Of a stretch of DNA of 64,000 nt, positions 1 through 64,000 are shown piece by piece. The stretch is from Deltaproteobacteria bacterium. GTDB lineage: Bacteria; Desulfobacterota; Anaeroferrophillalia; Anaeroferrophillales; Tharpellaceae. The position numbers and the translations under genes are program-made. Under the pieces are notes generated by a model, which did no database searches, had not been told where the DNA came from, and saw only the letters and a list, made by a program, of their open reading frames with translations. The stretch's first letter is position 1, and each line of letters starts with the position of its first letter. The stretch lies in NCBI GenBank assembly GCA_016938065.1, contig JAFGVI010000118.1:40374-104373 (forward strand), in the 5' to 3' direction.

Positions 1-409
1 AAGCATAAACCTTAAGCAGACTATAGCGGCCGGGATAACGGCCCAGATCGGACTCAATCAGAAAAATAGCCGTCACCAGCTCGGCTTCAACCCCATATTT
101 TTTTTCCAGCTCCCTTATCCATTGCTGGTTTTCATCAAGAAAAGCCCGCACCTTCCGCACCGATTCCGGGGCTAGAAAACGCTCGTAAGCCGCTTTATAC
201 TCAACCTGTTTCAGGTTTTTTGCTATTATCGCCGTATCGACCTGCAGATGTTCACCCTGAAAAAGGCGCGCCAGCAGATCTTTATCAAGGCCCTTCTCCG
301 CTGCCAGCCGTGAATGGAGCGCGGCCTCAGCGAAAACCACAACCGCCCCCGGCCCCAGTATCATGAGCAGGCTCAACCCGAAAAGGAGATAATTAATCCT
401 GAATTTCAT
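1..409 (-). CDS. Lytic murein transglycosylase, MltB/SLT_2-like (partial, runs off left edge)
   Basis: Manual reverse-strand translation from ATG at 409: MKFRINYLLFGLSLLMILGPGAVVVFAEAALHSRLAAEKGLDKDLLARLFQGEHLQVD...KKYGVEAELVTAIFLIESDLGRYPGRYSLLKVYA; the IESDLGRY motif is typical of MltB-type transglycosylases. Confidence 0.7.
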   Translation of the reverse strand, partial: MKFRINYLLFGLSLLMILGPGAVVVFAEAALHSRLAAEKGLDKDLLARLFQGEHLQVDTAIIAKNLKQVEYKAAYERFLAPESVRKVRAFLDENQQWIRELEKKYGVEAELVTAIFLIESDLGRYPGRYSLLKVYA

Positions 410-620
410 CAACACCGGAAAGTTTCTCTTGAGTTAAAAGCATAATTTATCAATACTAACAATAAGCTGAAAAAAAATCTATAAAAATACTTGAACTTGG
501 CACGACAATTTGTTACTTAGACGATATTCAAGCATGCTTATACTGCATCTATCAGAGCTTCGAATGCAGATTTACAAGCCTTCATCTTTTTCTGACTCAA
601 CTCCCTAAGGAGATTACGCC

Positions 621-1082
621 GTGGATGTTCGCTACATAAACCCTTTCATCGAAGGTACCATCAACGTTTTGAAAACCATGGCCTTCATCTCTTCCCGACC
701 CGGCAAGCCCTATATTAAAAAAAACCAGGCGGCGACCGGCGATATCACAGGTATAATCGGCCTGGCTGGAGACAAAGAGGGTTCTCTCTCAATCACTTTT
801 ACCTTTCCCTGTATCAAAGCGGTACTCGAAAAAATGCTGGGCGAAGTGCATGACGACCTCAATGAGGACGTCACCGATGCGGTCGGCGAAATCACCAACA
901 TGATCTGCGGCGATGCCCGCAACAAGCTGGAAGCCCAGAACATTAATCTTTCAGCCGGAATCCCCACCATCATTACCGGTCAGGGCCACACCATCTCCCA
1001 CGTCACCAAATCGGCAATTGTCGTTCTGCCTTTCACCACTGACTTCGGCAATTTCTCCCTGGAATTTGCTTTTATAGATTAA
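621..1082 (+). CDS. cheX: CheX-like chemotaxis phosphatase
   Basis: 153 aa; YINPFIEGTINVLKTMA start and D..TDAVGEITNMICGDARNKL motif typical of the CheX family. Confidence 0.85.
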   Translation: MDVRYINPFIEGTINVLKTMAFISSRPGKPYIKKNQAATGDITGIIGLAGDKEGSLSITFTFPCIKAVLEKMLGEVHDDLNEDVTDAVGEITNMICGDARNKLEAQNINLSAGIPTIITGQGHTISHVTKSAIVVLPFTTDFGNFSLEFAFID

Positions 1083-1157
1083 CTGCTCCTGCAAACCTTT
1101 TTACTTTAACCGGATAACAACCTACCAGACAAGAGCCGGGAGGGACAGAAGCGGCTT

Positions 1158-2216
1158 TTAAACCGCCTGGCCGGCGACAGCTTCGCGCAATTGACCGCAG
1201 GCGGCGCTGATATCGGCACCTTTACTGCGCCGGGTCATCACCGTCAGATGATGGCGCTGCAGATACTCCATAAAGGCGGTTATCTGTTTTTGCCCGGGCT
1301 TTTTAAAAGGCAGTTCGGGATGTTCGTTGAAGGGAATAAGATTGATTTTAACGGGCAGTGATCCAACGAGCTCGACCAGACGACGGGCGTCATCCAGGGA
1401 ATCATTAAGATCGGCAAAAAGAATATATTCGAAGGTTATACGACGCTGATTGGTATGCGGATAACTGCGACAGGCCGCCAGCAGCGCGGCCAGATTATAA
1501 CGCCGATTAATCGGCATCAACTGACTGCGCAAAACATCATCCGCGGCATTCAGTGAAATCGCCAGAGAAACCTCAATACGCTGGCCCAGCTCAACAATTT
1601 TAGGAGCAACACCGCAGCTGGAAAGGGTTATCCGGCGGCTGGAAAACTGCAGGCCGTCGTCATATTTCATAATCTCCAGAGCCTTCACCACCTCGGCAAA
1701 GTTGTCCAGGGGCTCGCCCATCCCCATCAGCACAATATTGGTGATCGTCCCCCGGGCCAGACCGCTGTCGACAATCTCAGCCACCTGAATCACCTGATCG
1801 ACGATCTCAGCGGCACTGAGCTGTCTGGCAAAGCCGGAACGGCCGGTCAGACAGAAACTGCAGCCCATGCGGCAACCGACCTGGGTTGAGAGACAGAGGG
1901 TCGACCGGTTTTTATCGTTGATCAGCACCGTCTCAACCGTATGTCCGTCTTCTAGCTGAAAAAGAAATTTGCGCGTACCATCATCAGCCAGCTGTTCGCT
2001 GCGACACTCAATCCGACCGATGTAAGAGAATTCATGCAGACGCTCCCGGCAACTTCGCGAAAGATTACTCATCTGCTCAATATCGGTAACCCGCTGGCGG
2101 TAGAGCCAGCGAATAACCTGATCGGCCCGATAACGCTCTTTGCCGATCCCGGCAAGCTGCTCTGCCAATTCGGCCCGGCTTAAGCCTTTAAGGTTCAGTT
2201 TACACGATTCCGTCAT
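1158..2216 (-). CDS. rlmN: 23S rRNA (adenine2503-C2)-methyltransferase RlmN, radical SAM
   Basis: CXXXCXXC motif (CRMGCSFC), GMGEPLDN, SLNA, C-terminal ISAACGQLR. Confidence 0.93.
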   Translation of the reverse strand: MTESCKLNLKGLSRAELAEQLAGIGKERYRADQVIRWLYRQRVTDIEQMSNLSRSCRERLHEFSYIGRIECRSEQLADDGTRKFLFQLEDGHTVETVLINDKNRSTLCLSTQVGCRMGCSFCLTGRSGFARQLSAAEIVDQVIQVAEIVDSGLARGTITNIVLMGMGEPLDNFAEVVKALEIMKYDDGLQFSSRRITLSSCGVAPKIVELGQRIEVSLAISLNAADDVLRSQLMPINRRYNLAALLAACRSYPHTNQRRITFEYILFADLNDSLDDARRLVELVGSLPVKINLIPFNEHPELPFKKPGQKQITAFMEYLQRHHLTVMTRRSKGADISAACGQLREAVAGQAV

Positions 2217-3628
2217 CTGTTTTTTAACCAGCGGGCATTAGCCAGACCGAGCTGTTTAACCTTGTAGTTCATCACCCGCTTGCTGATGCCCAGCATCACC
2301 GCGGCATCCTTCTGCACCCAGTTACAGGCTTTCAGGGTTTCCACAATCAGGGAACGTTCCATCTCTTCGAGTTTTAATCCCTGCAGGGGAATTGCGAAAA
2401 GCGGATCAGGCTCGTCCTCACCTTCCTGACAGATCCCCTTCAGAAAGAGCAGATCCGACTTGACAATCTCGGAACCGTCACTCATCAGAACGGCCCGTTC
2501 AATACAGTTCTGCAGCTCCCGAACATTGCCCGGCCAGTGATGCTGCTGCAGAAAACGGGCCGCCTCCGGATGCAGGGTGGCGGTGTTCTTTTTCAGATCG
2601 GCAGCAAACTTACGAATAAAGGACTCGGCCAAAAGCGGAATATCTTCACGCCTTTCACGCAGCGGCGGCAGGTGAACGTTGATAACATTGATCCGATAGA
2701 AAAGATCTTCACGAAAATCGCCTTCGCGAATGATTTTGGCCAGATCTTTATTGGAGGCCGAGATAATGCGGGCATCAACCTTAATGGTTTTGTCGCCGCC
2801 TAAACGCTCAAACTCTTTCTCCTGCAGCACCCGCAGCAGTTTAGCCTGAGTCGCAAGGCTCATATCACCAATTTCATCCAGAAAGAGGGTCCCCCGGTCG
2901 GCCTGCTCAAAGCGCCCGATACGCTGGCGGCTGGCTCCGGTGTAGGCCCCTTTTTCATGACCGAAGAGTTCACTCTCTAAAAGATTATCATGCAGAGCGG
3001 CGCAGTTGACCTTGATAAAACTTTTCGCCGCCCGGGGGCTGCTGTAGTGAATCGCCCCGGCAACCAGCTCTTTACCGGTGCCGGTCTCGCCCGAAATCAG
3101 AATACTGGCATTACTGTTCGCAACCCGGCCGAGCAGAGCAAAAACCTGCTTGATCGCCGGGCTCTCACCGATAAAATTTTCAAACCGATAAATGATATTG
3201 CGCTCATGGCGCAGATAGGTAAGTTCATGCTCATAAAATCTGACTTTCAGAGCCTTTTCCAGCCGCAGACAGAGTTCATCAAGACCATAGGGACGCTGAA
3301 TAAAATCTGCAGCGCCGGCCCGCATCACCGCGGCGACATCATCAACCGAACTGGCGGCAGCCATGAGCACGACCACCGTGGAAGAGAGAATCGCCTCCTG
3401 GCCGAGAAGAAATTCGAAACCGCAGCCCGCAAGCTGACTGACCTCAGCCAACAGGAGCTGATAGGATGATTTATTAAGCAGAGCCCGGGCCTGGTCTCCA
3501 TTGTCAACCTCATCAACATGGTAATCCAGCCCCCGCAAAGCGGCGGCGGTCTCCTGCCGGATCCGGCTTTTACGATCGACGATAAGAATACGGCCGGCTT
3601 GGCCTACGGCCAGATCTTCTACTCCCAC
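2213..3628 (-). CDS. Sigma54-dependent NtrC-family regulator with degenerate receiver domain
   Basis: Receiver-like N-terminus, AAA+ domain ([22 protein letters not shown]), Fis-type HTH; canonical phospho-acceptor Asp replaced by Glu (LLLAEVS). Confidence 0.9.
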
Positions 3629-5169
3629 TCGATTGTCCCCGGCGGTTTGGAGGAGATGTCGTAAACTACGCGATTGACTCCTCTGACTTCATTGATGATG
3701 CGATTCGCGATCCGCCCTAAAAGATCATAGGGCATTCGGAACCAGTCTGCCGTCATGCCATCGACACTGTTGACCGCCCGTAAGGCGATAACCTTTTCAT
3801 AGGTTCGTTCATCCCCCATGACACCAACCGTTTTTACCGGAATCAGAACCGCAAAAGCCTGCCAGATTTCATGATAGAGTCCGGCCTTACGGATCTCTTC
3901 AATAAAAATGGTGTCCGCCTGACGCAGGATATCAAGCCGACCCTGAGTAATTTCGCCAATTACGCGGATAGCCAGCCCCGGCCCGGGAAAAGGATGCCGA
4001 TCCACCACCTCTGAAGGAAGACCAAGTTCCCGGCCAACCTCGCGCACTTCATCTTTAAAAAGCTCCCGTAAAGGTTCAACCAGTTCAAGCTTCATATGTT
4101 CGGGCAAGCCCCCGACATTATGATGACTTTTGATCACCGCCGAAGGCCCCTTAAAAGAGACACTCTCAATCACATCCGGATAGAGGGTCCCCTGGGCGAG
4201 AAAATCAACCCCTTCGAGCAACCCGGCCTGTTCTTCAAAAACCCGGATAAACTCATTACCGATAATCTTACGCTTTTTTTCCGGGTCCGTGACCCCGGCC
4301 AGGAGATCGAGAAAGGTTTGACTGGCATCGACATAGCGCAGATTGATCTGAAAATGACGCCCAAACATCGCCTGCACCTGCTCCGCTTCATCCTGACGCA
4401 AGACCCCGTTATTGACAAAGATGCAGGTCAGCTGGTCGCCTAAAGCCCGGTGCAGCAACAGAGCTGCGACCGAAGAGTCGACCCCGCCGCTCAAACCTAA
4501 AATAACTTTGCCGGAATCGACCTGAGCCCGGATTGCAGCAATCGTGGTCTCGATAAAAGAGTGCATATTCCAGAGACCGTGGCAGTCACAGATGGCAAAG
4601 AGAAAATTTTTCAGAATCTGCCGCCCCGGTTTGGTGTGGACCACCTCGGGATGAAACTGCAGACCCCAGGCCTTTCTCTGAGAATCGGCAAAAGCGGCAA
4701 TCGCGGCATTCTCCGTCGCCCCGATCGCGGTAAAACCGTCCGGCAGAGAGAGTACCTTATCGCCATGACTCATCCAGACCTGCTCCGGAAAATGCAGGCC
4801 CTCCCACAAGGGATCGGCCTGAAGAGAGTTCAGACTGGCCATGCCGAATTCGCGCTGTACGGAGTGGCCCACCACTCCCCCTAACTGTTCGGCAATCTCC
4901 TGCATGCCATAACAGATGCCGAGAATCGGCACCTTGAGCGCGAAAACCCCTTTATCGACATGAGGCGCGCAGCTGCCGTAGGTACTGGAGGGCCCGCCGG
5001 AGAAAATAATCCCGCGCGGTGAAAACTCCTTAATCCGTTCTAAAGAGAGATTATAGGGATGAATCTCACAATAAACCTTTTGTTCCCGCACCCGCCGGGC
5101 AATCAGTTGCGTATATTGAGAACCAAAATCAAGAATGAGGATCTTCTCCTCATGAATATCAGGCTGCAT
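3619..5169 (-). CDS. guaA: GMP synthase (glutamine-hydrolysing)
   Basis: GATase motif GICYGMQ, ATP-PPase SGGVDSSV, C-terminal KPPGTIEWE. Confidence 0.97.
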
Positions 5170-5259
5170 TATTTCTCCAGAATCAAAAAAACTGAACTTT
5201 TCCCCAAAACTTCAATAATTACGCAATAATAATTCGTAATTCGTAATTCGCACTTACTC

Positions 5260-7655
<2,396 letters not shown>

Positions 7656-7741
7656 TCTATTATCATCCTCAATTAAAGAGAGGGAAAATTAATTAACAGC
7701 CGCATCGGCTTCGGTCATGACCGGGCCATAATCCAGAAACA

Positions 7742-9424
7742 TTATTTTGCTCCGGCTACGGTTTCGCAGACATTAAAGCAGTGATCACCGATTTTTTCAA
7801 AATTAGTAAGCATATCAATAAAAACCAGACCCGGCACCACGGAACAGCGATCCTCGCTCAAACGTTCAATATGCCGGTTACGATAGCGATCCTCCAGAGA
7901 GTTGATACTGCTTTCCAGGGCTTTGGCCCGTACCATGAACCTCTCCTGTTTAGCGTTTTCCATACCGCTTATCATCAACTCGATAAATTCCCGCGACTTG
8001 GCCTTGATATTGGCAACCTCAGTCAGCGCTTCCTCACTGAATTCAATTTTCTGATCGTGCATCCGTTCAACCAGACGAATCAGGTTTTCGCAATGGTCTC
8101 CGAGACGCTCCAGGTTATTGACAATATACATCGTGGCATTGACCTCACGGGAGATTTCCGGCGTCGTCGAGAGCTGGGTTACATTAACAAGAAAATCCGT
8201 AATCTCCTTTTGCAGCATATCAACCGTATTTTCTTTGCGATAGACCTTCTCGACCATCTTCTGAGAAAAGTTTTCAAAACACTCCATGGTCTGATCAAAC
8301 ATCCGCAGACAGAGACCGGCCATGCGCATAGTTTCCTGGCGCGCCTGTGCCAGAGCCAGAGGCGGAGTGTCAAGCACCCGATTGTCGATAAAACGCAGAT
8401 GATAAGAACTCTCCTCTTCCTCGCCGGCAGGCACCATCCAGATGCAGATTTTAGCCAGCACTCCGATCAGAGGAAGAAAAAGCAGACAGTTGAACACATT
8501 GAAAAAGGTATGAGCATTGGCCAGATGGCGGGCGATAAAGGGTTTATCGCCAATAGCCATGGCATACTGAGCAGCCTGCTGAGCGGTGGTCAGTACCATA
8601 TCCGGAGCCCCGGGAGTAAATTTATCCACCAGCTGCATGAACAGGGGAAAGAGCAGTATGACATAAACAACCCCTAAGACATTAATCATCGTATGGGCCC
8701 AGGCCGCACGCTTGGCCGAAACATTAGTCCCGATACTGGCCAGCAAAGCGGTTATGGTCGTGCCGATATTCTCCCCGAGAATCAAGCCCAGGCCACCTTC
8801 AAAGGTCAGCGCGCCGCTGGCTGCCAGAACCATGGTAATACCGACAGTGGCACTGGAACTCTGCAGAACAATAGTCAGCAGAGCTCCAGCCAGAACAGCC
8901 ATGAGATGATTATGGCTGAATGAAACAAAAGCTTCTTGAAAAAAAGGCTGGGTTTTGAGCACCGAAAGCCCGTCCTTCAAGATATCGAGGCCATAAAAAA
9001 GCATCCCGAAACCAAGCAGTATTTCTCCGAAATACTGCCAGCGGCGATTGCGGGAGAAAAATTTAAGAGCCACACCGATGCCGATCGCCGGCAGTGCATA
9101 ATGCGTTACCTTGAAGGCAATCATCTGGCCGGTTATCGTGGTTCCGATATTGGCCCCCAGAATAACCCCGATCGCCTGCATCAGATTCATCAGACCGGCA
9201 TTGACAAAGCCCACCACCATTACGGTTGTGGCACTGCTGCTCTGAACAATGGCCGTTACCGTGGTGCCGACCAGAAACGCGGAAATCCGGTTAGTCGTCA
9301 AGGTTTCAAGTACTTGCCGCAGGCGATTGCCGGCCGCCTTCTGCAAGCCTTCCGACATGACTTTCATGCCGTAGAGAAAAAGCCCGAGACCACCAAGAAA
9401 AGAAAACACCATTGCTTGAATCAT
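7742..9424 (-). CDS. Na/Pi cotransporter family protein with C-terminal PhoU-like domain
   Basis: Two QSSSATT/QSSSATVG repeats of the Na/Pi-II cotransporter family, then an approximately 200 aa helical PhoU-like tail. Confidence 0.92.
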   Translation of the reverse strand: MIQAMVFSFLGGLGLFLYGMKVMSEGLQKAAGNRLRQVLETLTTNRISAFLVGTTVTAIVQSSSATTVMVVGFVNAGLMNLMQAIGVILGANIGTTITGQMIAFKVTHYALPAIGIGVALKFFSRNRRWQYFGEILLGFGMLFYGLDILKDGLSVLKTQPFFQEAFVSFSHNHLMAVLAGALLTIVLQSSSATVGITMVLAASGALTFEGGLGLILGENIGTTITALLASIGTNVSAKRAAWAHTMINVLGVVYVILLFPLFMQLVDKFTPGAPDMVLTTAQQAAQYAMAIGDKPFIARHLANAHTFFNVFNCLLFLPLIGVLAKICIWMVPAGEEEESSYHLRFIDNRVLDTPPLALAQARQETMRMAGLCLRMFDQTMECFENFSQKMVEKVYRKENTVDMLQKEITDFLVNVTQLSTTPEISREVNATMYIVNNLERLGDHCENLIRLVERMHDQKIEFSEEALTEVANIKAKSREFIELMISGMENAKQERFMVRAKALESSINSLEDRYRNRHIERLSEDRCSVVPGLVFIDMLTNFEKIGDHCFNVCETVAGAK

Positions 9425-9546
9425 TTAGAACAGCCCCATCACTTCTGGATTACTCAATTAATTTTAGCTTAATGAGCAGGCCATAGTTACAATATCTCAA
9501 ATATTTGATTGACGATTGCCGAACCGACGGAGTTCACAATCGCCAT

Positions 9547-10743
9547 CTAGCGAACCAGTTCCCGCAAAGCCACAATCTCGACCCCGGCTTCTCTTGCCAT
9601 CTCCGGCAGTAAACGCAGTGCCGCAGCCGTCTCCTCATAAGGGTGGCCGATAGCAACAGAACTCCCTTTAACTTTGGCAACCTCAATAAGGGCCTTAAGC
9701 TCTTCCCGGATATGACCGATATCCTTCACATTATCGAGAAAAATATCCCGTTGCAGGGCCGGAACCCCACATTCGACGGCACTCTTATAGGCAACACTGG
9801 AGGCTATCGTACGACTGTCTAAGAAAAACAGGCGGCGACCTTTGAGCACCTGCATCACCTGAGCCATTTTTCGGGCATCGGCAGTCAGGCGTGAACCCAT
9901 GTGGTTGTTGATGCCGACAATACCCGGCAAAGACTGCAAATCGGTAACCAGAGTCGAACTTAACTGATCCGCATTCATACAGCTCAGGAGAGCTCCGGGA
10001 CCGGGATCAACCGCCGGATAGCCCTGCGGCTCCATCGGGGCATGCAGAATAATATCCCGCTGGTGATCATTTAGATAAGCCGCCACTTTATGTGAATTTT
10101 TCAACAGAGGAAAAACTGCAAACGTCAGAGGCAGCGGCAGAGCGACAAATTCAGCCGCCTGCTCCAGACTGCGGCCGAGATCGTCGATAACTATAGCCAG
10201 ACGCGGGCCCGGGACATCAGAGTCCGAACCCGCTTTCGCGCCGACCTCGACAAAAGTGCCGACGGCCACAACCTCTTCCCCCTCCAGAATCAAGAGATTG
10301 AGCGTGGCGCGACTCTTATCAAGATAGATCAGCACGCGGAAATCAAGCTCCCGCCGGAAAAAATCCTTCTCCGCATCCAGCACCTGAGCCAGAGCAGCCA
10401 GATCCAGGCAGTGTCCGCGTAAACCCAAACGCCGCCACTCATGGGCACCGTGGCGCACAACCTCCCAATGGTGCTCGACCTCGACCGGCGGACGACAAGC
10501 CGCCAGCCGCTCCTCCAGCTGACGCAAACCTTCTTCCAGACTCTCCCGCTCCCGTCCTGGTGCCCGATGATTTTCCAATTCGGAAGTAACCTGCGGGCCT
10601 GAATCTGTTGACAGCGGCGGCCGCGACAGCCGACCGGCCAGCAGATAACCAAGAAGAAAAAAAAGCGCAACCCCAGCCCCGACTGAGCCGGCAAACAGCA
10701 GGCGTCGCCGCAAGGGGACATTCGGACCGGGCTTTTTTTTCAT
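9547..10743 (-). CDS. Divergent polysaccharide deacetylase family protein (YibQ-like)
   Basis: RLAIVIDDLGRSLEQA, HAPMEPQGYP, GINNHMGSRLT, LFFLDSRT motifs; N-terminal TM anchor. Confidence 0.88.
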   Translation of the reverse strand: MKKKPGPNVPLRRRLLFAGSVGAGVALFFLLGYLLAGRLSRPPLSTDSGPQVTSELENHRAPGRERESLEEGLRQLEERLAACRPPVEVEHHWEVVRHGAHEWRRLGLRGHCLDLAALAQVLDAEKDFFRRELDFRVLIYLDKSRATLNLLILEGEEVVAVGTFVEVGAKAGSDSDVPGPRLAIVIDDLGRSLEQAAEFVALPLPLTFAVFPLLKNSHKVAAYLNDHQRDIILHAPMEPQGYPAVDPGPGALLSCMNADQLSSTLVTDLQSLPGIVGINNHMGSRLTADARKMAQVMQVLKGRRLFFLDSRTIASSVAYKSAVECGVPALQRDIFLDNVKDIGHIREELKALIEVAKVKGSSVAIGHPYEETAAALRLLPEMAREAGVEIVALRELVR

Positions 10744-10755
10744 CAGTGGGATCGC

Positions 10756-12267
10756 TTACTGTGCACTGAGCTGCTTAAAAACCTGCCAGCCCTGAAGCAA
10801 TTCGACCGCACGTAAAATCTGCGCATCATTGCGCCACTCTTCTTCAACCTCTTTCCCGGCCGTATTCGCCGGATCGTTTTTATCCAGCGCTGGCACTTTA
10901 TCCTCAGACGGAGCAGTTTTCGGCTGGGCTTCGGGCAGGTTTTCGCTCCCGCTGCCGCCATTCTCAAAGTGACCTTTCAGATCCTTCTCCTTGAGATTAT
11001 ACATGATCCCTTTTTTCTGATCGCGGCGCACAACCGTACCGGCTTCGACCACAACATCGGGCTCAATGCCTTTGGCCTGTATCGAACGACCACTCGGCGT
11101 ATAGTAAAGTGAAGTCGTCATCCGCACGGCGGAGCCATCTTCGAGAGGAATAATAGTCTGCACCGAACCCTTGCCGAAACTCTGCGTCCCCATGATCAGG
11201 GCGCGTTTATGGTCCTGCAGGGCTCCAGCCACAATTTCCGAAGCACTGGCACTGCCGCCGTTGACCAGGACGACCATCGGATAGTCGCCTTCAGTGCCAT
11301 CGTCATAGGCCTGATAACGCATATTCTGCTTGGTGATCCGGCCATCTGTATAAACAATCAGACCAGACTTTAAAAAATAGTCGGAAACCTTGACTGCCTG
11401 CTGCAGAAGCCCACCCGGATTATTGCGCAAATCCAATACCAGACCGGAGATCGGATGCTCCTTTTTCAGCTCTTTCATTTTCCGGTTAAGATCATCATAG
11501 GTCCGGGACTGAAACTGGGTCAGACGCACATAGGCAATATTGTCGGTAAGCGTTTTACTCTTGACACTGACGACTTTGATAATATCACGAACAATTTTCA
11601 CATCGAGAAGTTCATTGAGCCCCTCGCGCAAAATCGAGATGGTAATTTCCGTATCTTTGGGACCGCGCATCTTTTTGACGGCTTCCATCAGGGTCATATC
11701 TTTGCTGAGTTCACCATCAATCTTGATAATCCGGTCTCCGGCCTCAATCCCGGCCCGAAAAGCGGGGGTATCCTCAATCGGTGAAACCACCGTCAGAACC
11801 CCGTCACGAATGGTAATTTCAATACCGAGCCCCCCGAAGGAACCGGTCGTCTCAACCTGCATCTCCTTGAACATCTCCGGCGGCATGAAACTCGAATGGG
11901 GATCAAGATCGGAAAGCATCCCCTTGATTGAGCCATAGACCAGCTTCTTGATGTCAACCTCTTCGACATAATTCTTCTGCACCAGACTCAAGGTATCGGT
12001 AAACAGTTTTATATACTCATAAGGACTCTCTTCCTGCTTCTGCCCCTCTTCCAGGGCCCGGGAATCACTGGACAGCACTCCAAGATGAACTACCATAAAG
12101 GCGGCAACCGCCAGGATCACTCCTAAAAAAATTGATTTACCTTTATTTCTTTCAACCATCCTCAGAAACCTCCAAAAGATTGACCAACAGTTACCTGCAA
12201 CCGGCAAGCGGCGCAACCGGCCACTGACCCTTTGATTATCGCTTTTGCCTGTAAGATCTGCCATCAT
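10756..12267 (-). CDS. S41 family C-terminal processing peptidase
   Basis: PDZ domain, catalytic NGGSASASEIVAGALQDH and GTQSFGKGSVQ; likely start at the internal Met before the TM segment. Confidence 0.93.
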   Translation of the reverse strand: MMADLTGKSDNQRVSGRLRRLPVAGNCWSIFWRFLRMVERNKGKSIFLGVILAVAAFMVVHLGVLSSDSRALEEGQKQEESPYEYIKLFTDTLSLVQKNYVEEVDIKKLVYGSIKGMLSDLDPHSSFMPPEMFKEMQVETTGSFGGLGIEITIRDGVLTVVSPIEDTPAFRAGIEAGDRIIKIDGELSKDMTLMEAVKKMRGPKDTEITISILREGLNELLDVKIVRDIIKVVSVKSKTLTDNIAYVRLTQFQSRTYDDLNRKMKELKKEHPISGLVLDLRNNPGGLLQQAVKVSDYFLKSGLIVYTDGRITKQNMRYQAYDDGTEGDYPMVVLVNGGSASASEIVAGALQDHKRALIMGTQSFGKGSVQTIIPLEDGSAVRMTTSLYYTPSGRSIQAKGIEPDVVVEAGTVVRRDQKKGIMYNLKEKDLKGHFENGGSGSENLPEAQPKTAPSEDKVPALDKNDPANTAGKEVEEEWRNDAQILRAVELLQGWQVFKQLSAQ

Positions 12268-12269
12268 CG

Positions 12270-13421
12270 TTACATCTGCGAAACCCAGCTGAGAGGATCC
12301 TCGGGGATGCCATCCTTGCGGATCTCAAAATAGAGAGACGCAGTCTCGGAAAGAACCCCGCGGCCAACCTGACCGACAATGTCGGAGGTCCGCAGGTAGT
12401 CATTCAGAGAACAGGCAAACGCCTCAAGATGCGCGTAGATCGAGTAATAACCTCCTCCGTGATCAACCACCAGAAGATTACCATAACCTTTCATCGCAGC
12501 GGCAAAGACCACCTGACCGTCATGCACAACCTTGACCGGATCACCAAAACGGGCCTTGATTTCAATACCCTTATTATTGGTAACTGTCGCAAAGCGAGAA
12601 TCTTTTTCAAGACCAAAAAAACTTACCACAACGCCATCAACCGGCATAGGCAAGCTTCCCTTGAGTAAGGCAAAATCAGTTTCCGGCAGCCCTTTTGCGA
12701 AAGTCATCCTTTGCAGCTTTGAAGCAACGTGCTCAAGCTCGGCAACCAGCTCCTGATGAACCTTGACCTGATGCTGAATTTTATACAGCAACTCATTTTT
12801 TTTGGCAATGTTTTCTTCCAATTCCGCGGTTTTGCGGGCCTGCTGTTCTTCAAGCTGAAGCAGAAACTGACGTCTTTCATCGAGTTCCAGACGACGGTTT
12901 TTGACCTCACCAAGAAGCTTTGTACAGGAGTTCTGCAACGCGCGATCCGCCGCCAGAACACGCTGTCCATAATTTAGAGCATTTAGTTTTTCCGTCAGAT
13001 CGGCATCGCCGTCAAGAAAATCGAGCCATTTCCCCGGTGGCTGGCAGTAACGGATTTTCAGGCGCCGGCAGAACTTCTGCAAAAGATCATGCAAAGACTC
13101 CTCAAGGTGCAGCGCCGCATCCTCCTGCACCGCCACCTGCGAGCCGACCTCCAGCAACTCATCACCCAGAGCTTTGAGTTCTCCCTGAAGCGCACCATGC
13201 CAACGGTTAAGATCATCAATTTCCAACAGTATGGAACCATGCCGAGAACGGGCCTTTTCCTCCTGCCGACGCTCCTGAGCAATCTGTTCCTTAAGGGTCT
13301 GTAAATCACGAGCTAAAGCCGGATCGTCGTTTTTTCCCTGAGCCCGGCAATCCGCCGGCATCCGCATTTCAACCAGACCGGCGAAGAAAAACAACAGGAT
13401 GATCAGACTAAAACTTTTCAT
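12270..13421 (-). CDS. envC: Murein hydrolase activator EnvC-like, coiled coil + M23/LytM domain
   Basis: Start re-assigned to ATG at 13421 (MKSFSLIILLFFFAGLVEMR..., signal peptide); coiled coil then LytM domain (VVDHGGGYYSIYAHL). The longer ORF-track call overlaps ftsX in another frame. Confidence 0.85.
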   Translation of the reverse strand: MKSFSLIILLFFFAGLVEMRMPADCRAQGKNDDPALARDLQTLKEQIAQERRQEEKARSRHGSILLEIDDLNRWHGALQGELKALGDELLEVGSQVAVQEDAALHLEESLHDLLQKFCRRLKIRYCQPPGKWLDFLDGDADLTEKLNALNYGQRVLAADRALQNSCTKLLGEVKNRRLELDERRQFLLQLEEQQARKTAELEENIAKKNELLYKIQHQVKVHQELVAELEHVASKLQRMTFAKGLPETDFALLKGSLPMPVDGVVVSFFGLEKDSRFATVTNNKGIEIKARFGDPVKVVHDGQVVFAAAMKGYGNLLVVDHGGGYYSIYAHLEAFACSLNDYLRTSDIVGQVGRGVLSETASLYFEIRKDGIPEDPLSWVSQM

Positions 13422-13422
13422 T

Positions 13423-14346
13423 CTAATCCTGGCGAATCCAGCGCGTGGAGAGAAGGAATCCGGCAATCCCAAGGAAGGTACCCATAAGCAGGAAAAGCAG
13501 TAGAGGCAGCGGCGAAAAAAATTTAAGCTGCAGCACAACCGGCCAATGCGGAACCTGCAGCTGCAGCCAGCCTTTAAAATATCGAAATCCGCCATAAGCC
13601 AGGCCGAGAGCCAGAAAAGAGGCTGCAGACCCCTGGAAAACCCCCTCAAAAAGATAGGGCAAGGCAATAAAACCAGGCGTCGCACCAACCAGATGAAGCA
13701 CTCTGATAGTTTCGCGACGAGCAAAAAGAGAGAGTCGAATGGTACTCGCAACCACAAAAACAGTAACCCCGGAAAGAAAAGCCGCAAAAAGAAAACCAAA
13801 ATATTTAACTGTTTTGAGCAGGGAAAAAAGCTGCCGCAGCCAGCTGCTGCCGTAGACAACCTCATCCACCCCGACCTGCCGGCGCAGCTGACGGGCCAGA
13901 CGTTCAACCGCCTCGACATCGACAACCTTCTCATCCAGGAAAAGCTCTAATGAGGCCGGCAGAGGGTTATCCGGCAAACCCTCCAGGAAATTGGCATCAT
14001 CGCCCAGCGTTACTTTAAAATTTTTAAGGGCCTGATCCCTGGATATATAGATAAAACGTACCACTTCATCCAGTTCGCGACAATAGTTCTGCAGGGACGC
14101 CATTCTCTCCTCATCAATTTTCTCATCAAGGTAGACAACAATACGCAAATCGGTCCGCCAGGCTGAAACCAGTCGAGCCGCATTACTGTAACCTAGAAAA
14201 TAGAGGATCAAAAGGAGCAGGGAGATGGTAATGATTAAAATCGAGATTAAATTAATCACCGGATGCCGCCGGATATTATTGCCGGTCAGCTTAAAGAGCG
14301 GAAAAAGATGGTCGTAAATTTTAGCCATAAGCTTTATATCTTTCAC
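13423..14346 (-). CDS. ftsX: Cell division protein FtsX (ABC permease)
   Basis: N-terminal TM, extracytoplasmic domain, 3 C-terminal TMs, next to ftsE; a shorter start at MAKIYDHLF is plausible. Confidence 0.9.
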   Translation of the reverse strand: MKDIKLMAKIYDHLFPLFKLTGNNIRRHPVINLISILIITISLLLLILYFLGYSNAARLVSAWRTDLRIVVYLDEKIDEERMASLQNYCRELDEVVRFIYISRDQALKNFKVTLGDDANFLEGLPDNPLPASLELFLDEKVVDVEAVERLARQLRRQVGVDEVVYGSSWLRQLFSLLKTVKYFGFLFAAFLSGVTVFVVASTIRLSLFARRETIRVLHLVGATPGFIALPYLFEGVFQGSAASFLALGLAYGGFRYFKGWLQLQVPHWPVVLQLKFFSPLPLLLFLLMGTFLGIAGFLLSTRWIRQD

Positions 14347-14394
14347 AAAGGCTCAAAGTCGCAAAGTTTTTTTGAAAACTTTGCGACTTTCACC

Positions 14395-15063
14395 TCAGTC
14401 AGGCCAGACATAGGTCTGCAGAGATCCTTTATCAAGATAAAAAACCTTGCGCTTGAAGCGCTGCAGCAGAGCCCGGTTATGAGTAACCATGACAACCGTA
14501 GCCCCTTGAGAATTTATATATTTAAAAATATTCATTATCTCTTCGGTAATCTCATAATCAAGGTTACCGGTCGGTTCATCGGCAAGAATAATTTGCGGAT
14601 CGTTAACCAGGGCCCGGGCAATGGCGACGCGCTGCTGTTCCCCCCCCGACAACTGCGGCGGAAGACGTTCCAGCTGACGTTCAATCCCCACCACCTTCAG
14701 CACCTGCCAGACGGCTTTCTGAATCAGTTTGCGCGGGGTTCCGGCTACCTCCAGGGCGAGCGCAACATTATCAAAAACCGTATAGTTGGGAATAAGTTTA
14801 TAATCCTGAAAAACCATCCCCATGCGCCGGCGCAACTTGGCAATGCGCGCCGGCCGCGCCTGCATCAGATCAAGACCGTCGACCACAACCTGTCCACTGT
14901 CCGGCTTCAAATCGGCAAAGAGCAGGCGAAACAGAGTGGTTTTCCCGGCCCCGCTGGGCCCCACAAGATAAACAAACTCACCCCTTTTGACCTCAAAAGA
15001 GATATCCTTCAAAATCAGGTCGGGGTGATTGTAACTTTTATTAAGATGGGATACGCGAATCAT
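14395..15063 (-). CDS. ftsE: Cell division ATP-binding protein FtsE
   Basis: [11 protein letters not shown] start; Walker [25 protein letters not shown] signature, [10 protein letters not shown]. Confidence 0.93.
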
Positions 15064-16777
15064 CGGCCGCCAGTTCCGCAAGCAGAGACCATAAAGGGGC
15101 CCGGTCTGCCAGAGGCAGCTCCGCGTTGCTGGAACCATCCCGCAGCCGCGCCTCGATAATTCCCCTTTCGAAACTTTTACGGCCCAGGGTCAGGCGCAGA
15201 GGTGCACCGATCAGGTCGGCATCTTTAAATTTAACCCCGGGTCGTTCATTGCGGTCATCGTAAAGAACCGCAATACCGCGACCCTCAAGTTCCGCATAAA
15301 GTGCTTCGCAGGCGGCGGTAACTTCAGCCGATTTAAGATCAAGATTTAAAAGAGCCACCTTAAAAGGGGCGATGGCATAAGGAAAACAGATACCGTTTTC
15401 ATCGTAGTGCTGCTCAATGGCAGCGGCCACGGTACGGCCCACCCCGATACCATAGCAGCCCATCACCAAAGGCCGTTCCTGACCCTCCTGATCAAGAAAG
15501 GTAGCTTTGAGTTTTTCGCTGTATTTCGTACCCAGTTTAAAGATATGGCCCACTTCTATGCCGCGATCAATCTGCAAAAGGCCACCACATCGCGGGCAAC
15601 GGTCACCGGCTCTGACCTGCACCAGATCAGCAACCTTATTGCAGCTGAAATCTCTGCCCCAGATTACCCCCTGCAGATGGAAACCATGCCGGTTTGCACC
15701 ACAGACAACCGCTTCAAGCTCAGGCACCTGCCGATCAACCAGCAACGGCAAAACAGTATCAACCGGCCCGAGATAACCAACCGGCAGACCCAGCTCATCC
15801 GCTATCCGGGATGGCGCCGGAATTTCCAGCCACTCGGCTCCGAGAGCCGCTTTGACCTTGATTTCATTGACCTCCCGGTCACCGGGAACCACCACCAGAC
15901 AAAAGCCGCGGTCACTCTCAAAAATCATACTTTTCAAGATTGCGCCGGGGTCAACCTTGAAAAACGCAGCCACAGATTCAACGGACTCACGATCAGGGGT
16001 TGCAACCGCCGCCGCAGCAGGAGCCGCCGCGTCCGCCGCGCACTTATCCGCGGCCGCAAACCGGCCTTCAGCTTTTTCCACATTCGCAGCATAAGCACAG
16101 GCCTGACAACTGGCTACCGCATCTTCCCCGGACTCGGCGAGTACGACGAACTCATGGGAAAAGCTCCCGCCGATCGCGCCTGAGTCAGCCTCAACCGCAC
16201 GGAAATCGAGCCCGCAAAGGGAAAAGATCCGGCTGTAAGCCTCACGCATCCCCTGATAGCTGATACCGGCAGCAGCATCATCCACATCAAAGCTGTAGGC
16301 ATCTTTCATAATAAACTCACGACCGCGCATCAGCCCGAAACGAGGCCTGATTTCGTCCCTGAATTTAGTCTGAATCTGATAAAGGTTCAACGGCAGCTGA
16401 CGATATGAGCGCACCTCATGACGAACCAGATCGGTAATCACCTCTTCATGGGTCGGACCAAAACAGAAATTACGCTGATGCCGATCTGTAATCCGCAAAA
16501 GTTCCTTACCATAAAAGTCCCAGCGCCCGCTCTCCTGCCAGAGTTCAGCCGGCTGCACGGCCGGCAGCAAAAGCTCCTGAGCTCCGGCCCGATTCATCTC
16601 CTGGCGAATAATCGCCTCAACATTGCGCAAAGCCATCAATCCCATCGGCAGATAAGAGTAGATTCCGGCTGCGAGCCGACGCACCATGCCGGCACGCAGC
16701 ATCAAACGATGACTGATAACCTCAGCTTCGGCCGGCTCTTCTTTCAACGTCGGCAGATACATTCTGGAAAAACGCAT
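15041..16777 (-). CDS. proS: Prolyl-tRNA synthetase
   Basis: Bacterial ProS: FSRMYLPTLKEEPAEAEVISHRLMLRAG, GPTHEEVIT, YbaK-like insertion domain, MGCYGIGVGRTVAAAIEQ; start chosen at MRFSRMY. Confidence 0.95.
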   Translation of the reverse strand: MRFSRMYLPTLKEEPAEAEVISHRLMLRAGMVRRLAAGIYSYLPMGLMALRNVEAIIRQEMNRAGAQELLLPAVQPAELWQESGRWDFYGKELLRITDRHQRNFCFGPTHEEVITDLVRHEVRSYRQLPLNLYQIQTKFRDEIRPRFGLMRGREFIMKDAYSFDVDDAAAGISYQGMREAYSRIFSLCGLDFRAVEADSGAIGGSFSHEFVVLAESGEDAVASCQACAYAANVEKAEGRFAAADKCAADAAAPAAAAVATPDRESVESVAAFFKVDPGAILKSMIFESDRGFCLVVVPGDREVNEIKVKAALGAEWLEIPAPSRIADELGLPVGYLGPVDTVLPLLVDRQVPELEAVVCGANRHGFHLQGVIWGRDFSCNKVADLVQVRAGDRCPRCGGLLQIDRGIEVGHIFKLGTKYSEKLKATFLDQEGQERPLVMGCYGIGVGRTVAAAIEQHYDENGICFPYAIAPFKVALLNLDLKSAEVTAACEALYAELEGRGIAVLYDDRNERPGVKFKDADLIGAPLRLTLGRKSFERGIIEARLRDGSSNAELPLADRAPLWSLLAELAADDSRIPS

Positions 16778-16865
16778 ACAGTTCCTTTTTAGTCTTAGTG
16801 TAATAAAATTAATGCAGCAACGTGTGTAGGCTTTGTAGAAAGTCCCTCCCCGATTGTCAAGCATA

Positions 16866-16901
16866 AAAAAGCCCCGACTTATTATAAGTCGGGGCTTTTA
16901 A
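16866..16901. terminator. Rho-independent terminator, bidirectional
   Basis: AAAAGCCCCGACTTA-TTA-TAAGTCGGGGCTTTT perfect stem between cooS and proS. Confidence 0.9.
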
Positions 16902-16975
16902 TATTTCATTCTATCTCGAAACTACCCTTAAAAGCAGAGACTATCCCGATGCGGGCATCGCCCGCGAGCTCGCTT

Positions 16976-18940
16976 TTACAGTTCGCGACGGTCAGCCATA
17001 TCGAAAAGTTTACGCTCCTGCTTGACGTTGATGCCTAAAGCTTCGCGTTTTTTATCGATATGAGCGATCATCTTGGCAGCATGCTCATAAGGATCAATGG
17101 CAAAATCCCACATGCCGCCGACTTCCGCTTCCAGACCTTTAAAAAGATGCTCTTTGAATTTGGTACCATCGGTAACCGGGAAAGCGGCGCCGAAGACGGT
17201 ATAGACGCCGGATGAAACAAAGTACTGACCGATGGAGATAGCCTTTTCACTCATCCACTCAGGAGCGGAACCGGCGACCGGAAGATCGGAAAGTCTTTCA
17301 CCCAGACCGCCTTCTTTAAGAACGGCGGAAGCGGCGATCAGAATACGGCTGTTATCAACACAGGAACCCAAGCTCAATACCGGCGGAATACCGACTGTTT
17401 CGCAGATTTCAGCCAGACCGGGGCCGGCAAATTTGGCCGCTTCAGGGGTTAACAGTCCAGCCTTACCCAGAGCAATTGTGGAGCAACCGGTCTGCAGTAC
17501 GAGAACGTCATTCTTGATCAGCTCTTTTACAACTTCAGTGTGAACCCAGTCATGTTTGACGCGGGGGTTAGTACAACCGACAACCCCGGCAACGCCGCGG
17601 ATGCGACCGCTGATGATGGCATCATTCAACGGACGGTAAGAGGGGCGATAGGTTCCACCGAGATGATAAAGAATGCTTTCATGACCGAAACCATGAATAC
17701 CGATGTGCTTGTTCTGCGGAATTTCAACCGGTTTCGTCCGGTTTTTAAAACGGGCAATCGCCAGTTCGACAACCTTATCAACACACTCACGGGGATTGGT
17801 CTCATCGAGCTGAATATGGGTCGCACCTTCGATGTGGGCCCGATAGTTGGTCGTAATGAAAGGGGTGCCGTAACAGGCGGCAACCGGAGAAAGACCTTGT
17901 TTGATACACTGAACGTCAACCGCCATGGCATCAACCGCCCCGGTCACAAGCAGGGCTTCCGTCGACATGAAGTTACCGGCATGAGGAATACCATGACGCA
18001 TCAGAACTTCTGCCCCGGAACAGCACATCCCTGCCAGAACAATACCCTCGGCCCCGGCGGCTTTGGCTTTTTCAATCATTTTGGGGTCATTGACGGAATC
18101 GATCATGGCCTCGAACATAATGGGCTCATGACCGTTAATGACAACGTTAACCTTTTTCTCTTCCAGACAACCCATATCAACATAGGCATCAATCGGTTTC
18201 GGAGTGCCGAACAGAATATCGGAAATCTCGGTAGCAACCATCGAACCACCCCAGCCATCGGAGAGAGCGGTGCGCTGAAACTGACGGGAAATGTTGACAT
18301 AATGCTGGTCAACCCCGATATGGGTACGATGCATCATCTCCATCAGTTCACGCATGGCGCCGCGAGGAACGATACCCAGTTCACGCCAGCGCTCCAGGGT
18401 TTTTTCCGGAACCCGTTTCATAAACGGAATCTCGCCCTCAACCTGAGTATAGGTCTTCTCCAGCTCTTCGGCCAGCTCAACCCCTAACTCCAGGATCTCA
18501 CGATCTTTAATTACGCCATCAACCTCGACCGTTGTCGGAATATCGAGATAGCCGCAAACCTCTTTCAGCTTGGTGACATCTTTAATACGGAAACCATCGA
18601 CCTTGCCATGAACGACCTCTTTGAAACAGTCAAGCATACCCATACCATGGTCGGTATGGGCAGCCGCACCAGCAACGACCATGCGGGCAAAGTTACGAGC
18701 AGAGATTGTATCAATCGTGGCCCCACAGACGCCGACTTTAGCATAAGGATCTTTGGGGCTCATCCGACAGGGGCCCATGGAACAGTTTTTACAACAGGCG
18801 GATACGGCGCCGATGGGACAGGCGGCCATATCATTGGCCCGATGAAAGGAGATCTGAACGCCATCTTTCTGAGCTTTTTCCAGCATCTGAATGGTGCTGG
18901 GACAGATTGTCGCTTCCTGAATATTTAACTCTTTTGCCAT
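16976..18940 (-). CDS. cooS: Anaerobic carbon monoxide dehydrogenase catalytic subunit
   Basis: 654 aa; CKNCSMGPCRM cluster B/D motif, AGMCCSGAEVLMRHG, LQTGCSTIALGKAG; RBS AGGAGGT upstream. Confidence 0.95.
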   Translation of the reverse strand: MAKELNIQEATICPSTIQMLEKAQKDGVQISFHRANDMAACPIGAVSACCKNCSMGPCRMSPKDPYAKVGVCGATIDTISARNFARMVVAGAAAHTDHGMGMLDCFKEVVHGKVDGFRIKDVTKLKEVCGYLDIPTTVEVDGVIKDREILELGVELAEELEKTYTQVEGEIPFMKRVPEKTLERWRELGIVPRGAMRELMEMMHRTHIGVDQHYVNISRQFQRTALSDGWGGSMVATEISDILFGTPKPIDAYVDMGCLEEKKVNVVINGHEPIMFEAMIDSVNDPKMIEKAKAAGAEGIVLAGMCCSGAEVLMRHGIPHAGNFMSTEALLVTGAVDAMAVDVQCIKQGLSPVAACYGTPFITTNYRAHIEGATHIQLDETNPRECVDKVVELAIARFKNRTKPVEIPQNKHIGIHGFGHESILYHLGGTYRPSYRPLNDAIISGRIRGVAGVVGCTNPRVKHDWVHTEVVKELIKNDVLVLQTGCSTIALGKAGLLTPEAAKFAGPGLAEICETVGIPPVLSLGSCVDNSRILIAASAVLKEGGLGERLSDLPVAGSAPEWMSEKAISIGQYFVSSGVYTVFGAAFPVTDGTKFKEHLFKGLEAEVGGMWDFAIDPYEHAAKMIAHIDKKREALGINVKQERKLFDMADRREL

Positions 18941-19170
18941 TGTTTACTACCTCCTTGATAGTGTTTTAATCGTGGCATAATAAAAAGATCATTACGGCAC
19001 TGTAAGCCGAAACGAAACTATAAACTCGCGGGCAGACTTTAGCAAGGAGTGTACCACGCGCTGCACTATTTAAAAAAATCTCTCAACTCGCAGAATTTAC
19101 CTTGAGGGATCTCACTTTCAACACTTTTATTTCACTTATCAAGCGACTGCTCACTATCAGACAACCCCCC

Positions 19171-19201
19171 TGCGTAGTACGAAAATATTTCGCGCTACGC
19201 A
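19171..19201. other. Intergenic 31-nt hairpin (TGCGTAG...CTACGCA)
   Basis: tgcgtagtacgaaaatatttcgcgctacgca: 13 pairs (one G-T), one A-C mismatch, 3-nt loop. Confidence 0.55.
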
Positions 19202-19334
19202 AAAAATTCGCGAATTATTCTCCGGCAGAAGAACCCCGAAATAGCATTTTTACAAATTCAGCGCTCTTGACTTGCAAGCATTTTTCCACTATCAGAAAAG
19301 GCCGCCGGCGAAAAGTTCATTTTAGACGCCGCTG

Positions 19335-19367
19335 AGACTTGGCTAAGACTTGGCTAAGACTTGCAAG
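19335..19367. repeat. Short tandem repeat, 11-bp unit agacttggcta (2 exact + 1 diverged copy)
   Basis: agacttggcta|agacttggcta|agacttgcaag. Confidence 0.7.
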
Positions 19368-19432
19368 ATCAACCACGACCAAAAAAAAATCAACCGGGAA
19401 CTCTCCGCGAAAGCTTCGCCGAAACTGAGTCT

Positions 19433-19729
19433 ATGCACACCTTCGACAGCGATCCCTTAACCCCGCCGATCATGACCGAGACCATGGCTAAACTGCTGCT
19501 GGGGCAGAGACATTGGCGGGAAGCCCTCGATATCTATAGAGAACTCTGCCGGCAACACCCTGACAAGGCTGGACTTTACAAAGCGGAAATCGCGCAGATA
19601 GAGGGCTATTTCAAACCGCAGACCAATCCGGAGACGATCCTGAAAAGAGAGCGGACAAAAAAACAGATAGCGCAACTTGAAAATCTTCTGCGGATTGTGA
19701 GCGGCAGCCGCGAAGAGAGAAACAGGTAA
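19433..19729 (+). CDS. Small TPR-like hypothetical protein
   Basis: MHTFDSDPLTPPIMTETMAKLLLGQRHWREALDIYRELCRQHPDKAGLY resembles a single TPR; immediately upstream of aroQ; start uncertain. Confidence 0.65.
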   Translation: MHTFDSDPLTPPIMTETMAKLLLGQRHWREALDIYRELCRQHPDKAGLYKAEIAQIEGYFKPQTNPETILKRERTKKQIAQLENLLRIVSGSREERNR

Positions 19730-19733
19730 TTTC

Positions 19734-20168
19734 ATGAAGATTCTGACAATTCACGGCCCCAACCTCAACCTGCTGGGACAGCGTGAACCGGAAATCTACG
19801 GCAGGCAAAGCCTGAATATGATAGACAATGAAATCGGCCGACGGGGAGAGCGGCTCGGCATAGCAACGGTCTGCCGCCAGAGCAATCATGAGGGCGAAAT
19901 CATCGACTGGCTGCATCAGGCCGCAGAAAATGACTTCACAGGCATCATCCTGAATCCCGCCGGTTTTACTCATACCAGCGTCGCCATTCGCGACGCCATT
20001 GCCGCCATTGAGATTCCGGTCATCGAAGTCCACCTGAGCAATATCAGCAGCCGCGACGACTTCCGCCAGAAATCTTTGACGGCAGCCGTCTGCCGTGGTA
20101 CAATCAGCGGTTTTGGTGCCGCCTCCTACCTGGTTGCTCTGGAAACCTTTAAAATATTACTCAACTGA
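19734..20168 (+). CDS. aroQ: Type II 3-dehydroquinate dehydratase
   Basis: HGPNLNLLGQREPEIYG, QSNHEGEIIDW, NPAGFTHTSVAIRDA, EVHLSNI. Confidence 0.96.
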   Translation: MKILTIHGPNLNLLGQREPEIYGRQSLNMIDNEIGRRGERLGIATVCRQSNHEGEIIDWLHQAAENDFTGIILNPAGFTHTSVAIRDAIAAIEIPVIEVHLSNISSRDDFRQKSLTAAVCRGTISGFGAASYLVALETFKILLN

Positions 20169-20219
20169 CCCGGCAAATTGACTCAGCAAAACAATACAAT
20201 CATCTTAAACTGAAACTAT

Positions 20220-21311
20220 ATGAACATATATCTCCGTCGGCTTGAAAACCTGCGCCGACTGCTCGATAAAGTCAAGTGCGATGCCTTTCTCATCAATCAC
20301 CCGGCCAACCTCAGCTACTATACCGGTTACAGCGGCGACAGTGCCTACCTTCTGCTGAGCCCTGATCGCAGCTGTTTTTTTACTGATGGACGCTATACGA
20401 CACAGGCCGCATCCGAGATTCCCGAGTCGGTCGAACTTATTGAAATAACCTCATTCAACAGCCTCTGCCAGCATCTCAACACCTTTCACGACATAAACAG
20501 AGTCGGGGTTGATGAACGAAAATTAAGCGCTGAAAGCTGGCTCAAACTGAGCCAGCTTTTAAAAGGCGGAGAACCCCTGGTCGCCGTCGCCGAAACCCTC
20601 TGCCAACCCCGCAGATACAAGGATGAAAACGAGATCTATCTTCTGCGCCGGGCGGTCGCCATTGCCGAGGAGGCCCTGCAGAAGAGCTTGAGCTTACTGC
20701 GTCCCGGCACCAGCGAGCGTGATCTGGCGGCCGAAATAGAGTACCAGATCCGCCGCGCCGGCGGCGAGAAGGCCGCCTTTCCCCTGATTGTCGCGAGCGG
20801 GCCCCGCTCCGCCATGCCGCACGGGGTTGCTTCCGACCGTTTCATCAATCCCGGCGACCTGGTCACCATAGATTTCGGCGCCTGTTATCAGGGCTACCAC
20901 AGCGACCAGACCTGCACCTTCTTTCTCGAAGAACCCGGGCCCGAAAGCAAAAAGGTTTACGAAGCTCTTTACCAAGCCCAGAGAAATGGTTTCAACGCTG
21001 TGAAAAACGGCATCACTACCCGGGAACTCGATCGCCTGGTCAGAGACGTACTGACCGAATCAGGGCTCGGCCACAGTTTCAGCCACGGCACCGGACATGG
21101 TATCGGCCTGGAAATCCATGAAGCCCCTTCAATCTCTCCGCACGGCCCGGATGAAATTCTGCAACCGGGCATGGTTTTTACGATTGAGCCGGGCTGTTAT
21201 TTCCCGGGGCGCTGGGGCATCAGAATTGAAGATATGGTCTACCTAACTCCTCAGGGAGCTGAAAAATTAACTACTATCGATAAAAGTCTGGCAAAGATGA
21301 TTATCGCTTAA
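20220..21311 (+). CDS. M24 family Xaa-Pro aminopeptidase/dipeptidase
   Basis: VTIDFGACYQGYHSDQT, HGTGHGIGLEIHE, FTIEPGCYFPG, GIRIEDMV. Confidence 0.93.
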   Translation: MNIYLRRLENLRRLLDKVKCDAFLINHPANLSYYTGYSGDSAYLLLSPDRSCFFTDGRYTTQAASEIPESVELIEITSFNSLCQHLNTFHDINRVGVDERKLSAESWLKLSQLLKGGEPLVAVAETLCQPRRYKDENEIYLLRRAVAIAEEALQKSLSLLRPGTSERDLAAEIEYQIRRAGGEKAAFPLIVASGPRSAMPHGVASDRFINPGDLVTIDFGACYQGYHSDQTCTFFLEEPGPESKKVYEALYQAQRNGFNAVKNGITTRELDRLVRDVLTESGLGHSFSHGTGHGIGLEIHEAPSISPHGPDEILQPGMVFTIEPGCYFPGRWGIRIEDMVYLTPQGAEKLTTIDKSLAKMIIA

Positions 21312-21370
21312 TTCGGTGAAGTCAACGCTTCACCAAACAAAACCATACTTAATTACAAAGGAAAAGGAAC

Positions 21371-21931
21371 ATGCATTCAACCCAAGATTTTCGCCGTGGC
21401 CTGCGGATAGAAATTAACGATGAACCCTTTATTATTGTTGATTTTCAACATGTAAAACCGGGAAAAGGCGGAGCTTTTGTCCGCACCAAACTGAAAAATC
21501 TGCTCAACGGCAACGTTGTCGACCGCACCTTCCGCTCCGGGGAGAAGGTCGGCAAGCCCGATATCGAAGAAAAAGAGATGCAGTACCTTTACAATGACGG
21601 CGATTTTCACTTCATGGACAATGATACCTACGAACAGACTGCAATCTCGGCCGAGCTTGTCGGCAGTGCCAAGGATTTTCTGCAGGAGAACAGCATTGTC
21701 AACGTGCTCTTCTATAAAGGCCGGGCCGTCAATCTGGAACTGCCGACCTTTGTTACTCTGGAAGTAACCGAAGCCGAACCCGGTCTCAAGGGCGATACCG
21801 CCAGCAGTGTCACCAAACCGGTTACCGTCGAAACCGGAGCCCGCATCAACGTTCCGCTGTTCATCAACCCCGGCGACCGGCTGAAGATCGACACGCGCAC
21901 AGGTGAATATATCGAGCGGGTCAAATCCTGA
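21371..21931 (+). CDS. efp: Translation elongation factor P
   Basis: KPGKGGAFVRTKLKNL, MDNDTYEQ, INVPLFINPGDRLKIDTRTGEYIERV. Confidence 0.97.
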   Translation: MHSTQDFRRGLRIEINDEPFIIVDFQHVKPGKGGAFVRTKLKNLLNGNVVDRTFRSGEKVGKPDIEEKEMQYLYNDGDFHFMDNDTYEQTAISAELVGSAKDFLQENSIVNVLFYKGRAVNLELPTFVTLEVTEAEPGLKGDTASSVTKPVTVETGARINVPLFINPGDRLKIDTRTGEYIERVKS

Positions 21932-22608
21932 TGCCCCCTCTGGAAAAAAACTTCATCATCACGATTGACGGACCATCGGGTGCGGGCAAGAGTACGGTCA
22001 GCAAAAAAATTGCGGCCCGCCTGAACTTGATTTACATCGACACAGGGGCCATGTACCGTTGCGTTGCCTGGGCGGCGCGGGAAGCCGGCCTTGAGATGAG
22101 TTGCACAAGTGAAATGATAACGCTGCTGCAGGGGATCGAAATTCGTTTTCAGACCGCCGCCGGCAACCTGGTTTTCTGCAACGGCAAAGAGGTTACCGAC
22201 CTGATCCGCAGCCCTGAAATCGACCGTCTCTCTTCGGCGGTTTCCGGACTTCCCTGCGTCCGTGCGGCCCTCCTGCCCCTGCAGAGAGCCGCGGCCCGGA
22301 ACCAACCCGCCATCATCGACGGAAGAGATGCCGGAACCGTTATTTTTCCTCAGGCTGATCTTAAGATCTACCTTGATGCCGATCTCGACACAAGGGCCCG
22401 GCGCCGTCTGGCCGAGCAGCAGCTGCAGGCCGGCGTCGATCTGGAAAGTGTCACCGCCGCCATCGCCAACCGCGACCGGGCTGACAGCTCCCGCTCCCAG
22501 GCGCCGCTGCGCCGGGCCGATGATGCCGTCCTCATAGATTCCACCAGCCAGGACATCGAAAGCGTTTGCCAACACATTATTGAACTCTACGAGAAGCTGA
22601 AAAAGTGA
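21931..22608 (+). CDS. cmk: Cytidylate kinase
   Basis: ITIDGPSGAGKSTVSK, YIDTGAMYR, DGRDAGTVIFPQAD. Confidence 0.96.
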   Translation: MPPLEKNFIITIDGPSGAGKSTVSKKIAARLNLIYIDTGAMYRCVAWAAREAGLEMSCTSEMITLLQGIEIRFQTAAGNLVFCNGKEVTDLIRSPEIDRLSSAVSGLPCVRAALLPLQRAAARNQPAIIDGRDAGTVIFPQADLKIYLDADLDTRARRRLAEQQLQAGVDLESVTAAIANRDRADSSRSQAPLRRADDAVLIDSTSQDIESVCQHIIELYEKLKK

Positions 22609-23474
22609 AAGCAAAACTTGAAATCAAGGTTGCTCAAACCGCTGGCTTCTGTTTCGGGGTGCATCGGGCCGTCAATCTCGCCAAAGAGGCTCCGGAAAAA
22701 TTCCCCGGCCAGCAGATTCACACCCTGGGCCCGATCATCCATAATCCTCAGGTCGTCATTCAACTGGCCGCATTGGGCGTCAGGCAGGCCGACAGCCTCG
22801 ATCAGATCAGTCAAGGGGTTGTCATTATCAGATCCCACGGCATAACCAGACAACTGGCCCGGAAACTCGAACAGCGCCCGGATTTAACCGTGATCGATGC
22901 GACCTGCCCTTTTGTCCGGCGCGCACAGGAAATTGTCGCCAAAATGAGCGCGGCCGACTATCAGGTCGTCATTATCGGGGAGCCCGACCATCCCGAGGTA
23001 GCCGGCCTCATCAGCTATGGAGAGCCGCAGCGCACTCAGGTCATCTCCAGAAAAGCTGATATTCCCGCAGCCTTTTTCACCAAGGGCAAGACGCCCCGGA
23101 TCGCCCTGCTGGCGCAAACCACCCAGTCGCAGAAACTCTACAACCGGATCAGCCTCGCCTTACTCCCCCTTAAAGGGGAGCTGCGCTGTTTCAACACCAT
23201 CTGCACTGCCACCAGCGATCGCCAGAGTGAGGCTCTTGAACTCGCCGGAAGTTGCGACTGCATGCTTATTATCGGCGGCCGCAACAGTGCCAACACCAAC
23301 CGCCTGCATGAACTCTGCAAAGAGAAGCAGAACGCTTCCTATCACATCGAAACCGCCGCAGACATTCAGAACCGGTGGTTTGCCGACAAACAGACAGTCG
23401 GCATCAGCGCCGGAGCCTCAACCCCGAAATGGCTGATTGACGAAGTCCTGGCGCAGCTGCAGCAGCTCTGCTGA
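22605..23474 (+). CDS. ispH: 4-hydroxy-3-methylbut-2-enyl diphosphate reductase
   Basis: TAGFCFGVHRAV, GPIIHNP, DATCPFV, ISAGASTP; GTG start overlapping the cmk stop. Confidence 0.95.
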   Translation: MKAKLEIKVAQTAGFCFGVHRAVNLAKEAPEKFPGQQIHTLGPIIHNPQVVIQLAALGVRQADSLDQISQGVVIIRSHGITRQLARKLEQRPDLTVIDATCPFVRRAQEIVAKMSAADYQVVIIGEPDHPEVAGLISYGEPQRTQVISRKADIPAAFFTKGKTPRIALLAQTTQSQKLYNRISLALLPLKGELRCFNTICTATSDRQSEALELAGSCDCMLIIGGRNSANTNRLHELCKEKQNASYHIETAADIQNRWFADKQTVGISAGASTPKWLIDEVLAQLQQLC

Positions 23475-23479
23475 AAAAG

Positions 23480-23516
23480 AGAGGGCGGAACCGGCACTGC
23501 CGAATCCGCCCTCTCG
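23480..23516 (-). terminator. Terminator hairpin at convergent gene ends
   Basis: GAGAGGGCGGA...TCCGCCCTCTC; T-run on the minus-strand exit side. Confidence 0.8.
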
Positions 23517-23545
23517 TCAAGGATCACACTATAAAATCTGCCCGC

Positions 23546-23986
23546 TTATGCGGCCTGGGCCTTACGCCAGCCGGCCTCGGTAAAGGCTTTCATCCGATCA
23601 ATACTCCAGCTTTTCATGGTCGCGAAATATTTTGCCTTGTCAACCTTGGCCAGAGCAATAATATCCTGCCGCTCACGAATACTCTCTTCCATATCGGTCG
23701 GCGACATGCCCTGCCAGGTTGAATAGCGGTTATCAAAGATGAACTCGGGTGTAACCGCCTCTTTCTCAATACCATGCTTACCCAGAAGATAGACGGCCAG
23801 CTCCATATCATATTCGATCACCCAGCCATTATCTGCGAGCATGGTCGCACCGTTGAACTCGGGCTTTTCCACGCATTGCGGACAATAGACTTTATCGATT
23901 ACCGCTGCCGGCAGAAGATTGTCCAGGTTGCTGAACTGAGCACTCTGATGGCCGCCGACGCATTTATGTTTAATCTCTATACACAT
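23546..23986 (-). CDS. Conserved-looking hypothetical protein with Cys pairs (CVGGH, CPQC)
   Basis: 146 aa, own RBS (aggagataagg) and terminator; possible metal-binding N-terminus; no family recognised. Confidence 0.75.
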   Translation of the reverse strand: MCIEIKHKCVGGHQSAQFSNLDNLLPAAVIDKVYCPQCVEKPEFNGATMLADNGWVIEYDMELAVYLLGKHGIEKEAVTPEFIFDNRYSTWQGMSPTDMEESIRERQDIIALAKVDKAKYFATMKSWSIDRMKAFTEAGWRKAQAA

Positions 23987-24089
23987 GCCTTATCTCCTCT
24001 GAAAAATGTAATTCAATAAAACCATAAAAACTAACCTAATCTTTTTTATCTTATTTAAGCCATCCTGATAACCTTGTCAAGAAAAAAAA

Positions 24090-24950
24090 TCAATTCCGCA
24101 AACGATTTATCTCCGCCCGCAACTCCAGCGCCGCCTGACGGGCCCCCGGGCCGAACGCTTCCTCCTGACCCGCATAAATAATCCCGCGCGATGAATTGAT
24201 CAGGAGCCCGGCCCCGCGGCGGTCCAGTCCTGCCGCCAGAACGGCGGCCAGATCACCTCCCTGAGCGCCGATTCCGGGCACCAGCAAAGGCATATCGCCA
24301 ACCACCTTGCGGACTCGAGCCAGTTCTGCCGGCCAGGTCGCACCGACAACCAGCAGCACATTTCGATTGCCATTCCAGGATGATGCCGCCAGACGGGCCA
24401 GTCTGAGATATAGCGCCTCACCTTCAACCTCAAGACTCTGCAGGTCGCCCCCCCCCGGGTTTGAGGTACGGCACAGGATAACCACCCCTTTTTCACGGTA
24501 TTTGAGAAATGGCGCGAGAGAATCACCACCAAGATAAGGATTGACAGTAACAGCATCGGCCTGATAACGTTCAAAGGCCTCGATCGCATATTTTTCTGCG
24601 GTGCTGCCGATATCACCCCGTTTGGCATCCAGGATCACCGGAATATCTGGATATGATTCATTTATATAACGGATAGTCGCCTGAAGTTCCGCCTCCGCAC
24701 CCGCGGCCGCATAATGAGCAATCTGCGGTTTATAAGCGCAGACCAGATCGGCGGTCGCATCAATCAGGCTTCGATTAAAAGCCAGAAAAGGCTGCGGCTG
24801 CCGGCGGCAGACATGCGGCAGACGCTCTAGAGAGGGATCAAGTCCGACGCAGAGCAGGGAGTTATTTTTTTTCTGAGCTGATTCCAGTTTCTCGATAAAT
24901 TTCACAACATAATCTCCTTGACATACAACAGCATTATTAACTATTTTCAC
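24090..24950 (-). CDS. pyrF: Orotidine 5'-phosphate decarboxylase (type 2)
   Basis: LLCVGLDPSLERLP, VILDAKRGDIGSTAEKYA, PYLGGDSLAPFL, NSSRGIIYA; true start is probably the internal GTG at VVKFIEKL. Confidence 0.93.
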   Translation of the reverse strand: MKIVNNAVVCQGDYVVKFIEKLESAQKKNNSLLCVGLDPSLERLPHVCRRQPQPFLAFNRSLIDATADLVCAYKPQIAHYAAAGAEAELQATIRYINESYPDIPVILDAKRGDIGSTAEKYAIEAFERYQADAVTVNPYLGGDSLAPFLKYREKGVVILCRTSNPGGGDLQSLEVEGEALYLRLARLAASSWNGNRNVLLVVGATWPAELARVRKVVGDMPLLVPGIGAQGGDLAAVLAAGLDRRGAGLLINSSRGIIYAGQEEAFGPGARQAALELRAEINRLRN

Positions 24951-25036
24951 TGACTGCAGAAACGTTTCGACCCGTACCTATAGACGATAATAAGCAAAAG
25001 TACTCCCTGCAGAGCCATAATAAAAGGGGAAGACCC

Positions 25037-25573
25037 GTGGCAGCCCCGAAGCAAAACAGAGCTGAAAGCGCTCAACCTTTTCATAAAATAATTTTTACCC
25101 TTCTGCTTCTGGCGGCCGTCTCCGGCTGCAGCGGCCGCAACCAGGCCATCCGCATGGAGACTACAGGCTATTGCGGTTGCGGGGAATGTTGCGGCTGGGA
25201 GAGGGGCAGCTGGAAATTTCTTAAACTGGACTTCTGGAACCGCTATATCTCAACCGGAGAAAATGAAGGTGAAGAGTACACCGGTCTGACCGCCAGCGGC
25301 ACGGTTCCGCGAGAACCCAATGCCGGCCTGCTGCATCAACCCTGGAACCTCTTTTTCCCCTGGCGCTGGTTCTCTCAGGACGGAACCCTGGCCGCAGATA
25401 CACGCTACTACCCTTTCGGCACCCGCTTCTTTATTCCCGGATACGGCTATGGCGTGGTTGAAGATCGCGGCTCGGCTATCACCGGACCGAAGAGGCTCGA
25501 TCTTTTCTATGACTCTCACTCTAAAGCCCTTGAATGGGGACGAAAAACACTCGGCGTCTACAGGGTCGATTAA
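25037..25573 (+). CDS. 3D-domain (MltA/RlpA-like beta-barrel) lipoprotein
   Basis: Lipobox-like LLLAAVSGC; METTGYCGCGECCGW, GTVAADT-like GTLAADTRYYPFGTRFFIPGYGYGVVEDRGSAITGPKRLDLFYDSHSKALEWG typical of 3D domains. Confidence 0.85.
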   Translation: MAAPKQNRAESAQPFHKIIFTLLLLAAVSGCSGRNQAIRMETTGYCGCGECCGWERGSWKFLKLDFWNRYISTGENEGEEYTGLTASGTVPREPNAGLLHQPWNLFFPWRWFSQDGTLAADTRYYPFGTRFFIPGYGYGVVEDRGSAITGPKRLDLFYDSHSKALEWGRKTLGVYRVD

Positions 25574-25631
25574 GCCCTGAGCCGACCCGGTCCTTTAACC
25601 GCAAACCCGCTTTTGCAAAAGGAGATAAATC

Positions 25632-25826
25632 GTGAAAGAAATATTATTAATTCTGGGCATCGTCATTGTCTGGTATCTGCTGCAAGCCCATATTCTGCCC
25701 AAAATGGGGGTCTCGACCTGAATGAAACCCGCTTGCCAGGCGGCAAGCCTGAAAAATCCGAAGACCGCAAAAAAAAGTGCTGAAGGAAAAGATGCGAACC
25801 GACCGGAAATAAGGAAAAATAACTGA
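25632..25826 (+). CDS. Predicted small membrane-anchored selenoprotein (UGA at 25719-25721 read as Sec)
   Basis: RBS AGGAGA, GTG start; (M)KEILLILGIVIVWYLLQAHILPKMGVSTUMKPACQAASLKNPKTAKKSAEGKDANRPEIRKNN*; frame stays open to TGA 25824-25826, which overlaps the ATG (25826) of the next gene; bSECIS-like stem 16 nt after the UGA. Confidence 0.8.
25731..25748 (+). promoter_or_regulatory. bSECIS-like hairpin
   Basis: GCTTGCC-AGGC-GGCAAGC: 7-bp perfect stem, 4-nt loop with G at loop position 2; loop begins 16 nt after the UGA, at the lower edge of the spacing expected for bacterial SECIS. Confidence 0.75.
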
Positions 25827-26257
25827 TGACCCATCTGCACACCGGCAACTATGCCGCCAAACACAACAACCCGGAAATCCCGGAAGCCTTACGGGAAAAA
25901 CTGAAAAGCGCCGCCGACGATAACCGTTTAAGCTGCAGCAAGGCCCATCGCCTGGCCCGGGAAACCGGTTTTGCCCCGGCGGAAATCGGCCGGGCGGCAG
26001 ACCTTATGGAACTGCGTCTGACCGAATGTCAGCTTGCTCTTTTCGGACAGAGCCGGACCAAAGAAAAGTTGAAGGCCGCCGAGGAAATAAGCCCGGAATT
26101 GAGAGAGGCGCTGCTGGCCAACCTTACAAACCAGCGCCTCCCCTGTCTGCAGGCCTGGCATCTGGCGGAGCGTTTCAAACTCAAAAAAACCGAGGTCACG
26201 GCCGCCTGTGAAGCCCTGAAAATCAAAATATCACCCTGCCAGCTAGGGGCCTTCTGA
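25826..26257 (+). CDS. Hypothetical protein with two copies of an approximately 55-aa domain ending in CQL..F
   Basis: LREKLKSAADDNRLSCSKAHRLARETG..EIGRAADLMELRLTECQLALFG vs LREALLANLTNQRLPCLQAWHLAERFKLKKTEVTAACEALKIKISPCQLGAF. Confidence 0.8.
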   Translation: MTHLHTGNYAAKHNNPEIPEALREKLKSAADDNRLSCSKAHRLARETGFAPAEIGRAADLMELRLTECQLALFGQSRTKEKLKAAEEISPELREALLANLTNQRLPCLQAWHLAERFKLKKTEVTAACEALKIKISPCQLGAF

Positions 26258-26258
26258 C

Positions 26259-26681
26259 TTAAAAAGGCAGCTCGCGCAAGGCGATGAGCTGCTCTTTTTT
26301 TATCTCGTCAACAATCCAGGCGCAACCTGCAAAAGCATCGCGCCGGGTCGCGGCAGAGCAGATGACCAGCAGCACATCGCCGCCACGCTCAACCGCCCCC
26401 AGACGATGCTGAAGAAAAATGCGGTGCAGAAGAAAATTCCAGGACGCATCGATGGCGATGGTGCGTAAACCTTCGCTGACATCATCAACCAGAGCTTCAA
26501 GGGTAACCGAGCGGAATTCAGGAAGCACCTTTCCCGGATATTTGACCCGGCCGTGGTGCATGACCACCGTACCGGTAGCGGCGCACTCATTTGCAAGAAA
26601 GCGGGAATATATCTCGGCCACGGCAAACGGTTCCGTGGCAAGCGCTACTTCGATATAGGCCTCGTTTACAGCTCGACCCAT
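26259..26681 (-). CDS. moaE: Molybdopterin synthase catalytic subunit MoaE-like
   Basis: GTVVMHHGRVKYPGK, LEAL, HRLGAVERGGDVLLVICSAATRRDAFAGCAWIVDEIKKE. Confidence 0.88.
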   Translation of the reverse strand: MGRAVNEAYIEVALATEPFAVAEIYSRFLANECAATGTVVMHHGRVKYPGKVLPEFRSVTLEALVDDVSEGLRTIAIDASWNFLLHRIFLQHRLGAVERGGDVLLVICSAATRRDAFAGCAWIVDEIKKEQLIALRELPF

Positions 26682-26965
26682 TATAAATCCTCCAAAACAA
26701 TCTCCACCGGAGTCCTGTACTTTTTCTGATTATTACACGCCTTGCAGCAGGGCACGATATTGCCCCTGACACTCCGCCCGCCGCGAGCCAGAGGGACGAC
26801 ATGATCCATCGTCAAGGCCTGCGGCGGAAAACTCCGGCCACAGTAATGACAGACACCTTTCTGCAAAAGTCCCTGCCAGTACTGAGTACGGCGCAACTGT
26901 CGGGCTTTTTCGCGCTCGCGCCTAACGTGCCGGTCATCGGTTTCAATTTCAATCCAGTCACTCAT
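26681..26965 (-). CDS. HNH endonuclease family protein
   Basis: CHYCGRSFPPQALTMDHVVPLARGGRSVRGNIVPCCKACNNQK. Confidence 0.92.
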   Translation of the reverse strand: MSDWIEIETDDRHVRREREKARQLRRTQYWQGLLQKGVCHYCGRSFPPQALTMDHVVPLARGGRSVRGNIVPCCKACNNQKKYRTPVEIVLEDL

Positions 26966-26974
26966 TAATACATC

Positions 26975-27757
26975 TCAACAAAAACCATCAGATTTATATC
27001 CCGGCCACCTGCCGGCAAAACGCTCCAGCTCCTGCGGCGTATCAATTCCGGCCCAGGGTGAATCGCATGGAAGAATCTCAATCCTGTAACCATTTTCAAG
27101 CCAGTTCAGCTGCTCCAGATTCTCAGCCGCCGCCAGCACGCCAGGCCGCAGTGAGGTTAATCTGCGCAGAAAACGGCCACTGTAGCCATAGAGACCGAGA
27201 TGCTGCAGCACTCCGGAGGGGCCATCGGACAAAACCGGAAAAACGGCTGCTTCATCCTGTAAAAAAGGAATCGGCGATCGGGAAAAATAGAGCGCCCGTC
27301 CTTTAAGATCAACAACTACCTTGACGACATGAGGAGAACGGTAATTATCGGGCTCCCGCAGAGGGCTCGCCGCCGAAAGCAGAAGATCCGGATCGTCCCG
27401 TTCCTCAAGCAGAGCGATAAACCGCTCAACCAGTTGCGGCTCGATCCCCGGTTCATCACCCTGCACATTGACAAACCATTTAACTTCTGGGTAGCGGGCC
27501 GCGATTTCCGCCAGTCTTTCAGTGCCGCTCTGATGGTGACCGGCAGTCATCTCAACTTGAGCGCCGTAATCCCGAACGACCCCGGCAATCCGCTGATCAT
27601 CGGTAGCAACAATCACATTTCCGGCCGACTTGACCTTGCGACAAGCCTCAATCACCCAGATCAGCATCGGCCGACCATGCAGTAACGCCAGAGGCTTGCC
27701 GGGAAAACGCCGCGCCTGAAAACGGGCCGGAATAACAATCCATGACGCACTGCTCAT
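26975..27757 (-). CDS. kdsB: 3-deoxy-manno-octulosonate cytidylyltransferase
   Basis: VIPARFQARRFPGKPLALLHGRPMLIWV, ATDD, NVQGDEPGIEP, HLGLYGY; start moved to MSSASW. Confidence 0.95.
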   Translation of the reverse strand: MSSASWIVIPARFQARRFPGKPLALLHGRPMLIWVIEACRKVKSAGNVIVATDDQRIAGVVRDYGAQVEMTAGHHQSGTERLAEIAARYPEVKWFVNVQGDEPGIEPQLVERFIALLEERDDPDLLLSAASPLREPDNYRSPHVVKVVVDLKGRALYFSRSPIPFLQDEAAVFPVLSDGPSGVLQHLGLYGYSGRFLRRLTSLRPGVLAAAENLEQLNWLENGYRIEILPCDSPWAGIDTPQELERFAGRWPGYKSDGFC

Positions 27758-27908
27758 ACCACAATCCCCGTCAAAATTTAAGCCTTGAACTCTGCCCGAA
27801 TACTCTACACATAAAAAAATAAAAAACAACCGGAAAATAAAAAAAACCTTGACAAGCACCACCATTTTCACTAGCTATACTCGCAAATTATTTTTCAGGA
27901 GGAGAAGC

Positions 27909-28433
27909 ATGGCCGATTTAACTCTCAAAAGCATAAACTATCAGATTGGGAAACTGTGCCGTCTGGGAAGTCGTAAAGTAAAACTTATGGCGATCAGCAA
28001 CCGCCGTAAACAACAGCTCCGCCACCTCGGTGAAAGGGTATATATTTTCAAGGCCTTGCAACAAGATGATGACATCTGGGAAAAAGATGAAATTTCCCAG
28101 CTCCTGCTGACGATTGCCGATCTCGACCAGGAGCAGGAGATGATAATTGATGAAATCAACGAGATAAAGGCAGAGAGTCCGCCAGAGGATATTACTTGCG
28201 GATGTCATGGCGCGAGCGTTTGTCCGGAACCGCAGGCGCCGGTGGCTGAAAAAGCTGCCGCCACCGAAAGTGAAACACCCGAAAGCGAAGCGAAAGCAGC
28301 TGAACCGGAGATTGTCGAAGCGGAAGAGACAGCGACCGCAGAAGAAGAAAGCGGCTCGGCTGAACCGAACGAGGCGACACCGCGGCGGACCACCAGAAAA
28401 AAAGGGAGCACGTCTAAAAGCGACACCGAATAA
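27909..28433 (+). CDS. Hypothetical protein, helical N-domain plus acidic Ala/Glu-rich tail
   Basis: MADLTLKSINYQIGKLCRLGSRKVKLMAISNRRKQQL with RBS aggaggagaagc; low-complexity C-terminus. Confidence 0.75.
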   Translation: MADLTLKSINYQIGKLCRLGSRKVKLMAISNRRKQQLRHLGERVYIFKALQQDDDIWEKDEISQLLLTIADLDQEQEMIIDEINEIKAESPPEDITCGCHGASVCPEPQAPVAEKAAATESETPESEAKAAEPEIVEAEETATAEEESGSAEPNEATPRRTTRKKGSTSKSDTE

Positions 28434-28472
28434 CCTTGTCTTCAGTGCTGACAAGACAGACCAGCAAGCGCA

Positions 28473-28507
28473 AAGTCCAACATTAGATCAATGTTGGACT
28501 TTTTTAT
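28473..28507 (+). terminator. Rho-independent terminator
   Basis: AAGTCCAACATT-agatc-AATGTTGGACTTTTTTA. Confidence 0.93.
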
Positions 28508-28749
28508 GAACCCCTCCGCCCAAATGGGGACCCCGACGGTTTACATCTGCAGGCTTTCGCCGAAACCATGAAAACGATTTTCATTGCTTCCTTTAAAAGC
28601 CTGTGCTAAAGGGTTCTGGTTTAGAAATAAATCAGCTTTTACAATGCTTTATTAATTTTTCCTCATAATCTAAGAACAGCCGGCACAACCTGCAGAACTT
28701 TTTTTCGAACCCCTGAAACCAAGCCTGAAATGCAAAGGAAGAAGCACAA

Positions 28750-29433
28750 ATGTCAAAAGGGAAAATATCCGTACGGCGTGAGTTACGCGAACCTGACGCC
28801 TTCGTCAAAACCACATATACGGTTCTCGACTATTGTAAAAAGCACCTGAAAGTGATCTCGATTACAGCGGTAATCGCGGTTATCGCCGGAGCGACGGCAA
28901 TCGGTTCATTCTGGTATTCCAGCGATCGAAACCACAAGGCCCAGCTGTTATTGAACCAGGCCCTGACTGCCCTGCAGAACCAACCGGCTGAAAACCAGGC
29001 TGAAGCCAGCCAGCAACTCAGCACCATCATCACGACATACAAGAGCACCAGTGTTGAACCTGTGGCCGGCTACCTCTACGCCAACCAGCAATATCGGGCC
29101 GGGGCTTTACCAGAAGCCGCCGATCTCTATCAGAGCAATGATAAAAATGTCACCCGGCAACTTAAGGATCTTGAGCAGCTGGGCATCGCCACCATCTCTT
29201 TTCAGCAGAACAACTTTGACCGGACTATCTCGATCCTTGAACAGCTGCAGACCGGACGCAGTTTTATCAATGAAGATCTCTACATTCTTCTGGGTCTCAG
29301 CTATGAAAAAAGCAAGCAGCCGGAAAAAGCCATCGCTACTTATGAAAACATGATTCAGCTGCTGCAGAACTCAGTCTTTAAACCCTGGGCGGAGGAACGT
29401 CTGCTCAACCTGCGAAACCCGGTAAAATCATAG
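28750..29433 (+). CDS. TPR membrane protein (YfgM-like)
   Basis: N-terminal cytoplasmic segment, single TM (VISITAVIAVIAGATAIGSFWY), periplasmic TPR region. Confidence 0.8.
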   Translation: MSKGKISVRRELREPDAFVKTTYTVLDYCKKHLKVISITAVIAVIAGATAIGSFWYSSDRNHKAQLLLNQALTALQNQPAENQAEASQQLSTIITTYKSTSVEPVAGYLYANQQYRAGALPEAADLYQSNDKNVTRQLKDLEQLGIATISFQQNNFDRTISILEQLQTGRSFINEDLYILLGLSYEKSKQPEKAIATYENMIQLLQNSVFKPWAEERLLNLRNPVKS

Positions 29434-29491
29434 CGGTTTATGCAATAAATCAGAGTAATACCGCATTACTCCTGAAACACTTTTTCGGAAC

Positions 29492-29520
29492 AGCCCTCAG
29501 CCATGAGGGCTTATCTTTTT
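29492..29520 (+). terminator. Rho-independent terminator
   Basis: AGCCCTCA-GCCA-TGAGGGCT followed by TATCTTTTTT. Confidence 0.88.
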
Positions 29521-29530
29521 TATTTATCCT

Positions 29531-30340
29531 ATGCCGCAGTCAACCGACAGCCCCCAGTTTTTTTTCCGCAGCTGCGCTGCAAAGATCACCCTGGCCATAG
29601 CTGTTCTGGGCTGCTTAGTGGGGGGAGCGGGCTGCAGCCACAACAATCCTCCAGGCAAAGCCCAGCTCTCTGATGAATTCTATCAGAATCTGCTGGTCGC
29701 TTTTGCAGCCCGGGATTACAATCGGGTAAAAGATGGCTTGCTTAAAATAAACGATGCCGGTATCGCGGATAAACGCACTCTCTACCTTGGAGCACTGCTC
29801 GCCCTGATTGAACAAAATCAGGAAAAGGCCGTCCTTGATCTTAAAGATGCCCTGGTTCTTGATCCTGACTACGGCGAAGCACATAACACGCTCGGCACAG
29901 TCTATCTGCAGCAAAAACAGTTTGCTGCGGCCGAAACGGAATTTCTGGAAGCCGCCGGCAACCCCCATTACCAGACCCCGGAAAAAGCTTACCACAACCT
30001 CGGTAATCTTTACCAATTACAGAATCAGCAAGACCAGGCCGCAAGCTGCTACCTGAAAGCTCTGGAGTTGCAGCCAAACTATTTTCCCTCCCACTACGAA
30101 CTCAGCCAGCTCTATGCGGCCTCCGGCAAACTTGAACTGGCAGCTCAGGAGAGTGAAAAAGCGCGTCAGCTTTCCCCTGAGCATCCCGGGGTATGGCTCC
30201 AGATCGGAAAAATTGAAGCGGCCCGAAACAATCCAGACGCTGCAGCGGCGGCGTTTAAAGAGGTTATGAAACTTCAGCCCGAAGGTTTTTTTGCGGATCA
30301 AGCCACCGTTGAACTGAAACGCCTGCCGGAATCACGTTAA
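29531..30340 (+). CDS. TPR-repeat lipoprotein (PilF-like)
   Basis: Lipobox LVGGAGC, several TPRs (DPDYGEAHNTLGTVYLQQKQF, AYHNLGNLYQLQNQ). Confidence 0.8.
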   Translation: MPQSTDSPQFFFRSCAAKITLAIAVLGCLVGGAGCSHNNPPGKAQLSDEFYQNLLVAFAARDYNRVKDGLLKINDAGIADKRTLYLGALLALIEQNQEKAVLDLKDALVLDPDYGEAHNTLGTVYLQQKQFAAAETEFLEAAGNPHYQTPEKAYHNLGNLYQLQNQQDQAASCYLKALELQPNYFPSHYELSQLYAASGKLELAAQESEKARQLSPEHPGVWLQIGKIEAARNNPDAAAAAFKEVMKLQPEGFFADQATVELKRLPESR

Positions 30341-30430
30341 GCGGTAAGACAAAATGCAGTACCGGCGCGAATCCGCCTTCTTTCTTTAACGTACTGTACT
30401 AATTAAAAAATTCTCAGGAATTCAGCAAAC

Positions 30431-31924
30431 ATGAATCAAGACAGTGAAAACAGCTTACGTCAGCAGCGCATCATTAAACTGGAACAGCTCCGAGAGCTGG
30501 GAGTCAACCCTTTTGCCAATGATTTTACCCCTTCAAGCACCGCTGCCGAAGTGCTTAAGGAATATAACGAACATGACGTCCACACTTTGGAAGCAACCGC
30601 TCACCCGGTTGCGGTTGCCGGAAGGATTATCTCCCTCAGGCTCTTCGGCAAAGCCGCTTTCGCCCACCTGCAGGATCGCAGTGGAAAAGTGCAGGCCTAT
30701 ATCCGCAAAGATCTGATCGACGAGGAAAATTTCAAGGTCTTTAAACTTCTCGACATCGGCGATACCATTGGGGTCAGCGGCACGGTTTTCAAAACCAGAA
30801 CCGGTGAAATCACAATCCAGGTGGCAACGCTTAAAATTCTGACTAAAGCCCTGCGCCCACTGCCGGAAAAGTGGCACGGCCTGAAAGATATCGAAACCCG
30901 TTACCGGCAGCGTTATGTCGATCTGATTGTCAATCAGGAGGTTCGGGAAACCTTTGTCAAAAGAACTAGGATTATCGATATTATCAGAAATTTTTTCAAG
31001 GAAAGAGATTTTCTTGAGGTCGAAACTCCGATGATGCAGGCCGTTGCCGGAGGTGCTACCGCCCGACCTTTCACAACGCATCATAATGCCTTGAACCTGG
31101 ATTTGAGCCTTCGGATCGCACCTGAATTATACCTTAAGAGACTGGTGGTCGGCGGCTTTGAAAGAGTCTTTGAAATCAACCGCAACTTCCGCAACGAAGG
31201 GATCTCGATCAAGCACAATCCCGAATTTACCATGATTGAATTCTATCAGGCTTACGCGACCTACCTCGACCTGATGAGTCTGACCGAAGAGCTTTTCGTC
31301 ACCATCTGCCGTAGCCTGAACAACCACGACACCATCGTCTATCAGGGTCAGGAATTAAATTTCACTCCCCCCTGGGATCACCTGACCGTTATTGAAGCAA
31401 TAGAAAAATATACCGGCATTGACACCCTGAAACTGCAGAGTCTGGAGAGTCTGCTGAGTTTGGTCGATGCCATGGGCCTGGAATTAACCCCGGCAGAAAG
31501 AACCGTTCACGGTAAATGTTTAATGAAAATCTTTGATGAAAAAGTCGAAGCCCAGCTTATTCAGCCGACCTTCATCACCGATTATCCTGTATCGATTTCA
31601 CCACTTTCACGAAGAAATGAATCCAACCCCGAGGTCACCGACCGCTTTGAACTTTTCATTGCCGGCCGTGAAATGGCCAACGCCTTCTCCGAGCTTAATG
31701 ACCCCCTTGACCAGAGAGAACGTTTTGAACAGCAGCTGCGCGACAAGGCTGCCGGTGATCTGGAAGCGCACCAGTTTGATGGTGACTATTTAAGAGCTCT
31801 GGAATACGGCCTGCCGCCCACTGCGGGTGAAGGCATCGGCATCGACCGGCTGGTGATGCTGTTTACAGATGCCGCCTCCATCCGCGACGTCATTCTTTTT
31901 CCGCTTCTTAAACCGGAACAGTAA
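30431..31924 (+). CDS. lysS: Lysyl-tRNA synthetase, class II
   Basis: RYRQRYVDLI, VETPMMQAVAGGATARPFTTHHNAL, FRNEGISIKHNPEFTMIEFYQAYA, GIGIDRLVMLFTD. Confidence 0.97.
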   Translation: MNQDSENSLRQQRIIKLEQLRELGVNPFANDFTPSSTAAEVLKEYNEHDVHTLEATAHPVAVAGRIISLRLFGKAAFAHLQDRSGKVQAYIRKDLIDEENFKVFKLLDIGDTIGVSGTVFKTRTGEITIQVATLKILTKALRPLPEKWHGLKDIETRYRQRYVDLIVNQEVRETFVKRTRIIDIIRNFFKERDFLEVETPMMQAVAGGATARPFTTHHNALNLDLSLRIAPELYLKRLVVGGFERVFEINRNFRNEGISIKHNPEFTMIEFYQAYATYLDLMSLTEELFVTICRSLNNHDTIVYQGQELNFTPPWDHLTVIEAIEKYTGIDTLKLQSLESLLSLVDAMGLELTPAERTVHGKCLMKIFDEKVEAQLIQPTFITDYPVSISPLSRRNESNPEVTDRFELFIAGREMANAFSELNDPLDQRERFEQQLRDKAAGDLEAHQFDGDYLRALEYGLPPTAGEGIGIDRLVMLFTDAASIRDVILFPLLKPEQ

Positions 31925-31936
31925 AGGCTTCTTACT

Positions 31937-33172
31937 TTGCGGTTTGAACTTTTCGTAGCCCTGCGCCACCTGCTGGCCCGCCGGAAACAGGTCTTTATCT
32001 CCCTGATCTCCCTGATCTCGATATTGGGCATTGCCCTCGGGGTCATGGCTTTGGTCGTGGTTATCGCGGTGATGAGCGGTTTTGAAAAAGAGTTAAAGCA
32101 GAAAATACTTGGCAACACGGCCCATATCATGGTCATGAAATATGGCGGAGGCATCAGCGGCTACCAGAAAATAACCGAAAATATCAAACAGATTGCCGAA
32201 GTTGAAGAAGCGGCTCCCTTCGTTTTCAATCAGGCAATGCTGACTCACGGCCGCCAGGTCAGTGGAGCCGGGGTTCGCGGCATTGAACAGGGCAGTGACC
32301 CCCTGCGCCTGAAACTCGAAAAAATGCTGGTTGACGGGCACTTTTTCTCCCCTCCCGGCTCGCTTCCGGTCACCAGCCCGCCGGAGATCATTCTGGGCAG
32401 TGAACTGGCCAAAAACATCGGTGTCAGAAGCGGTTCCGACCTGCGTCTGATCGCCCCCAGCGGCTCACCCACCCCGATGGGTCTGGTACCCAGAATGCAG
32501 CGTTTTAAAGTTATCGGCACTTATACGTCGGGCATGTATCAGTATGACTCGGCGCTGGCCTATACCACTCTGGGCGCAGCCCAAAAATTTTTTGCGATGC
32601 CGGATCAGGTAACCGGCATCGCCGTAGAGATCAAAAAACTCTATGAAGCCGGAAGCATCGCTGAAAAAATTCAGCAGAAACTTTCCTATCCTTACTGGGC
32701 CCGGGATTGGATCAGCATGAACCGCAACCTTTTTACCGCTTTGAAACTCGAACGCGTCACCATGTTCGTTATTCTGGCACTGATCATCATGGTTGCCGCG
32801 TTTAATATTATCTCGACCCTGATCATGGTCGTCATGGAAAAGCACAAAGAGATTGCCATCCTCAAAACCATGGGGCTCTCTTCCCTGCGCATCATGCGCA
32901 TCTTTGTCTGGGAAGGTATGATTATCGGCACTGCCGGCACTATTCTCGGTCTGACCGGTTCCCTGATTCTCTGCGAAATCCTTAAACGCTATGATTTTAT
33001 CACGCTGCCGGGTGATGTCTACTATTTTGAAACCTCTCTGCCAGTGGACCTGCAGCTCTATCATCTCGTCAGCACTGCAGCCTTGTCCCTGATCCTCTGT
33101 TTTGGTGCAACCCTCTACCCTTCATTCCGCGCTTCCCGTTTACTGCCGGCCGAAGCTTTACGCTACGAATAG
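31937..33172 (+). CDS. lolC: Lipoprotein-releasing ABC transporter permease (LolC/LolE family)
   Basis: FELFVALRHLLARRKQVFISLISLISILGIALGVMALVVVIAVMSGFEKEL; alternative start (TTG at about 31934) possible. Confidence 0.94.
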   Translation: MRFELFVALRHLLARRKQVFISLISLISILGIALGVMALVVVIAVMSGFEKELKQKILGNTAHIMVMKYGGGISGYQKITENIKQIAEVEEAAPFVFNQAMLTHGRQVSGAGVRGIEQGSDPLRLKLEKMLVDGHFFSPPGSLPVTSPPEIILGSELAKNIGVRSGSDLRLIAPSGSPTPMGLVPRMQRFKVIGTYTSGMYQYDSALAYTTLGAAQKFFAMPDQVTGIAVEIKKLYEAGSIAEKIQQKLSYPYWARDWISMNRNLFTALKLERVTMFVILALIIMVAAFNIISTLIMVVMEKHKEIAILKTMGLSSLRIMRIFVWEGMIIGTAGTILGLTGSLILCEILKRYDFITLPGDVYYFETSLPVDLQLYHLVSTAALSLILCFGATLYPSFRASRLLPAEALRYE

Positions 33173-33181
33173 AGGCTTTAG

Positions 33182-34036
33182 ATGAACAGCGACCGCAAAA
33201 ACCAGCATTGTGCAGCGGATACGAATCACCTCTCTCGCAACCCCCTGGAAAACAAAGAGAAAAATCTGCGCTCTCAGATAAACCTGGCCCGAACCCAGCT
33301 CAGCCAGGGGAAAAAACAAGAGGGCCTTGAAACTTATTTTAAGATTGCGGCCGAGATGGTCTTAATCGCTGAAGTCAGTAAAGCCACGGCCATCTACAAA
33401 CTGATCTTAAAAGAAGAGCCCGCCAACCCCATGGCCCTGGCTTTTTTAAGTACGCTTTATCACAATCAGGGACTCGACGCCGAAGTGCTGCAGCTTAACA
33501 CCCGGGAAAACAACAAAAGTTCGGTTACGGAAAATCTTCCCGCAGAACTCCAGCAACTGCTGATTTACGCTTTAAGGCCGCTGTTTTTCACCGAATCCAG
33601 CCCTGAGCCGGCCCGGCTCTCACAGATTGCTCAGATCTTTAAGATCAGCAAATTTTCGCCCGGTGAGCTGATTCTCAAAGAGGGGGAAAACAACCAGACC
33701 CTCTATGTTATTCTTGACGGCAAAATCAAAATCAGCTGCGGCAATCGCGAAGCCACCGGTGAAATTCCCATCACCACCCTTGCGGCCGGTGATTTTTTCG
33801 GCGAATTCTCACTTCTGACCGGAGAAACCGCCAGTGCTGATGTCAGAGCTCAGACCGCGGGATGGCTGGCCAGTGTTAAACGTCAGGAAGTCGACCGTCT
33901 GGCCGTGCACTTTCCTGAATTTCTGCCCCGGATTCTTGAATCCTTCAGAATCCGTAAACAACGACTGCTGATCCAGAAAATCAATGGCTACGCATCCGGA
34001 ACCGCCGCCGACAGTTCAGGAGAAGGTCTTGATTAA
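33182..34036 (+). CDS. Cyclic nucleotide-binding (Crp-like) domain protein with N-terminal TPR-like region
   Basis: GELILKEGENNQTLYVILDGKIKISCGNREATG..ITTLAAGDFFGEFSLLTGETASADVRAQT; no C-terminal HTH seen. Confidence 0.9.
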   Translation: MNSDRKNQHCAADTNHLSRNPLENKEKNLRSQINLARTQLSQGKKQEGLETYFKIAAEMVLIAEVSKATAIYKLILKEEPANPMALAFLSTLYHNQGLDAEVLQLNTRENNKSSVTENLPAELQQLLIYALRPLFFTESSPEPARLSQIAQIFKISKFSPGELILKEGENNQTLYVILDGKIKISCGNREATGEIPITTLAAGDFFGEFSLLTGETASADVRAQTAGWLASVKRQEVDRLAVHFPEFLPRILESFRIRKQRLLIQKINGYASGTAADSSGEGLD

Positions 34037-34697
34037 AACGATTGCCCTAAAAAAAAGTTTTTTTCTCGACAAACGGGAGATATCCGTTTTAAAAGGGATT
34101 GACCTTACAATTGCGGCGGGTGAGCGTATTGCTATCTGTGGAGAATCGGGAGCCGGTAAAAGCACCTTACTGCAGATTATCGGTTCCCTGGACAAACCGA
34201 GCAGTGGCAGCGTCAGTTTTGCCGGAGTGGATATTTTTTCACGTTCGGAACGGGAACTGGCCAGATGGCGCAATTCGGCTCTCGGTTTTGTTTTTCAGTT
34301 TCACCATCTGCTGCCCGAATTCAGCGCCCTGGAAAACGTTATGACGCCGGCCCTGATCAACGGCATATCGATGTCTGAGGCTCGCGGGATGGCAAACCTG
34401 CTCCTGCAGAAAGTTGGTCTCGCGGCGAGAACAGGTCATAAACCGGGAGAACTGTCCGGCGGAGAACAACAGCGGGTAGCTTTGGCTCGTGCTTTGATCA
34501 TGCGGCCTGAAGCCGTACTGGCCGACGAACCGACCGGCAACCTTGATGCCGGAACCAGCGACGAAATTGTCGCGCTGCTGATGGAATGTAACCGGGAATT
34601 CAACACAACCCTGCTGCTGGTCACCCATAGCCAACGTTTAGCCCAGCAGATGGATCGTACTATTTTTATTGAAAATGGCATCATCCTGGAATCCTGA
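34029..34697 (+). CDS. lolD: Lipoprotein-releasing system ATP-binding protein LolD
   Basis: [51 protein letters not shown] start at 34029 inferred. Confidence 0.93.
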   Translation: MIKTIALKKSFFLDKREISVLKGIDLTIAAGERIAICGESGAGKSTLLQIIGSLDKPSSGSVSFAGVDIFSRSERELARWRNSALGFVFQFHHLLPEFSALENVMTPALINGISMSEARGMANLLLQKVGLAARTGHKPGELSGGEQQRVALARALIMRPEAVLADEPTGNLDAGTSDEIVALLMECNREFNTTLLLVTHSQRLAQQMDRTIFIENGIILES

Positions 34698-34714
34698 AGG
34701 AAAACCGGCATTTT

Positions 34715-37042
34715 ATGTTTAAAAGCAAAGTGAGCTCCATATCTGCAGCAAAATATAATCGTCTGACTCTGACGCTTGCCCTGCTGGGTTTGCTGCTGCT
34801 TTGGTCCATACCCTGCGGGCAGTTGCGCGCGGCTGAAGATGAAGGCAACCCCGCCGGAGAGAAAGTTCTCAGCATTGTCGTCCTGGGCAACCAGAAGGTT
34901 ACCAAAGATACGATAACCGACAAGATGAAAACCAAAGTCGGCGATCAGCTGTCAGCCAGCGTCCTCGATCAGGATCTCAAAGATCTTTACAGTTTAGGTT
35001 TTTTTGACAACCTGATGGTCAATTTAACTGATCTTCGGGACGGAGTTGAAGTTGCCGTTATCGTCGTTGAAAAACCAACCATCAACGCCATTGTTCTGAA
35101 AGGCAATAAAAAGATAGAGCGTAAGGATCTGCTGAAAGAGATCACCCTGCATACCTTCAACATCCTCAATGAAGAACGCCTCAAGGAGAGCCTGGAAAAA
35201 CTGAAAGCTTTCTACCGCGAGAAGGGTTTCTATTCGGTTCGAATTAAAACGAAAACCGTAAAATCCGGAAAAAGCAATGTCCAGGTTATTTTTATTATCG
35301 ATGAAGGGCCCAAGTGTTACGTCAAAAAAATCCGCTTTCATGGCAACGATAACTTCAGCGCCTGGAGCCTCCGGCGTAAGATTCAGACCAAAACCTACAA
35401 CTTCTTTCTCAGCTGGGCCACTGATGCCGGTATCCTCAAAAAAGACCAGCTCGAAAATGATGCCAAACTCCTTAAATCATTTTATTTAAGCGAAGGTTAT
35501 GTCCAGGTTCGGGTAAGTAAGCCGAAAATCACACTGGATGACAATCGAAAATGGATTTACATCGATTTCGATATCGATGAGGGCAAAATCTTCACAATGG
35601 GCAAAGTCGAAATTGTTGACCCGGAAAGTGAAGCCGAGATAACCGACAACCTGCTTAAAGTGCTTAAGGGAAAAAGCGGAAAGAATTTCAGCAATCTCGA
35701 CCTGCAGAGTGATATCGAAACCCTTTCAACTTTTTTTGCCGACCGGGGCTACGCCTATGTTGATATTGACCCACAAACCAATATCAACCCGGAAAAACGC
35801 ATAATTGATGTTTCCTATCATATTACCCGAGGCACCAAATTTCTCTTCGGACGCATCAATATCGGCGGCAATACTAAAACTCGCGACAAAGTTATTCGCC
35901 GGGAACTGCGTTTTGCCGAAGGTGATCTCTTCAGCGGCTCGGCTCTCAAACGCAGCCGCGAAAGAATAAACAATACTCAGTTTTTCTCGGAAGCCGACAT
36001 TCAGACGGTGCAGAACGATAATGAAACCATTGATGTCAACGTCAAGGTGGTTGAAGGCTCAACCGGGGCTTTCAGTATCGGGCTCGGCTACAGCACCGTT
36101 GACAGCATTATCGGTGTGGCCAACATTTCGCAGAAAAACTGGCTTGGTAAAGGACTTGACGCAACCTTCAATGTTGAACTCTCGGGTTCCCGGCAGTTCT
36201 ATAATATCGGCCTGACCGACCCCTATTTCCTGGACATGAACATGAGCTCAGGCATCAATCTCTATAATGAAGAGTATGAATATGATGCCTATTACACCTC
36301 TCAGCAGGGATTTCGCCTCTCTTTCGGCAAACCGATCGACGAATACACCAGCTGGTCGGCCGGTTATCGCTGGGAAAAAGTTAAAATTTTCAATATCAGT
36401 TCAACCGCATCCGACTATATCAGGGATGAGGAAGGAACAACAAGCACCAGCCAGGTTTTCGTCTCACTCTCCCGCGACAAGCGCGATAACTTTCTCTTTC
36501 CGACCCGCGGCTATAAACTCAAAGGTACCTTAGTTTTTGCCGGCGGCCCTTTAGGTTTTGATAACGATTTTTACAAAGTCATTCTTGAAGGACATAAATT
36601 TTACCCTTTCAAATGGGGCAGCGCCTTTCATCTCTGGGGACTTATGGGCTACGCCGACGGTTATGGAGGTCAGGATCTGCCGCTCTATGAGCGTTTTTAT
36701 GTCGGAAGCCTAAAAACGGTTCGGGGCTTTGATTTCGGCGAAGCCGGACCCGAAGACGAAAACGGCGATGTCATCGGCGGCACCAAAGAGATAATTTTAA
36801 GCGCGGAATGGATTTTCCCGCTGCTTAAAGACATGGGCCTTAAGGGTGTTATTTTCTATGATGCGGGAAAAGCCTTTGATGATGATGAAAATTTAAGTTT
36901 TGATTTGCGTCAGAGTGTGGGCTTCGGCATTCGCTGGAAATCACCGATGGGCCCGCTGCGCGTGGAATGGGGCTTTAACTTAGGACCCGAAGATGATGAA
37001 AAGAGCAGTGTCTGGGACTTCTCGGTGGGAACCTTCTTTTAG
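34715..37042 (+). CDS. bamA: Outer membrane protein assembly factor BamA
   Basis: Five POTRA repeats, surface-antigen barrel with VRGF motif (KTVRGFDFGEAG), terminal WDFSVGTFF. Confidence 0.96.
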   Translation: MFKSKVSSISAAKYNRLTLTLALLGLLLLWSIPCGQLRAAEDEGNPAGEKVLSIVVLGNQKVTKDTITDKMKTKVGDQLSASVLDQDLKDLYSLGFFDNLMVNLTDLRDGVEVAVIVVEKPTINAIVLKGNKKIERKDLLKEITLHTFNILNEERLKESLEKLKAFYREKGFYSVRIKTKTVKSGKSNVQVIFIIDEGPKCYVKKIRFHGNDNFSAWSLRRKIQTKTYNFFLSWATDAGILKKDQLENDAKLLKSFYLSEGYVQVRVSKPKITLDDNRKWIYIDFDIDEGKIFTMGKVEIVDPESEAEITDNLLKVLKGKSGKNFSNLDLQSDIETLSTFFADRGYAYVDIDPQTNINPEKRIIDVSYHITRGTKFLFGRINIGGNTKTRDKVIRRELRFAEGDLFSGSALKRSRERINNTQFFSEADIQTVQNDNETIDVNVKVVEGSTGAFSIGLGYSTVDSIIGVANISQKNWLGKGLDATFNVELSGSRQFYNIGLTDPYFLDMNMSSGINLYNEEYEYDAYYTSQQGFRLSFGKPIDEYTSWSAGYRWEKVKIFNISSTASDYIRDEEGTTSTSQVFVSLSRDKRDNFLFPTRGYKLKGTLVFAGGPLGFDNDFYKVILEGHKFYPFKWGSAFHLWGLMGYADGYGGQDLPLYERFYVGSLKTVRGFDFGEAGPEDENGDVIGGTKEIILSAEWIFPLLKDMGLKGVIFYDAGKAFDDDENLSFDLRQSVGFGIRWKSPMGPLRVEWGFNLGPEDDEKSSVWDFSVGTFF

Positions 37043-37124
37043 GGACACGGCGTTCTGATAAGCTATGCGATGAATTAAAAAACATATTAAGCAACCCTTA
37101 ACTTATTACCAAGGAGTAGAAAAA

Positions 37125-37685
37125 ATGAAAAAAATTTTCTGGATCACAACAATTGTCATAGGCATGCTGTTTACAGGCCTGGTATCAGTATATGCTGCAG
37201 ACTCCGGTTTCAAATTCGGCTATATCGATCTGCAGAAAGTTATGGCCCTCTCCAGTCAGGGAGAAATTGCCAAAGGTAAAATGCAGGCCAAACAGGAAGA
37301 GCTTCGGGCGGAAATGCAGACTAAACAGTCTGAAATTTCCGCTATGAAAGAGGAGATCGAACGTCAGGGCATGATGCTGAGCCCGGAAAAACGCCAGGAA
37401 AAAGAGAGCGACTACCAGAAAATGGTGCGTGATTTCAAAATTTTTGTTTCCGACTCGGAAAAAGATATGAAAGCCCTTGAGGGCGAATTCTTGAAAAAGA
37501 TGCTCAAAGAGCTTGAAGTCGTTACCGAAGAGTTCGGCAAATCCGGCAAATACCAGCTTATCCTGGAAAAGCGCAGCGGCATTATCTATGCGGATCAAGC
37601 GCATGACATTTCCGACGAACTCATCACGGCCTATAACAAGTGGGTTGAAAACAACCAGAAAGAGCAGAAAAAAGAGAAGAAATAG
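37125..37685 (+). CDS. OmpH/Skp family periplasmic chaperone
   Basis: Signal peptide, FGYIDLQKVMALSSQGEIAKGKM, Lys/Glu-rich coiled coil; directly follows bamA. Confidence 0.92.
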   Translation: MKKIFWITTIVIGMLFTGLVSVYAADSGFKFGYIDLQKVMALSSQGEIAKGKMQAKQEELRAEMQTKQSEISAMKEEIERQGMMLSPEKRQEKESDYQKMVRDFKIFVSDSEKDMKALEGEFLKKMLKELEVVTEEFGKSGKYQLILEKRSGIIYADQAHDISDELITAYNKWVENNQKEQKKEKK

Positions 37686-37693
37686 GATAGATC

Positions 37694-38152
37694 ATGCAGC
37701 CTTCACCTCTGATGGATATTCAGCAGATCATGCGTTTTCTCCCGCATCGCTACCCCTTTCTGCTGGTTGATAAGATACTTGCCTTGACCCCGGGTGAAAG
37801 TATTGTCGGATGTAAAAATGTAACCGTCAATGAACCTTTTTTCGTCGGCCACTTTCCCTCCTTTCCGGTCATGCCGGGGGTCATGATTATTGAAGCCATG
37901 GCTCAGACCGGCGGCATTTTTGCGATGGACTCATTAAATGTAAAAGCCGGCGAAGATCCGTCCACTAAAATGTTTTTCATGAGCATTGACAAGGCCCGTT
38001 TCCGTAAACCGGTAATCCCGGGCGACACTTTGCTGATGACCATGGAGTTGATCAATCAGCGCCGTAACATCTGGAAATTTGCCGGCCGCGCCGAAGTCGA
38101 CGGAACACTGGTCAGCGAAGCCGAGATGATGGCCAGCATCAGCCGCAACTAA
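37694..38152 (+). CDS. fabZ: 3-hydroxyacyl-[ACP] dehydratase FabZ
   Basis: LPHRYPFLLVDKIL, GHFPSFPVMPGVMIIEAMAQ. Confidence 0.96.
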   Translation: MQPSPLMDIQQIMRFLPHRYPFLLVDKILALTPGESIVGCKNVTVNEPFFVGHFPSFPVMPGVMIIEAMAQTGGIFAMDSLNVKAGEDPSTKMFFMSIDKARFRKPVIPGDTLLMTMELINQRRNIWKFAGRAEVDGTLVSEAEMMASISRN

Positions 38153-38161
38153 TAATCAGAT

Positions 38162-38216
38162 AAACCAGCCGCCGGGACTTCCGTAACGAAAGTTTTCCGG
38201 TGGCTGGTTTATTTTA
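38162..38216 (+). terminator. Terminator/attenuator-like hairpin inside the fabZ-lpxA interval
   Basis: AAACCAGCC-g-CCGG...CCGG-t-GGCTGGTTT followed by ATTTT. Confidence 0.6.
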
Positions 38217-38240
38217 AGCCATCCGGAACAGAATACATTC

Positions 38241-39026
38241 ATGTCTAAAATTCACCCAACAGCTATATTGTCAGCTCAAGTCAGCCTGGCTGAAGATGTG
38301 ACGATCGGCCCCTATGCGGTCATTGCCGGCGAAGTCAGTCTCGGCAAGGGAACGGTCATTGATCACCATGCCACAATCCAGGGCAGAACTTCTCTCGGGG
38401 CAAACTGTCGCGTCTACCCTTACGCTCTGGTCGGCACCGACCCGCAGGACCTTAAACATCAGGAGGGCCGCTCCGAGCTCAGTATCGGCGACCATACCGT
38501 CATCAGAGAATATGCCACCATCAGCCGGGGCACCGAACATGGCGGTGGGATTACCCGCCTGGGCTCGCATAATTTTATCATGGCCTACTCCCATATTGCT
38601 CATGACTGCCAGTTCGGCAATCATATCATTCTCTCCAACGGCGCCACTTTTGGCGGCCACAGTGAAGTGGAAGATCATGCAATAATCGGAGGGTTGAGCG
38701 CCATTCATCAGTTCTGCCGCATCGGGGCCTACTCCTTTATCGGCGGAGCGTCCGGGGTCAGCCAGGACATCCCTCCCTATGTCCTGGCCAACGGCAATCA
38801 TACCCGCCTTTACGGGCTGAACAGTGAAGGTTTAAAGAGACATGGTTTCAGCCGGGAAACCATCAAAACCATCACCCAGGCCTTTCGCATTCTTTTTCGC
38901 ACTACCGGCCTTTCCCTGGCTAAAGCCATTGACAAAGTAGAGAAGGAGATCGAGCAGACCCCTGAGGTCGTACACATGATAAACTTTATCAGACAGTCAA
39001 AACGGGGCGTATGTCGCAGAAAATAG
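38241..39026 (+). CDS. lpxA: UDP-N-acetylglucosamine acyltransferase LpxA
   Basis: Hexapeptide repeats; IHPTAILSAQ, VGTDPQDLKHQEG, YSHIAHDCQFGNHIILSN. Confidence 0.95.
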   Translation: MSKIHPTAILSAQVSLAEDVTIGPYAVIAGEVSLGKGTVIDHHATIQGRTSLGANCRVYPYALVGTDPQDLKHQEGRSELSIGDHTVIREYATISRGTEHGGGITRLGSHNFIMAYSHIAHDCQFGNHIILSNGATFGGHSEVEDHAIIGGLSAIHQFCRIGAYSFIGGASGVSQDIPPYVLANGNHTRLYGLNSEGLKRHGFSRETIKTITQAFRILFRTTGLSLAKAIDKVEKEIEQTPEVVHMINFIRQSKRGVCRRK

Positions 39027-39985
39027 AACCTTCAGAAATCATTCGGGCGGGTGTCGTCGGGGTTGGCCATCTGGGTGCTTTCCACGCCGAGAAGTATGCC
39101 GCAATCAACCATGTCGAACTGGTCGGCGTCTATGATCCAGACAGCAAAAGAGCCGGCGAGATCGGACGAAAGCTCTCGGTGCCGGCCTTTAAAAAGCTTG
39201 ACGAACTGCTGTCACAATGCCGGGCGGTCTCCATCGCGGCCCCGACTTCAGCCCATTTTGCTCTGGCCCAGACAGCTTTAGAGAAAAAAATTGATGTCCT
39301 GATTGAAAAACCGATAACCACTACCGAAGACGAAGCCCGGAAACTGATCGATCTGGCCCGAAAAAATCAATGTATTCTTCAGGTCGGCCTGCTCGAACGT
39401 TTCAACCCGGCCTTTACCAACACCCGTGAACATCTGCATAATCCACGATTTGTTGAAGTACACCGGCTCTCCCCGTTCAGCTTTCGCAGTATCGATATCG
39501 ATGTCATTCTTGATCTGATGATTCACGACCTCGACCTTATGCATGAAATCATAAAAAGCCCGATAACCAGGATTGACGCCGTGGGAGTGCCGGTTATTTC
39601 CAGACAAACCGACATTGCCAATGTACGTATCCATTTTGAAAATGGTGCCGTAGCCAATCTCACGGCCAGCCGGGTCTCTTTGAATCCTGAACGTAGAATC
39701 AGAATTTTTCAGCCGGACGGTTACTTCTCACTTGATTTCAGCAATTTCAAGACTACTATCTGCCGCCGTCAGGAAGGCAGCTACCTTGAACCCCTGCCCC
39801 AGATTACCGCCGAAGATCTCAGTTTTCCCAAAAGTGACAACTTAAAGCTTGAAATTGAAGATTTTATCGATGCCATCCGCCAGCGCCGCAAGCCCCTTGT
39901 CAGCGGTGAGGACGGCCTGCTGGCGCTGTCGACCGCGATCCGCATCAAGGAAAGCATTAAACAGCAGCAACACGTCTGGCAATGA
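39011..39985 (+). CDS. Gfo/Idh/MocA family oxidoreductase (GnnA-like by position)
   Basis: Rossmann GVVGVGHLGAFHAEKYA, EKPITTTEDEARKLIDLA, DLMIHDLDLM; lies between lpxA and lpxB. Confidence 0.9.
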   Translation: MSQKIEPSEIIRAGVVGVGHLGAFHAEKYAAINHVELVGVYDPDSKRAGEIGRKLSVPAFKKLDELLSQCRAVSIAAPTSAHFALAQTALEKKIDVLIEKPITTTEDEARKLIDLARKNQCILQVGLLERFNPAFTNTREHLHNPRFVEVHRLSPFSFRSIDIDVILDLMIHDLDLMHEIIKSPITRIDAVGVPVISRQTDIANVRIHFENGAVANLTASRVSLNPERRIRIFQPDGYFSLDFSNFKTTICRRQEGSYLEPLPQITAEDLSFPKSDNLKLEIEDFIDAIRQRRKPLVSGEDGLLALSTAIRIKESIKQQQHVWQ

Positions 39986-41112
39986 AAGAGTTCCCGCACC
40001 TGAGCATTATTGCCGGTGAAGACTCCGGCGATTTTCATGGTGCCAATCTTGCGGCCGCTTTGCGCCGCCAACTGCCACAGATCCGGCTCTCCGGAATTGG
40101 CGGGCAAAAGATGGGTGAGCAAGGGGTCGAACTGATTTTCCCCTCGGCCCGGCTTGCCGTCGTCGGCATAACTGAAGTGTTAAAACGCCTGCCGGATATT
40201 TTTTCCGGCTGCCGGGCCCTGCGCAGACACCTGCGCGAATCGCGTCCGGACCTGCTGGTGCTGATTGATTTCCCCGATTTCAACCTCCATCTGGTTGCCC
40301 CCTATGCCCGTAAGCTAAAGATACCGATCGTCTACTATATCAGTCCTCAGGTCTGGGCCTGGCGCCAGGGAAGGGTTGCCGCCATTAACAGGCTTGTCGA
40401 AAAAATTCTGGTTATCCTGCCTTTTGAGAAAGAATTTTATCATCGCCGCGGCGTCGCTGTTGAATATGTCGGTCATCCTTTGCTTGACGAATTTGAAAAT
40501 TTTCGCAGCCTTCCGCACCGGCACCGCTCTTTAATCGCCCTGATTCCCGGCAGCCGCAGCAGTGAGGTCAAAAGATTGCTGCCTTTGATGTTAACGGCTG
40601 CCCGCCTCTATAGCAGAAGGCAGCCGGAAGCCAGATTTATCATTCCCGTAGCACCGTCGCTTTCCCTCGATTTTATTCGGCAAATGATACCGACAAGTCT
40701 GCGCGAAAAGATTATCCTGTTGCGGCAACCTCTATCCCAGGCTCTGGTAAAAGTCTCCTTCGCCCTCGTGACCTCAGGAACAGCAACCCTCGAAACGGCG
40801 TTAGCTGAAGTCCCGATGGTGGTTGTTTACAAGGTCAACCTCTTTTCGTATTGGCTGGGCAAAAAATTAATCTCAGTACCTCATATCAGTCTTGTAAACC
40901 TGGTCGCTGAAAAAGAAATTGTCCCGGAGTTGATTCAAAACGATGTCCTTCCAGAACAGATTACAAAACAGATGCGCCGACTGATGGACAACCATGAGAC
41001 CTACGATAAAATCTGCCGGGAATTAAAAGAGCTCAAGAAAAAATTGGGCAAAGCCGGCGCATCGGAACGGGCCGCGCAAGCCATCCTTGCCATACTTAAA
41101 AAACACCAGTAA
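39982..41112 (+). CDS. lpxB: Lipid-A-disaccharide synthase LpxB
   Basis: AGEDSGDFHGANL, IDFPDFNLHL, YYISPQVWAWRQGR, VGHPLLDEF, LPGSRSSEV. Confidence 0.96.
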   Translation: MKEFPHLSIIAGEDSGDFHGANLAAALRRQLPQIRLSGIGGQKMGEQGVELIFPSARLAVVGITEVLKRLPDIFSGCRALRRHLRESRPDLLVLIDFPDFNLHLVAPYARKLKIPIVYYISPQVWAWRQGRVAAINRLVEKILVILPFEKEFYHRRGVAVEYVGHPLLDEFENFRSLPHRHRSLIALIPGSRSSEVKRLLPLMLTAARLYSRRQPEARFIIPVAPSLSLDFIRQMIPTSLREKIILLRQPLSQALVKVSFALVTSGTATLETALAEVPMVVVYKVNLFSYWLGKKLISVPHISLVNLVAEKEIVPELIQNDVLPEQITKQMRRLMDNHETYDKICRELKELKKKLGKAGASERAAQAILAILKKHQ

Positions 41113-41339
41113 TTATAAACATTTACACAACGCCAACAAATGCCTGTTCGAGTCCGGCTTGAGGCAGAAATTTAACTGCCGCAAGTCATCTATTATTTGC
41201 ATTTCGCAAAAAAATCTGTTATCGTTCAAAGTATAGAAAAAAGATCAGCTATCATCAGCGCAGCTGGACTTTATGACAGTCGCTGATTACTGCAGCACTG
41301 AGAAGGCACTAAACAGGGATAGATAAGGAGGGTCTTAAA

Positions 41340-41996
41340 ATGGAAAACCAGCCAACCAACACCAGAATTTCACTGCTTTCAAGCATGAATGCTTTTTACG
41401 GCAACCCCAATCTTTCTCCCGAAACCGAAGCCGCCATTGAAAAGGGGGCTCGCGCCCCGGAGGTTTACTCACCGAATGCAAATGAACCGGTAGCGCCCGA
41501 GCAGAACAGAGCGGCAGAGACCAGGCAGGCTCAAAACAATAATCCGGCCGAAGCATTTTTCTCGCAGACTACGGAACAGATTGACATCAGCAGCCAGGCC
41601 GTCGCCCTGCAACAACAGCAACAGCAACAACAGGTACAGCAGCAACAACAGCAAAGAACTGCGAATTCGCCGGCGGAAACCGGGGGCACACCTGAGCCTT
41701 CCGCCAATGTGAGACCACCAGCCCCGCGAGAAGCTAGTGGTGCCAATGCTGCCGGAGCCGGGCAGAATCAGGCGGCAAATCAGGCCCAGGCAACACCCAG
41801 GGCGGAACCGAGAGCTGCCAGCGGGTTAAACAGTGAGCCCCGGCCTCCCCTGCAACCTGAAGGCACAAACATAAACCAACCCCAGACTAATGCCGCTTTC
41901 AATCCGCTGCAAAACGGCTACGCACAATTCGGCAACGGCCCCGGCGCGGCCAGCAATGCCAGTCAGCCAGGCGCTCTATTAAGTGCCATGGGTTAA
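41340..41996 (+). CDS. Low-complexity Gln/Ala/Pro-rich hypothetical protein
   Basis: RBS aaggagggt; QQQQQQQQVQQQQQQ tract; GSSM-like N-terminus and AQFGNGPGAAS tail. Confidence 0.75.
   Translation: MENQPTNTRISLLSSMNAFYGNPNLSPETEAAIEKGARAPEVYSPNANEPVAPEQNRAAETRQAQNNNPAEAFFSQTTEQIDISSQAVALQQQQQQQQVQQQQQQRTANSPAETGGTPEPSANVRPPAPREASGANAAGAGQNQAANQAQATPRAEPRAASGLNSEPRPPLQPEGTNINQPQTNAAFNPLQNGYAQFGNGPGAASNASQPGALLSAMG
41610..41657. repeat. CAA/CAG microsatellite encoding poly-Gln
   Basis: caacaacagcaacagcaacaacaggtacagcagcaacaacagcaa. Confidence 0.85.
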
Positions 41997-42018
41997 AACT
42001 CTATACTGAACAATCAAG

Positions 42019-42056
42019 CTGCCTTCGTCAGGCGCACAACAGCCCGACGAAGGCAG
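42019..42056. terminator. Bidirectional hairpin at convergent gene ends
   Basis: CTGCCTTCGTC...GACGAAGGCAG, 11-bp perfect stem; no strong T-run. Confidence 0.65.
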
Positions 42057-42089
42057 TTATCATCAGTTAGTCCGATAAACAATCACTTC

Positions 42090-43097
42090 TTAACAACCAT
42101 AATAATCGCGATACCAGTCAATAAACTTGCCGATTCCCTGTTCCAGCGTCGTATGAGGACTGAAGCCGACCGCACTCTGCAGGTCGACGATGTCAGCATA
42201 CGTTGCCGGGACATCGCCGGGCTGCATCGGCAACAGCTCCTGCTTGGCTTTTCGGCCCAGTTTCCTTTCCAGAATATCGATAAAATCGAGTAGTTTTACA
42301 GGACTGTGGTTGCCTATATTGTAAAGACGGTACGGGGCCGGACTGGTGCCGGGGTCTGGGTCGGCTCCATTCCAGTTGCGGTCAGCTTCCGGCAGATGGG
42401 AAAGTAAACGCACGATTCCTTCGACAATATCATCAATGTAGGTAAAATCCCGCTGCATCAGTCCTTGATTAAAAACCTTGATCGGCTCGCCGGCCAAAAT
42501 CGCCTTGGTAAAAAGAAAAAGCGCCATGTCGGGCCGACCCCAGGGTCCGTAAACAGTGAAAAAACGCAGACCCGTAACCGGCATGCCGTAGAGATGACTG
42601 TAAGCGTGGGCCATCAGTTCATTGGCCTTTTTACTGGCAGCATAGAGACTGACCGGATGATCGACGTTATCGTGTACGGAAAACGGCATCCGCGTGTTCA
42701 GCCCGTAAACCGAACTGGATGAAGCGTAGATCAGATGTTCCACGCGGTTATGACGACAACCTTCAAGAATATTAAGAAATCCCGACAGATTACTGTCGAC
42801 ATAAGCCTTGGGATTTTCCAGACTGTAGCGAACCCCGGCCTGGGCTGCCAGATTGATGACCTGATCAAAGGCCGCCTCCCGGAAAAGCTTCTCCATCCCC
42901 TCACCGTTCATCAGATCAAGCTTGACAAAAGTAAAATTTTTATGCCGGCAGAGAATTGCCAGGCGATCCTTTTTCAGTGCAACATCATAATAATCGTTTA
43001 GATTATCGAGTCCAACGACTTCCCTCCCCTCCGCCAGCAGTCGCAAACTGACGTGAAAGCCGATAAATCCGGCAGCACCCGTGACTAATATGCTCAT
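42090..43097 (-). CDS. NAD-dependent epimerase, UDP-glucuronate 4-epimerase-like
   Basis: VTGAAGFIGFHVSLRLL, YASSSSVYG, SLYAASKKANELMAH, PWGRPDMALFLFTKAIL. Confidence 0.92.
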   Translation of the reverse strand: MSILVTGAAGFIGFHVSLRLLAEGREVVGLDNLNDYYDVALKKDRLAILCRHKNFTFVKLDLMNGEGMEKLFREAAFDQVINLAAQAGVRYSLENPKAYVDSNLSGFLNILEGCRHNRVEHLIYASSSSVYGLNTRMPFSVHDNVDHPVSLYAASKKANELMAHAYSHLYGMPVTGLRFFTVYGPWGRPDMALFLFTKAILAGEPIKVFNQGLMQRDFTYIDDIVEGIVRLLSHLPEADRNWNGADPDPGTSPAPYRLYNIGNHSPVKLLDFIDILERKLGRKAKQELLPMQPGDVPATYADIVDLQSAVGFSPHTTLEQGIGKFIDWYRDYYGC

Positions 43098-43138
43098 GAC
43101 TTTTTCACTCCAACCTTTATCAGCAAGATGAAGACAAA

Positions 43139-43176
43139 CGAAAAAAGACCGGCACAGCCTGACTGCCCGGTCTTTC
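43139..43176 (-). terminator. Rho-independent terminator of the PilZ gene
   Basis: Minus strand AAAGACCGG...CCGGTCTTTTTTCG. Confidence 0.88.
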
Positions 43177-43217
43177 TATCTGTCTTTGCAACTATTTATC
43201 GGTAAAAAACACTTTCG

Positions 43218-43535
43218 CTACATATCAAATTTGGGAGCATTGCTGACAAACTGATAATGTCCATCGAAACTTACTCCGACCCCTTCACTCTCCCTCCGAA
43301 CCACACGACCATTCATCTCAACCCATGAACCTGAACCGGAAAAGGAGTTAAGGTAGAGATTCACTTTAATATCTGTTCCATTCTCCAGAGATTGACCATC
43401 GGTTAAAAGAAAAGCTCCACTGCAGGAAACATCCCTGGTTTTCCATTTATAAGTTTCGATCTGACCGCTGCCACAAAAAGCTTCAACATGCGCTGGAACT
43501 TGTAGGTTATATCTGGTCACTACTCTTTTTTCCAT
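43218..43535 (-). CDS. PilZ-domain protein (putative c-di-GMP binding)
   Basis: KRVVTRYNL..., TRDVSCSGAFLLT, GVGVSFD. Confidence 0.8.
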   Translation of the reverse strand: MEKRVVTRYNLQVPAHVEAFCGSGQIETYKWKTRDVSCSGAFLLTDGQSLENGTDIKVNLYLNSFSGSGSWVEMNGRVVRRESEGVGVSFDGHYQFVSNAPKFDM

Positions 43536-43785
43536 GAGATCACCTGTTCTGGAAACTGCGTCGCAAGAAACTATGTAAAGATAACGTATTCACTATCAAT
43601 AAAATAGAGATTCGACAGTAAATATCATTCCCTGAACTTAAATTAACTCAGCACCTCTGCATTGTTAGAATATACAACAATCTCTAAAAAAAGCAATCAG
43701 CCAAAAGTATGAAAATTATAGTAAAAAACTGATCTGTTTACACTATTTTCATACTGATAAAGCACTAGCTCTATTCGACCATTAA

Positions 43786-44208
43786 TCAGCTGAACTCCCG
43801 GGCTACCAGCTTAAAAATAGTATTGTCGGCACTCTTCATTAAAACCTCTCGCTCATCTGCAGGCAAAAAAGAGTGAGAAAAGGCCTGCTTGATAATTGCC
43901 AGTGCATCCCAAAGCGTAATCCCGCCAACCAGGCGGGAGGCAAGAAGATACTCACCGGTCAATGTGGTTTTACTGATCCCCGGATTATCGGTGCAGATGG
44001 TTAACGGCAGACCCATCTGCCAAAGCTTCTGCAAGGGATAAGGTGGATAATCAGCAAGCGCCGCCATGGCCGCCGCTCTCTTTAAACGTTCATTCGCCCC
44101 TTTTTCATTATCCCACCGATCGCTGATCACAACGAAACCGAATCGGGGCTGAAGCAAAGGCAAATTTCCCATTAAACTTTCCGTTCCGATGCAGAAACAC
44201 CGTATCAA
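43786..44208 (-). pseudogene. C-terminal fragment of an adenosine/AMP deaminase-like protein
   Basis: LADYPPYPLQKLWQMGLPLTICTDNPGISKTTLTGEYLLASRLVGGITLWDALAIIKQAF; N-terminal metal-binding HxH half absent. Confidence 0.75.
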
Positions 44209-44389
44209 TCTGATGCCGCATCAAAAGATTGATCGCGGCACTGGTAATCTCAATACGCCCGATAATCACCAGCTGCTCGGTCTTAAAAGGAAAGATCGTC
44301 TTTAAAAGATCATCACCTTTACGCAACTGCAGAACGTCACCGTTTTTTACCAGGCGCCCATAATCTGAAACAACATAAATGATCGACAC
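44108..44389 (-). pseudogene. N-terminal fragment of a Cas1-like integrase
   Basis: GTG start; SIIYVVSDYGRLVKNGDVLQLRKGDDLLKTIFPFKTEQLVIIGRIEITSAAINLLMRHQIDTVFLHRNGKFNGKF matches the Cas1 N-terminal pattern; truncated before the catalytic domain. Confidence 0.75.
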
Positions 44390-44398
44390 AGTTTTACC

Positions 44399-44566
44399 CT
44401 AACCTAAAAGATCAATATTATCGCAAAAATCATCGTCATCGAGCAAAAATAAAGGCTCGTCATCCAGCAGCAAGAGAATAGCCGCTATCAGCTCATCCCG
44501 GCATAAATCAACACCCCTCGCCACTCCGACATCACTGCCAATCTGAAGAGATCCCCGGTCTAACAT
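44399..44566 (-). CDS. Hypothetical 55-aa ORF just upstream of the Cas1-like fragment
   Basis: MLDRGSLQIGSDVGVARGVDLCRDELIAAILLLLDDEPLFLLDDDDFCDNIDLLG; 9 nt before the Cas1-like start; possibly itself a fragment. Confidence 0.4.
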   Translation of the reverse strand: MLDRGSLQIGSDVGVARGVDLCRDELIAAILLLLDDEPLFLLDDDDFCDNIDLLG

Positions 44567-45257
44567 CTTCTCAAGCTACTTTCGCTAATCCAGGACCATC
44601 TTTTTTTCCACTCACGCTCCCACCCCTTGCAAAGCAGCTCCAGACTTATCTCTAAACCATTATTTTTTTTAAACTTCAGCGGGCCAATAGACCGCCCTCA
44701 CTTATCACCTGTTAAGCAAGTTGAAAGAAGTAAATGAATTGTTTCGTCTCAATCCTTTTTATCAGAAGGCTTTTTTCATCCGGTTATATCGTAAACACCC
44801 CTATCCACTCCATTAACCACAAATCACCATACTATACAAAACCTATTTTGCAGTATTTCGTGACAATCCATCAAAAAAAACCGGTCGGCCCTGTGGAACC
44901 CGCCGTTACCGGCCTTAAAACCAGCTTCCTGATAATCATGTAACCGCGATTATGCGAAGGATCTGTTGTTTGAAATATAGGGGTTGCAATATGGTACATA
45001 TCATTCTTTTGTCAAAAAAATGGGCCTGAGCCGGTTAAGCGGAAAAAAGATAAGCATGTTTCATCCGAAGGGGCATTTTTTTCATATACTCCCCCACATC
45101 TCTAAAATTAATTACTAATTTCAATCACTTACCAACATAATTCCGGACATCATGCCAGCCGTGACGTATACATTGCACAAAAAACATATACATCGCGACC
45201 TTTTTAAAACACTTCTCTTTACCATAAACATACGGCTATAGCATGTAAATTCAATAA

Positions 45258-45286
45258 GTTAGATGAAAAACTGAAATTCATCCAAC
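45258..45286. repeat. Imperfect inverted repeat upstream of the sigma54-like promoter
   Basis: GTTAGATGAA-aaactgaaa-TTCATCCAAC (9/10 arm pairs). Confidence 0.55.
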
Positions 45287-45289
45287 CAC

Positions 45290-45305
45290 TGGAACGCCTT
45301 ATGCT
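45290..45305 (+). promoter_or_regulatory. Sigma54 (-24/-12) promoter-like site
   Basis: TGGaACG-CCTT-aTGCT against TGGCACG-N4-TTGCW: GG and GC doublets at exact spacing, about 72 nt before the first ORF of the redox module. Confidence 0.65.
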
Positions 45306-45376
45306 GACTGTAGATTGTATAAAGAATACAGACAGGAGGCAGTCAAGCCTTCTGGAAATAAGCGGAGGTGAGAAAA

Positions 45377-45625
45377 ATGAAAACCATGTTACGTATCGTC
45401 ACAGTGTTTGCCGCCCTGCAGGCAACTTCGGTCTTTGCCGCTAGCGGCGCCGGGGGTGGAGGGATCGGTCTCATCGGATGGATTTTCATCGGCTTTATGG
45501 CGGTTATTGTAGCCTTCCAGTTCGTTCCCGCCGTAATTATGTTCGGCTCGATGATGGCGGCTGTTTTCGGCAAGGCTAAAAACCGGGAAAGTGCGGCGCA
45601 CAGCGCCAAGGCTGACAACTCCTGA
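45377..45625 (+). CDS. Small single-TM membrane protein with signal peptide
   Basis: RBS ggaggtg; MKTMLRIVTVFAALQATSVFAASGAGGGGIGLIGWIFIGFMAVIVAFQFVPAVIMFGSMMAAVFGKAKN. Confidence 0.75.
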   Translation: MKTMLRIVTVFAALQATSVFAASGAGGGGIGLIGWIFIGFMAVIVAFQFVPAVIMFGSMMAAVFGKAKNRESAAHSAKADNS

Positions 45626-45677
45626 TTGAGGCTCTACCCGAAAGATTTGCTGTAAAAAAAAGGGGGGAGGGTAAATC

Positions 45678-46091
45678 ATGCAGCTTCTTCTTATAGCTGA
45701 CAGGGATGATGAAACCAGCCGGCGGATCGTCGGGTTTTTCAGCGGCAGCGAATATCAGGTCATTGAGGCCGATTCAGTGGATGTTGTGCTTCGCAATGTT
45801 CTGAAAAAAGAAGCTAATGTCGTGCTGCTGGGAAGTGAATTCGACGGTTTGTCGGCCATGGAAATCATCCCCCTTTTAAAAAAATGTAATCAGAACCTAA
45901 CTATTATCCTTATATCAAACGAAGAGTCCCTTCCTCTTATTCGCAGATTCCGTAAAGAGGGAATATTTTATCACGCCTTGAAACCGGTAAACGGCGACGA
46001 CCGGGAGGAACTCAGACAGGTAGTGCAATGCGCTTTTCATAATTCAACAGACAGGAGACTGTCACGAAAAGATCCTGCCAGGGACATCTGA
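45678..46091 (+). CDS. Response regulator receiver-like protein lacking the phospho-acceptor Asp (pseudo-receiver)
   Basis: LLLIADRDDETSR..., NVVLLGSEFDGLSAMEIIPLL, IILISNEES, YHALKPV. Confidence 0.8.
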   Translation: MQLLLIADRDDETSRRIVGFFSGSEYQVIEADSVDVVLRNVLKKEANVVLLGSEFDGLSAMEIIPLLKKCNQNLTIILISNEESLPLIRRFRKEGIFYHALKPVNGDDREELRQVVQCAFHNSTDRRLSRKDPARDI

Positions 46092-46111
46092 CAAAAAAAG
46101 GAGGATAAATC

Positions 46112-46357
46112 ATGAAAACGGTTACATCGACACTCTTTCTGGTTCTGGCTGTTTGCAGTCCGGCTTTTGCCGAAGGTACAACGATGGTTTACAAAAGCGG
46201 GATTCTCGTTTCCGTTTTCGTCGGCATCTGTGCGCTGATCGTTGTCGCCCAGCTGGTTCCCGCCCTGATGCTGCTCATGGGATTCATCAAGGCATCAGTC
46301 GCCGCGGCCTGCAAAAAGGAACTCCCGGCAACCGAATCATCGCGCAAAGGCAATTAA
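46112..46357 (+). CDS. Small single-TM membrane protein, similar to 45377..45625
   Basis: RBS aaaggagg; MKTVTSTLFLVLAVCSPAFAEGTTMVYKSGILVSVFVGICALIVVAQLVPALMLLMGFIKASVAA. Confidence 0.75.
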   Translation: MKTVTSTLFLVLAVCSPAFAEGTTMVYKSGILVSVFVGICALIVVAQLVPALMLLMGFIKASVAAACKKELPATESSRKGN

Positions 46358-46406
46358 AAAAACGACCCCTACAAAAACCGCATGAGACCGATAAGGAGAA
46401 TCTTTC

Positions 46407-46595
46407 ATGAGCCACCAGCTTATTCAATTTTTTAACGATATCGGCGGAGTCGTGCAGATCGGCACCCTTGTCGAATATTATGATTATATCAAAGCCGTCG
46501 AATATCTGATCTGCGTCGGATTTCTGGTCGCGTTCCCGATTTTTTATAAGAACGTTATTATGTACAACAATGATGCCGAAAACAAAGATGCATAA
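46407..46595 (+). CDS. Small single-TM membrane protein
   Basis: MSHQLIQFFNDIGGVVQIGTLVEYYDYIKAVEYLICVGFLVAFPIFYKNVIMYNNDAENKDA; RBS aaggaga. Confidence 0.7.
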   Translation: MSHQLIQFFNDIGGVVQIGTLVEYYDYIKAVEYLICVGFLVAFPIFYKNVIMYNNDAENKDA

Positions 46596-46626
46596 AACAG
46601 CTGCGAATGTGAGGAGGATTGAACGC

Positions 46627-47151
46627 ATGAAAAGTAGAAAAATCTGGGTCTGGAGAGGAATTGTGGCGCTGTTTTTTATCGCTGCTCCGGCTTTCGGCAC
46701 GGTTGACGAACCGCCGGCATCCGTGTCGATAGGCTCCCTCTCCCACCTTTACAGCGAGGTTGTTTTTGATCACGACTTGCATCTGAGCGTCACCGACGAC
46801 TGCTCAGTCTGCCACCATCACCGCTTCGGCAAAGGGGTTAAAGAGGAGCGCTGCGCCAGATGCCACTCTGAGAGCCAGGGAACCTTTTCCGCAAGATGCA
46901 GTGATTGTCATGTCGAAAAACCATTCTCCGTCGAGCATATCATGATGATGGAGGCTGATCCCAAACGCTACCATATCGATATGACCGGACTCAAGGGAGC
47001 CTATCATCTGAAGTGCTATAACTGCCATGCCGCTATGGGAGCGCCTTCCGAATGCGGAGACTGTCACGCTAGAAGCGATGCAGGTGATCGTTTCTACCAC
47101 TCCGGAATATATGCGCCGGCCGGTGGCAGCCCGACAGGAAAACATGAATAG
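46627..47151 (+). CDS. Multiheme c-type cytochrome (five CXXCH motifs)
   Basis: Signal peptide; CSVCH, CARCH, CSDCH, CYNCH, CGDCH. Confidence 0.9.
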   Translation: MKSRKIWVWRGIVALFFIAAPAFGTVDEPPASVSIGSLSHLYSEVVFDHDLHLSVTDDCSVCHHHRFGKGVKEERCARCHSESQGTFSARCSDCHVEKPFSVEHIMMMEADPKRYHIDMTGLKGAYHLKCYNCHAAMGAPSECGDCHARSDAGDRFYHSGIYAPAGGSPTGKHE

Positions 47152-47199
47152 CTTTTTCCGAAAAAATCATTTCGCAAATGAAAAGGGGGATAGAACATT

Positions 47200-48141
47200 A
47201 TGAGTGGTATAAGCCGGAGAAAATTTCTCAAATCGACCGTCATCGCCGGCGGCAGTGCCGCTGCGGCGATGACTTCCGCCAAAAGCGCATTTGCTATGAA
47301 GGAGTTCCAGGGTTATCCGGACAGTATGGGCGTCCTGGTTGATCTTACCCGCTGCATCGGCTGTCGCACCTGTGAAGCCGCATGCAACAAGGAACATAAT
47401 CTGCCGGAACCGGCACTGCCCTTCGACAATCTTTCAGTTTTCGACGAGACCTTTCACGAAGGTAAACAGAAACGACGCACCACCGACAAGGCCTACACGG
47501 TCGTCAACCGCTATGCTGAACAAGAGCCGGGCGGTCCGGTCTACCGGAAAATCCAGTGCAACCACTGCAGCGAACCGGCCTGTCTGACCTCCTGTTTTGT
47601 TAACGCCTACAAAAAGACCAAGGAGGGAGCCGTGGTCTACAACCCGAATGTCTGTGTCGGCTGCAGAATGTGCATGGTGGCCTGTCCCTTCGGCATTCCG
47701 GCCTACTCCTATGACAGCGCCCTGCATCCCGAAATCATAAAATGTAACTTCTGTTACGACACTCGGTTAAAAAACGGCAAACCACCCGCCTGTGTCGAGG
47801 CGTGTCCGCAGGAAGCTCTGACTTTCGGCCATCGCAAAACCCTGGTCAAAACCGCCCATGAACGCATCCGCTCTAATCCCGGCAAGTACGTTGATCATGT
47901 CTACGGCGAAACCGAAGTGGGCGGCACCTCCTGGATGTACCTGTCCAGCGTCCCCTTCGAACAGGTTGGTTTCAACACCACCCTGCAGCACCATCCGATT
48001 CTGGACAATACCAAGAGTTTTCTGGGCATCGTACCCATGGTCTTAGGCATCTGGCCGGCGATGTTTCTGGGTTTCCACCTTCTCGCAAAAGGAGGCAAAA
48101 CCGAGAATAAAGAATCCAATGCCGGCGAGAGCTGCAAGTAA
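47200..48141 (+). CDS. Tat-exported 4Fe-4S ferredoxin-type subunit with C-terminal TM (HmcB/DsrO-like)
   Basis: SRRKFLKST Tat signal; CIGCRTCEAAC, CNHCSEPAC, CVGCRMCMVACPFG, CNFCYD; C-terminal TM. Confidence 0.9.
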   Translation: MSGISRRKFLKSTVIAGGSAAAAMTSAKSAFAMKEFQGYPDSMGVLVDLTRCIGCRTCEAACNKEHNLPEPALPFDNLSVFDETFHEGKQKRRTTDKAYTVVNRYAEQEPGGPVYRKIQCNHCSEPACLTSCFVNAYKKTKEGAVVYNPNVCVGCRMCMVACPFGIPAYSYDSALHPEIIKCNFCYDTRLKNGKPPACVEACPQEALTFGHRKTLVKTAHERIRSNPGKYVDHVYGETEVGGTSWMYLSSVPFEQVGFNTTLQHHPILDNTKSFLGIVPMVLGIWPAMFLGFHLLAKGGKTENKESNAGESCK

Positions 48142-48221
48142 GAGATCTTATCAGAACATTTTCTATTAAAAACCAGCAAGTCAGCTGCAAGGCACTAAAA
48201 AAGAGTGGAGGGCCACTGAGA

Positions 48222-49574
48222 ATGAAACATCTTATAAAAAAAGGCTTCAGTCCGGTCAACTCGTTGAATAATCCGGACAATGGTCACAAATGGAGTTTAT
48301 GGCAGAAACTGCGGCTTGGACTTACTCCGGCCGAGTATTTTCAACAGCTTCTGCGCAACCCTTTCAACTGGGTTTTATGTGTTATATTTGCCATCGGCCT
48401 GCCGATCATTGTCTACCGCTATGTTATGGGTCTGGGCAGTGTCATGCATGCCAGCTATGACTATCCCTGGGGCCTTTTCTTGGGGTTCGGGCTTTTCTGC
48501 ATGGTGCCGCTTTCCGCCTCCGGCTTTCTGCTCGGCACGACCGTGGAGCTGTTCGGTCATAAAAAATTCAAACCCATCCTCAACCTGGCCCTGCTCAACG
48601 GCCTGCTCGGCTATTTCTTTGCGGTGGTTTACCTGCTCGTTGATCTGGGCTGCCCCTGGCGACTTTACTACCCCATGTTTGTTTCCTGGGGTACGGCAGC
48701 TGTTCTTTTTTTAGTCGGCTGGCATGTCGCAACCTACCTGTCGGTCCAGATCATGGAGGTTTCCGAAGCCTTTTTTGCCTGGATAGGCTGGCCGGCCGCC
48801 AAAAAATACATTCATGGGGCAACCATCGGCCTGACCGTTGCCGGGATCATTCTCTCCACACTCCACCAGGGAGCTCTGGGAACCCTTCTCACCTATGCTC
48901 CCGGGAAAGTACACCCGCTCTGGTATTCATCGGAGTTTATGTGGATCTTCTATCTCTGTTCTTCGATTTTCGCCGGACTCTGTATGGTTATCGCGGTCAG
49001 CACCATTGTCGAAAAAACCATGGCCTGGCGGTGCAGCCGTGAATTCCTGGATAATCTCGGAGCCATCACCATCGGCCTGGCCAAAGGCGCCAGCATGGCC
49101 CTGGTAACCTACTTTGTGATCAAGCTTATCGGCCTGACCCATGACAACCAGTGGTCCTATCTGGCAACCGGCTGGGGGAAATGGTATATGCTGGAAATAT
49201 CACTCGGCGTCATCCTGCCGATTATCCTTTTCTCCATCGCCATTCGGAAAAACAGCGTCGGCCTGGTACGTTTCACCGCCTTCATCACGATTGCCGGACT
49301 GATGATGAACCGGCTCAATACAGCTCTGATCACCTTCAACTGGAACCTCTATCAGGAGATCCCTCATCCTCTGGAAACAATCATCAGCGTAACCATCTTT
49401 GCCCTGTTTATAGTGGTCTATCGCTTTATCCTCTATCGGCTGCCAATACTCTATACTTGGCAATCCGTGCCGGCATTGGAAATGGCAACGGTCCCCGTAC
49501 TCGAGCCGGCCGAAACCGTTCCGGTCCAACCGGAGCCCCACTTTGCCACAGTGATGCCATCAATCGAAAACTAA
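48222..49574 (+). CDS. NrfD/HybB-type polytopic quinol-interacting membrane subunit
   Basis: About 10 predicted TM segments; YDYPWGLFLGFGLFCMVPLSASGFLLG; follows the FeS subunit. Confidence 0.88.
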   Translation: MKHLIKKGFSPVNSLNNPDNGHKWSLWQKLRLGLTPAEYFQQLLRNPFNWVLCVIFAIGLPIIVYRYVMGLGSVMHASYDYPWGLFLGFGLFCMVPLSASGFLLGTTVELFGHKKFKPILNLALLNGLLGYFFAVVYLLVDLGCPWRLYYPMFVSWGTAAVLFLVGWHVATYLSVQIMEVSEAFFAWIGWPAAKKYIHGATIGLTVAGIILSTLHQGALGTLLTYAPGKVHPLWYSSEFMWIFYLCSSIFAGLCMVIAVSTIVEKTMAWRCSREFLDNLGAITIGLAKGASMALVTYFVIKLIGLTHDNQWSYLATGWGKWYMLEISLGVILPIILFSIAIRKNSVGLVRFTAFITIAGLMMNRLNTALITFNWNLYQEIPHPLETIISVTIFALFIVVYRFILYRLPILYTWQSVPALEMATVPVLEPAETVPVQPEPHFATVMPSIEN

Positions 49575-49632
49575 CGCCGGAACAGCCGGAAAGTCAGATT
49601 ACAAACCGGAAGACCGGAAAGGAGAATCGGAT

Positions 49633-50496
49633 ATGTTCAACCGCTTTGCTTCCAAAGCAATCATCCCGGTAGCGCTCTCTCTGACTGGTTTTGTCGTTAT
49701 CTGCAGCCTCATACTCTACTCCTCGATTAAAGCTGATTTTTTACGGGATGCGGTACGGCAGGAGACCAGTCTTGCCGATACCGTCGTCAGTTCAACCCGC
49801 TACACCATGATGACCGGGGACCGGAAAAACCTCTACCATATTATTGACAGCATCGGCGTGCAGAAAGGCATTGAGCATCTGCGGATTTTCAATAAAGATG
49901 GGGTTATCATGTTCTCCTCGGATCCCGGCGAATTAAACCAGGTTGTCGACAAAACGACAGCCGGATGTATCGAGTGCCACAGCGGTCCCGTACCTACGGT
50001 ACGTCTGGGCTCCATGCAGCTGGCGCGGCACTTTGTCAATGCCAGAGACCACAATGTTCTGGCCATCACCGCTCCGATCTACAACGATGCGGACTGCTCT
50101 GCCGGCGACTGTCATTTTCACCCCTCTCACCAGAAGGTGCTGGGAACCCTGGATATCGGCCTTTCAACCGCGTCTTTAGACAGCAGCCTGCTGGCTCTGC
50201 GCTGGAAAATGATAGTTTTCTGCATCATGGTTCTTATCTTGTCCGTAGGCGGAGTCAGCGCGCTTCTCAGACGCAACCTGCTGACACCGATCAACCAGCT
50301 ACTGGATTATGTAAAAAAAGTTTCCGAAGGAACATTAGAGAATGATTTTCCCAGGGGAGTCAGCGAGGTTGAGACCCTGGGACAGAGCTACTTTGACATG
50401 GCCCGAGAAAAGCACTTAGCTGAAACGACATTGATAAAAGCCAAAAAAACTGATATTACAACGCCGGAAAAGGATCATAAACAGGGAAAAAAGTGA
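49633..50496 (+). CDS. Membrane HAMP-domain protein with periplasmic c-type heme sensor domain, no kinase domain
   Basis: Two TMs, CIECH and CSAGDCH motifs, HAMP-like segment, C-terminus ends without HisKA/HATPase or MCP signalling domain. Confidence 0.85.
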   Translation: MFNRFASKAIIPVALSLTGFVVICSLILYSSIKADFLRDAVRQETSLADTVVSSTRYTMMTGDRKNLYHIIDSIGVQKGIEHLRIFNKDGVIMFSSDPGELNQVVDKTTAGCIECHSGPVPTVRLGSMQLARHFVNARDHNVLAITAPIYNDADCSAGDCHFHPSHQKVLGTLDIGLSTASLDSSLLALRWKMIVFCIMVLILSVGGVSALLRRNLLTPINQLLDYVKKVSEGTLENDFPRGVSEVETLGQSYFDMAREKHLAETTLIKAKKTDITTPEKDHKQGKK

Positions 50497-50566
50497 ACAC
50501 TCCGATTTAGTTTTCAGTCAGACGGAACTTCAGATGTAAAGATGGCGAACCAGAGGGGAGGGGTAA

Positions 50567-51091
50567 GTGTTTTTACGGCGGAAGCAGAAACAAAGTGATC
50601 TCTTCACTCCGGTCGGGACTGGGCTTGGGCAAAATCAGCGACGCCAGGAGATTCAGGATCGCATCCAGCTGCTGAAGAAACAAATACGCAACAGCAAATG
50701 GTGGATGGCCCTGTTTTTCCTGGTCAGTCTGGCCGCCGCGGTGGATTTCCGCTTTCTCCCCGCCATACCTGAAACCGCAAAAAAATTTCTCGGAAATGCG
50801 CCGCCGACAACCCTCATCAGCATTGCCCTGATCGTCTATGCTTTTTCCGCCCTTATCCTCATCATGGGGCATATGAACACCGGCTCGGTTCGCTTCAAGG
50901 GCTGGTCGCACATTGTCTACCTCTCGGCCTTTTACCTGTTCTATTACTACAGCGGTGTTCTGCGCGATAATTTCTGGCCGGTGTTTATCGCCGGGCTGAC
51001 GATTCTCGGCCTGGAAAACTATCGTGTCTGGTCCCTGTGCAGTGAAGCCATCAGAGAGGAGATGAAGATCCTAAACTCTCTCGGAAAATGA
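50567..51091 (+). CDS. Hypothetical membrane protein (about 4 TM)
   Basis: GTG start with RBS ggggagggg; hydrophobic segments WWMALFFLVSLAAAVDF, TTLISIALIVYAFSALILIMG, IVYLSAFYLFYYYSGV. Confidence 0.7.
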   Translation: MFLRRKQKQSDLFTPVGTGLGQNQRRQEIQDRIQLLKKQIRNSKWWMALFFLVSLAAAVDFRFLPAIPETAKKFLGNAPPTTLISIALIVYAFSALILIMGHMNTGSVRFKGWSHIVYLSAFYLFYYYSGVLRDNFWPVFIAGLTILGLENYRVWSLCSEAIREEMKILNSLGK

Positions 51092-51122
51092 CCGGTTTTT
51101 ATGCGCGGAGGGAAGGCAAACG

Positions 51123-52706
51123 TTACTCAAGAAAAAGGTGATGAGAACGGCTGTCTCCAACCGGCAGAAAAATGGTAAAAACCGTACCCTGATCCGGTTT
51201 GCTGCTGACCTCGATTTCACCGCCATGGGCCTGGATAATACCATAGGAAACCGAAAGACCAAGACCGGTGCCCTTGTGTCCTTTGGTGCTGAAAAAGGGA
51301 TCGAAAAGCTTCTCCAGATTCTCTTCCGCAATACCGCAACCGGTATCCTCAATACGAACATAGATCTGCTCTTTTGCGGACAAAACCCCCGTCTGTATGA
51401 GCAGAGTCCCTCCCTCGGGCATCGCCTGGCCCGCGTTAATCATCATATTAACCAGAACCTGCTCAATCTGAGACGCGTCCATCAAGGTATCGGGAAGTTC
51501 AGGATCATACTCCCTGATAATCTCAATATCTTTAAAATCGGCATTATGTTCAATCAGGGCGATCGTGCGGTCGATGGCTCCGCTGACCGGCTGTATGGCC
51601 TTCTGCGAATCCGAGACCCTGGCGAAATCAAGCAGTTCCTTAACAATTTTAGAACAGCGCCGCGATTCGTGAATAACCGTCTGGCAATCTTCAACCAAAC
51701 CCTCATCAAGCCGGGGGTCACTGGAAATAAGCGAGGTATGAATCATAATCCCGGTCAGGGGGTTATTGAGTTCGTGCGCAATCCCCGCGACCAGTTCCCC
51801 CAGGGAAGCGAGCTTTTCCGAACGGATCAGCACCGACTGCATCTCCTTGATCTCGCGTGTGCGCTCCTCCACCCGGCTCTCCAGCGTCGCCGCCCATTTG
51901 TCCTGTTCCTCCCGGTTTCTTTTGAGTTTACCGGTCATTTCGTTAAAAGCTTCGGCAAGCTCCCCCAATTCATCCCCGGGTACTGATTTAATAAAGCACC
52001 AGTTGCCCTTACCCACGGCCCGAGTATACTCCAGCAGGGTGTGCACCGGCTGAATAATCAGCCTTCGGGTGAGCAGAGTCAAACAGAGAGAAGTGGAGAG
52101 AATCAGGAAAAAGATCTGAATCACAGTATTGTTGCGATAGTTACTGATCATCATGAGCATGGGATCAGCGGAAATTGTAATGTCAAGCAGACCCAGAAAC
52201 GAGGTCTCCCGGGAGTGCGCATGGCAGGCCCCGGTCCAGCATGTCTTTTCATTATAGATGGGCCGAATCAGGCCGAGCACTTTTTTACCGTTGCTGTCGA
52301 GAAACATGCGGCTGCGGGCCAGAGGCGAAGGTTTTTCCAGGGACATCGCCTCATTGTGACAGACCATACAGGCCGGAGCTGAATTTTTATCAAGGGTGCT
52401 ACCGATCTCAGAACCGTGAGTAGAGAAAACCATGGTTCCTTCCCGGTTAAGAATTCTGATCCGCTCAATACCCTTCTGCTTACCCATCTCCCCGATGGCA
52501 ACCTCAATCTGATCCCGGTTATTTTCCAGCATCTGATGAAATACAGCCCTGAAAATGGTTTCACTGAGATGATCGAGGTCTGATACCGCACTCTGTAGGA
52601 AGGCGTGTTTGAGGGTTGAGAAATTGAAATAACCAAAGAGAACCGAGGTAAACAACAGCACAATACCCGTAATCAGCGAGATCTGCACAATCAGTTTTAA
52701 ACGCAC
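51123..52706 (-). CDS. Sensor histidine kinase with periplasmic c-type heme sensor domain
   Basis: CMVCH and CWTGACH in the periplasmic domain, HAMP, HisKA (GIAHELNNPLTGI), HATPase (DTGCGI, GTGLGLSV). Confidence 0.92.
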   Translation of the reverse strand: MRLKLIVQISLITGIVLLFTSVLFGYFNFSTLKHAFLQSAVSDLDHLSETIFRAVFHQMLENNRDQIEVAIGEMGKQKGIERIRILNREGTMVFSTHGSEIGSTLDKNSAPACMVCHNEAMSLEKPSPLARSRMFLDSNGKKVLGLIRPIYNEKTCWTGACHAHSRETSFLGLLDITISADPMLMMISNYRNNTVIQIFFLILSTSLCLTLLTRRLIIQPVHTLLEYTRAVGKGNWCFIKSVPGDELGELAEAFNEMTGKLKRNREEQDKWAATLESRVEERTREIKEMQSVLIRSEKLASLGELVAGIAHELNNPLTGIMIHTSLISSDPRLDEGLVEDCQTVIHESRRCSKIVKELLDFARVSDSQKAIQPVSGAIDRTIALIEHNADFKDIEIIREYDPELPDTLMDASQIEQVLVNMMINAGQAMPEGGTLLIQTGVLSAKEQIYVRIEDTGCGIAEENLEKLFDPFFSTKGHKGTGLGLSVSYGIIQAHGGEIEVSSKPDQGTVFTIFLPVGDSRSHHLFLE

Positions 52707-52744
52707 ATCCGGCCCTCCATTGTCCTTAACCTGATAGAATCTTC

Positions 52745-54157
52745 TTACAAATCGGCATGATCTCGCACCGATATCCCGTGTTTTTTCAACATTGCCTGAA
52801 AATTGGGCCGCAACATTCCAACCCCCCGGGCCGCCCGGGCGATAATCCAGTTATTGCGCTCCAGGGCCTGAATTAGAAAAGCACGTTCAACCGGCTCCAC
52901 CGCTTTTTCTCTGATCTCTCTTTTAACCTCCTTGAGGCTCTCGGCACTCTGCGGCACAGACTCTGCAATAACCTCCAAAGCTGCGTCGGCAGAGGACTGA
53001 ATCTCCAGATCCTCAGGCTGAATAAGTTTACTGCGCGTCAGCACAACCGCTCTTTCAATAATATTTTCCAGTTCCCTGACATTCCCAGTAAAAGGATGCT
53101 GCGCCAGAATCGACATCGCTGTCGGGGAGATACCATGGATCTCCTTGCCGATCTCCTCGGAGAACTTTTTCAGAAAATGGCCGACAAAAAGGGGGAGATC
53201 CCCCTCTCGCTCAATCAACGGAGGCAGGTTGACCGGAATGATGTTGAGCCTGAAAAAAAGATCCTGGCGGAAAAGCCCTTCGCTGACCAGATCGTTCAGA
53301 TCCCGGTTGGTAGCGGTAATCAGCCGGATGTCAATGGGAACAGGTTTTGTCCCCCCGATGGGGGTTATTTTAAACTCCTGAAGAACCCGTAAAAGTTTAC
53401 CCTGAGTGGCGAGGCTGATATTGGAAATCTCATCCAGAAAAAGGGTGCCCCCGTCCGCAACCTTGAAAAGACCCATTTTGGTCTGCACAGCCCCGGTAAA
53501 GGAGCCCTTGACATGCCCAAAAAGCTCGCTTTCAAGAAGATTTTCGACCAGAGAGGTGCAATCGACAGCGACAAAGGGCTTATTGCTGCGCATACTGTTT
53601 TTATGAATAGCTTTGGCCACCAGCTCTTTGCCGGTGCCGCTCTGACCATTGATGAGTACCGTACTGTCAGTGGGAGCAACCTGTCTGATGCGTGCATAGA
53701 CCCTCTGCATCGCTTCGCTCTCTCCGACAAAAATCTCAAAACCGTTCCGGCTGGGACCTACTGCCGGATGGGCCATCTGCATCTGCACCGTGCGCTGTTC
53801 CAGCGCCTTTTCAACCATTTCTATAATCTGCTCGGGGGTAAAGGGTTTCGAGATATAGTCAAATGCCCCATTTTTCATGGCATCAACCGCAGTGTTAACC
53901 GTAGAATACCCAGTGACAATGATGACCGGCACCCCCGGCTGCAGGATTTTGATGGCTTTTAAAACCTCAATTCCATCCATGCCCGGCATTTTAAGATCCG
54001 TAATGACGATATTGAACGGCGTTTTCTGCAGCATTTCAATAGCCCCAAAACCGCTTTCAGCAACCTCCGCCTGGTATCCCCGACCTTCCATAACCCGACA
54101 GAGCCCTCGCCTGATCACGGCTTCGTCATCAACTATCAGAACCTTTACACCAGTCAT
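52745..54157 (-). CDS. Sigma54-dependent NtrC-family response regulator
   Basis: Canonical receiver (VDDEAV, TDLKMPGMDG, VTGYST, KPF), AAA+ (GQSGTGKE, GSFTGA, FLDEISNI), Fis HTH. Confidence 0.94.
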   Translation of the reverse strand: MTGVKVLIVDDEAVIRRGLCRVMEGRGYQAEVAESGFGAIEMLQKTPFNIVITDLKMPGMDGIEVLKAIKILQPGVPVIIVTGYSTVNTAVDAMKNGAFDYISKPFTPEQIIEMVEKALEQRTVQMQMAHPAVGPSRNGFEIFVGESEAMQRVYARIRQVAPTDSTVLINGQSGTGKELVAKAIHKNSMRSNKPFVAVDCTSLVENLLESELFGHVKGSFTGAVQTKMGLFKVADGGTLFLDEISNISLATQGKLLRVLQEFKITPIGGTKPVPIDIRLITATNRDLNDLVSEGLFRQDLFFRLNIIPVNLPPLIEREGDLPLFVGHFLKKFSEEIGKEIHGISPTAMSILAQHPFTGNVRELENIIERAVVLTRSKLIQPEDLEIQSSADAALEVIAESVPQSAESLKEVKREIREKAVEPVERAFLIQALERNNWIIARAARGVGMLRPNFQAMLKKHGISVRDHADL

Positions 54158-54497
54158 ATCTCTACCCCAAAAATGCCGTGTGTCGTAACCTGCTCAAAAC
54201 TGATCGCTTTCCAAAAAACCGATTCGGATATCTTAATTCCTGCCCGAAAAATTTTACAAACCTGCCGAAACAATTTGTTCTTATATTCACCAATAAGTAT
54301 AACTATTAAGGTAATCTTGTCAACTGCATAAAGTATAAAGTATAAAAATATGTAAAAACGCCAAACAAAATATCAATTAAAACCAACTTATCATTTCCTC
54401 GGTTTCTTTGTCGGCTGAACTATGCTACAATTTCTTACACTGCCCGAAATTTCTCGCTGGCGAAAGACCTCCGTTATTCATGACTATCAGGTAAACC

Positions 54498-55694
54498 ATG
54501 CAAAAGCTCAGCCAACCGGATAATATTTTACCCCGCAACCTGATAAGAGCGGCCCGCATCGTGACCATGGTACCGGAACAACCGCTGCTCTCCGACGGAG
54601 CTCTGCTGACACAGACGACGGCCGCCGGCGACCGAATCATAGCTGTCGGCAACTATCATTCACTGAAAAATGAGCGTTATCAGAAACTTGTCGATCTGGG
54701 CCCGGTGACCATCGGCCCCGGACTGATCAATGCGCATACCCACCTTGAGCTTTCCCATCTGGCAGGCAGAACCATTGCCGGCCAGGGTTTTGTTGCCTGG
54801 CTCAAGAGCCTGGTACCTCATCTCAACATCCCGCCCCGGGATAATGATCTACTGCACGCTCTTGCCGGAATGCGGCTGAGTGGAACAGTTTTCGCGGCAG
54901 ATATGGCAGACCGGCACGCCGCCCGCCTTGAAACTTTTCTTGAGAAAAATGACTTTGCTCACTGGCTCATGATTCAGCACTTCGGCTTTGCCGCTCCCGA
55001 CAGCAAGGGCGGTATGACGGCAACAACGGCCGAAAAACTGAACCCTGAACTCGCAGTTTCCAAAAATTTCTGTCGCGCCGGCCACGCCTTCTACTCAACC
55101 GCCGCAACCACCCTGCAAGCCGCCAAAGCCTGGGATCGACGGCAGCACCGCCCTTTTGCCCTGCACCTGGCTGAATCGCAAGGTGAAAGCGAACTTCTCA
55201 GCAACGGTCGGGGGCAACTGGCCGACTTCTTCCGCGAAGCCGGTATCCTGCCACCCGAATTTCAGGCCCCGGGTTGTTCTCCGGTCGCATTTGCCGACCA
55301 ACTCAAACTCCTTGACAAGATGACGCTGGCGATTCACTGCGTCGAGCTTACACAGAGCGACATCGAAATTCTGGCCCGCCGGCGGGTCAATGTCTGCCTC
55401 TGTCCCCGCAGCAATGCATTTATCGGTGTGGGCCGGGCTCCCTTTGCCAAAATGCTGCAGGCCAAAATCAACCTCTGTCTCGGTACCGACAGCTTGACTT
55501 CGAATCATGATCTCAACCTCTGGCATGAGCTTGAATTTCTTCAGCATAATGTAAAAACCAACCTTAACCTGCAAACCAGCCTCGCCATGCTGACCAGAAA
55601 TCCGGCACAGGCTTTGGCTCTCAACCATGATTATGGTACCCTGGAACCCGGCAAAATCGCTCTCTGGAGCGTCATTCCCGCACAGTTCCTGTAA
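54498..55694 (+). CDS. Amidohydrolase, cytosine/adenosine/aminofutalosine deaminase-like
   Basis: GLINAHTHLELSHL, FALHLAES, AIHCVEL, CPRSNAFIGVG, LGTDSLTSN. Confidence 0.88.
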   Translation: MQKLSQPDNILPRNLIRAARIVTMVPEQPLLSDGALLTQTTAAGDRIIAVGNYHSLKNERYQKLVDLGPVTIGPGLINAHTHLELSHLAGRTIAGQGFVAWLKSLVPHLNIPPRDNDLLHALAGMRLSGTVFAADMADRHAARLETFLEKNDFAHWLMIQHFGFAAPDSKGGMTATTAEKLNPELAVSKNFCRAGHAFYSTAATTLQAAKAWDRRQHRPFALHLAESQGESELLSNGRGQLADFFREAGILPPEFQAPGCSPVAFADQLKLLDKMTLAIHCVELTQSDIEILARRRVNVCLCPRSNAFIGVGRAPFAKMLQAKINLCLGTDSLTSNHDLNLWHELEFLQHNVKTNLNLQTSLAMLTRNPAQALALNHDYGTLEPGKIALWSVIPAQFL

Positions 55695-55778
55695 ACCCTT
55701 ACCGCCAGAACAACCATCTGAACCACTTAAACAAACCCGGAATTTTTACAAAAAACCATTACAATTACTGTTTAAACC

Positions 55779-57605
55779 ATGTATCAAACCTTCGCCTGCT
55801 ATATTGTCGTCATCCTCATCTACACCGCCCGTCCCGAAGCATCACCGGAACTTATGCAGACAGACCACAGTCTGGGGCTGATTCTGCTGCTGCTGCTGTT
55901 TTTTTACTGGCTGGTGCGTAAAAGCTGTCGGCGCCTGCAGCAAAAATTTCTGCAGGTCGATTATGAACAGACCGCTGTTCTTTACGACCGGCTGCAGATG
56001 CAGCTGCAGATTGGAGCTATAATCATCTTCACCGGCATGGTCTACGGCGCTGACCTGGGCCTATTGCTGACAAAACTACCCCTGGTCAGTAGAAGTGAAG
56101 GAGTCAACAACCTTCTGGGACTGAGTGTTTTCTTTATCCTGCAGGTTATTATCTGGCGGGAGAGTCACAAATATTTAGCCGACCGCATTCTCCTGCTCAG
56201 ACCGCGTTCAAAATATATCAAAGCCCGCTTACGCTTCGCTCTGGGCCTTGTCATTCCCTGGCTCAGCCTCCTTTTAACAATTGATCTTTTCAGCCTCTGG
56301 ATGCCCCGGACCATACAGCAGGCCCTGCAGCACCCTCTGGGCGAAATGGCTCTTTTTATAATTTTTCTCTTTTTCATGACCGCTGTCGCCCCACCAATGC
56401 TGGTTCATCTCTGGCAATGTAAAAAATTGCCGGACTCGCCCCTGCGTCAGGCGATCATCAACCTCTGCCGGCATCAGCAGGTCGGCTATCGGGAGATTAT
56501 GCTCTGGCCGCCTTTTGAGGGACGTATGGCCACCGCCGCCGTAGTCGGCGCCTTTCCCTGCAGCCGTTATCTTCTGGTCACCCCGGATCTGCTGCGCCTG
56601 CTCAACGGCGAGGAGGTACTCGCCGTCATGGCCCATGAACTGGGCCATGTCCGCTACCGTCACCTGCTCTTTTTTCTCATCTTCTTCATAACTTTTTTCT
56701 TTTTCAACTATCTCTACCTCGATCTCGGCAACGCCTGGCTGTTAAGCACTCCTCCGGTAAAAGCTCTGCTCGACAGCGGAATCGGCAACCAGAAAATTTT
56801 TCTCTCATTACTTGAGATAGTTCCGCTGCTGCTCCTCTATCTGCTTTTTTTTCGCTATATCTTCGGTTTTTTCCTGCGCAACTTTGAACGTCAGGCCGAT
56901 CTCGCCTGCCTGGATCTGCCCGGGCTCGGGCCCTTTCTGATTTCGGCTTTTACAAAACTCGGGTTTCTTCTCGGCGCAGCCGGCGAGAAACCCAACTGGC
57001 ACCATTTCAACATTCCGCAACGAATCGCTTTTCTCAAAGCGGCTCTGAGCAATCCGGCAATTGCAGAAAAGCATCATCAGCGTTTAAAGAAAAGCCTGCG
57101 ACTGTACCTGCTGATTTTTCTAATCATACTGCTACCGGGCATCTACTGGCAGCAGACCGGGGCTGCACAGCAGTTACACTATCGCTATCTGAGTCAGCGC
57201 CTTGAACATCTGCTCAAGGAAAATCCCCGGGAAGCCAGACTCTGGTTTGCCTTAAGTTCACTCTACATCGAGTCTGGTGCTGAAAAAAAGGCCCTCGCAG
57301 CCCTGCAGCAGGCCCACAGCCTCAGTCCGGATGATCCGGAAACGCTGAACAATCTAGCCTGGCTCCTTCTGACAATCAAAGAAAAAGATCTGCGCAACTA
57401 TGCCCAGGCTCTGCAGCTGGCCCGACAGGCGGCAGCGGCGAAACCTCTGCCCCATATCCTCGACACCCTGGCCGAAGCTTACTGGCGTCAGGGCAACAAT
57501 AGCGCAGCCATAGAACTGGAAGAAGGGCTTTTAAAACAAAGAAACCCTGAAAATTCAGATCATTACAAACAGCAACTGAAAAAATTCAAACGTGCGGAGC
57601 CATAG
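55779..57605 (+). CDS. Integral membrane M48 family metallopeptidase with C-terminal TPR
   Basis: HELGHVRYRH zinc motif, several TM segments, FERQADLACLDL, C-terminal TPR (PREARLWFALSSLYIESG...). Confidence 0.9.
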   Translation: MYQTFACYIVVILIYTARPEASPELMQTDHSLGLILLLLLFFYWLVRKSCRRLQQKFLQVDYEQTAVLYDRLQMQLQIGAIIIFTGMVYGADLGLLLTKLPLVSRSEGVNNLLGLSVFFILQVIIWRESHKYLADRILLLRPRSKYIKARLRFALGLVIPWLSLLLTIDLFSLWMPRTIQQALQHPLGEMALFIIFLFFMTAVAPPMLVHLWQCKKLPDSPLRQAIINLCRHQQVGYREIMLWPPFEGRMATAAVVGAFPCSRYLLVTPDLLRLLNGEEVLAVMAHELGHVRYRHLLFFLIFFITFFFFNYLYLDLGNAWLLSTPPVKALLDSGIGNQKIFLSLLEIVPLLLLYLLFFRYIFGFFLRNFERQADLACLDLPGLGPFLISAFTKLGFLLGAAGEKPNWHHFNIPQRIAFLKAALSNPAIAEKHHQRLKKSLRLYLLIFLIILLPGIYWQQTGAAQQLHYRYLSQRLEHLLKENPREARLWFALSSLYIESGAEKKALAALQQAHSLSPDDPETLNNLAWLLLTIKEKDLRNYAQALQLARQAAAAKPLPHILDTLAEAYWRQGNNSAAIELEEGLLKQRNPENSDHYKQQLKKFKRAEP

Positions 57606-57685
57606 AGTTACAGGAGGGATATTATCGAGAAAAACGAGGGATGGGGGGGCAACGGGCGAGATTTATTTAATTACCGGGAAAGCCT

Positions 57686-59680
57686 TCAGCCGGAAAGCTG
57701 AGAGACCCCGGCCATCCGCTTATCATGCTCAATTTCAACTTCAGGGGAATATTCGGGAATCACGGTTTTCAGAACTTGACGGATCGCTCTGCTGTCATGT
57801 TCCTGGGCGGCCTGCATCAGAGCCTGAAGCTGCCGGTTAAGTGCCGCGTAAGAGATTCCGTTACCAAGCAATACCATAATCTTTTCGTGACTGGTCGCCT
57901 TGATACCTTCACTCTGGGTTATCAGCTCTTCGTAAAGCTTTTCGCCCGGTCGCAGACCAGTATATTTAATTTCTATTTCTATGTCCGGCTGCCGCCCGGA
58001 AAGCTGAATAAGATCGCGAGCCAACTGATCAATTTTTATGGGCTCTCCCATCTTGAGAATAAAGATCTCTCCCCCCGCCCCCATAGCCCCGGCCTGCAGG
58101 GTCAATTTAGCCGCTTCCTCAATCGACATGAAATAGCGGGTCACCTCGGGATGGGTCACGGTCACCGGGCCACCCAGCTCGATCTGGCGCTTAAAGAGAG
58201 GAATCACAGAACCGGAAGAACCCAGCACATTGACAAAGCGCACCGCCTGAAAAACAGTTGTGTGCTGAAAAGGAGCACCGGGCTTCACCTGAAACAGCGT
58301 CCCATCCCATTTGCCCCGAGCGCAGGCCAGCATAAGAAGCTCGGTCAAACGTTTGGAAGCGCCCATGACATTCGTAGGATTAACCGCTTTATCGGAAGAT
58401 ATCAGAACGAACCGGACAACATTGTAGACGATCGACATCTCAATCAGGCACTGGCTGGCGAGAACATTATTGAACACCGCCTCCCTGGGATTAAGTTCCA
58501 CCAGAGGAACATGCTTGTAGGCGGCAGCATGAAACACAACCTGCGGCCGGTGCCGGCTCAAGATTTTCTCAAGCAGCGATACATCCTGAACTCTGCCCAG
58601 AATCGGCAGACAGGCGGAAAAGCCGAATTCGTGCTCAAGCTCCATCTGAATTGTATAGAGGTTTTCTTCACCGGCATCAAAAAGAAGCAAAAGTTTTGGC
58701 GCAAAACGGATAATCTGCCGGCAGAGCTCTGAACCGATAGAACCGCCCGCCCCGGTAACCAGAACAACTCGATTCTGCAGGTAGTCGCTGATCGCATCAT
58801 GATCGAGCTGCAACGCTTCCCGACCGATAAAATCCCTATAGGAGATTTCGCGCATGGAACGAATTGAGACCTGACAGTCAATCAACTCACTCAAGCCGGG
58901 CAGAACCTTATAAGTCGCCCCGGTACTGCGACAGACTTCGACTAATCTTTTCAGCTGTTTACCGGTACCAGAGGAGATGGCGATCAACACTTCCTTGGCG
59001 GCAGAACGAACAATATGCTCCTCCAGATCCTCAACCAGACCGATAACCGGAATACCATGAATCTTCAAACCGGTCTTATTGGGATTGTCATCGACCAGAC
59101 CGACCACTTCATAAGGCAGACTGGGGTTATTCTGCACTTCACGGATAATCATCTCAGCCGCGTCACCGGCCCCGACCAGCAACAATCTCTTTTTCGTCGT
59201 TTCGCGAAGGTGAAGGTCCGGAACCAGTCTCCGCGAACCGGTTACATTTTTAAAAAAATAACGGATGGCAAAACGATAACCACCAATCAGCAGAAATGTG
59301 AAAATAGCGTCAAGAAAAAAAATAGAGCGTGATAAACCCGCAAAGCGATTGACAAAAAGAGCATAAGAGACAATCAGAAGAAAGGAAAAGAGGGTTGCTT
59401 TGATCAGGTTCAAAACTTCGTTGGTGCTCATATAGCGCCACATACCGCGATAAAGACCAAAAAAATAGAAGACCGGGAGTTTAATCAGAAGAATAACCGG
59501 CATTATGGAGATAAAATTATGGAGTTCTAAAGGGGAGAGGGATTTTTCGGAACGAACTTCGTAAGCGAGATAGTGGGCCAGAACCAGTAGAACAATATCA
59601 GTTGCCAGAATTATCCAGAAGTTTTTTTTCTGAATAAAGTGATTAAAAAATTTAATCTGACTGTGAAATGAGTTCGGCAT
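57686..59680 (-). CDS. Polysaccharide biosynthesis nucleoside-diphosphate sugar 4,6-dehydratase/epimerase (CapD/FlaA1/PglF family)
   Basis: N-terminal TMs; VTGAGGSIGSELCRQI, AAAYKHVPLVE, SSDKAVNPTNVMGASKR, FTHPEVTRYFMS-like VTHPEVTRYFMSIEEA. Confidence 0.94.
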   Translation of the reverse strand: MPNSFHSQIKFFNHFIQKKNFWIILATDIVLLVLAHYLAYEVRSEKSLSPLELHNFISIMPVILLIKLPVFYFFGLYRGMWRYMSTNEVLNLIKATLFSFLLIVSYALFVNRFAGLSRSIFFLDAIFTFLLIGGYRFAIRYFFKNVTGSRRLVPDLHLRETTKKRLLLVGAGDAAEMIIREVQNNPSLPYEVVGLVDDNPNKTGLKIHGIPVIGLVEDLEEHIVRSAAKEVLIAISSGTGKQLKRLVEVCRSTGATYKVLPGLSELIDCQVSIRSMREISYRDFIGREALQLDHDAISDYLQNRVVLVTGAGGSIGSELCRQIIRFAPKLLLLFDAGEENLYTIQMELEHEFGFSACLPILGRVQDVSLLEKILSRHRPQVVFHAAAYKHVPLVELNPREAVFNNVLASQCLIEMSIVYNVVRFVLISSDKAVNPTNVMGASKRLTELLMLACARGKWDGTLFQVKPGAPFQHTTVFQAVRFVNVLGSSGSVIPLFKRQIELGGPVTVTHPEVTRYFMSIEEAAKLTLQAGAMGAGGEIFILKMGEPIKIDQLARDLIQLSGRQPDIEIEIKYTGLRPGEKLYEELITQSEGIKATSHEKIMVLLGNGISYAALNRQLQALMQAAQEHDSRAIRQVLKTVIPEYSPEVEIEHDKRMAGVSQLSG

Positions 59681-59700
59681 ATTTCATGACGCAAAAAAAT

Positions 59701-59747
59701 TTACCGCCGGCAGATCTGCATATAACTTTTACGTCTGCCGGCGGTTT
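59701..59747 (-). terminator. Rho-independent terminator
   Basis: ACCGCCGGCAGA...TCTGCCGGCGGT, T-run on the minus-strand exit side (aaaaaaattt). Confidence 0.88.
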
Positions 59748-59779
59748 AGGTAAAGAAAAAGCGATAGCGCCCGTGACAA

Positions 59780-60634
59780 CTATTTGAATTCGGTCTCTTC
59801 GATAATCACCTGATAGCGATAACCGGAACCAAAATCTTTATCATAAGCCAGAATACCTTCACCCAGCAGAATCTCACCTACGGTTGGACTCTGCTGTGAG
59901 GTAAGCACGAGATCATGTGTACCGGTTTCCGGTTTACCGGTGCCATCCTGCAGGTGAACCCAGTTTTTGCCCATAATATTATTGGAGACTTTCACCACTT
60001 TACCACGCACGACAACCTTTTTCAGATTAAGAGCCTGCCCTTTCTCGTAAATTTCAGCCACCGTGAAAGCATTTTCTCCGGTAGCTTTTTCGATAGCCAG
60101 ATCAACCGGAGGCACGGTCACACGACCGGATGATTTCATCGCTCCCATGGCACCAGCGCCCATAGCTCCCATCCCCATAGCCGCTCCACCATGCGGACCA
60201 GCGCCATCAGAGCTCTGGCCCTGGCCACCGGGACACTCCCCGGCCGTCATCGCGGCTGGCGCACCGGCGCCAACCGGACCCGCGGAAAAAACCAATTCAG
60301 GAAATGTCCGATTAAGGGTTTCACTCTTGAAATCACGCATCACCATACCAGCAGCAAAAGCAGCGGGCTGGCCGACGGTAACAATGGTTTTAGGCGCAGC
60401 GACCCACTTTTCACCATCCTTGGTCGCCAGAAGAACATAAGTATAGCCGCCACTATCCATAGTTTCCAGAACTTTACCGGAAAGTTCACCAACCGAAGGA
60501 CTCGCCTTTTCAACCGCCTCTGCCACCGGACCAGTTTTCGCCGAAAAGGCGGTTCTATGGTTCTGCATTACCAGCAATATTGCAACGACCGCAATAACTG
60601 CCATGAATCCCAAACCTGCAACAAATCGTTTCAT
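59780..60634 (-). CDS. Periplasmic membrane-anchored protein with two OB-fold (NrfJ-like) domains and Gly/Met/Ala linker
   Basis: GKVLETMDSGGYTYVLLATKDGEKWVAAPK... and GKVVKVSNNIMGKNWVHLQDGTG...; linker GGAAMGMGAMGAGAMGAMKSSG. Confidence 0.78.
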   Translation of the reverse strand: MKRFVAGLGFMAVIAVVAILLVMQNHRTAFSAKTGPVAEAVEKASPSVGELSGKVLETMDSGGYTYVLLATKDGEKWVAAPKTIVTVGQPAAFAAGMVMRDFKSETLNRTFPELVFSAGPVGAGAPAAMTAGECPGGQGQSSDGAGPHGGAAMGMGAMGAGAMGAMKSSGRVTVPPVDLAIEKATGENAFTVAEIYEKGQALNLKKVVVRGKVVKVSNNIMGKNWVHLQDGTGKPETGTHDLVLTSQQSPTVGEILLGEGILAYDKDFGSGYRYQVIIEETEFK

Positions 60635-60788
60635 CTATTTCTCCTTTAACCTCAAATTAAATCACCAGGCAACAAAGGCCGCTTCAGACACTCTGAAATA
60701 TTCAGACGCAGCCTCTGTAATCCGAACCATTAAAGTCGAATATAGTATGCGGTCAGGAAAAAGTCCACCCAAAAAAATTTAGTTCGAT

Positions 60789-60823
60789 ATAAAAAAAAGA
60801 GCCCCTCTCGGAATGAGGGGCTC
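60789..60823 (-). terminator. Rho-independent terminator of the PFOR gene
   Basis: Minus strand GAGCCCCTC-attccga-GAGGGGCTCTTTTTTTT. Confidence 0.93.
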
Positions 60824-60834
60824 CAGCAACGGAA

Positions 60835-63800
60835 TCAGCGCTGACTGATCAAACGTTCAATCTCGTCAGCATCAGGCATATCCTGACGGATGCCGGCTCG
60901 ATATTGATTGAGACACCAGAGGTAGAGATTCTGCCGTTCGTTGACCTTGACAATTTCGTCGATAGTTTTCGCGTCACCGGTAAATTGCCCGAGCAGAGAA
61001 ACAATATCACGAAATGTCGCCGGCCCAACCTCTTGACCCTTGACCTTGCGGGTTTTGGGATAGTTCTCTTCCGGATCGGGATTACCGGTGAGATCAATAC
61101 GGGCATACGGTTTACGCGTGAACACCGTCCAGGCCCGGGATTCAACCATCATTTTCGAAAGGGTAACGGGCAAGTTATCGGTCGCCATGCCCTGCCCGGT
61201 AGGACAGGGCGAGAAGAATTCGATCAGCGACGGACCTTTATAGGCAATAGCCTCGGTCAGAATACGCATCGCATACATCGGATTGGACAAGGAAAGTCGC
61301 GCCACATAGACCCCGGGAATAACCATGGCCTGGCCGACAATTTCCCGATGAAAATCATCCTTGCCCTGCAGCTCCATACCATAGGGGGAGGTCGTCCGAT
61401 TGGAACCGAAACGGCTGGCTCCGGATTTCTGAAAACCGGTATTCATGTAGGCTTCGTTATTATAGATAATCCAGGTCACATCCTGATTTTCACCCAAGGC
61501 AAAATTCAACCCCTGATTGCCGATATCATAGAAAGAGCCATCCCCGCCAAAGACCAGGACCTTGGTCAGCTTGTCGAGATAAAGATTGCGAAAGGCATTA
61601 AAAAGCGAAACCCGGGCCCCGAGCCCGGCCGCGCTGGCCGTACCGAAGCCATAATGACCGGCAGGATAAACCCGGGCGTTATAGGGATTACCAAGACACG
61701 AAACCTCGGCGCAGCCTGTAGCATTGACGGTGTAGATATTGAAACCGTGATCGATCATATGCTGCAGACCACGACCATGTTCTCTGGTCATCAGGGCCGG
61801 AATCGAACGGTAAAAATCGGCAATCAGACGCGGGTTGCGACGCACCATCTCAGCCGCGGAAAAGACCAGATTTTCAATAATCCCCTCACCGCAGCCGGGA
61901 CATAAACTATGCCCGCCGGGAAGAAATTTCTGCCCGGAATAGAGTAGCATCAGATACTGCAGATAACGGCCCTCCTTAACATAAGGGGCGACCGTCTGAC
62001 TGACATCTTTGGCGTAAGTTGCCGGGGCCAGGAGACGCTCTTCGGTCTCAAGCCCGACACTGCTTTTATCCACCAGACTGAAAGCCTTGCTTTTACAGAC
62101 CTCAACACAGGCTCCGCAGCCTTTACAGTACCGGGGCATGACATTTATATTAAGATAGCTGTCCTTGAAAACGGCATCGCCATAACCTGTGAATTTACTC
62201 AAATCAAGCGGACGAAAAAGTTTTTTCTCGGTTTCAGGCAGAGCTTCGTATTCGCGATCATGCACCAGGGTTACGCGCAGGGCATTATCGGGACAGGCTG
62301 CAATGCAAAGGCCGCAGGCGATACATTTATCCGCCGTAAAAACCGGCAGTACCGTCCCGATCAAACTCGCATCATTGTACTCGGAAGTACGGGCCGGAAC
62401 GATATTAAAAAACTGATCCCAGGGAATATCCTCACCTTTCTGCAGGGGCTCAAGCACTTTTTCGATAAAAAGCGGACGATATTTATCGCCCAGCACCGAA
62501 GGAAAGGTCAGAGACGCGTGTTCATCGTCGGGATGATAACCGCGGGAATGAGGAGGATCGTAATAGATTCTTTTGCGCACCGGTTCAGCAGTTGCGGCTC
62601 CGACAGCGGCCGGTTGCGCTTTCGCCACCGGCAAAGCTCCGTTTTTCGCCGGAACCAGCTCATAGGGAACCTCTAGCAACTCCATATTGACATCAACCAT
62701 GGCGGCCTTCGCACCACTGAATTTACTCGTCAGTTCACTGCGAAAAGCCGATTTAAAATCCTGCGCGGGCAACAATTCAACAATCCGATTAATCGCTCCC
62801 AGAATCGGGGTACCCGGCAGATTACGCTTTAATTGGGCCAGTGAAGCCCCGCTGGCATCAAGCAGCACCAGATTAAATACCGCCTTTTCCAGCAGAGCCC
62901 TGACCTCAGGGGTCGCCTGCCGGCTCAGATCCGCCTCACTCTTTACCGTATTGACCACGAGATAGCCGCCGGCCTTGACCCCCTTGAGAAAACCCAGCAG
63001 ACTGTTATCGAGCAGATATTTGTCATTAAAAACGGCCAGGGTCTCCATTTTGCTGACATCGGAACAATTCCGAATCGGCCGGGTCGCAACCCGGGCATTC
63101 ATAACCACCATGCCGCCCTTACGCGAAGCGCCATATTTGGCACTGGTCTGCACATATTTTCCGGCCTTGGCGATAATTTTGGCCAGGGTCTCCTGCGCGG
63201 TCTTCACCCCTTCGGCGCCGACCCCGATAAAAGCAACCCCGACCTCACTCTCGACAAAATCTTTATGCTCAACCTTTTCAAGCACTTCGGGACCCTTGAT
63301 ACCAACCCCATAAATCCCCTTGGGTTTATCCGAAAGCATATTTTCAATCACGGCAAAGCAGTCTTCAATACTGAGATCCTGACTGCCGAGCCCATAGATT
63401 CCCGAGGTAATAACCGGATTAAACGATCGGCCCGTACGTTCATTGTAGGCCGCGTGTTTAACATCGCGCAGAAGATAGCGTTCATTGGCGAGAGCGGTCT
63501 TTTCCAGGACTGATACCACTTTGGCATTCTGAATGCCGCGGGCCAGTTCTTCCGTACAGACCGGAAAGAAAAGCACCGGCCGCAAAAGGCCGACCGAAAC
63601 CCCTTTGCGGCGATAATAGTCGATGGCCTCCTTCATGGTCCCGGCAGCCGCCCCGAGACAGACGACCACGTATTCGGACTCGGCCGCATAGTAATCCTCA
63701 ACCACATCAAGTGAGGTGCCCAGGATCTCATTCATCACCCCCATCGCCGCCTTAACATATTTCTTGGCATTGAGAAGGGCGAGATCCTGTTTCATCTGAG

Positions 63801-64000
63801 TCGGCATTGTCGTCCCGATATCAGTAAAGGTTCCCATGAGAACCGGATTGTCGAAATCGGGTTGAAAGAGACGGTTGGGTTCACCAAGAAAATATTTGAG
63901 AAACTGATCGGAGACAACTTTAATATTTTCAATACTGTGACTCTTTTGAAAACCTTCCCCGGCAACAATCGCCGGCAGCATCACCTGGCGCTGTTCGATA
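60835..64000 (-). CDS. Pyruvate:ferredoxin (flavodoxin) oxidoreductase, fused single-chain (partial, N-terminus off right edge)
   Basis: Alpha C-terminal part, gamma domain, two 4Fe-4S motifs (CIACGLCIAACPDN; CKGCGACVEVC), TPP beta domain (CPGCGEG, GGDGSFYDIG); frame open to base 64000. Confidence 0.93.
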   Translation of the reverse strand, partial: IEQRQVMLPAIVAGEGFQKSHSIENIKVVSDQFLKYFLGEPNRLFQPDFDNPVLMGTFTDIGTTMPTQMKQDLALLNAKKYVKAAMGVMNEILGTSLDVVEDYYAAESEYVVVCLGAAAGTMKEAIDYYRRKGVSVGLLRPVLFFPVCTEELARGIQNAKVVSVLEKTALANERYLLRDVKHAAYNERTGRSFNPVITSGIYGLGSQDLSIEDCFAVIENMLSDKPKGIYGVGIKGPEVLEKVEHKDFVESEVGVAFIGVGAEGVKTAQETLAKIIAKAGKYVQTSAKYGASRKGGMVVMNARVATRPIRNCSDVSKMETLAVFNDKYLLDNSLLGFLKGVKAGGYLVVNTVKSEADLSRQATPEVRALLEKAVFNLVLLDASGASLAQLKRNLPGTPILGAINRIVELLPAQDFKSAFRSELTSKFSGAKAAMVDVNMELLEVPYELVPAKNGALPVAKAQPAAVGAATAEPVRKRIYYDPPHSRGYHPDDEHASLTFPSVLGDKYRPLFIEKVLEPLQKGEDIPWDQFFNIVPARTSEYNDASLIGTVLPVFTADKCIACGLCIAACPDNALRVTLVHDREYEALPETEKKLFRPLDLSKFTGYGDAVFKDSYLNINVMPRYCKGCGACVEVCKSKAFSLVDKSSVGLETEERLLAPATYAKDVSQTVAPYVKEGRYLQYLMLLYSGQKFLPGGHSLCPGCGEGIIENLVFSAAEMVRRNPRLIADFYRSIPALMTREHGRGLQHMIDHGFNIYTVNATGCAEVSCLGNPYNARVYPAGHYGFGTASAAGLGARVSLFNAFRNLYLDKLTKVLVFGGDGSFYDIGNQGLNFALGENQDVTWIIYNNEAYMNTGFQKSGASRFGSNRTTSPYGMELQGKDDFHREIVGQAMVIPGVYVARLSLSNPMYAMRILTEAIAYKGPSLIEFFSPCPTGQGMATDNLPVTLSKMMVESRAWTVFTRKPYARIDLTGNPDPEENYPKTRKVKGQEVGPATFRDIVSLLGQFTGDAKTIDEIVKVNERQNLYLWCLNQYRAGIRQDMPDADEIERLISQR

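Follow-up and report, generated by a model that had tools for sequence, protein, structure and literature searches.

A cas1-cad1 relic as the probable remnant of a type III-A CRISPR-Cas locus in a Tharpellaceae bacterium

Introduction

How did the beginning of a cas1 gene come to run into the end of an adenosine-deaminase-like gene in a Tharpellaceae genome, and is the join the trace of a lost CRISPR-Cas locus, a new association of two protein families or an error of assembly? The window, i.e. the whole stretch of DNA analyzed here (64,000 nucleotides of contig JAFGVI010000118.1), had been read before from its letters alone, and that earlier note proposed either the scar of a type III locus encoding a CARF-adenosine deaminase (Cad1) or a novel cas1-ADA association. 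Cad1 is an ATP-converting effector. It has been described as a CARF-adenosine deaminase effector of type III-A CRISPR-Cas (PMC11645235, PMC12669630), and Baca et al. reported that type III systems, chiefly of subtypes A and B, are present in the genomes that carry >70% of cad1 homologues (PMC11645235). Our analyses support the scar, and we put at about 0.92 the probability that the window holds the dead stub of a type III-A CRISPR locus with Cad1, with the 5' part of cas1 brought up against the 3' part of cad1 by deletions.

Results

The minus strand of the window carries, in this order, a CRISPR repeat (44780-44746), a gap, the cas1 remnant (44389-44147) and cad1 pieces reaching a stop at 43786. 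The features below are described relative to L002, an intact locus of the same genus.

44746-44780, minus strand: single CRISPR repeat, on the strand of cas1; matches the array repeat of L002, L061 and L062 at 34 of 35 positions
44390-44745, minus strand: gap between repeat and cas1, about 355 bp, no detectable homologue in profile and tblastx searches
44147-44389, minus strand: cas1 remnant, codons 1-81, GTG start (Pfam Cas_Cas1, identity to L002, dN/dS)
44108-44146, minus strand: 3' tail of the Cas1 ORF, out-of-frame cad1 until the stop (junction alignments)
44060-44152, minus strand: cad1 piece A (RFGFVVISDRWDNEKG...), about codons 502-534 of L002 cad1 (nucleotide alignment; ends approximate to a few bases)
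43786-44040, minus strand: cad1 piece B, about codons 656-741, with TDN motif and native stop (PADLOC CARF5--CARF_ADA, 5e-32)
43717-45070, no strand: segment breaking synteny (comparison with relatives; ends approximate)

The ORF at 44389-44108 (minus strand) had been taken for the first 75-80 or so residues of Cas1, and profile searches together with alignment to L002 bear this out for 81 residues, the last 12 or so being out-of-frame cad1 and not Cas1. Residues 5-77 of the ORF match positions 2-74 of the 283 in Pfam Cas_Cas1 (E 4e-11), and matches to the PADLOC (2.7e-12) and NCBIfam (1e-11) Cas1 profiles likewise span, at their best, the N-terminal ~75 residues; the C-terminal catalytic domain is missing. 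Over these 81 aa the fragment is 94% identical to the intact 358-aa Cas1 of L002 (aa 1-81), and a scan of the genome collection returned two metagenome-assembled genomes that hold Cas1 relatives at 95%; the same stub was found in none of the other genomes searched. Against relatives, dN was 0.027 and dS 0.86-1.6. A search of the window's own assembly for a second Cas1 returned none, 44147-44389 being the sole Cas1 place.

For the deaminase ORF piece (43786-44208, minus strand), the best profile is PADLOC CARF5--CARF_ADA (Cad1, PDLC01908; positions 519-603 of 605), which at 5e-32 lies >20 orders of magnitude ahead of the metabolic ADA profiles, generic and metabolic matches being weak (A_deaminase, 2e-8; metabolic adenosine deaminase, 1e-8). 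Piece B shares 78% aa identity with L002 Cad1 658-740, and its TDN motif aligns with that of intact Cad1 and is the Asp-to-Asn form reported for this family (PMC12669630). For the intact relative, matches to solved Cad1 structures reach about 1e-39. What had been described as one ADA-like C-terminal third in another frame is indeed homologous to a deaminase but consists of two cad1 pieces joined in frame. Piece A, offset by one base from the cas1 frame, has a nucleotide identity of 60-65% to L002, L003 and L037 at the collinear place, compared with 51% for the best of 200 shuffles. The cad1 fragment shows a dN of 0.16-0.20 with near-saturated dS. The N-terminal CARF domain, which binds cyclic oligoadenylate, is absent from the window, the CARF half of Cad1 has no match in the window's own genome, and a search of that assembly for a second Cad1 found only the remnant in the window.

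The junctions were placed by piecewise alignment to L002, one-pass local DNA alignment having given spurious small blocks. At the first, cas1 codon 81 meets cad1 codon ~502 one base out of frame at about 44152-44147, which falls within the range of 44085-44165 named in the earlier note and narrows it; the deletion amounts to about 2.9 kb (cas1 codon 82 to cad1 ~502). The earlier note was right to propose an internal deletion but missed a second one, which removed ~0.37 kb (cad1 ~535-655) and left cad1 codons ~534 and ~656 adjoining in frame. The deleted stretches comprise the remainder of cas1, both cas2 genes, the CARF domain and all of the HxH, HAGE and second-His metal or catalytic residues (HCH 328-330, H578-E581 and H602 in L002 Cad1). 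Judged from what is encoded, the Cas1 and Cad1 fragments are predicted to be non-functional, neither being able to work.

The statement that no array is visible in the window was wrong by one repeat (44746-44780), which differs from the repeat of the relatives at 1 of 35 positions (chance expectation 0.00). This single copy, the only one in the window and in the whole genome, does not make an array. The repeat-to-cas1 gap measures about 64 bp in L002. In the window it holds a 55-aa Asp-rich ORF (44566-44399, minus strand) with no Pfam, PADLOC or NCBIfam family and no convincing tblastx match among the fetched loci. A search upstream of the surviving repeat for the leader of the relatives' array (L061/L062) did not find it.

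Intact counterparts, for which the earlier note had suggested a search, exist in the same genus in the order array-cas1-cas2-cas2'-cad1. L002 (G012:C145) carries on one strand a 17-repeat array, cas1 (358 aa), cas2 (91 aa), cas2' (95 aa) and cad1 (741 aa). L003 (G011:C59) has the same genes with a Schlafen-AlbA_2 protein separating cas2' from cad1 and a CopG/BrnA-like antitoxin pair separating a degenerate repeat from cas1, and in G001 (L036) cas2-cas2'-cad1 follow a cas1 end at the contig edge; cas2-cas2'-cad1 are consecutive in the collinear relatives L002/L039 (G012), L003 and L036. The window shares order, strand and repeat with the half-loci of L002 and L003, both of which, unlike the window, keep intact cas1, cas2, cas2' and cad1, L003 with its inserts and with a lone degenerate repeat adjacent to cas1. 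In L003 this repeat lies by a cas1 start partly duplicated around the antitoxin-like insert (403-1202), and a second copy of the cas2' end comes after the AlbA_2 insert that precedes cad1 (2850-4872).

The Cas10 complex genes are retained in two relatives of the genus. Contigs L052 and L053 carry cas10-csm2-csm3-csm4, L053 also csm5; L062 (G011:C357) carries csm4-csm5-Card1-CARF5 (NE0113) and ends in four copies of the L002 array repeat, and L061 (G001:C178) carries Card1-CARF5 and ends in two. Because L061 and L062 break at the array, the ancestral order would be cas10-csm2-5, Card1 (a CARF nuclease), the CARF5 protein, leader, array, cas1, cas2, cas2' and cad1, and because a csm contig ends in the same repeat, the ancestor was probably an ordinary type III-A locus. 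The window's own genome has 0 hits to the RAMP subunits Csm3/Csm5 (versus 2 in G011 and 5 in G012), and its Cas10/Csm1 palm2 hits stay at <=31 bits, as in genomes that lack RAMP genes altogether, and were taken for GGDEF proteins; the true Cas10 of G011 and G012 reaches 105-114 bits. As the assembly is 89% complete, csm and cas10 genes could sit in the missing part.

A tandem cas2 pair after cas1 (L002 2430-2989, the two genes ~40% identical to each other) also occurs in L004-L009, L011, L012, L016-L018 and L020, across several phyla. This distribution suggests that Cas2 may form a conserved heteromeric pair in the Cas1 lineage concerned; no paper on tandem cas2 genes came up in a literature search.

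Other members of the genus also show partial loci. In G001:C57 (L119 5372-6037), a cas2a/cas2b fusion, made within a GFGLRVQKS stretch common to both genes, is followed by cad1 pieces 356-446 and 617-666, with stops. As in the window, the same operon decayed through internal deletions, but the cas2a/cas2b fusion is retained and the cad1 pieces and deletions are others; since the deletions differ, the events appear to be independent. The same genome also keeps an intact cad1. Searches of G015 (94% complete) matched neither cas1 nor Cas10, and its intact-looking cad1 (L037 6154-8635, G015:C211), which follows an apparently frameshifted cas2', is possibly an orphan.

The relic occupies a rearrangement point of its lineage. 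Upstream of PilZ-epimerase, the remaining members of the genus that were examined have a single conserved neighbourhood in common, from which the window departs at ~43716, the PilZ promoter side being shared with relatives up to that point; from ~45071, the window shares a cytochrome block with G006:C5, which in G006 adjoins a second PilZ gene. Segment 43717-45070 is thus the breakpoint between the PilZ-epimerase and cytochrome blocks, each of which has a PilZ gene beside it in G006. In the relatives, the cas1-cad1 halves lie beside differing genes, so the loci seem to move.

We retrieved 13 further Cad1 loci, more distant but of the same phylum, together with flanking DNA, a contig end truncating some of them. 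The fetched stretch contains cas1, usually with cas2, in 6/13, and cas1 directly adjoins cad1 in two (G041, G236); a spirochaete locus (L008) reads cad1-cas10-csm...cas1-cas2-cas2'. Across many genera, type III loci commonly have cas1/cas2 in the vicinity of Cad1, which rules out the novel cas1-ADA association or fusion that the earlier note had offered as its second option.

Discussion

Like known type III-A systems with Cad1, the window has members of the cas1 and cad1 families and a CRISPR repeat, and its relatives keep cas10-csm2-5 and Cad1; it differs in having stubs only, with no CARF domain, Cas10 or csm gene and one repeat. Starting from the order reconstructed above, the interference genes would have been lost in this lineage, the array would have collapsed down to one repeat, the ~2.9-kb deletion would have joined cas1 to cad1 out of frame, and the ~0.37-kb in-frame deletion would have taken out the deaminase metal-site stretch, leaving stubs presumably capable of neither spacer integration nor a cyclic-oligoadenylate response. 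Neither fragment shows a clear dN/dS excess over intact-intact pairs, and the substitutions are mostly synonymous, which points toward purifying selection until recently and hence a recent loss.

The same absence of an amino-acid excess would fit an artefact as well as a very recent loss, as the fragments evolve like live genes, the source is a metagenome assembly and contigs of this genus are frequently broken at arrays; the organism might therefore have an intact locus, with a false cas1/cad1 join made by the assembler or by a strain mixture. Such an assembly error is unlikely, however, because it would require mistakes at both deletions, which are separate and lie in unique coding DNA, and again at the collapsed array; the lost portions of cas1 and cad1 turn up at no other place in an assembly that also lacks RAMP genes, and G001 holds a comparable relic of natural origin. 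It is very improbable that the stubs are still in use, e.g. the 93-aa Cas1 N-terminal domain as a DNA-binding or regulatory peptide: the frame is open and its divergence mostly synonymous, but it is without catalytic part, Cas2 or array, a recent deletion predicts the same substitution pattern, and no other genome searched has this stub. Chance neighbourhood of a stray cas1 fragment and the end of a metabolic adenosine deaminase gene (add) is hardly tenable, since, although generic ADA profiles match too, the margin of the CARF_ADA profile and the TDN form speak for Cad1, and an ordinary add gene is refuted by that profile together with the sisters carrying cas1 and then cad1 in the same order on one strand.

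From an evolutionary point of view, the dead type III-A stub raises the question of whether the genus loses this locus repeatedly and piecemeal (G000, G001:C57, G015), the deaminase core being removed by selection and not by drift, perhaps because an ATP-draining Cad1 is costly without a Cas10 partner or array; we regard this as doubtful. The relic is real but unremarkable, a decayed example of an already known system and not a new kind. It documents the apparently recent disappearance of a type III CRISPR-Cad1 system whose decay steps can be ordered because intact relatives are at hand, and it shows that a Cas1/Cad1 remnant of fewer than 100 residues is recognizable from raw sequence.
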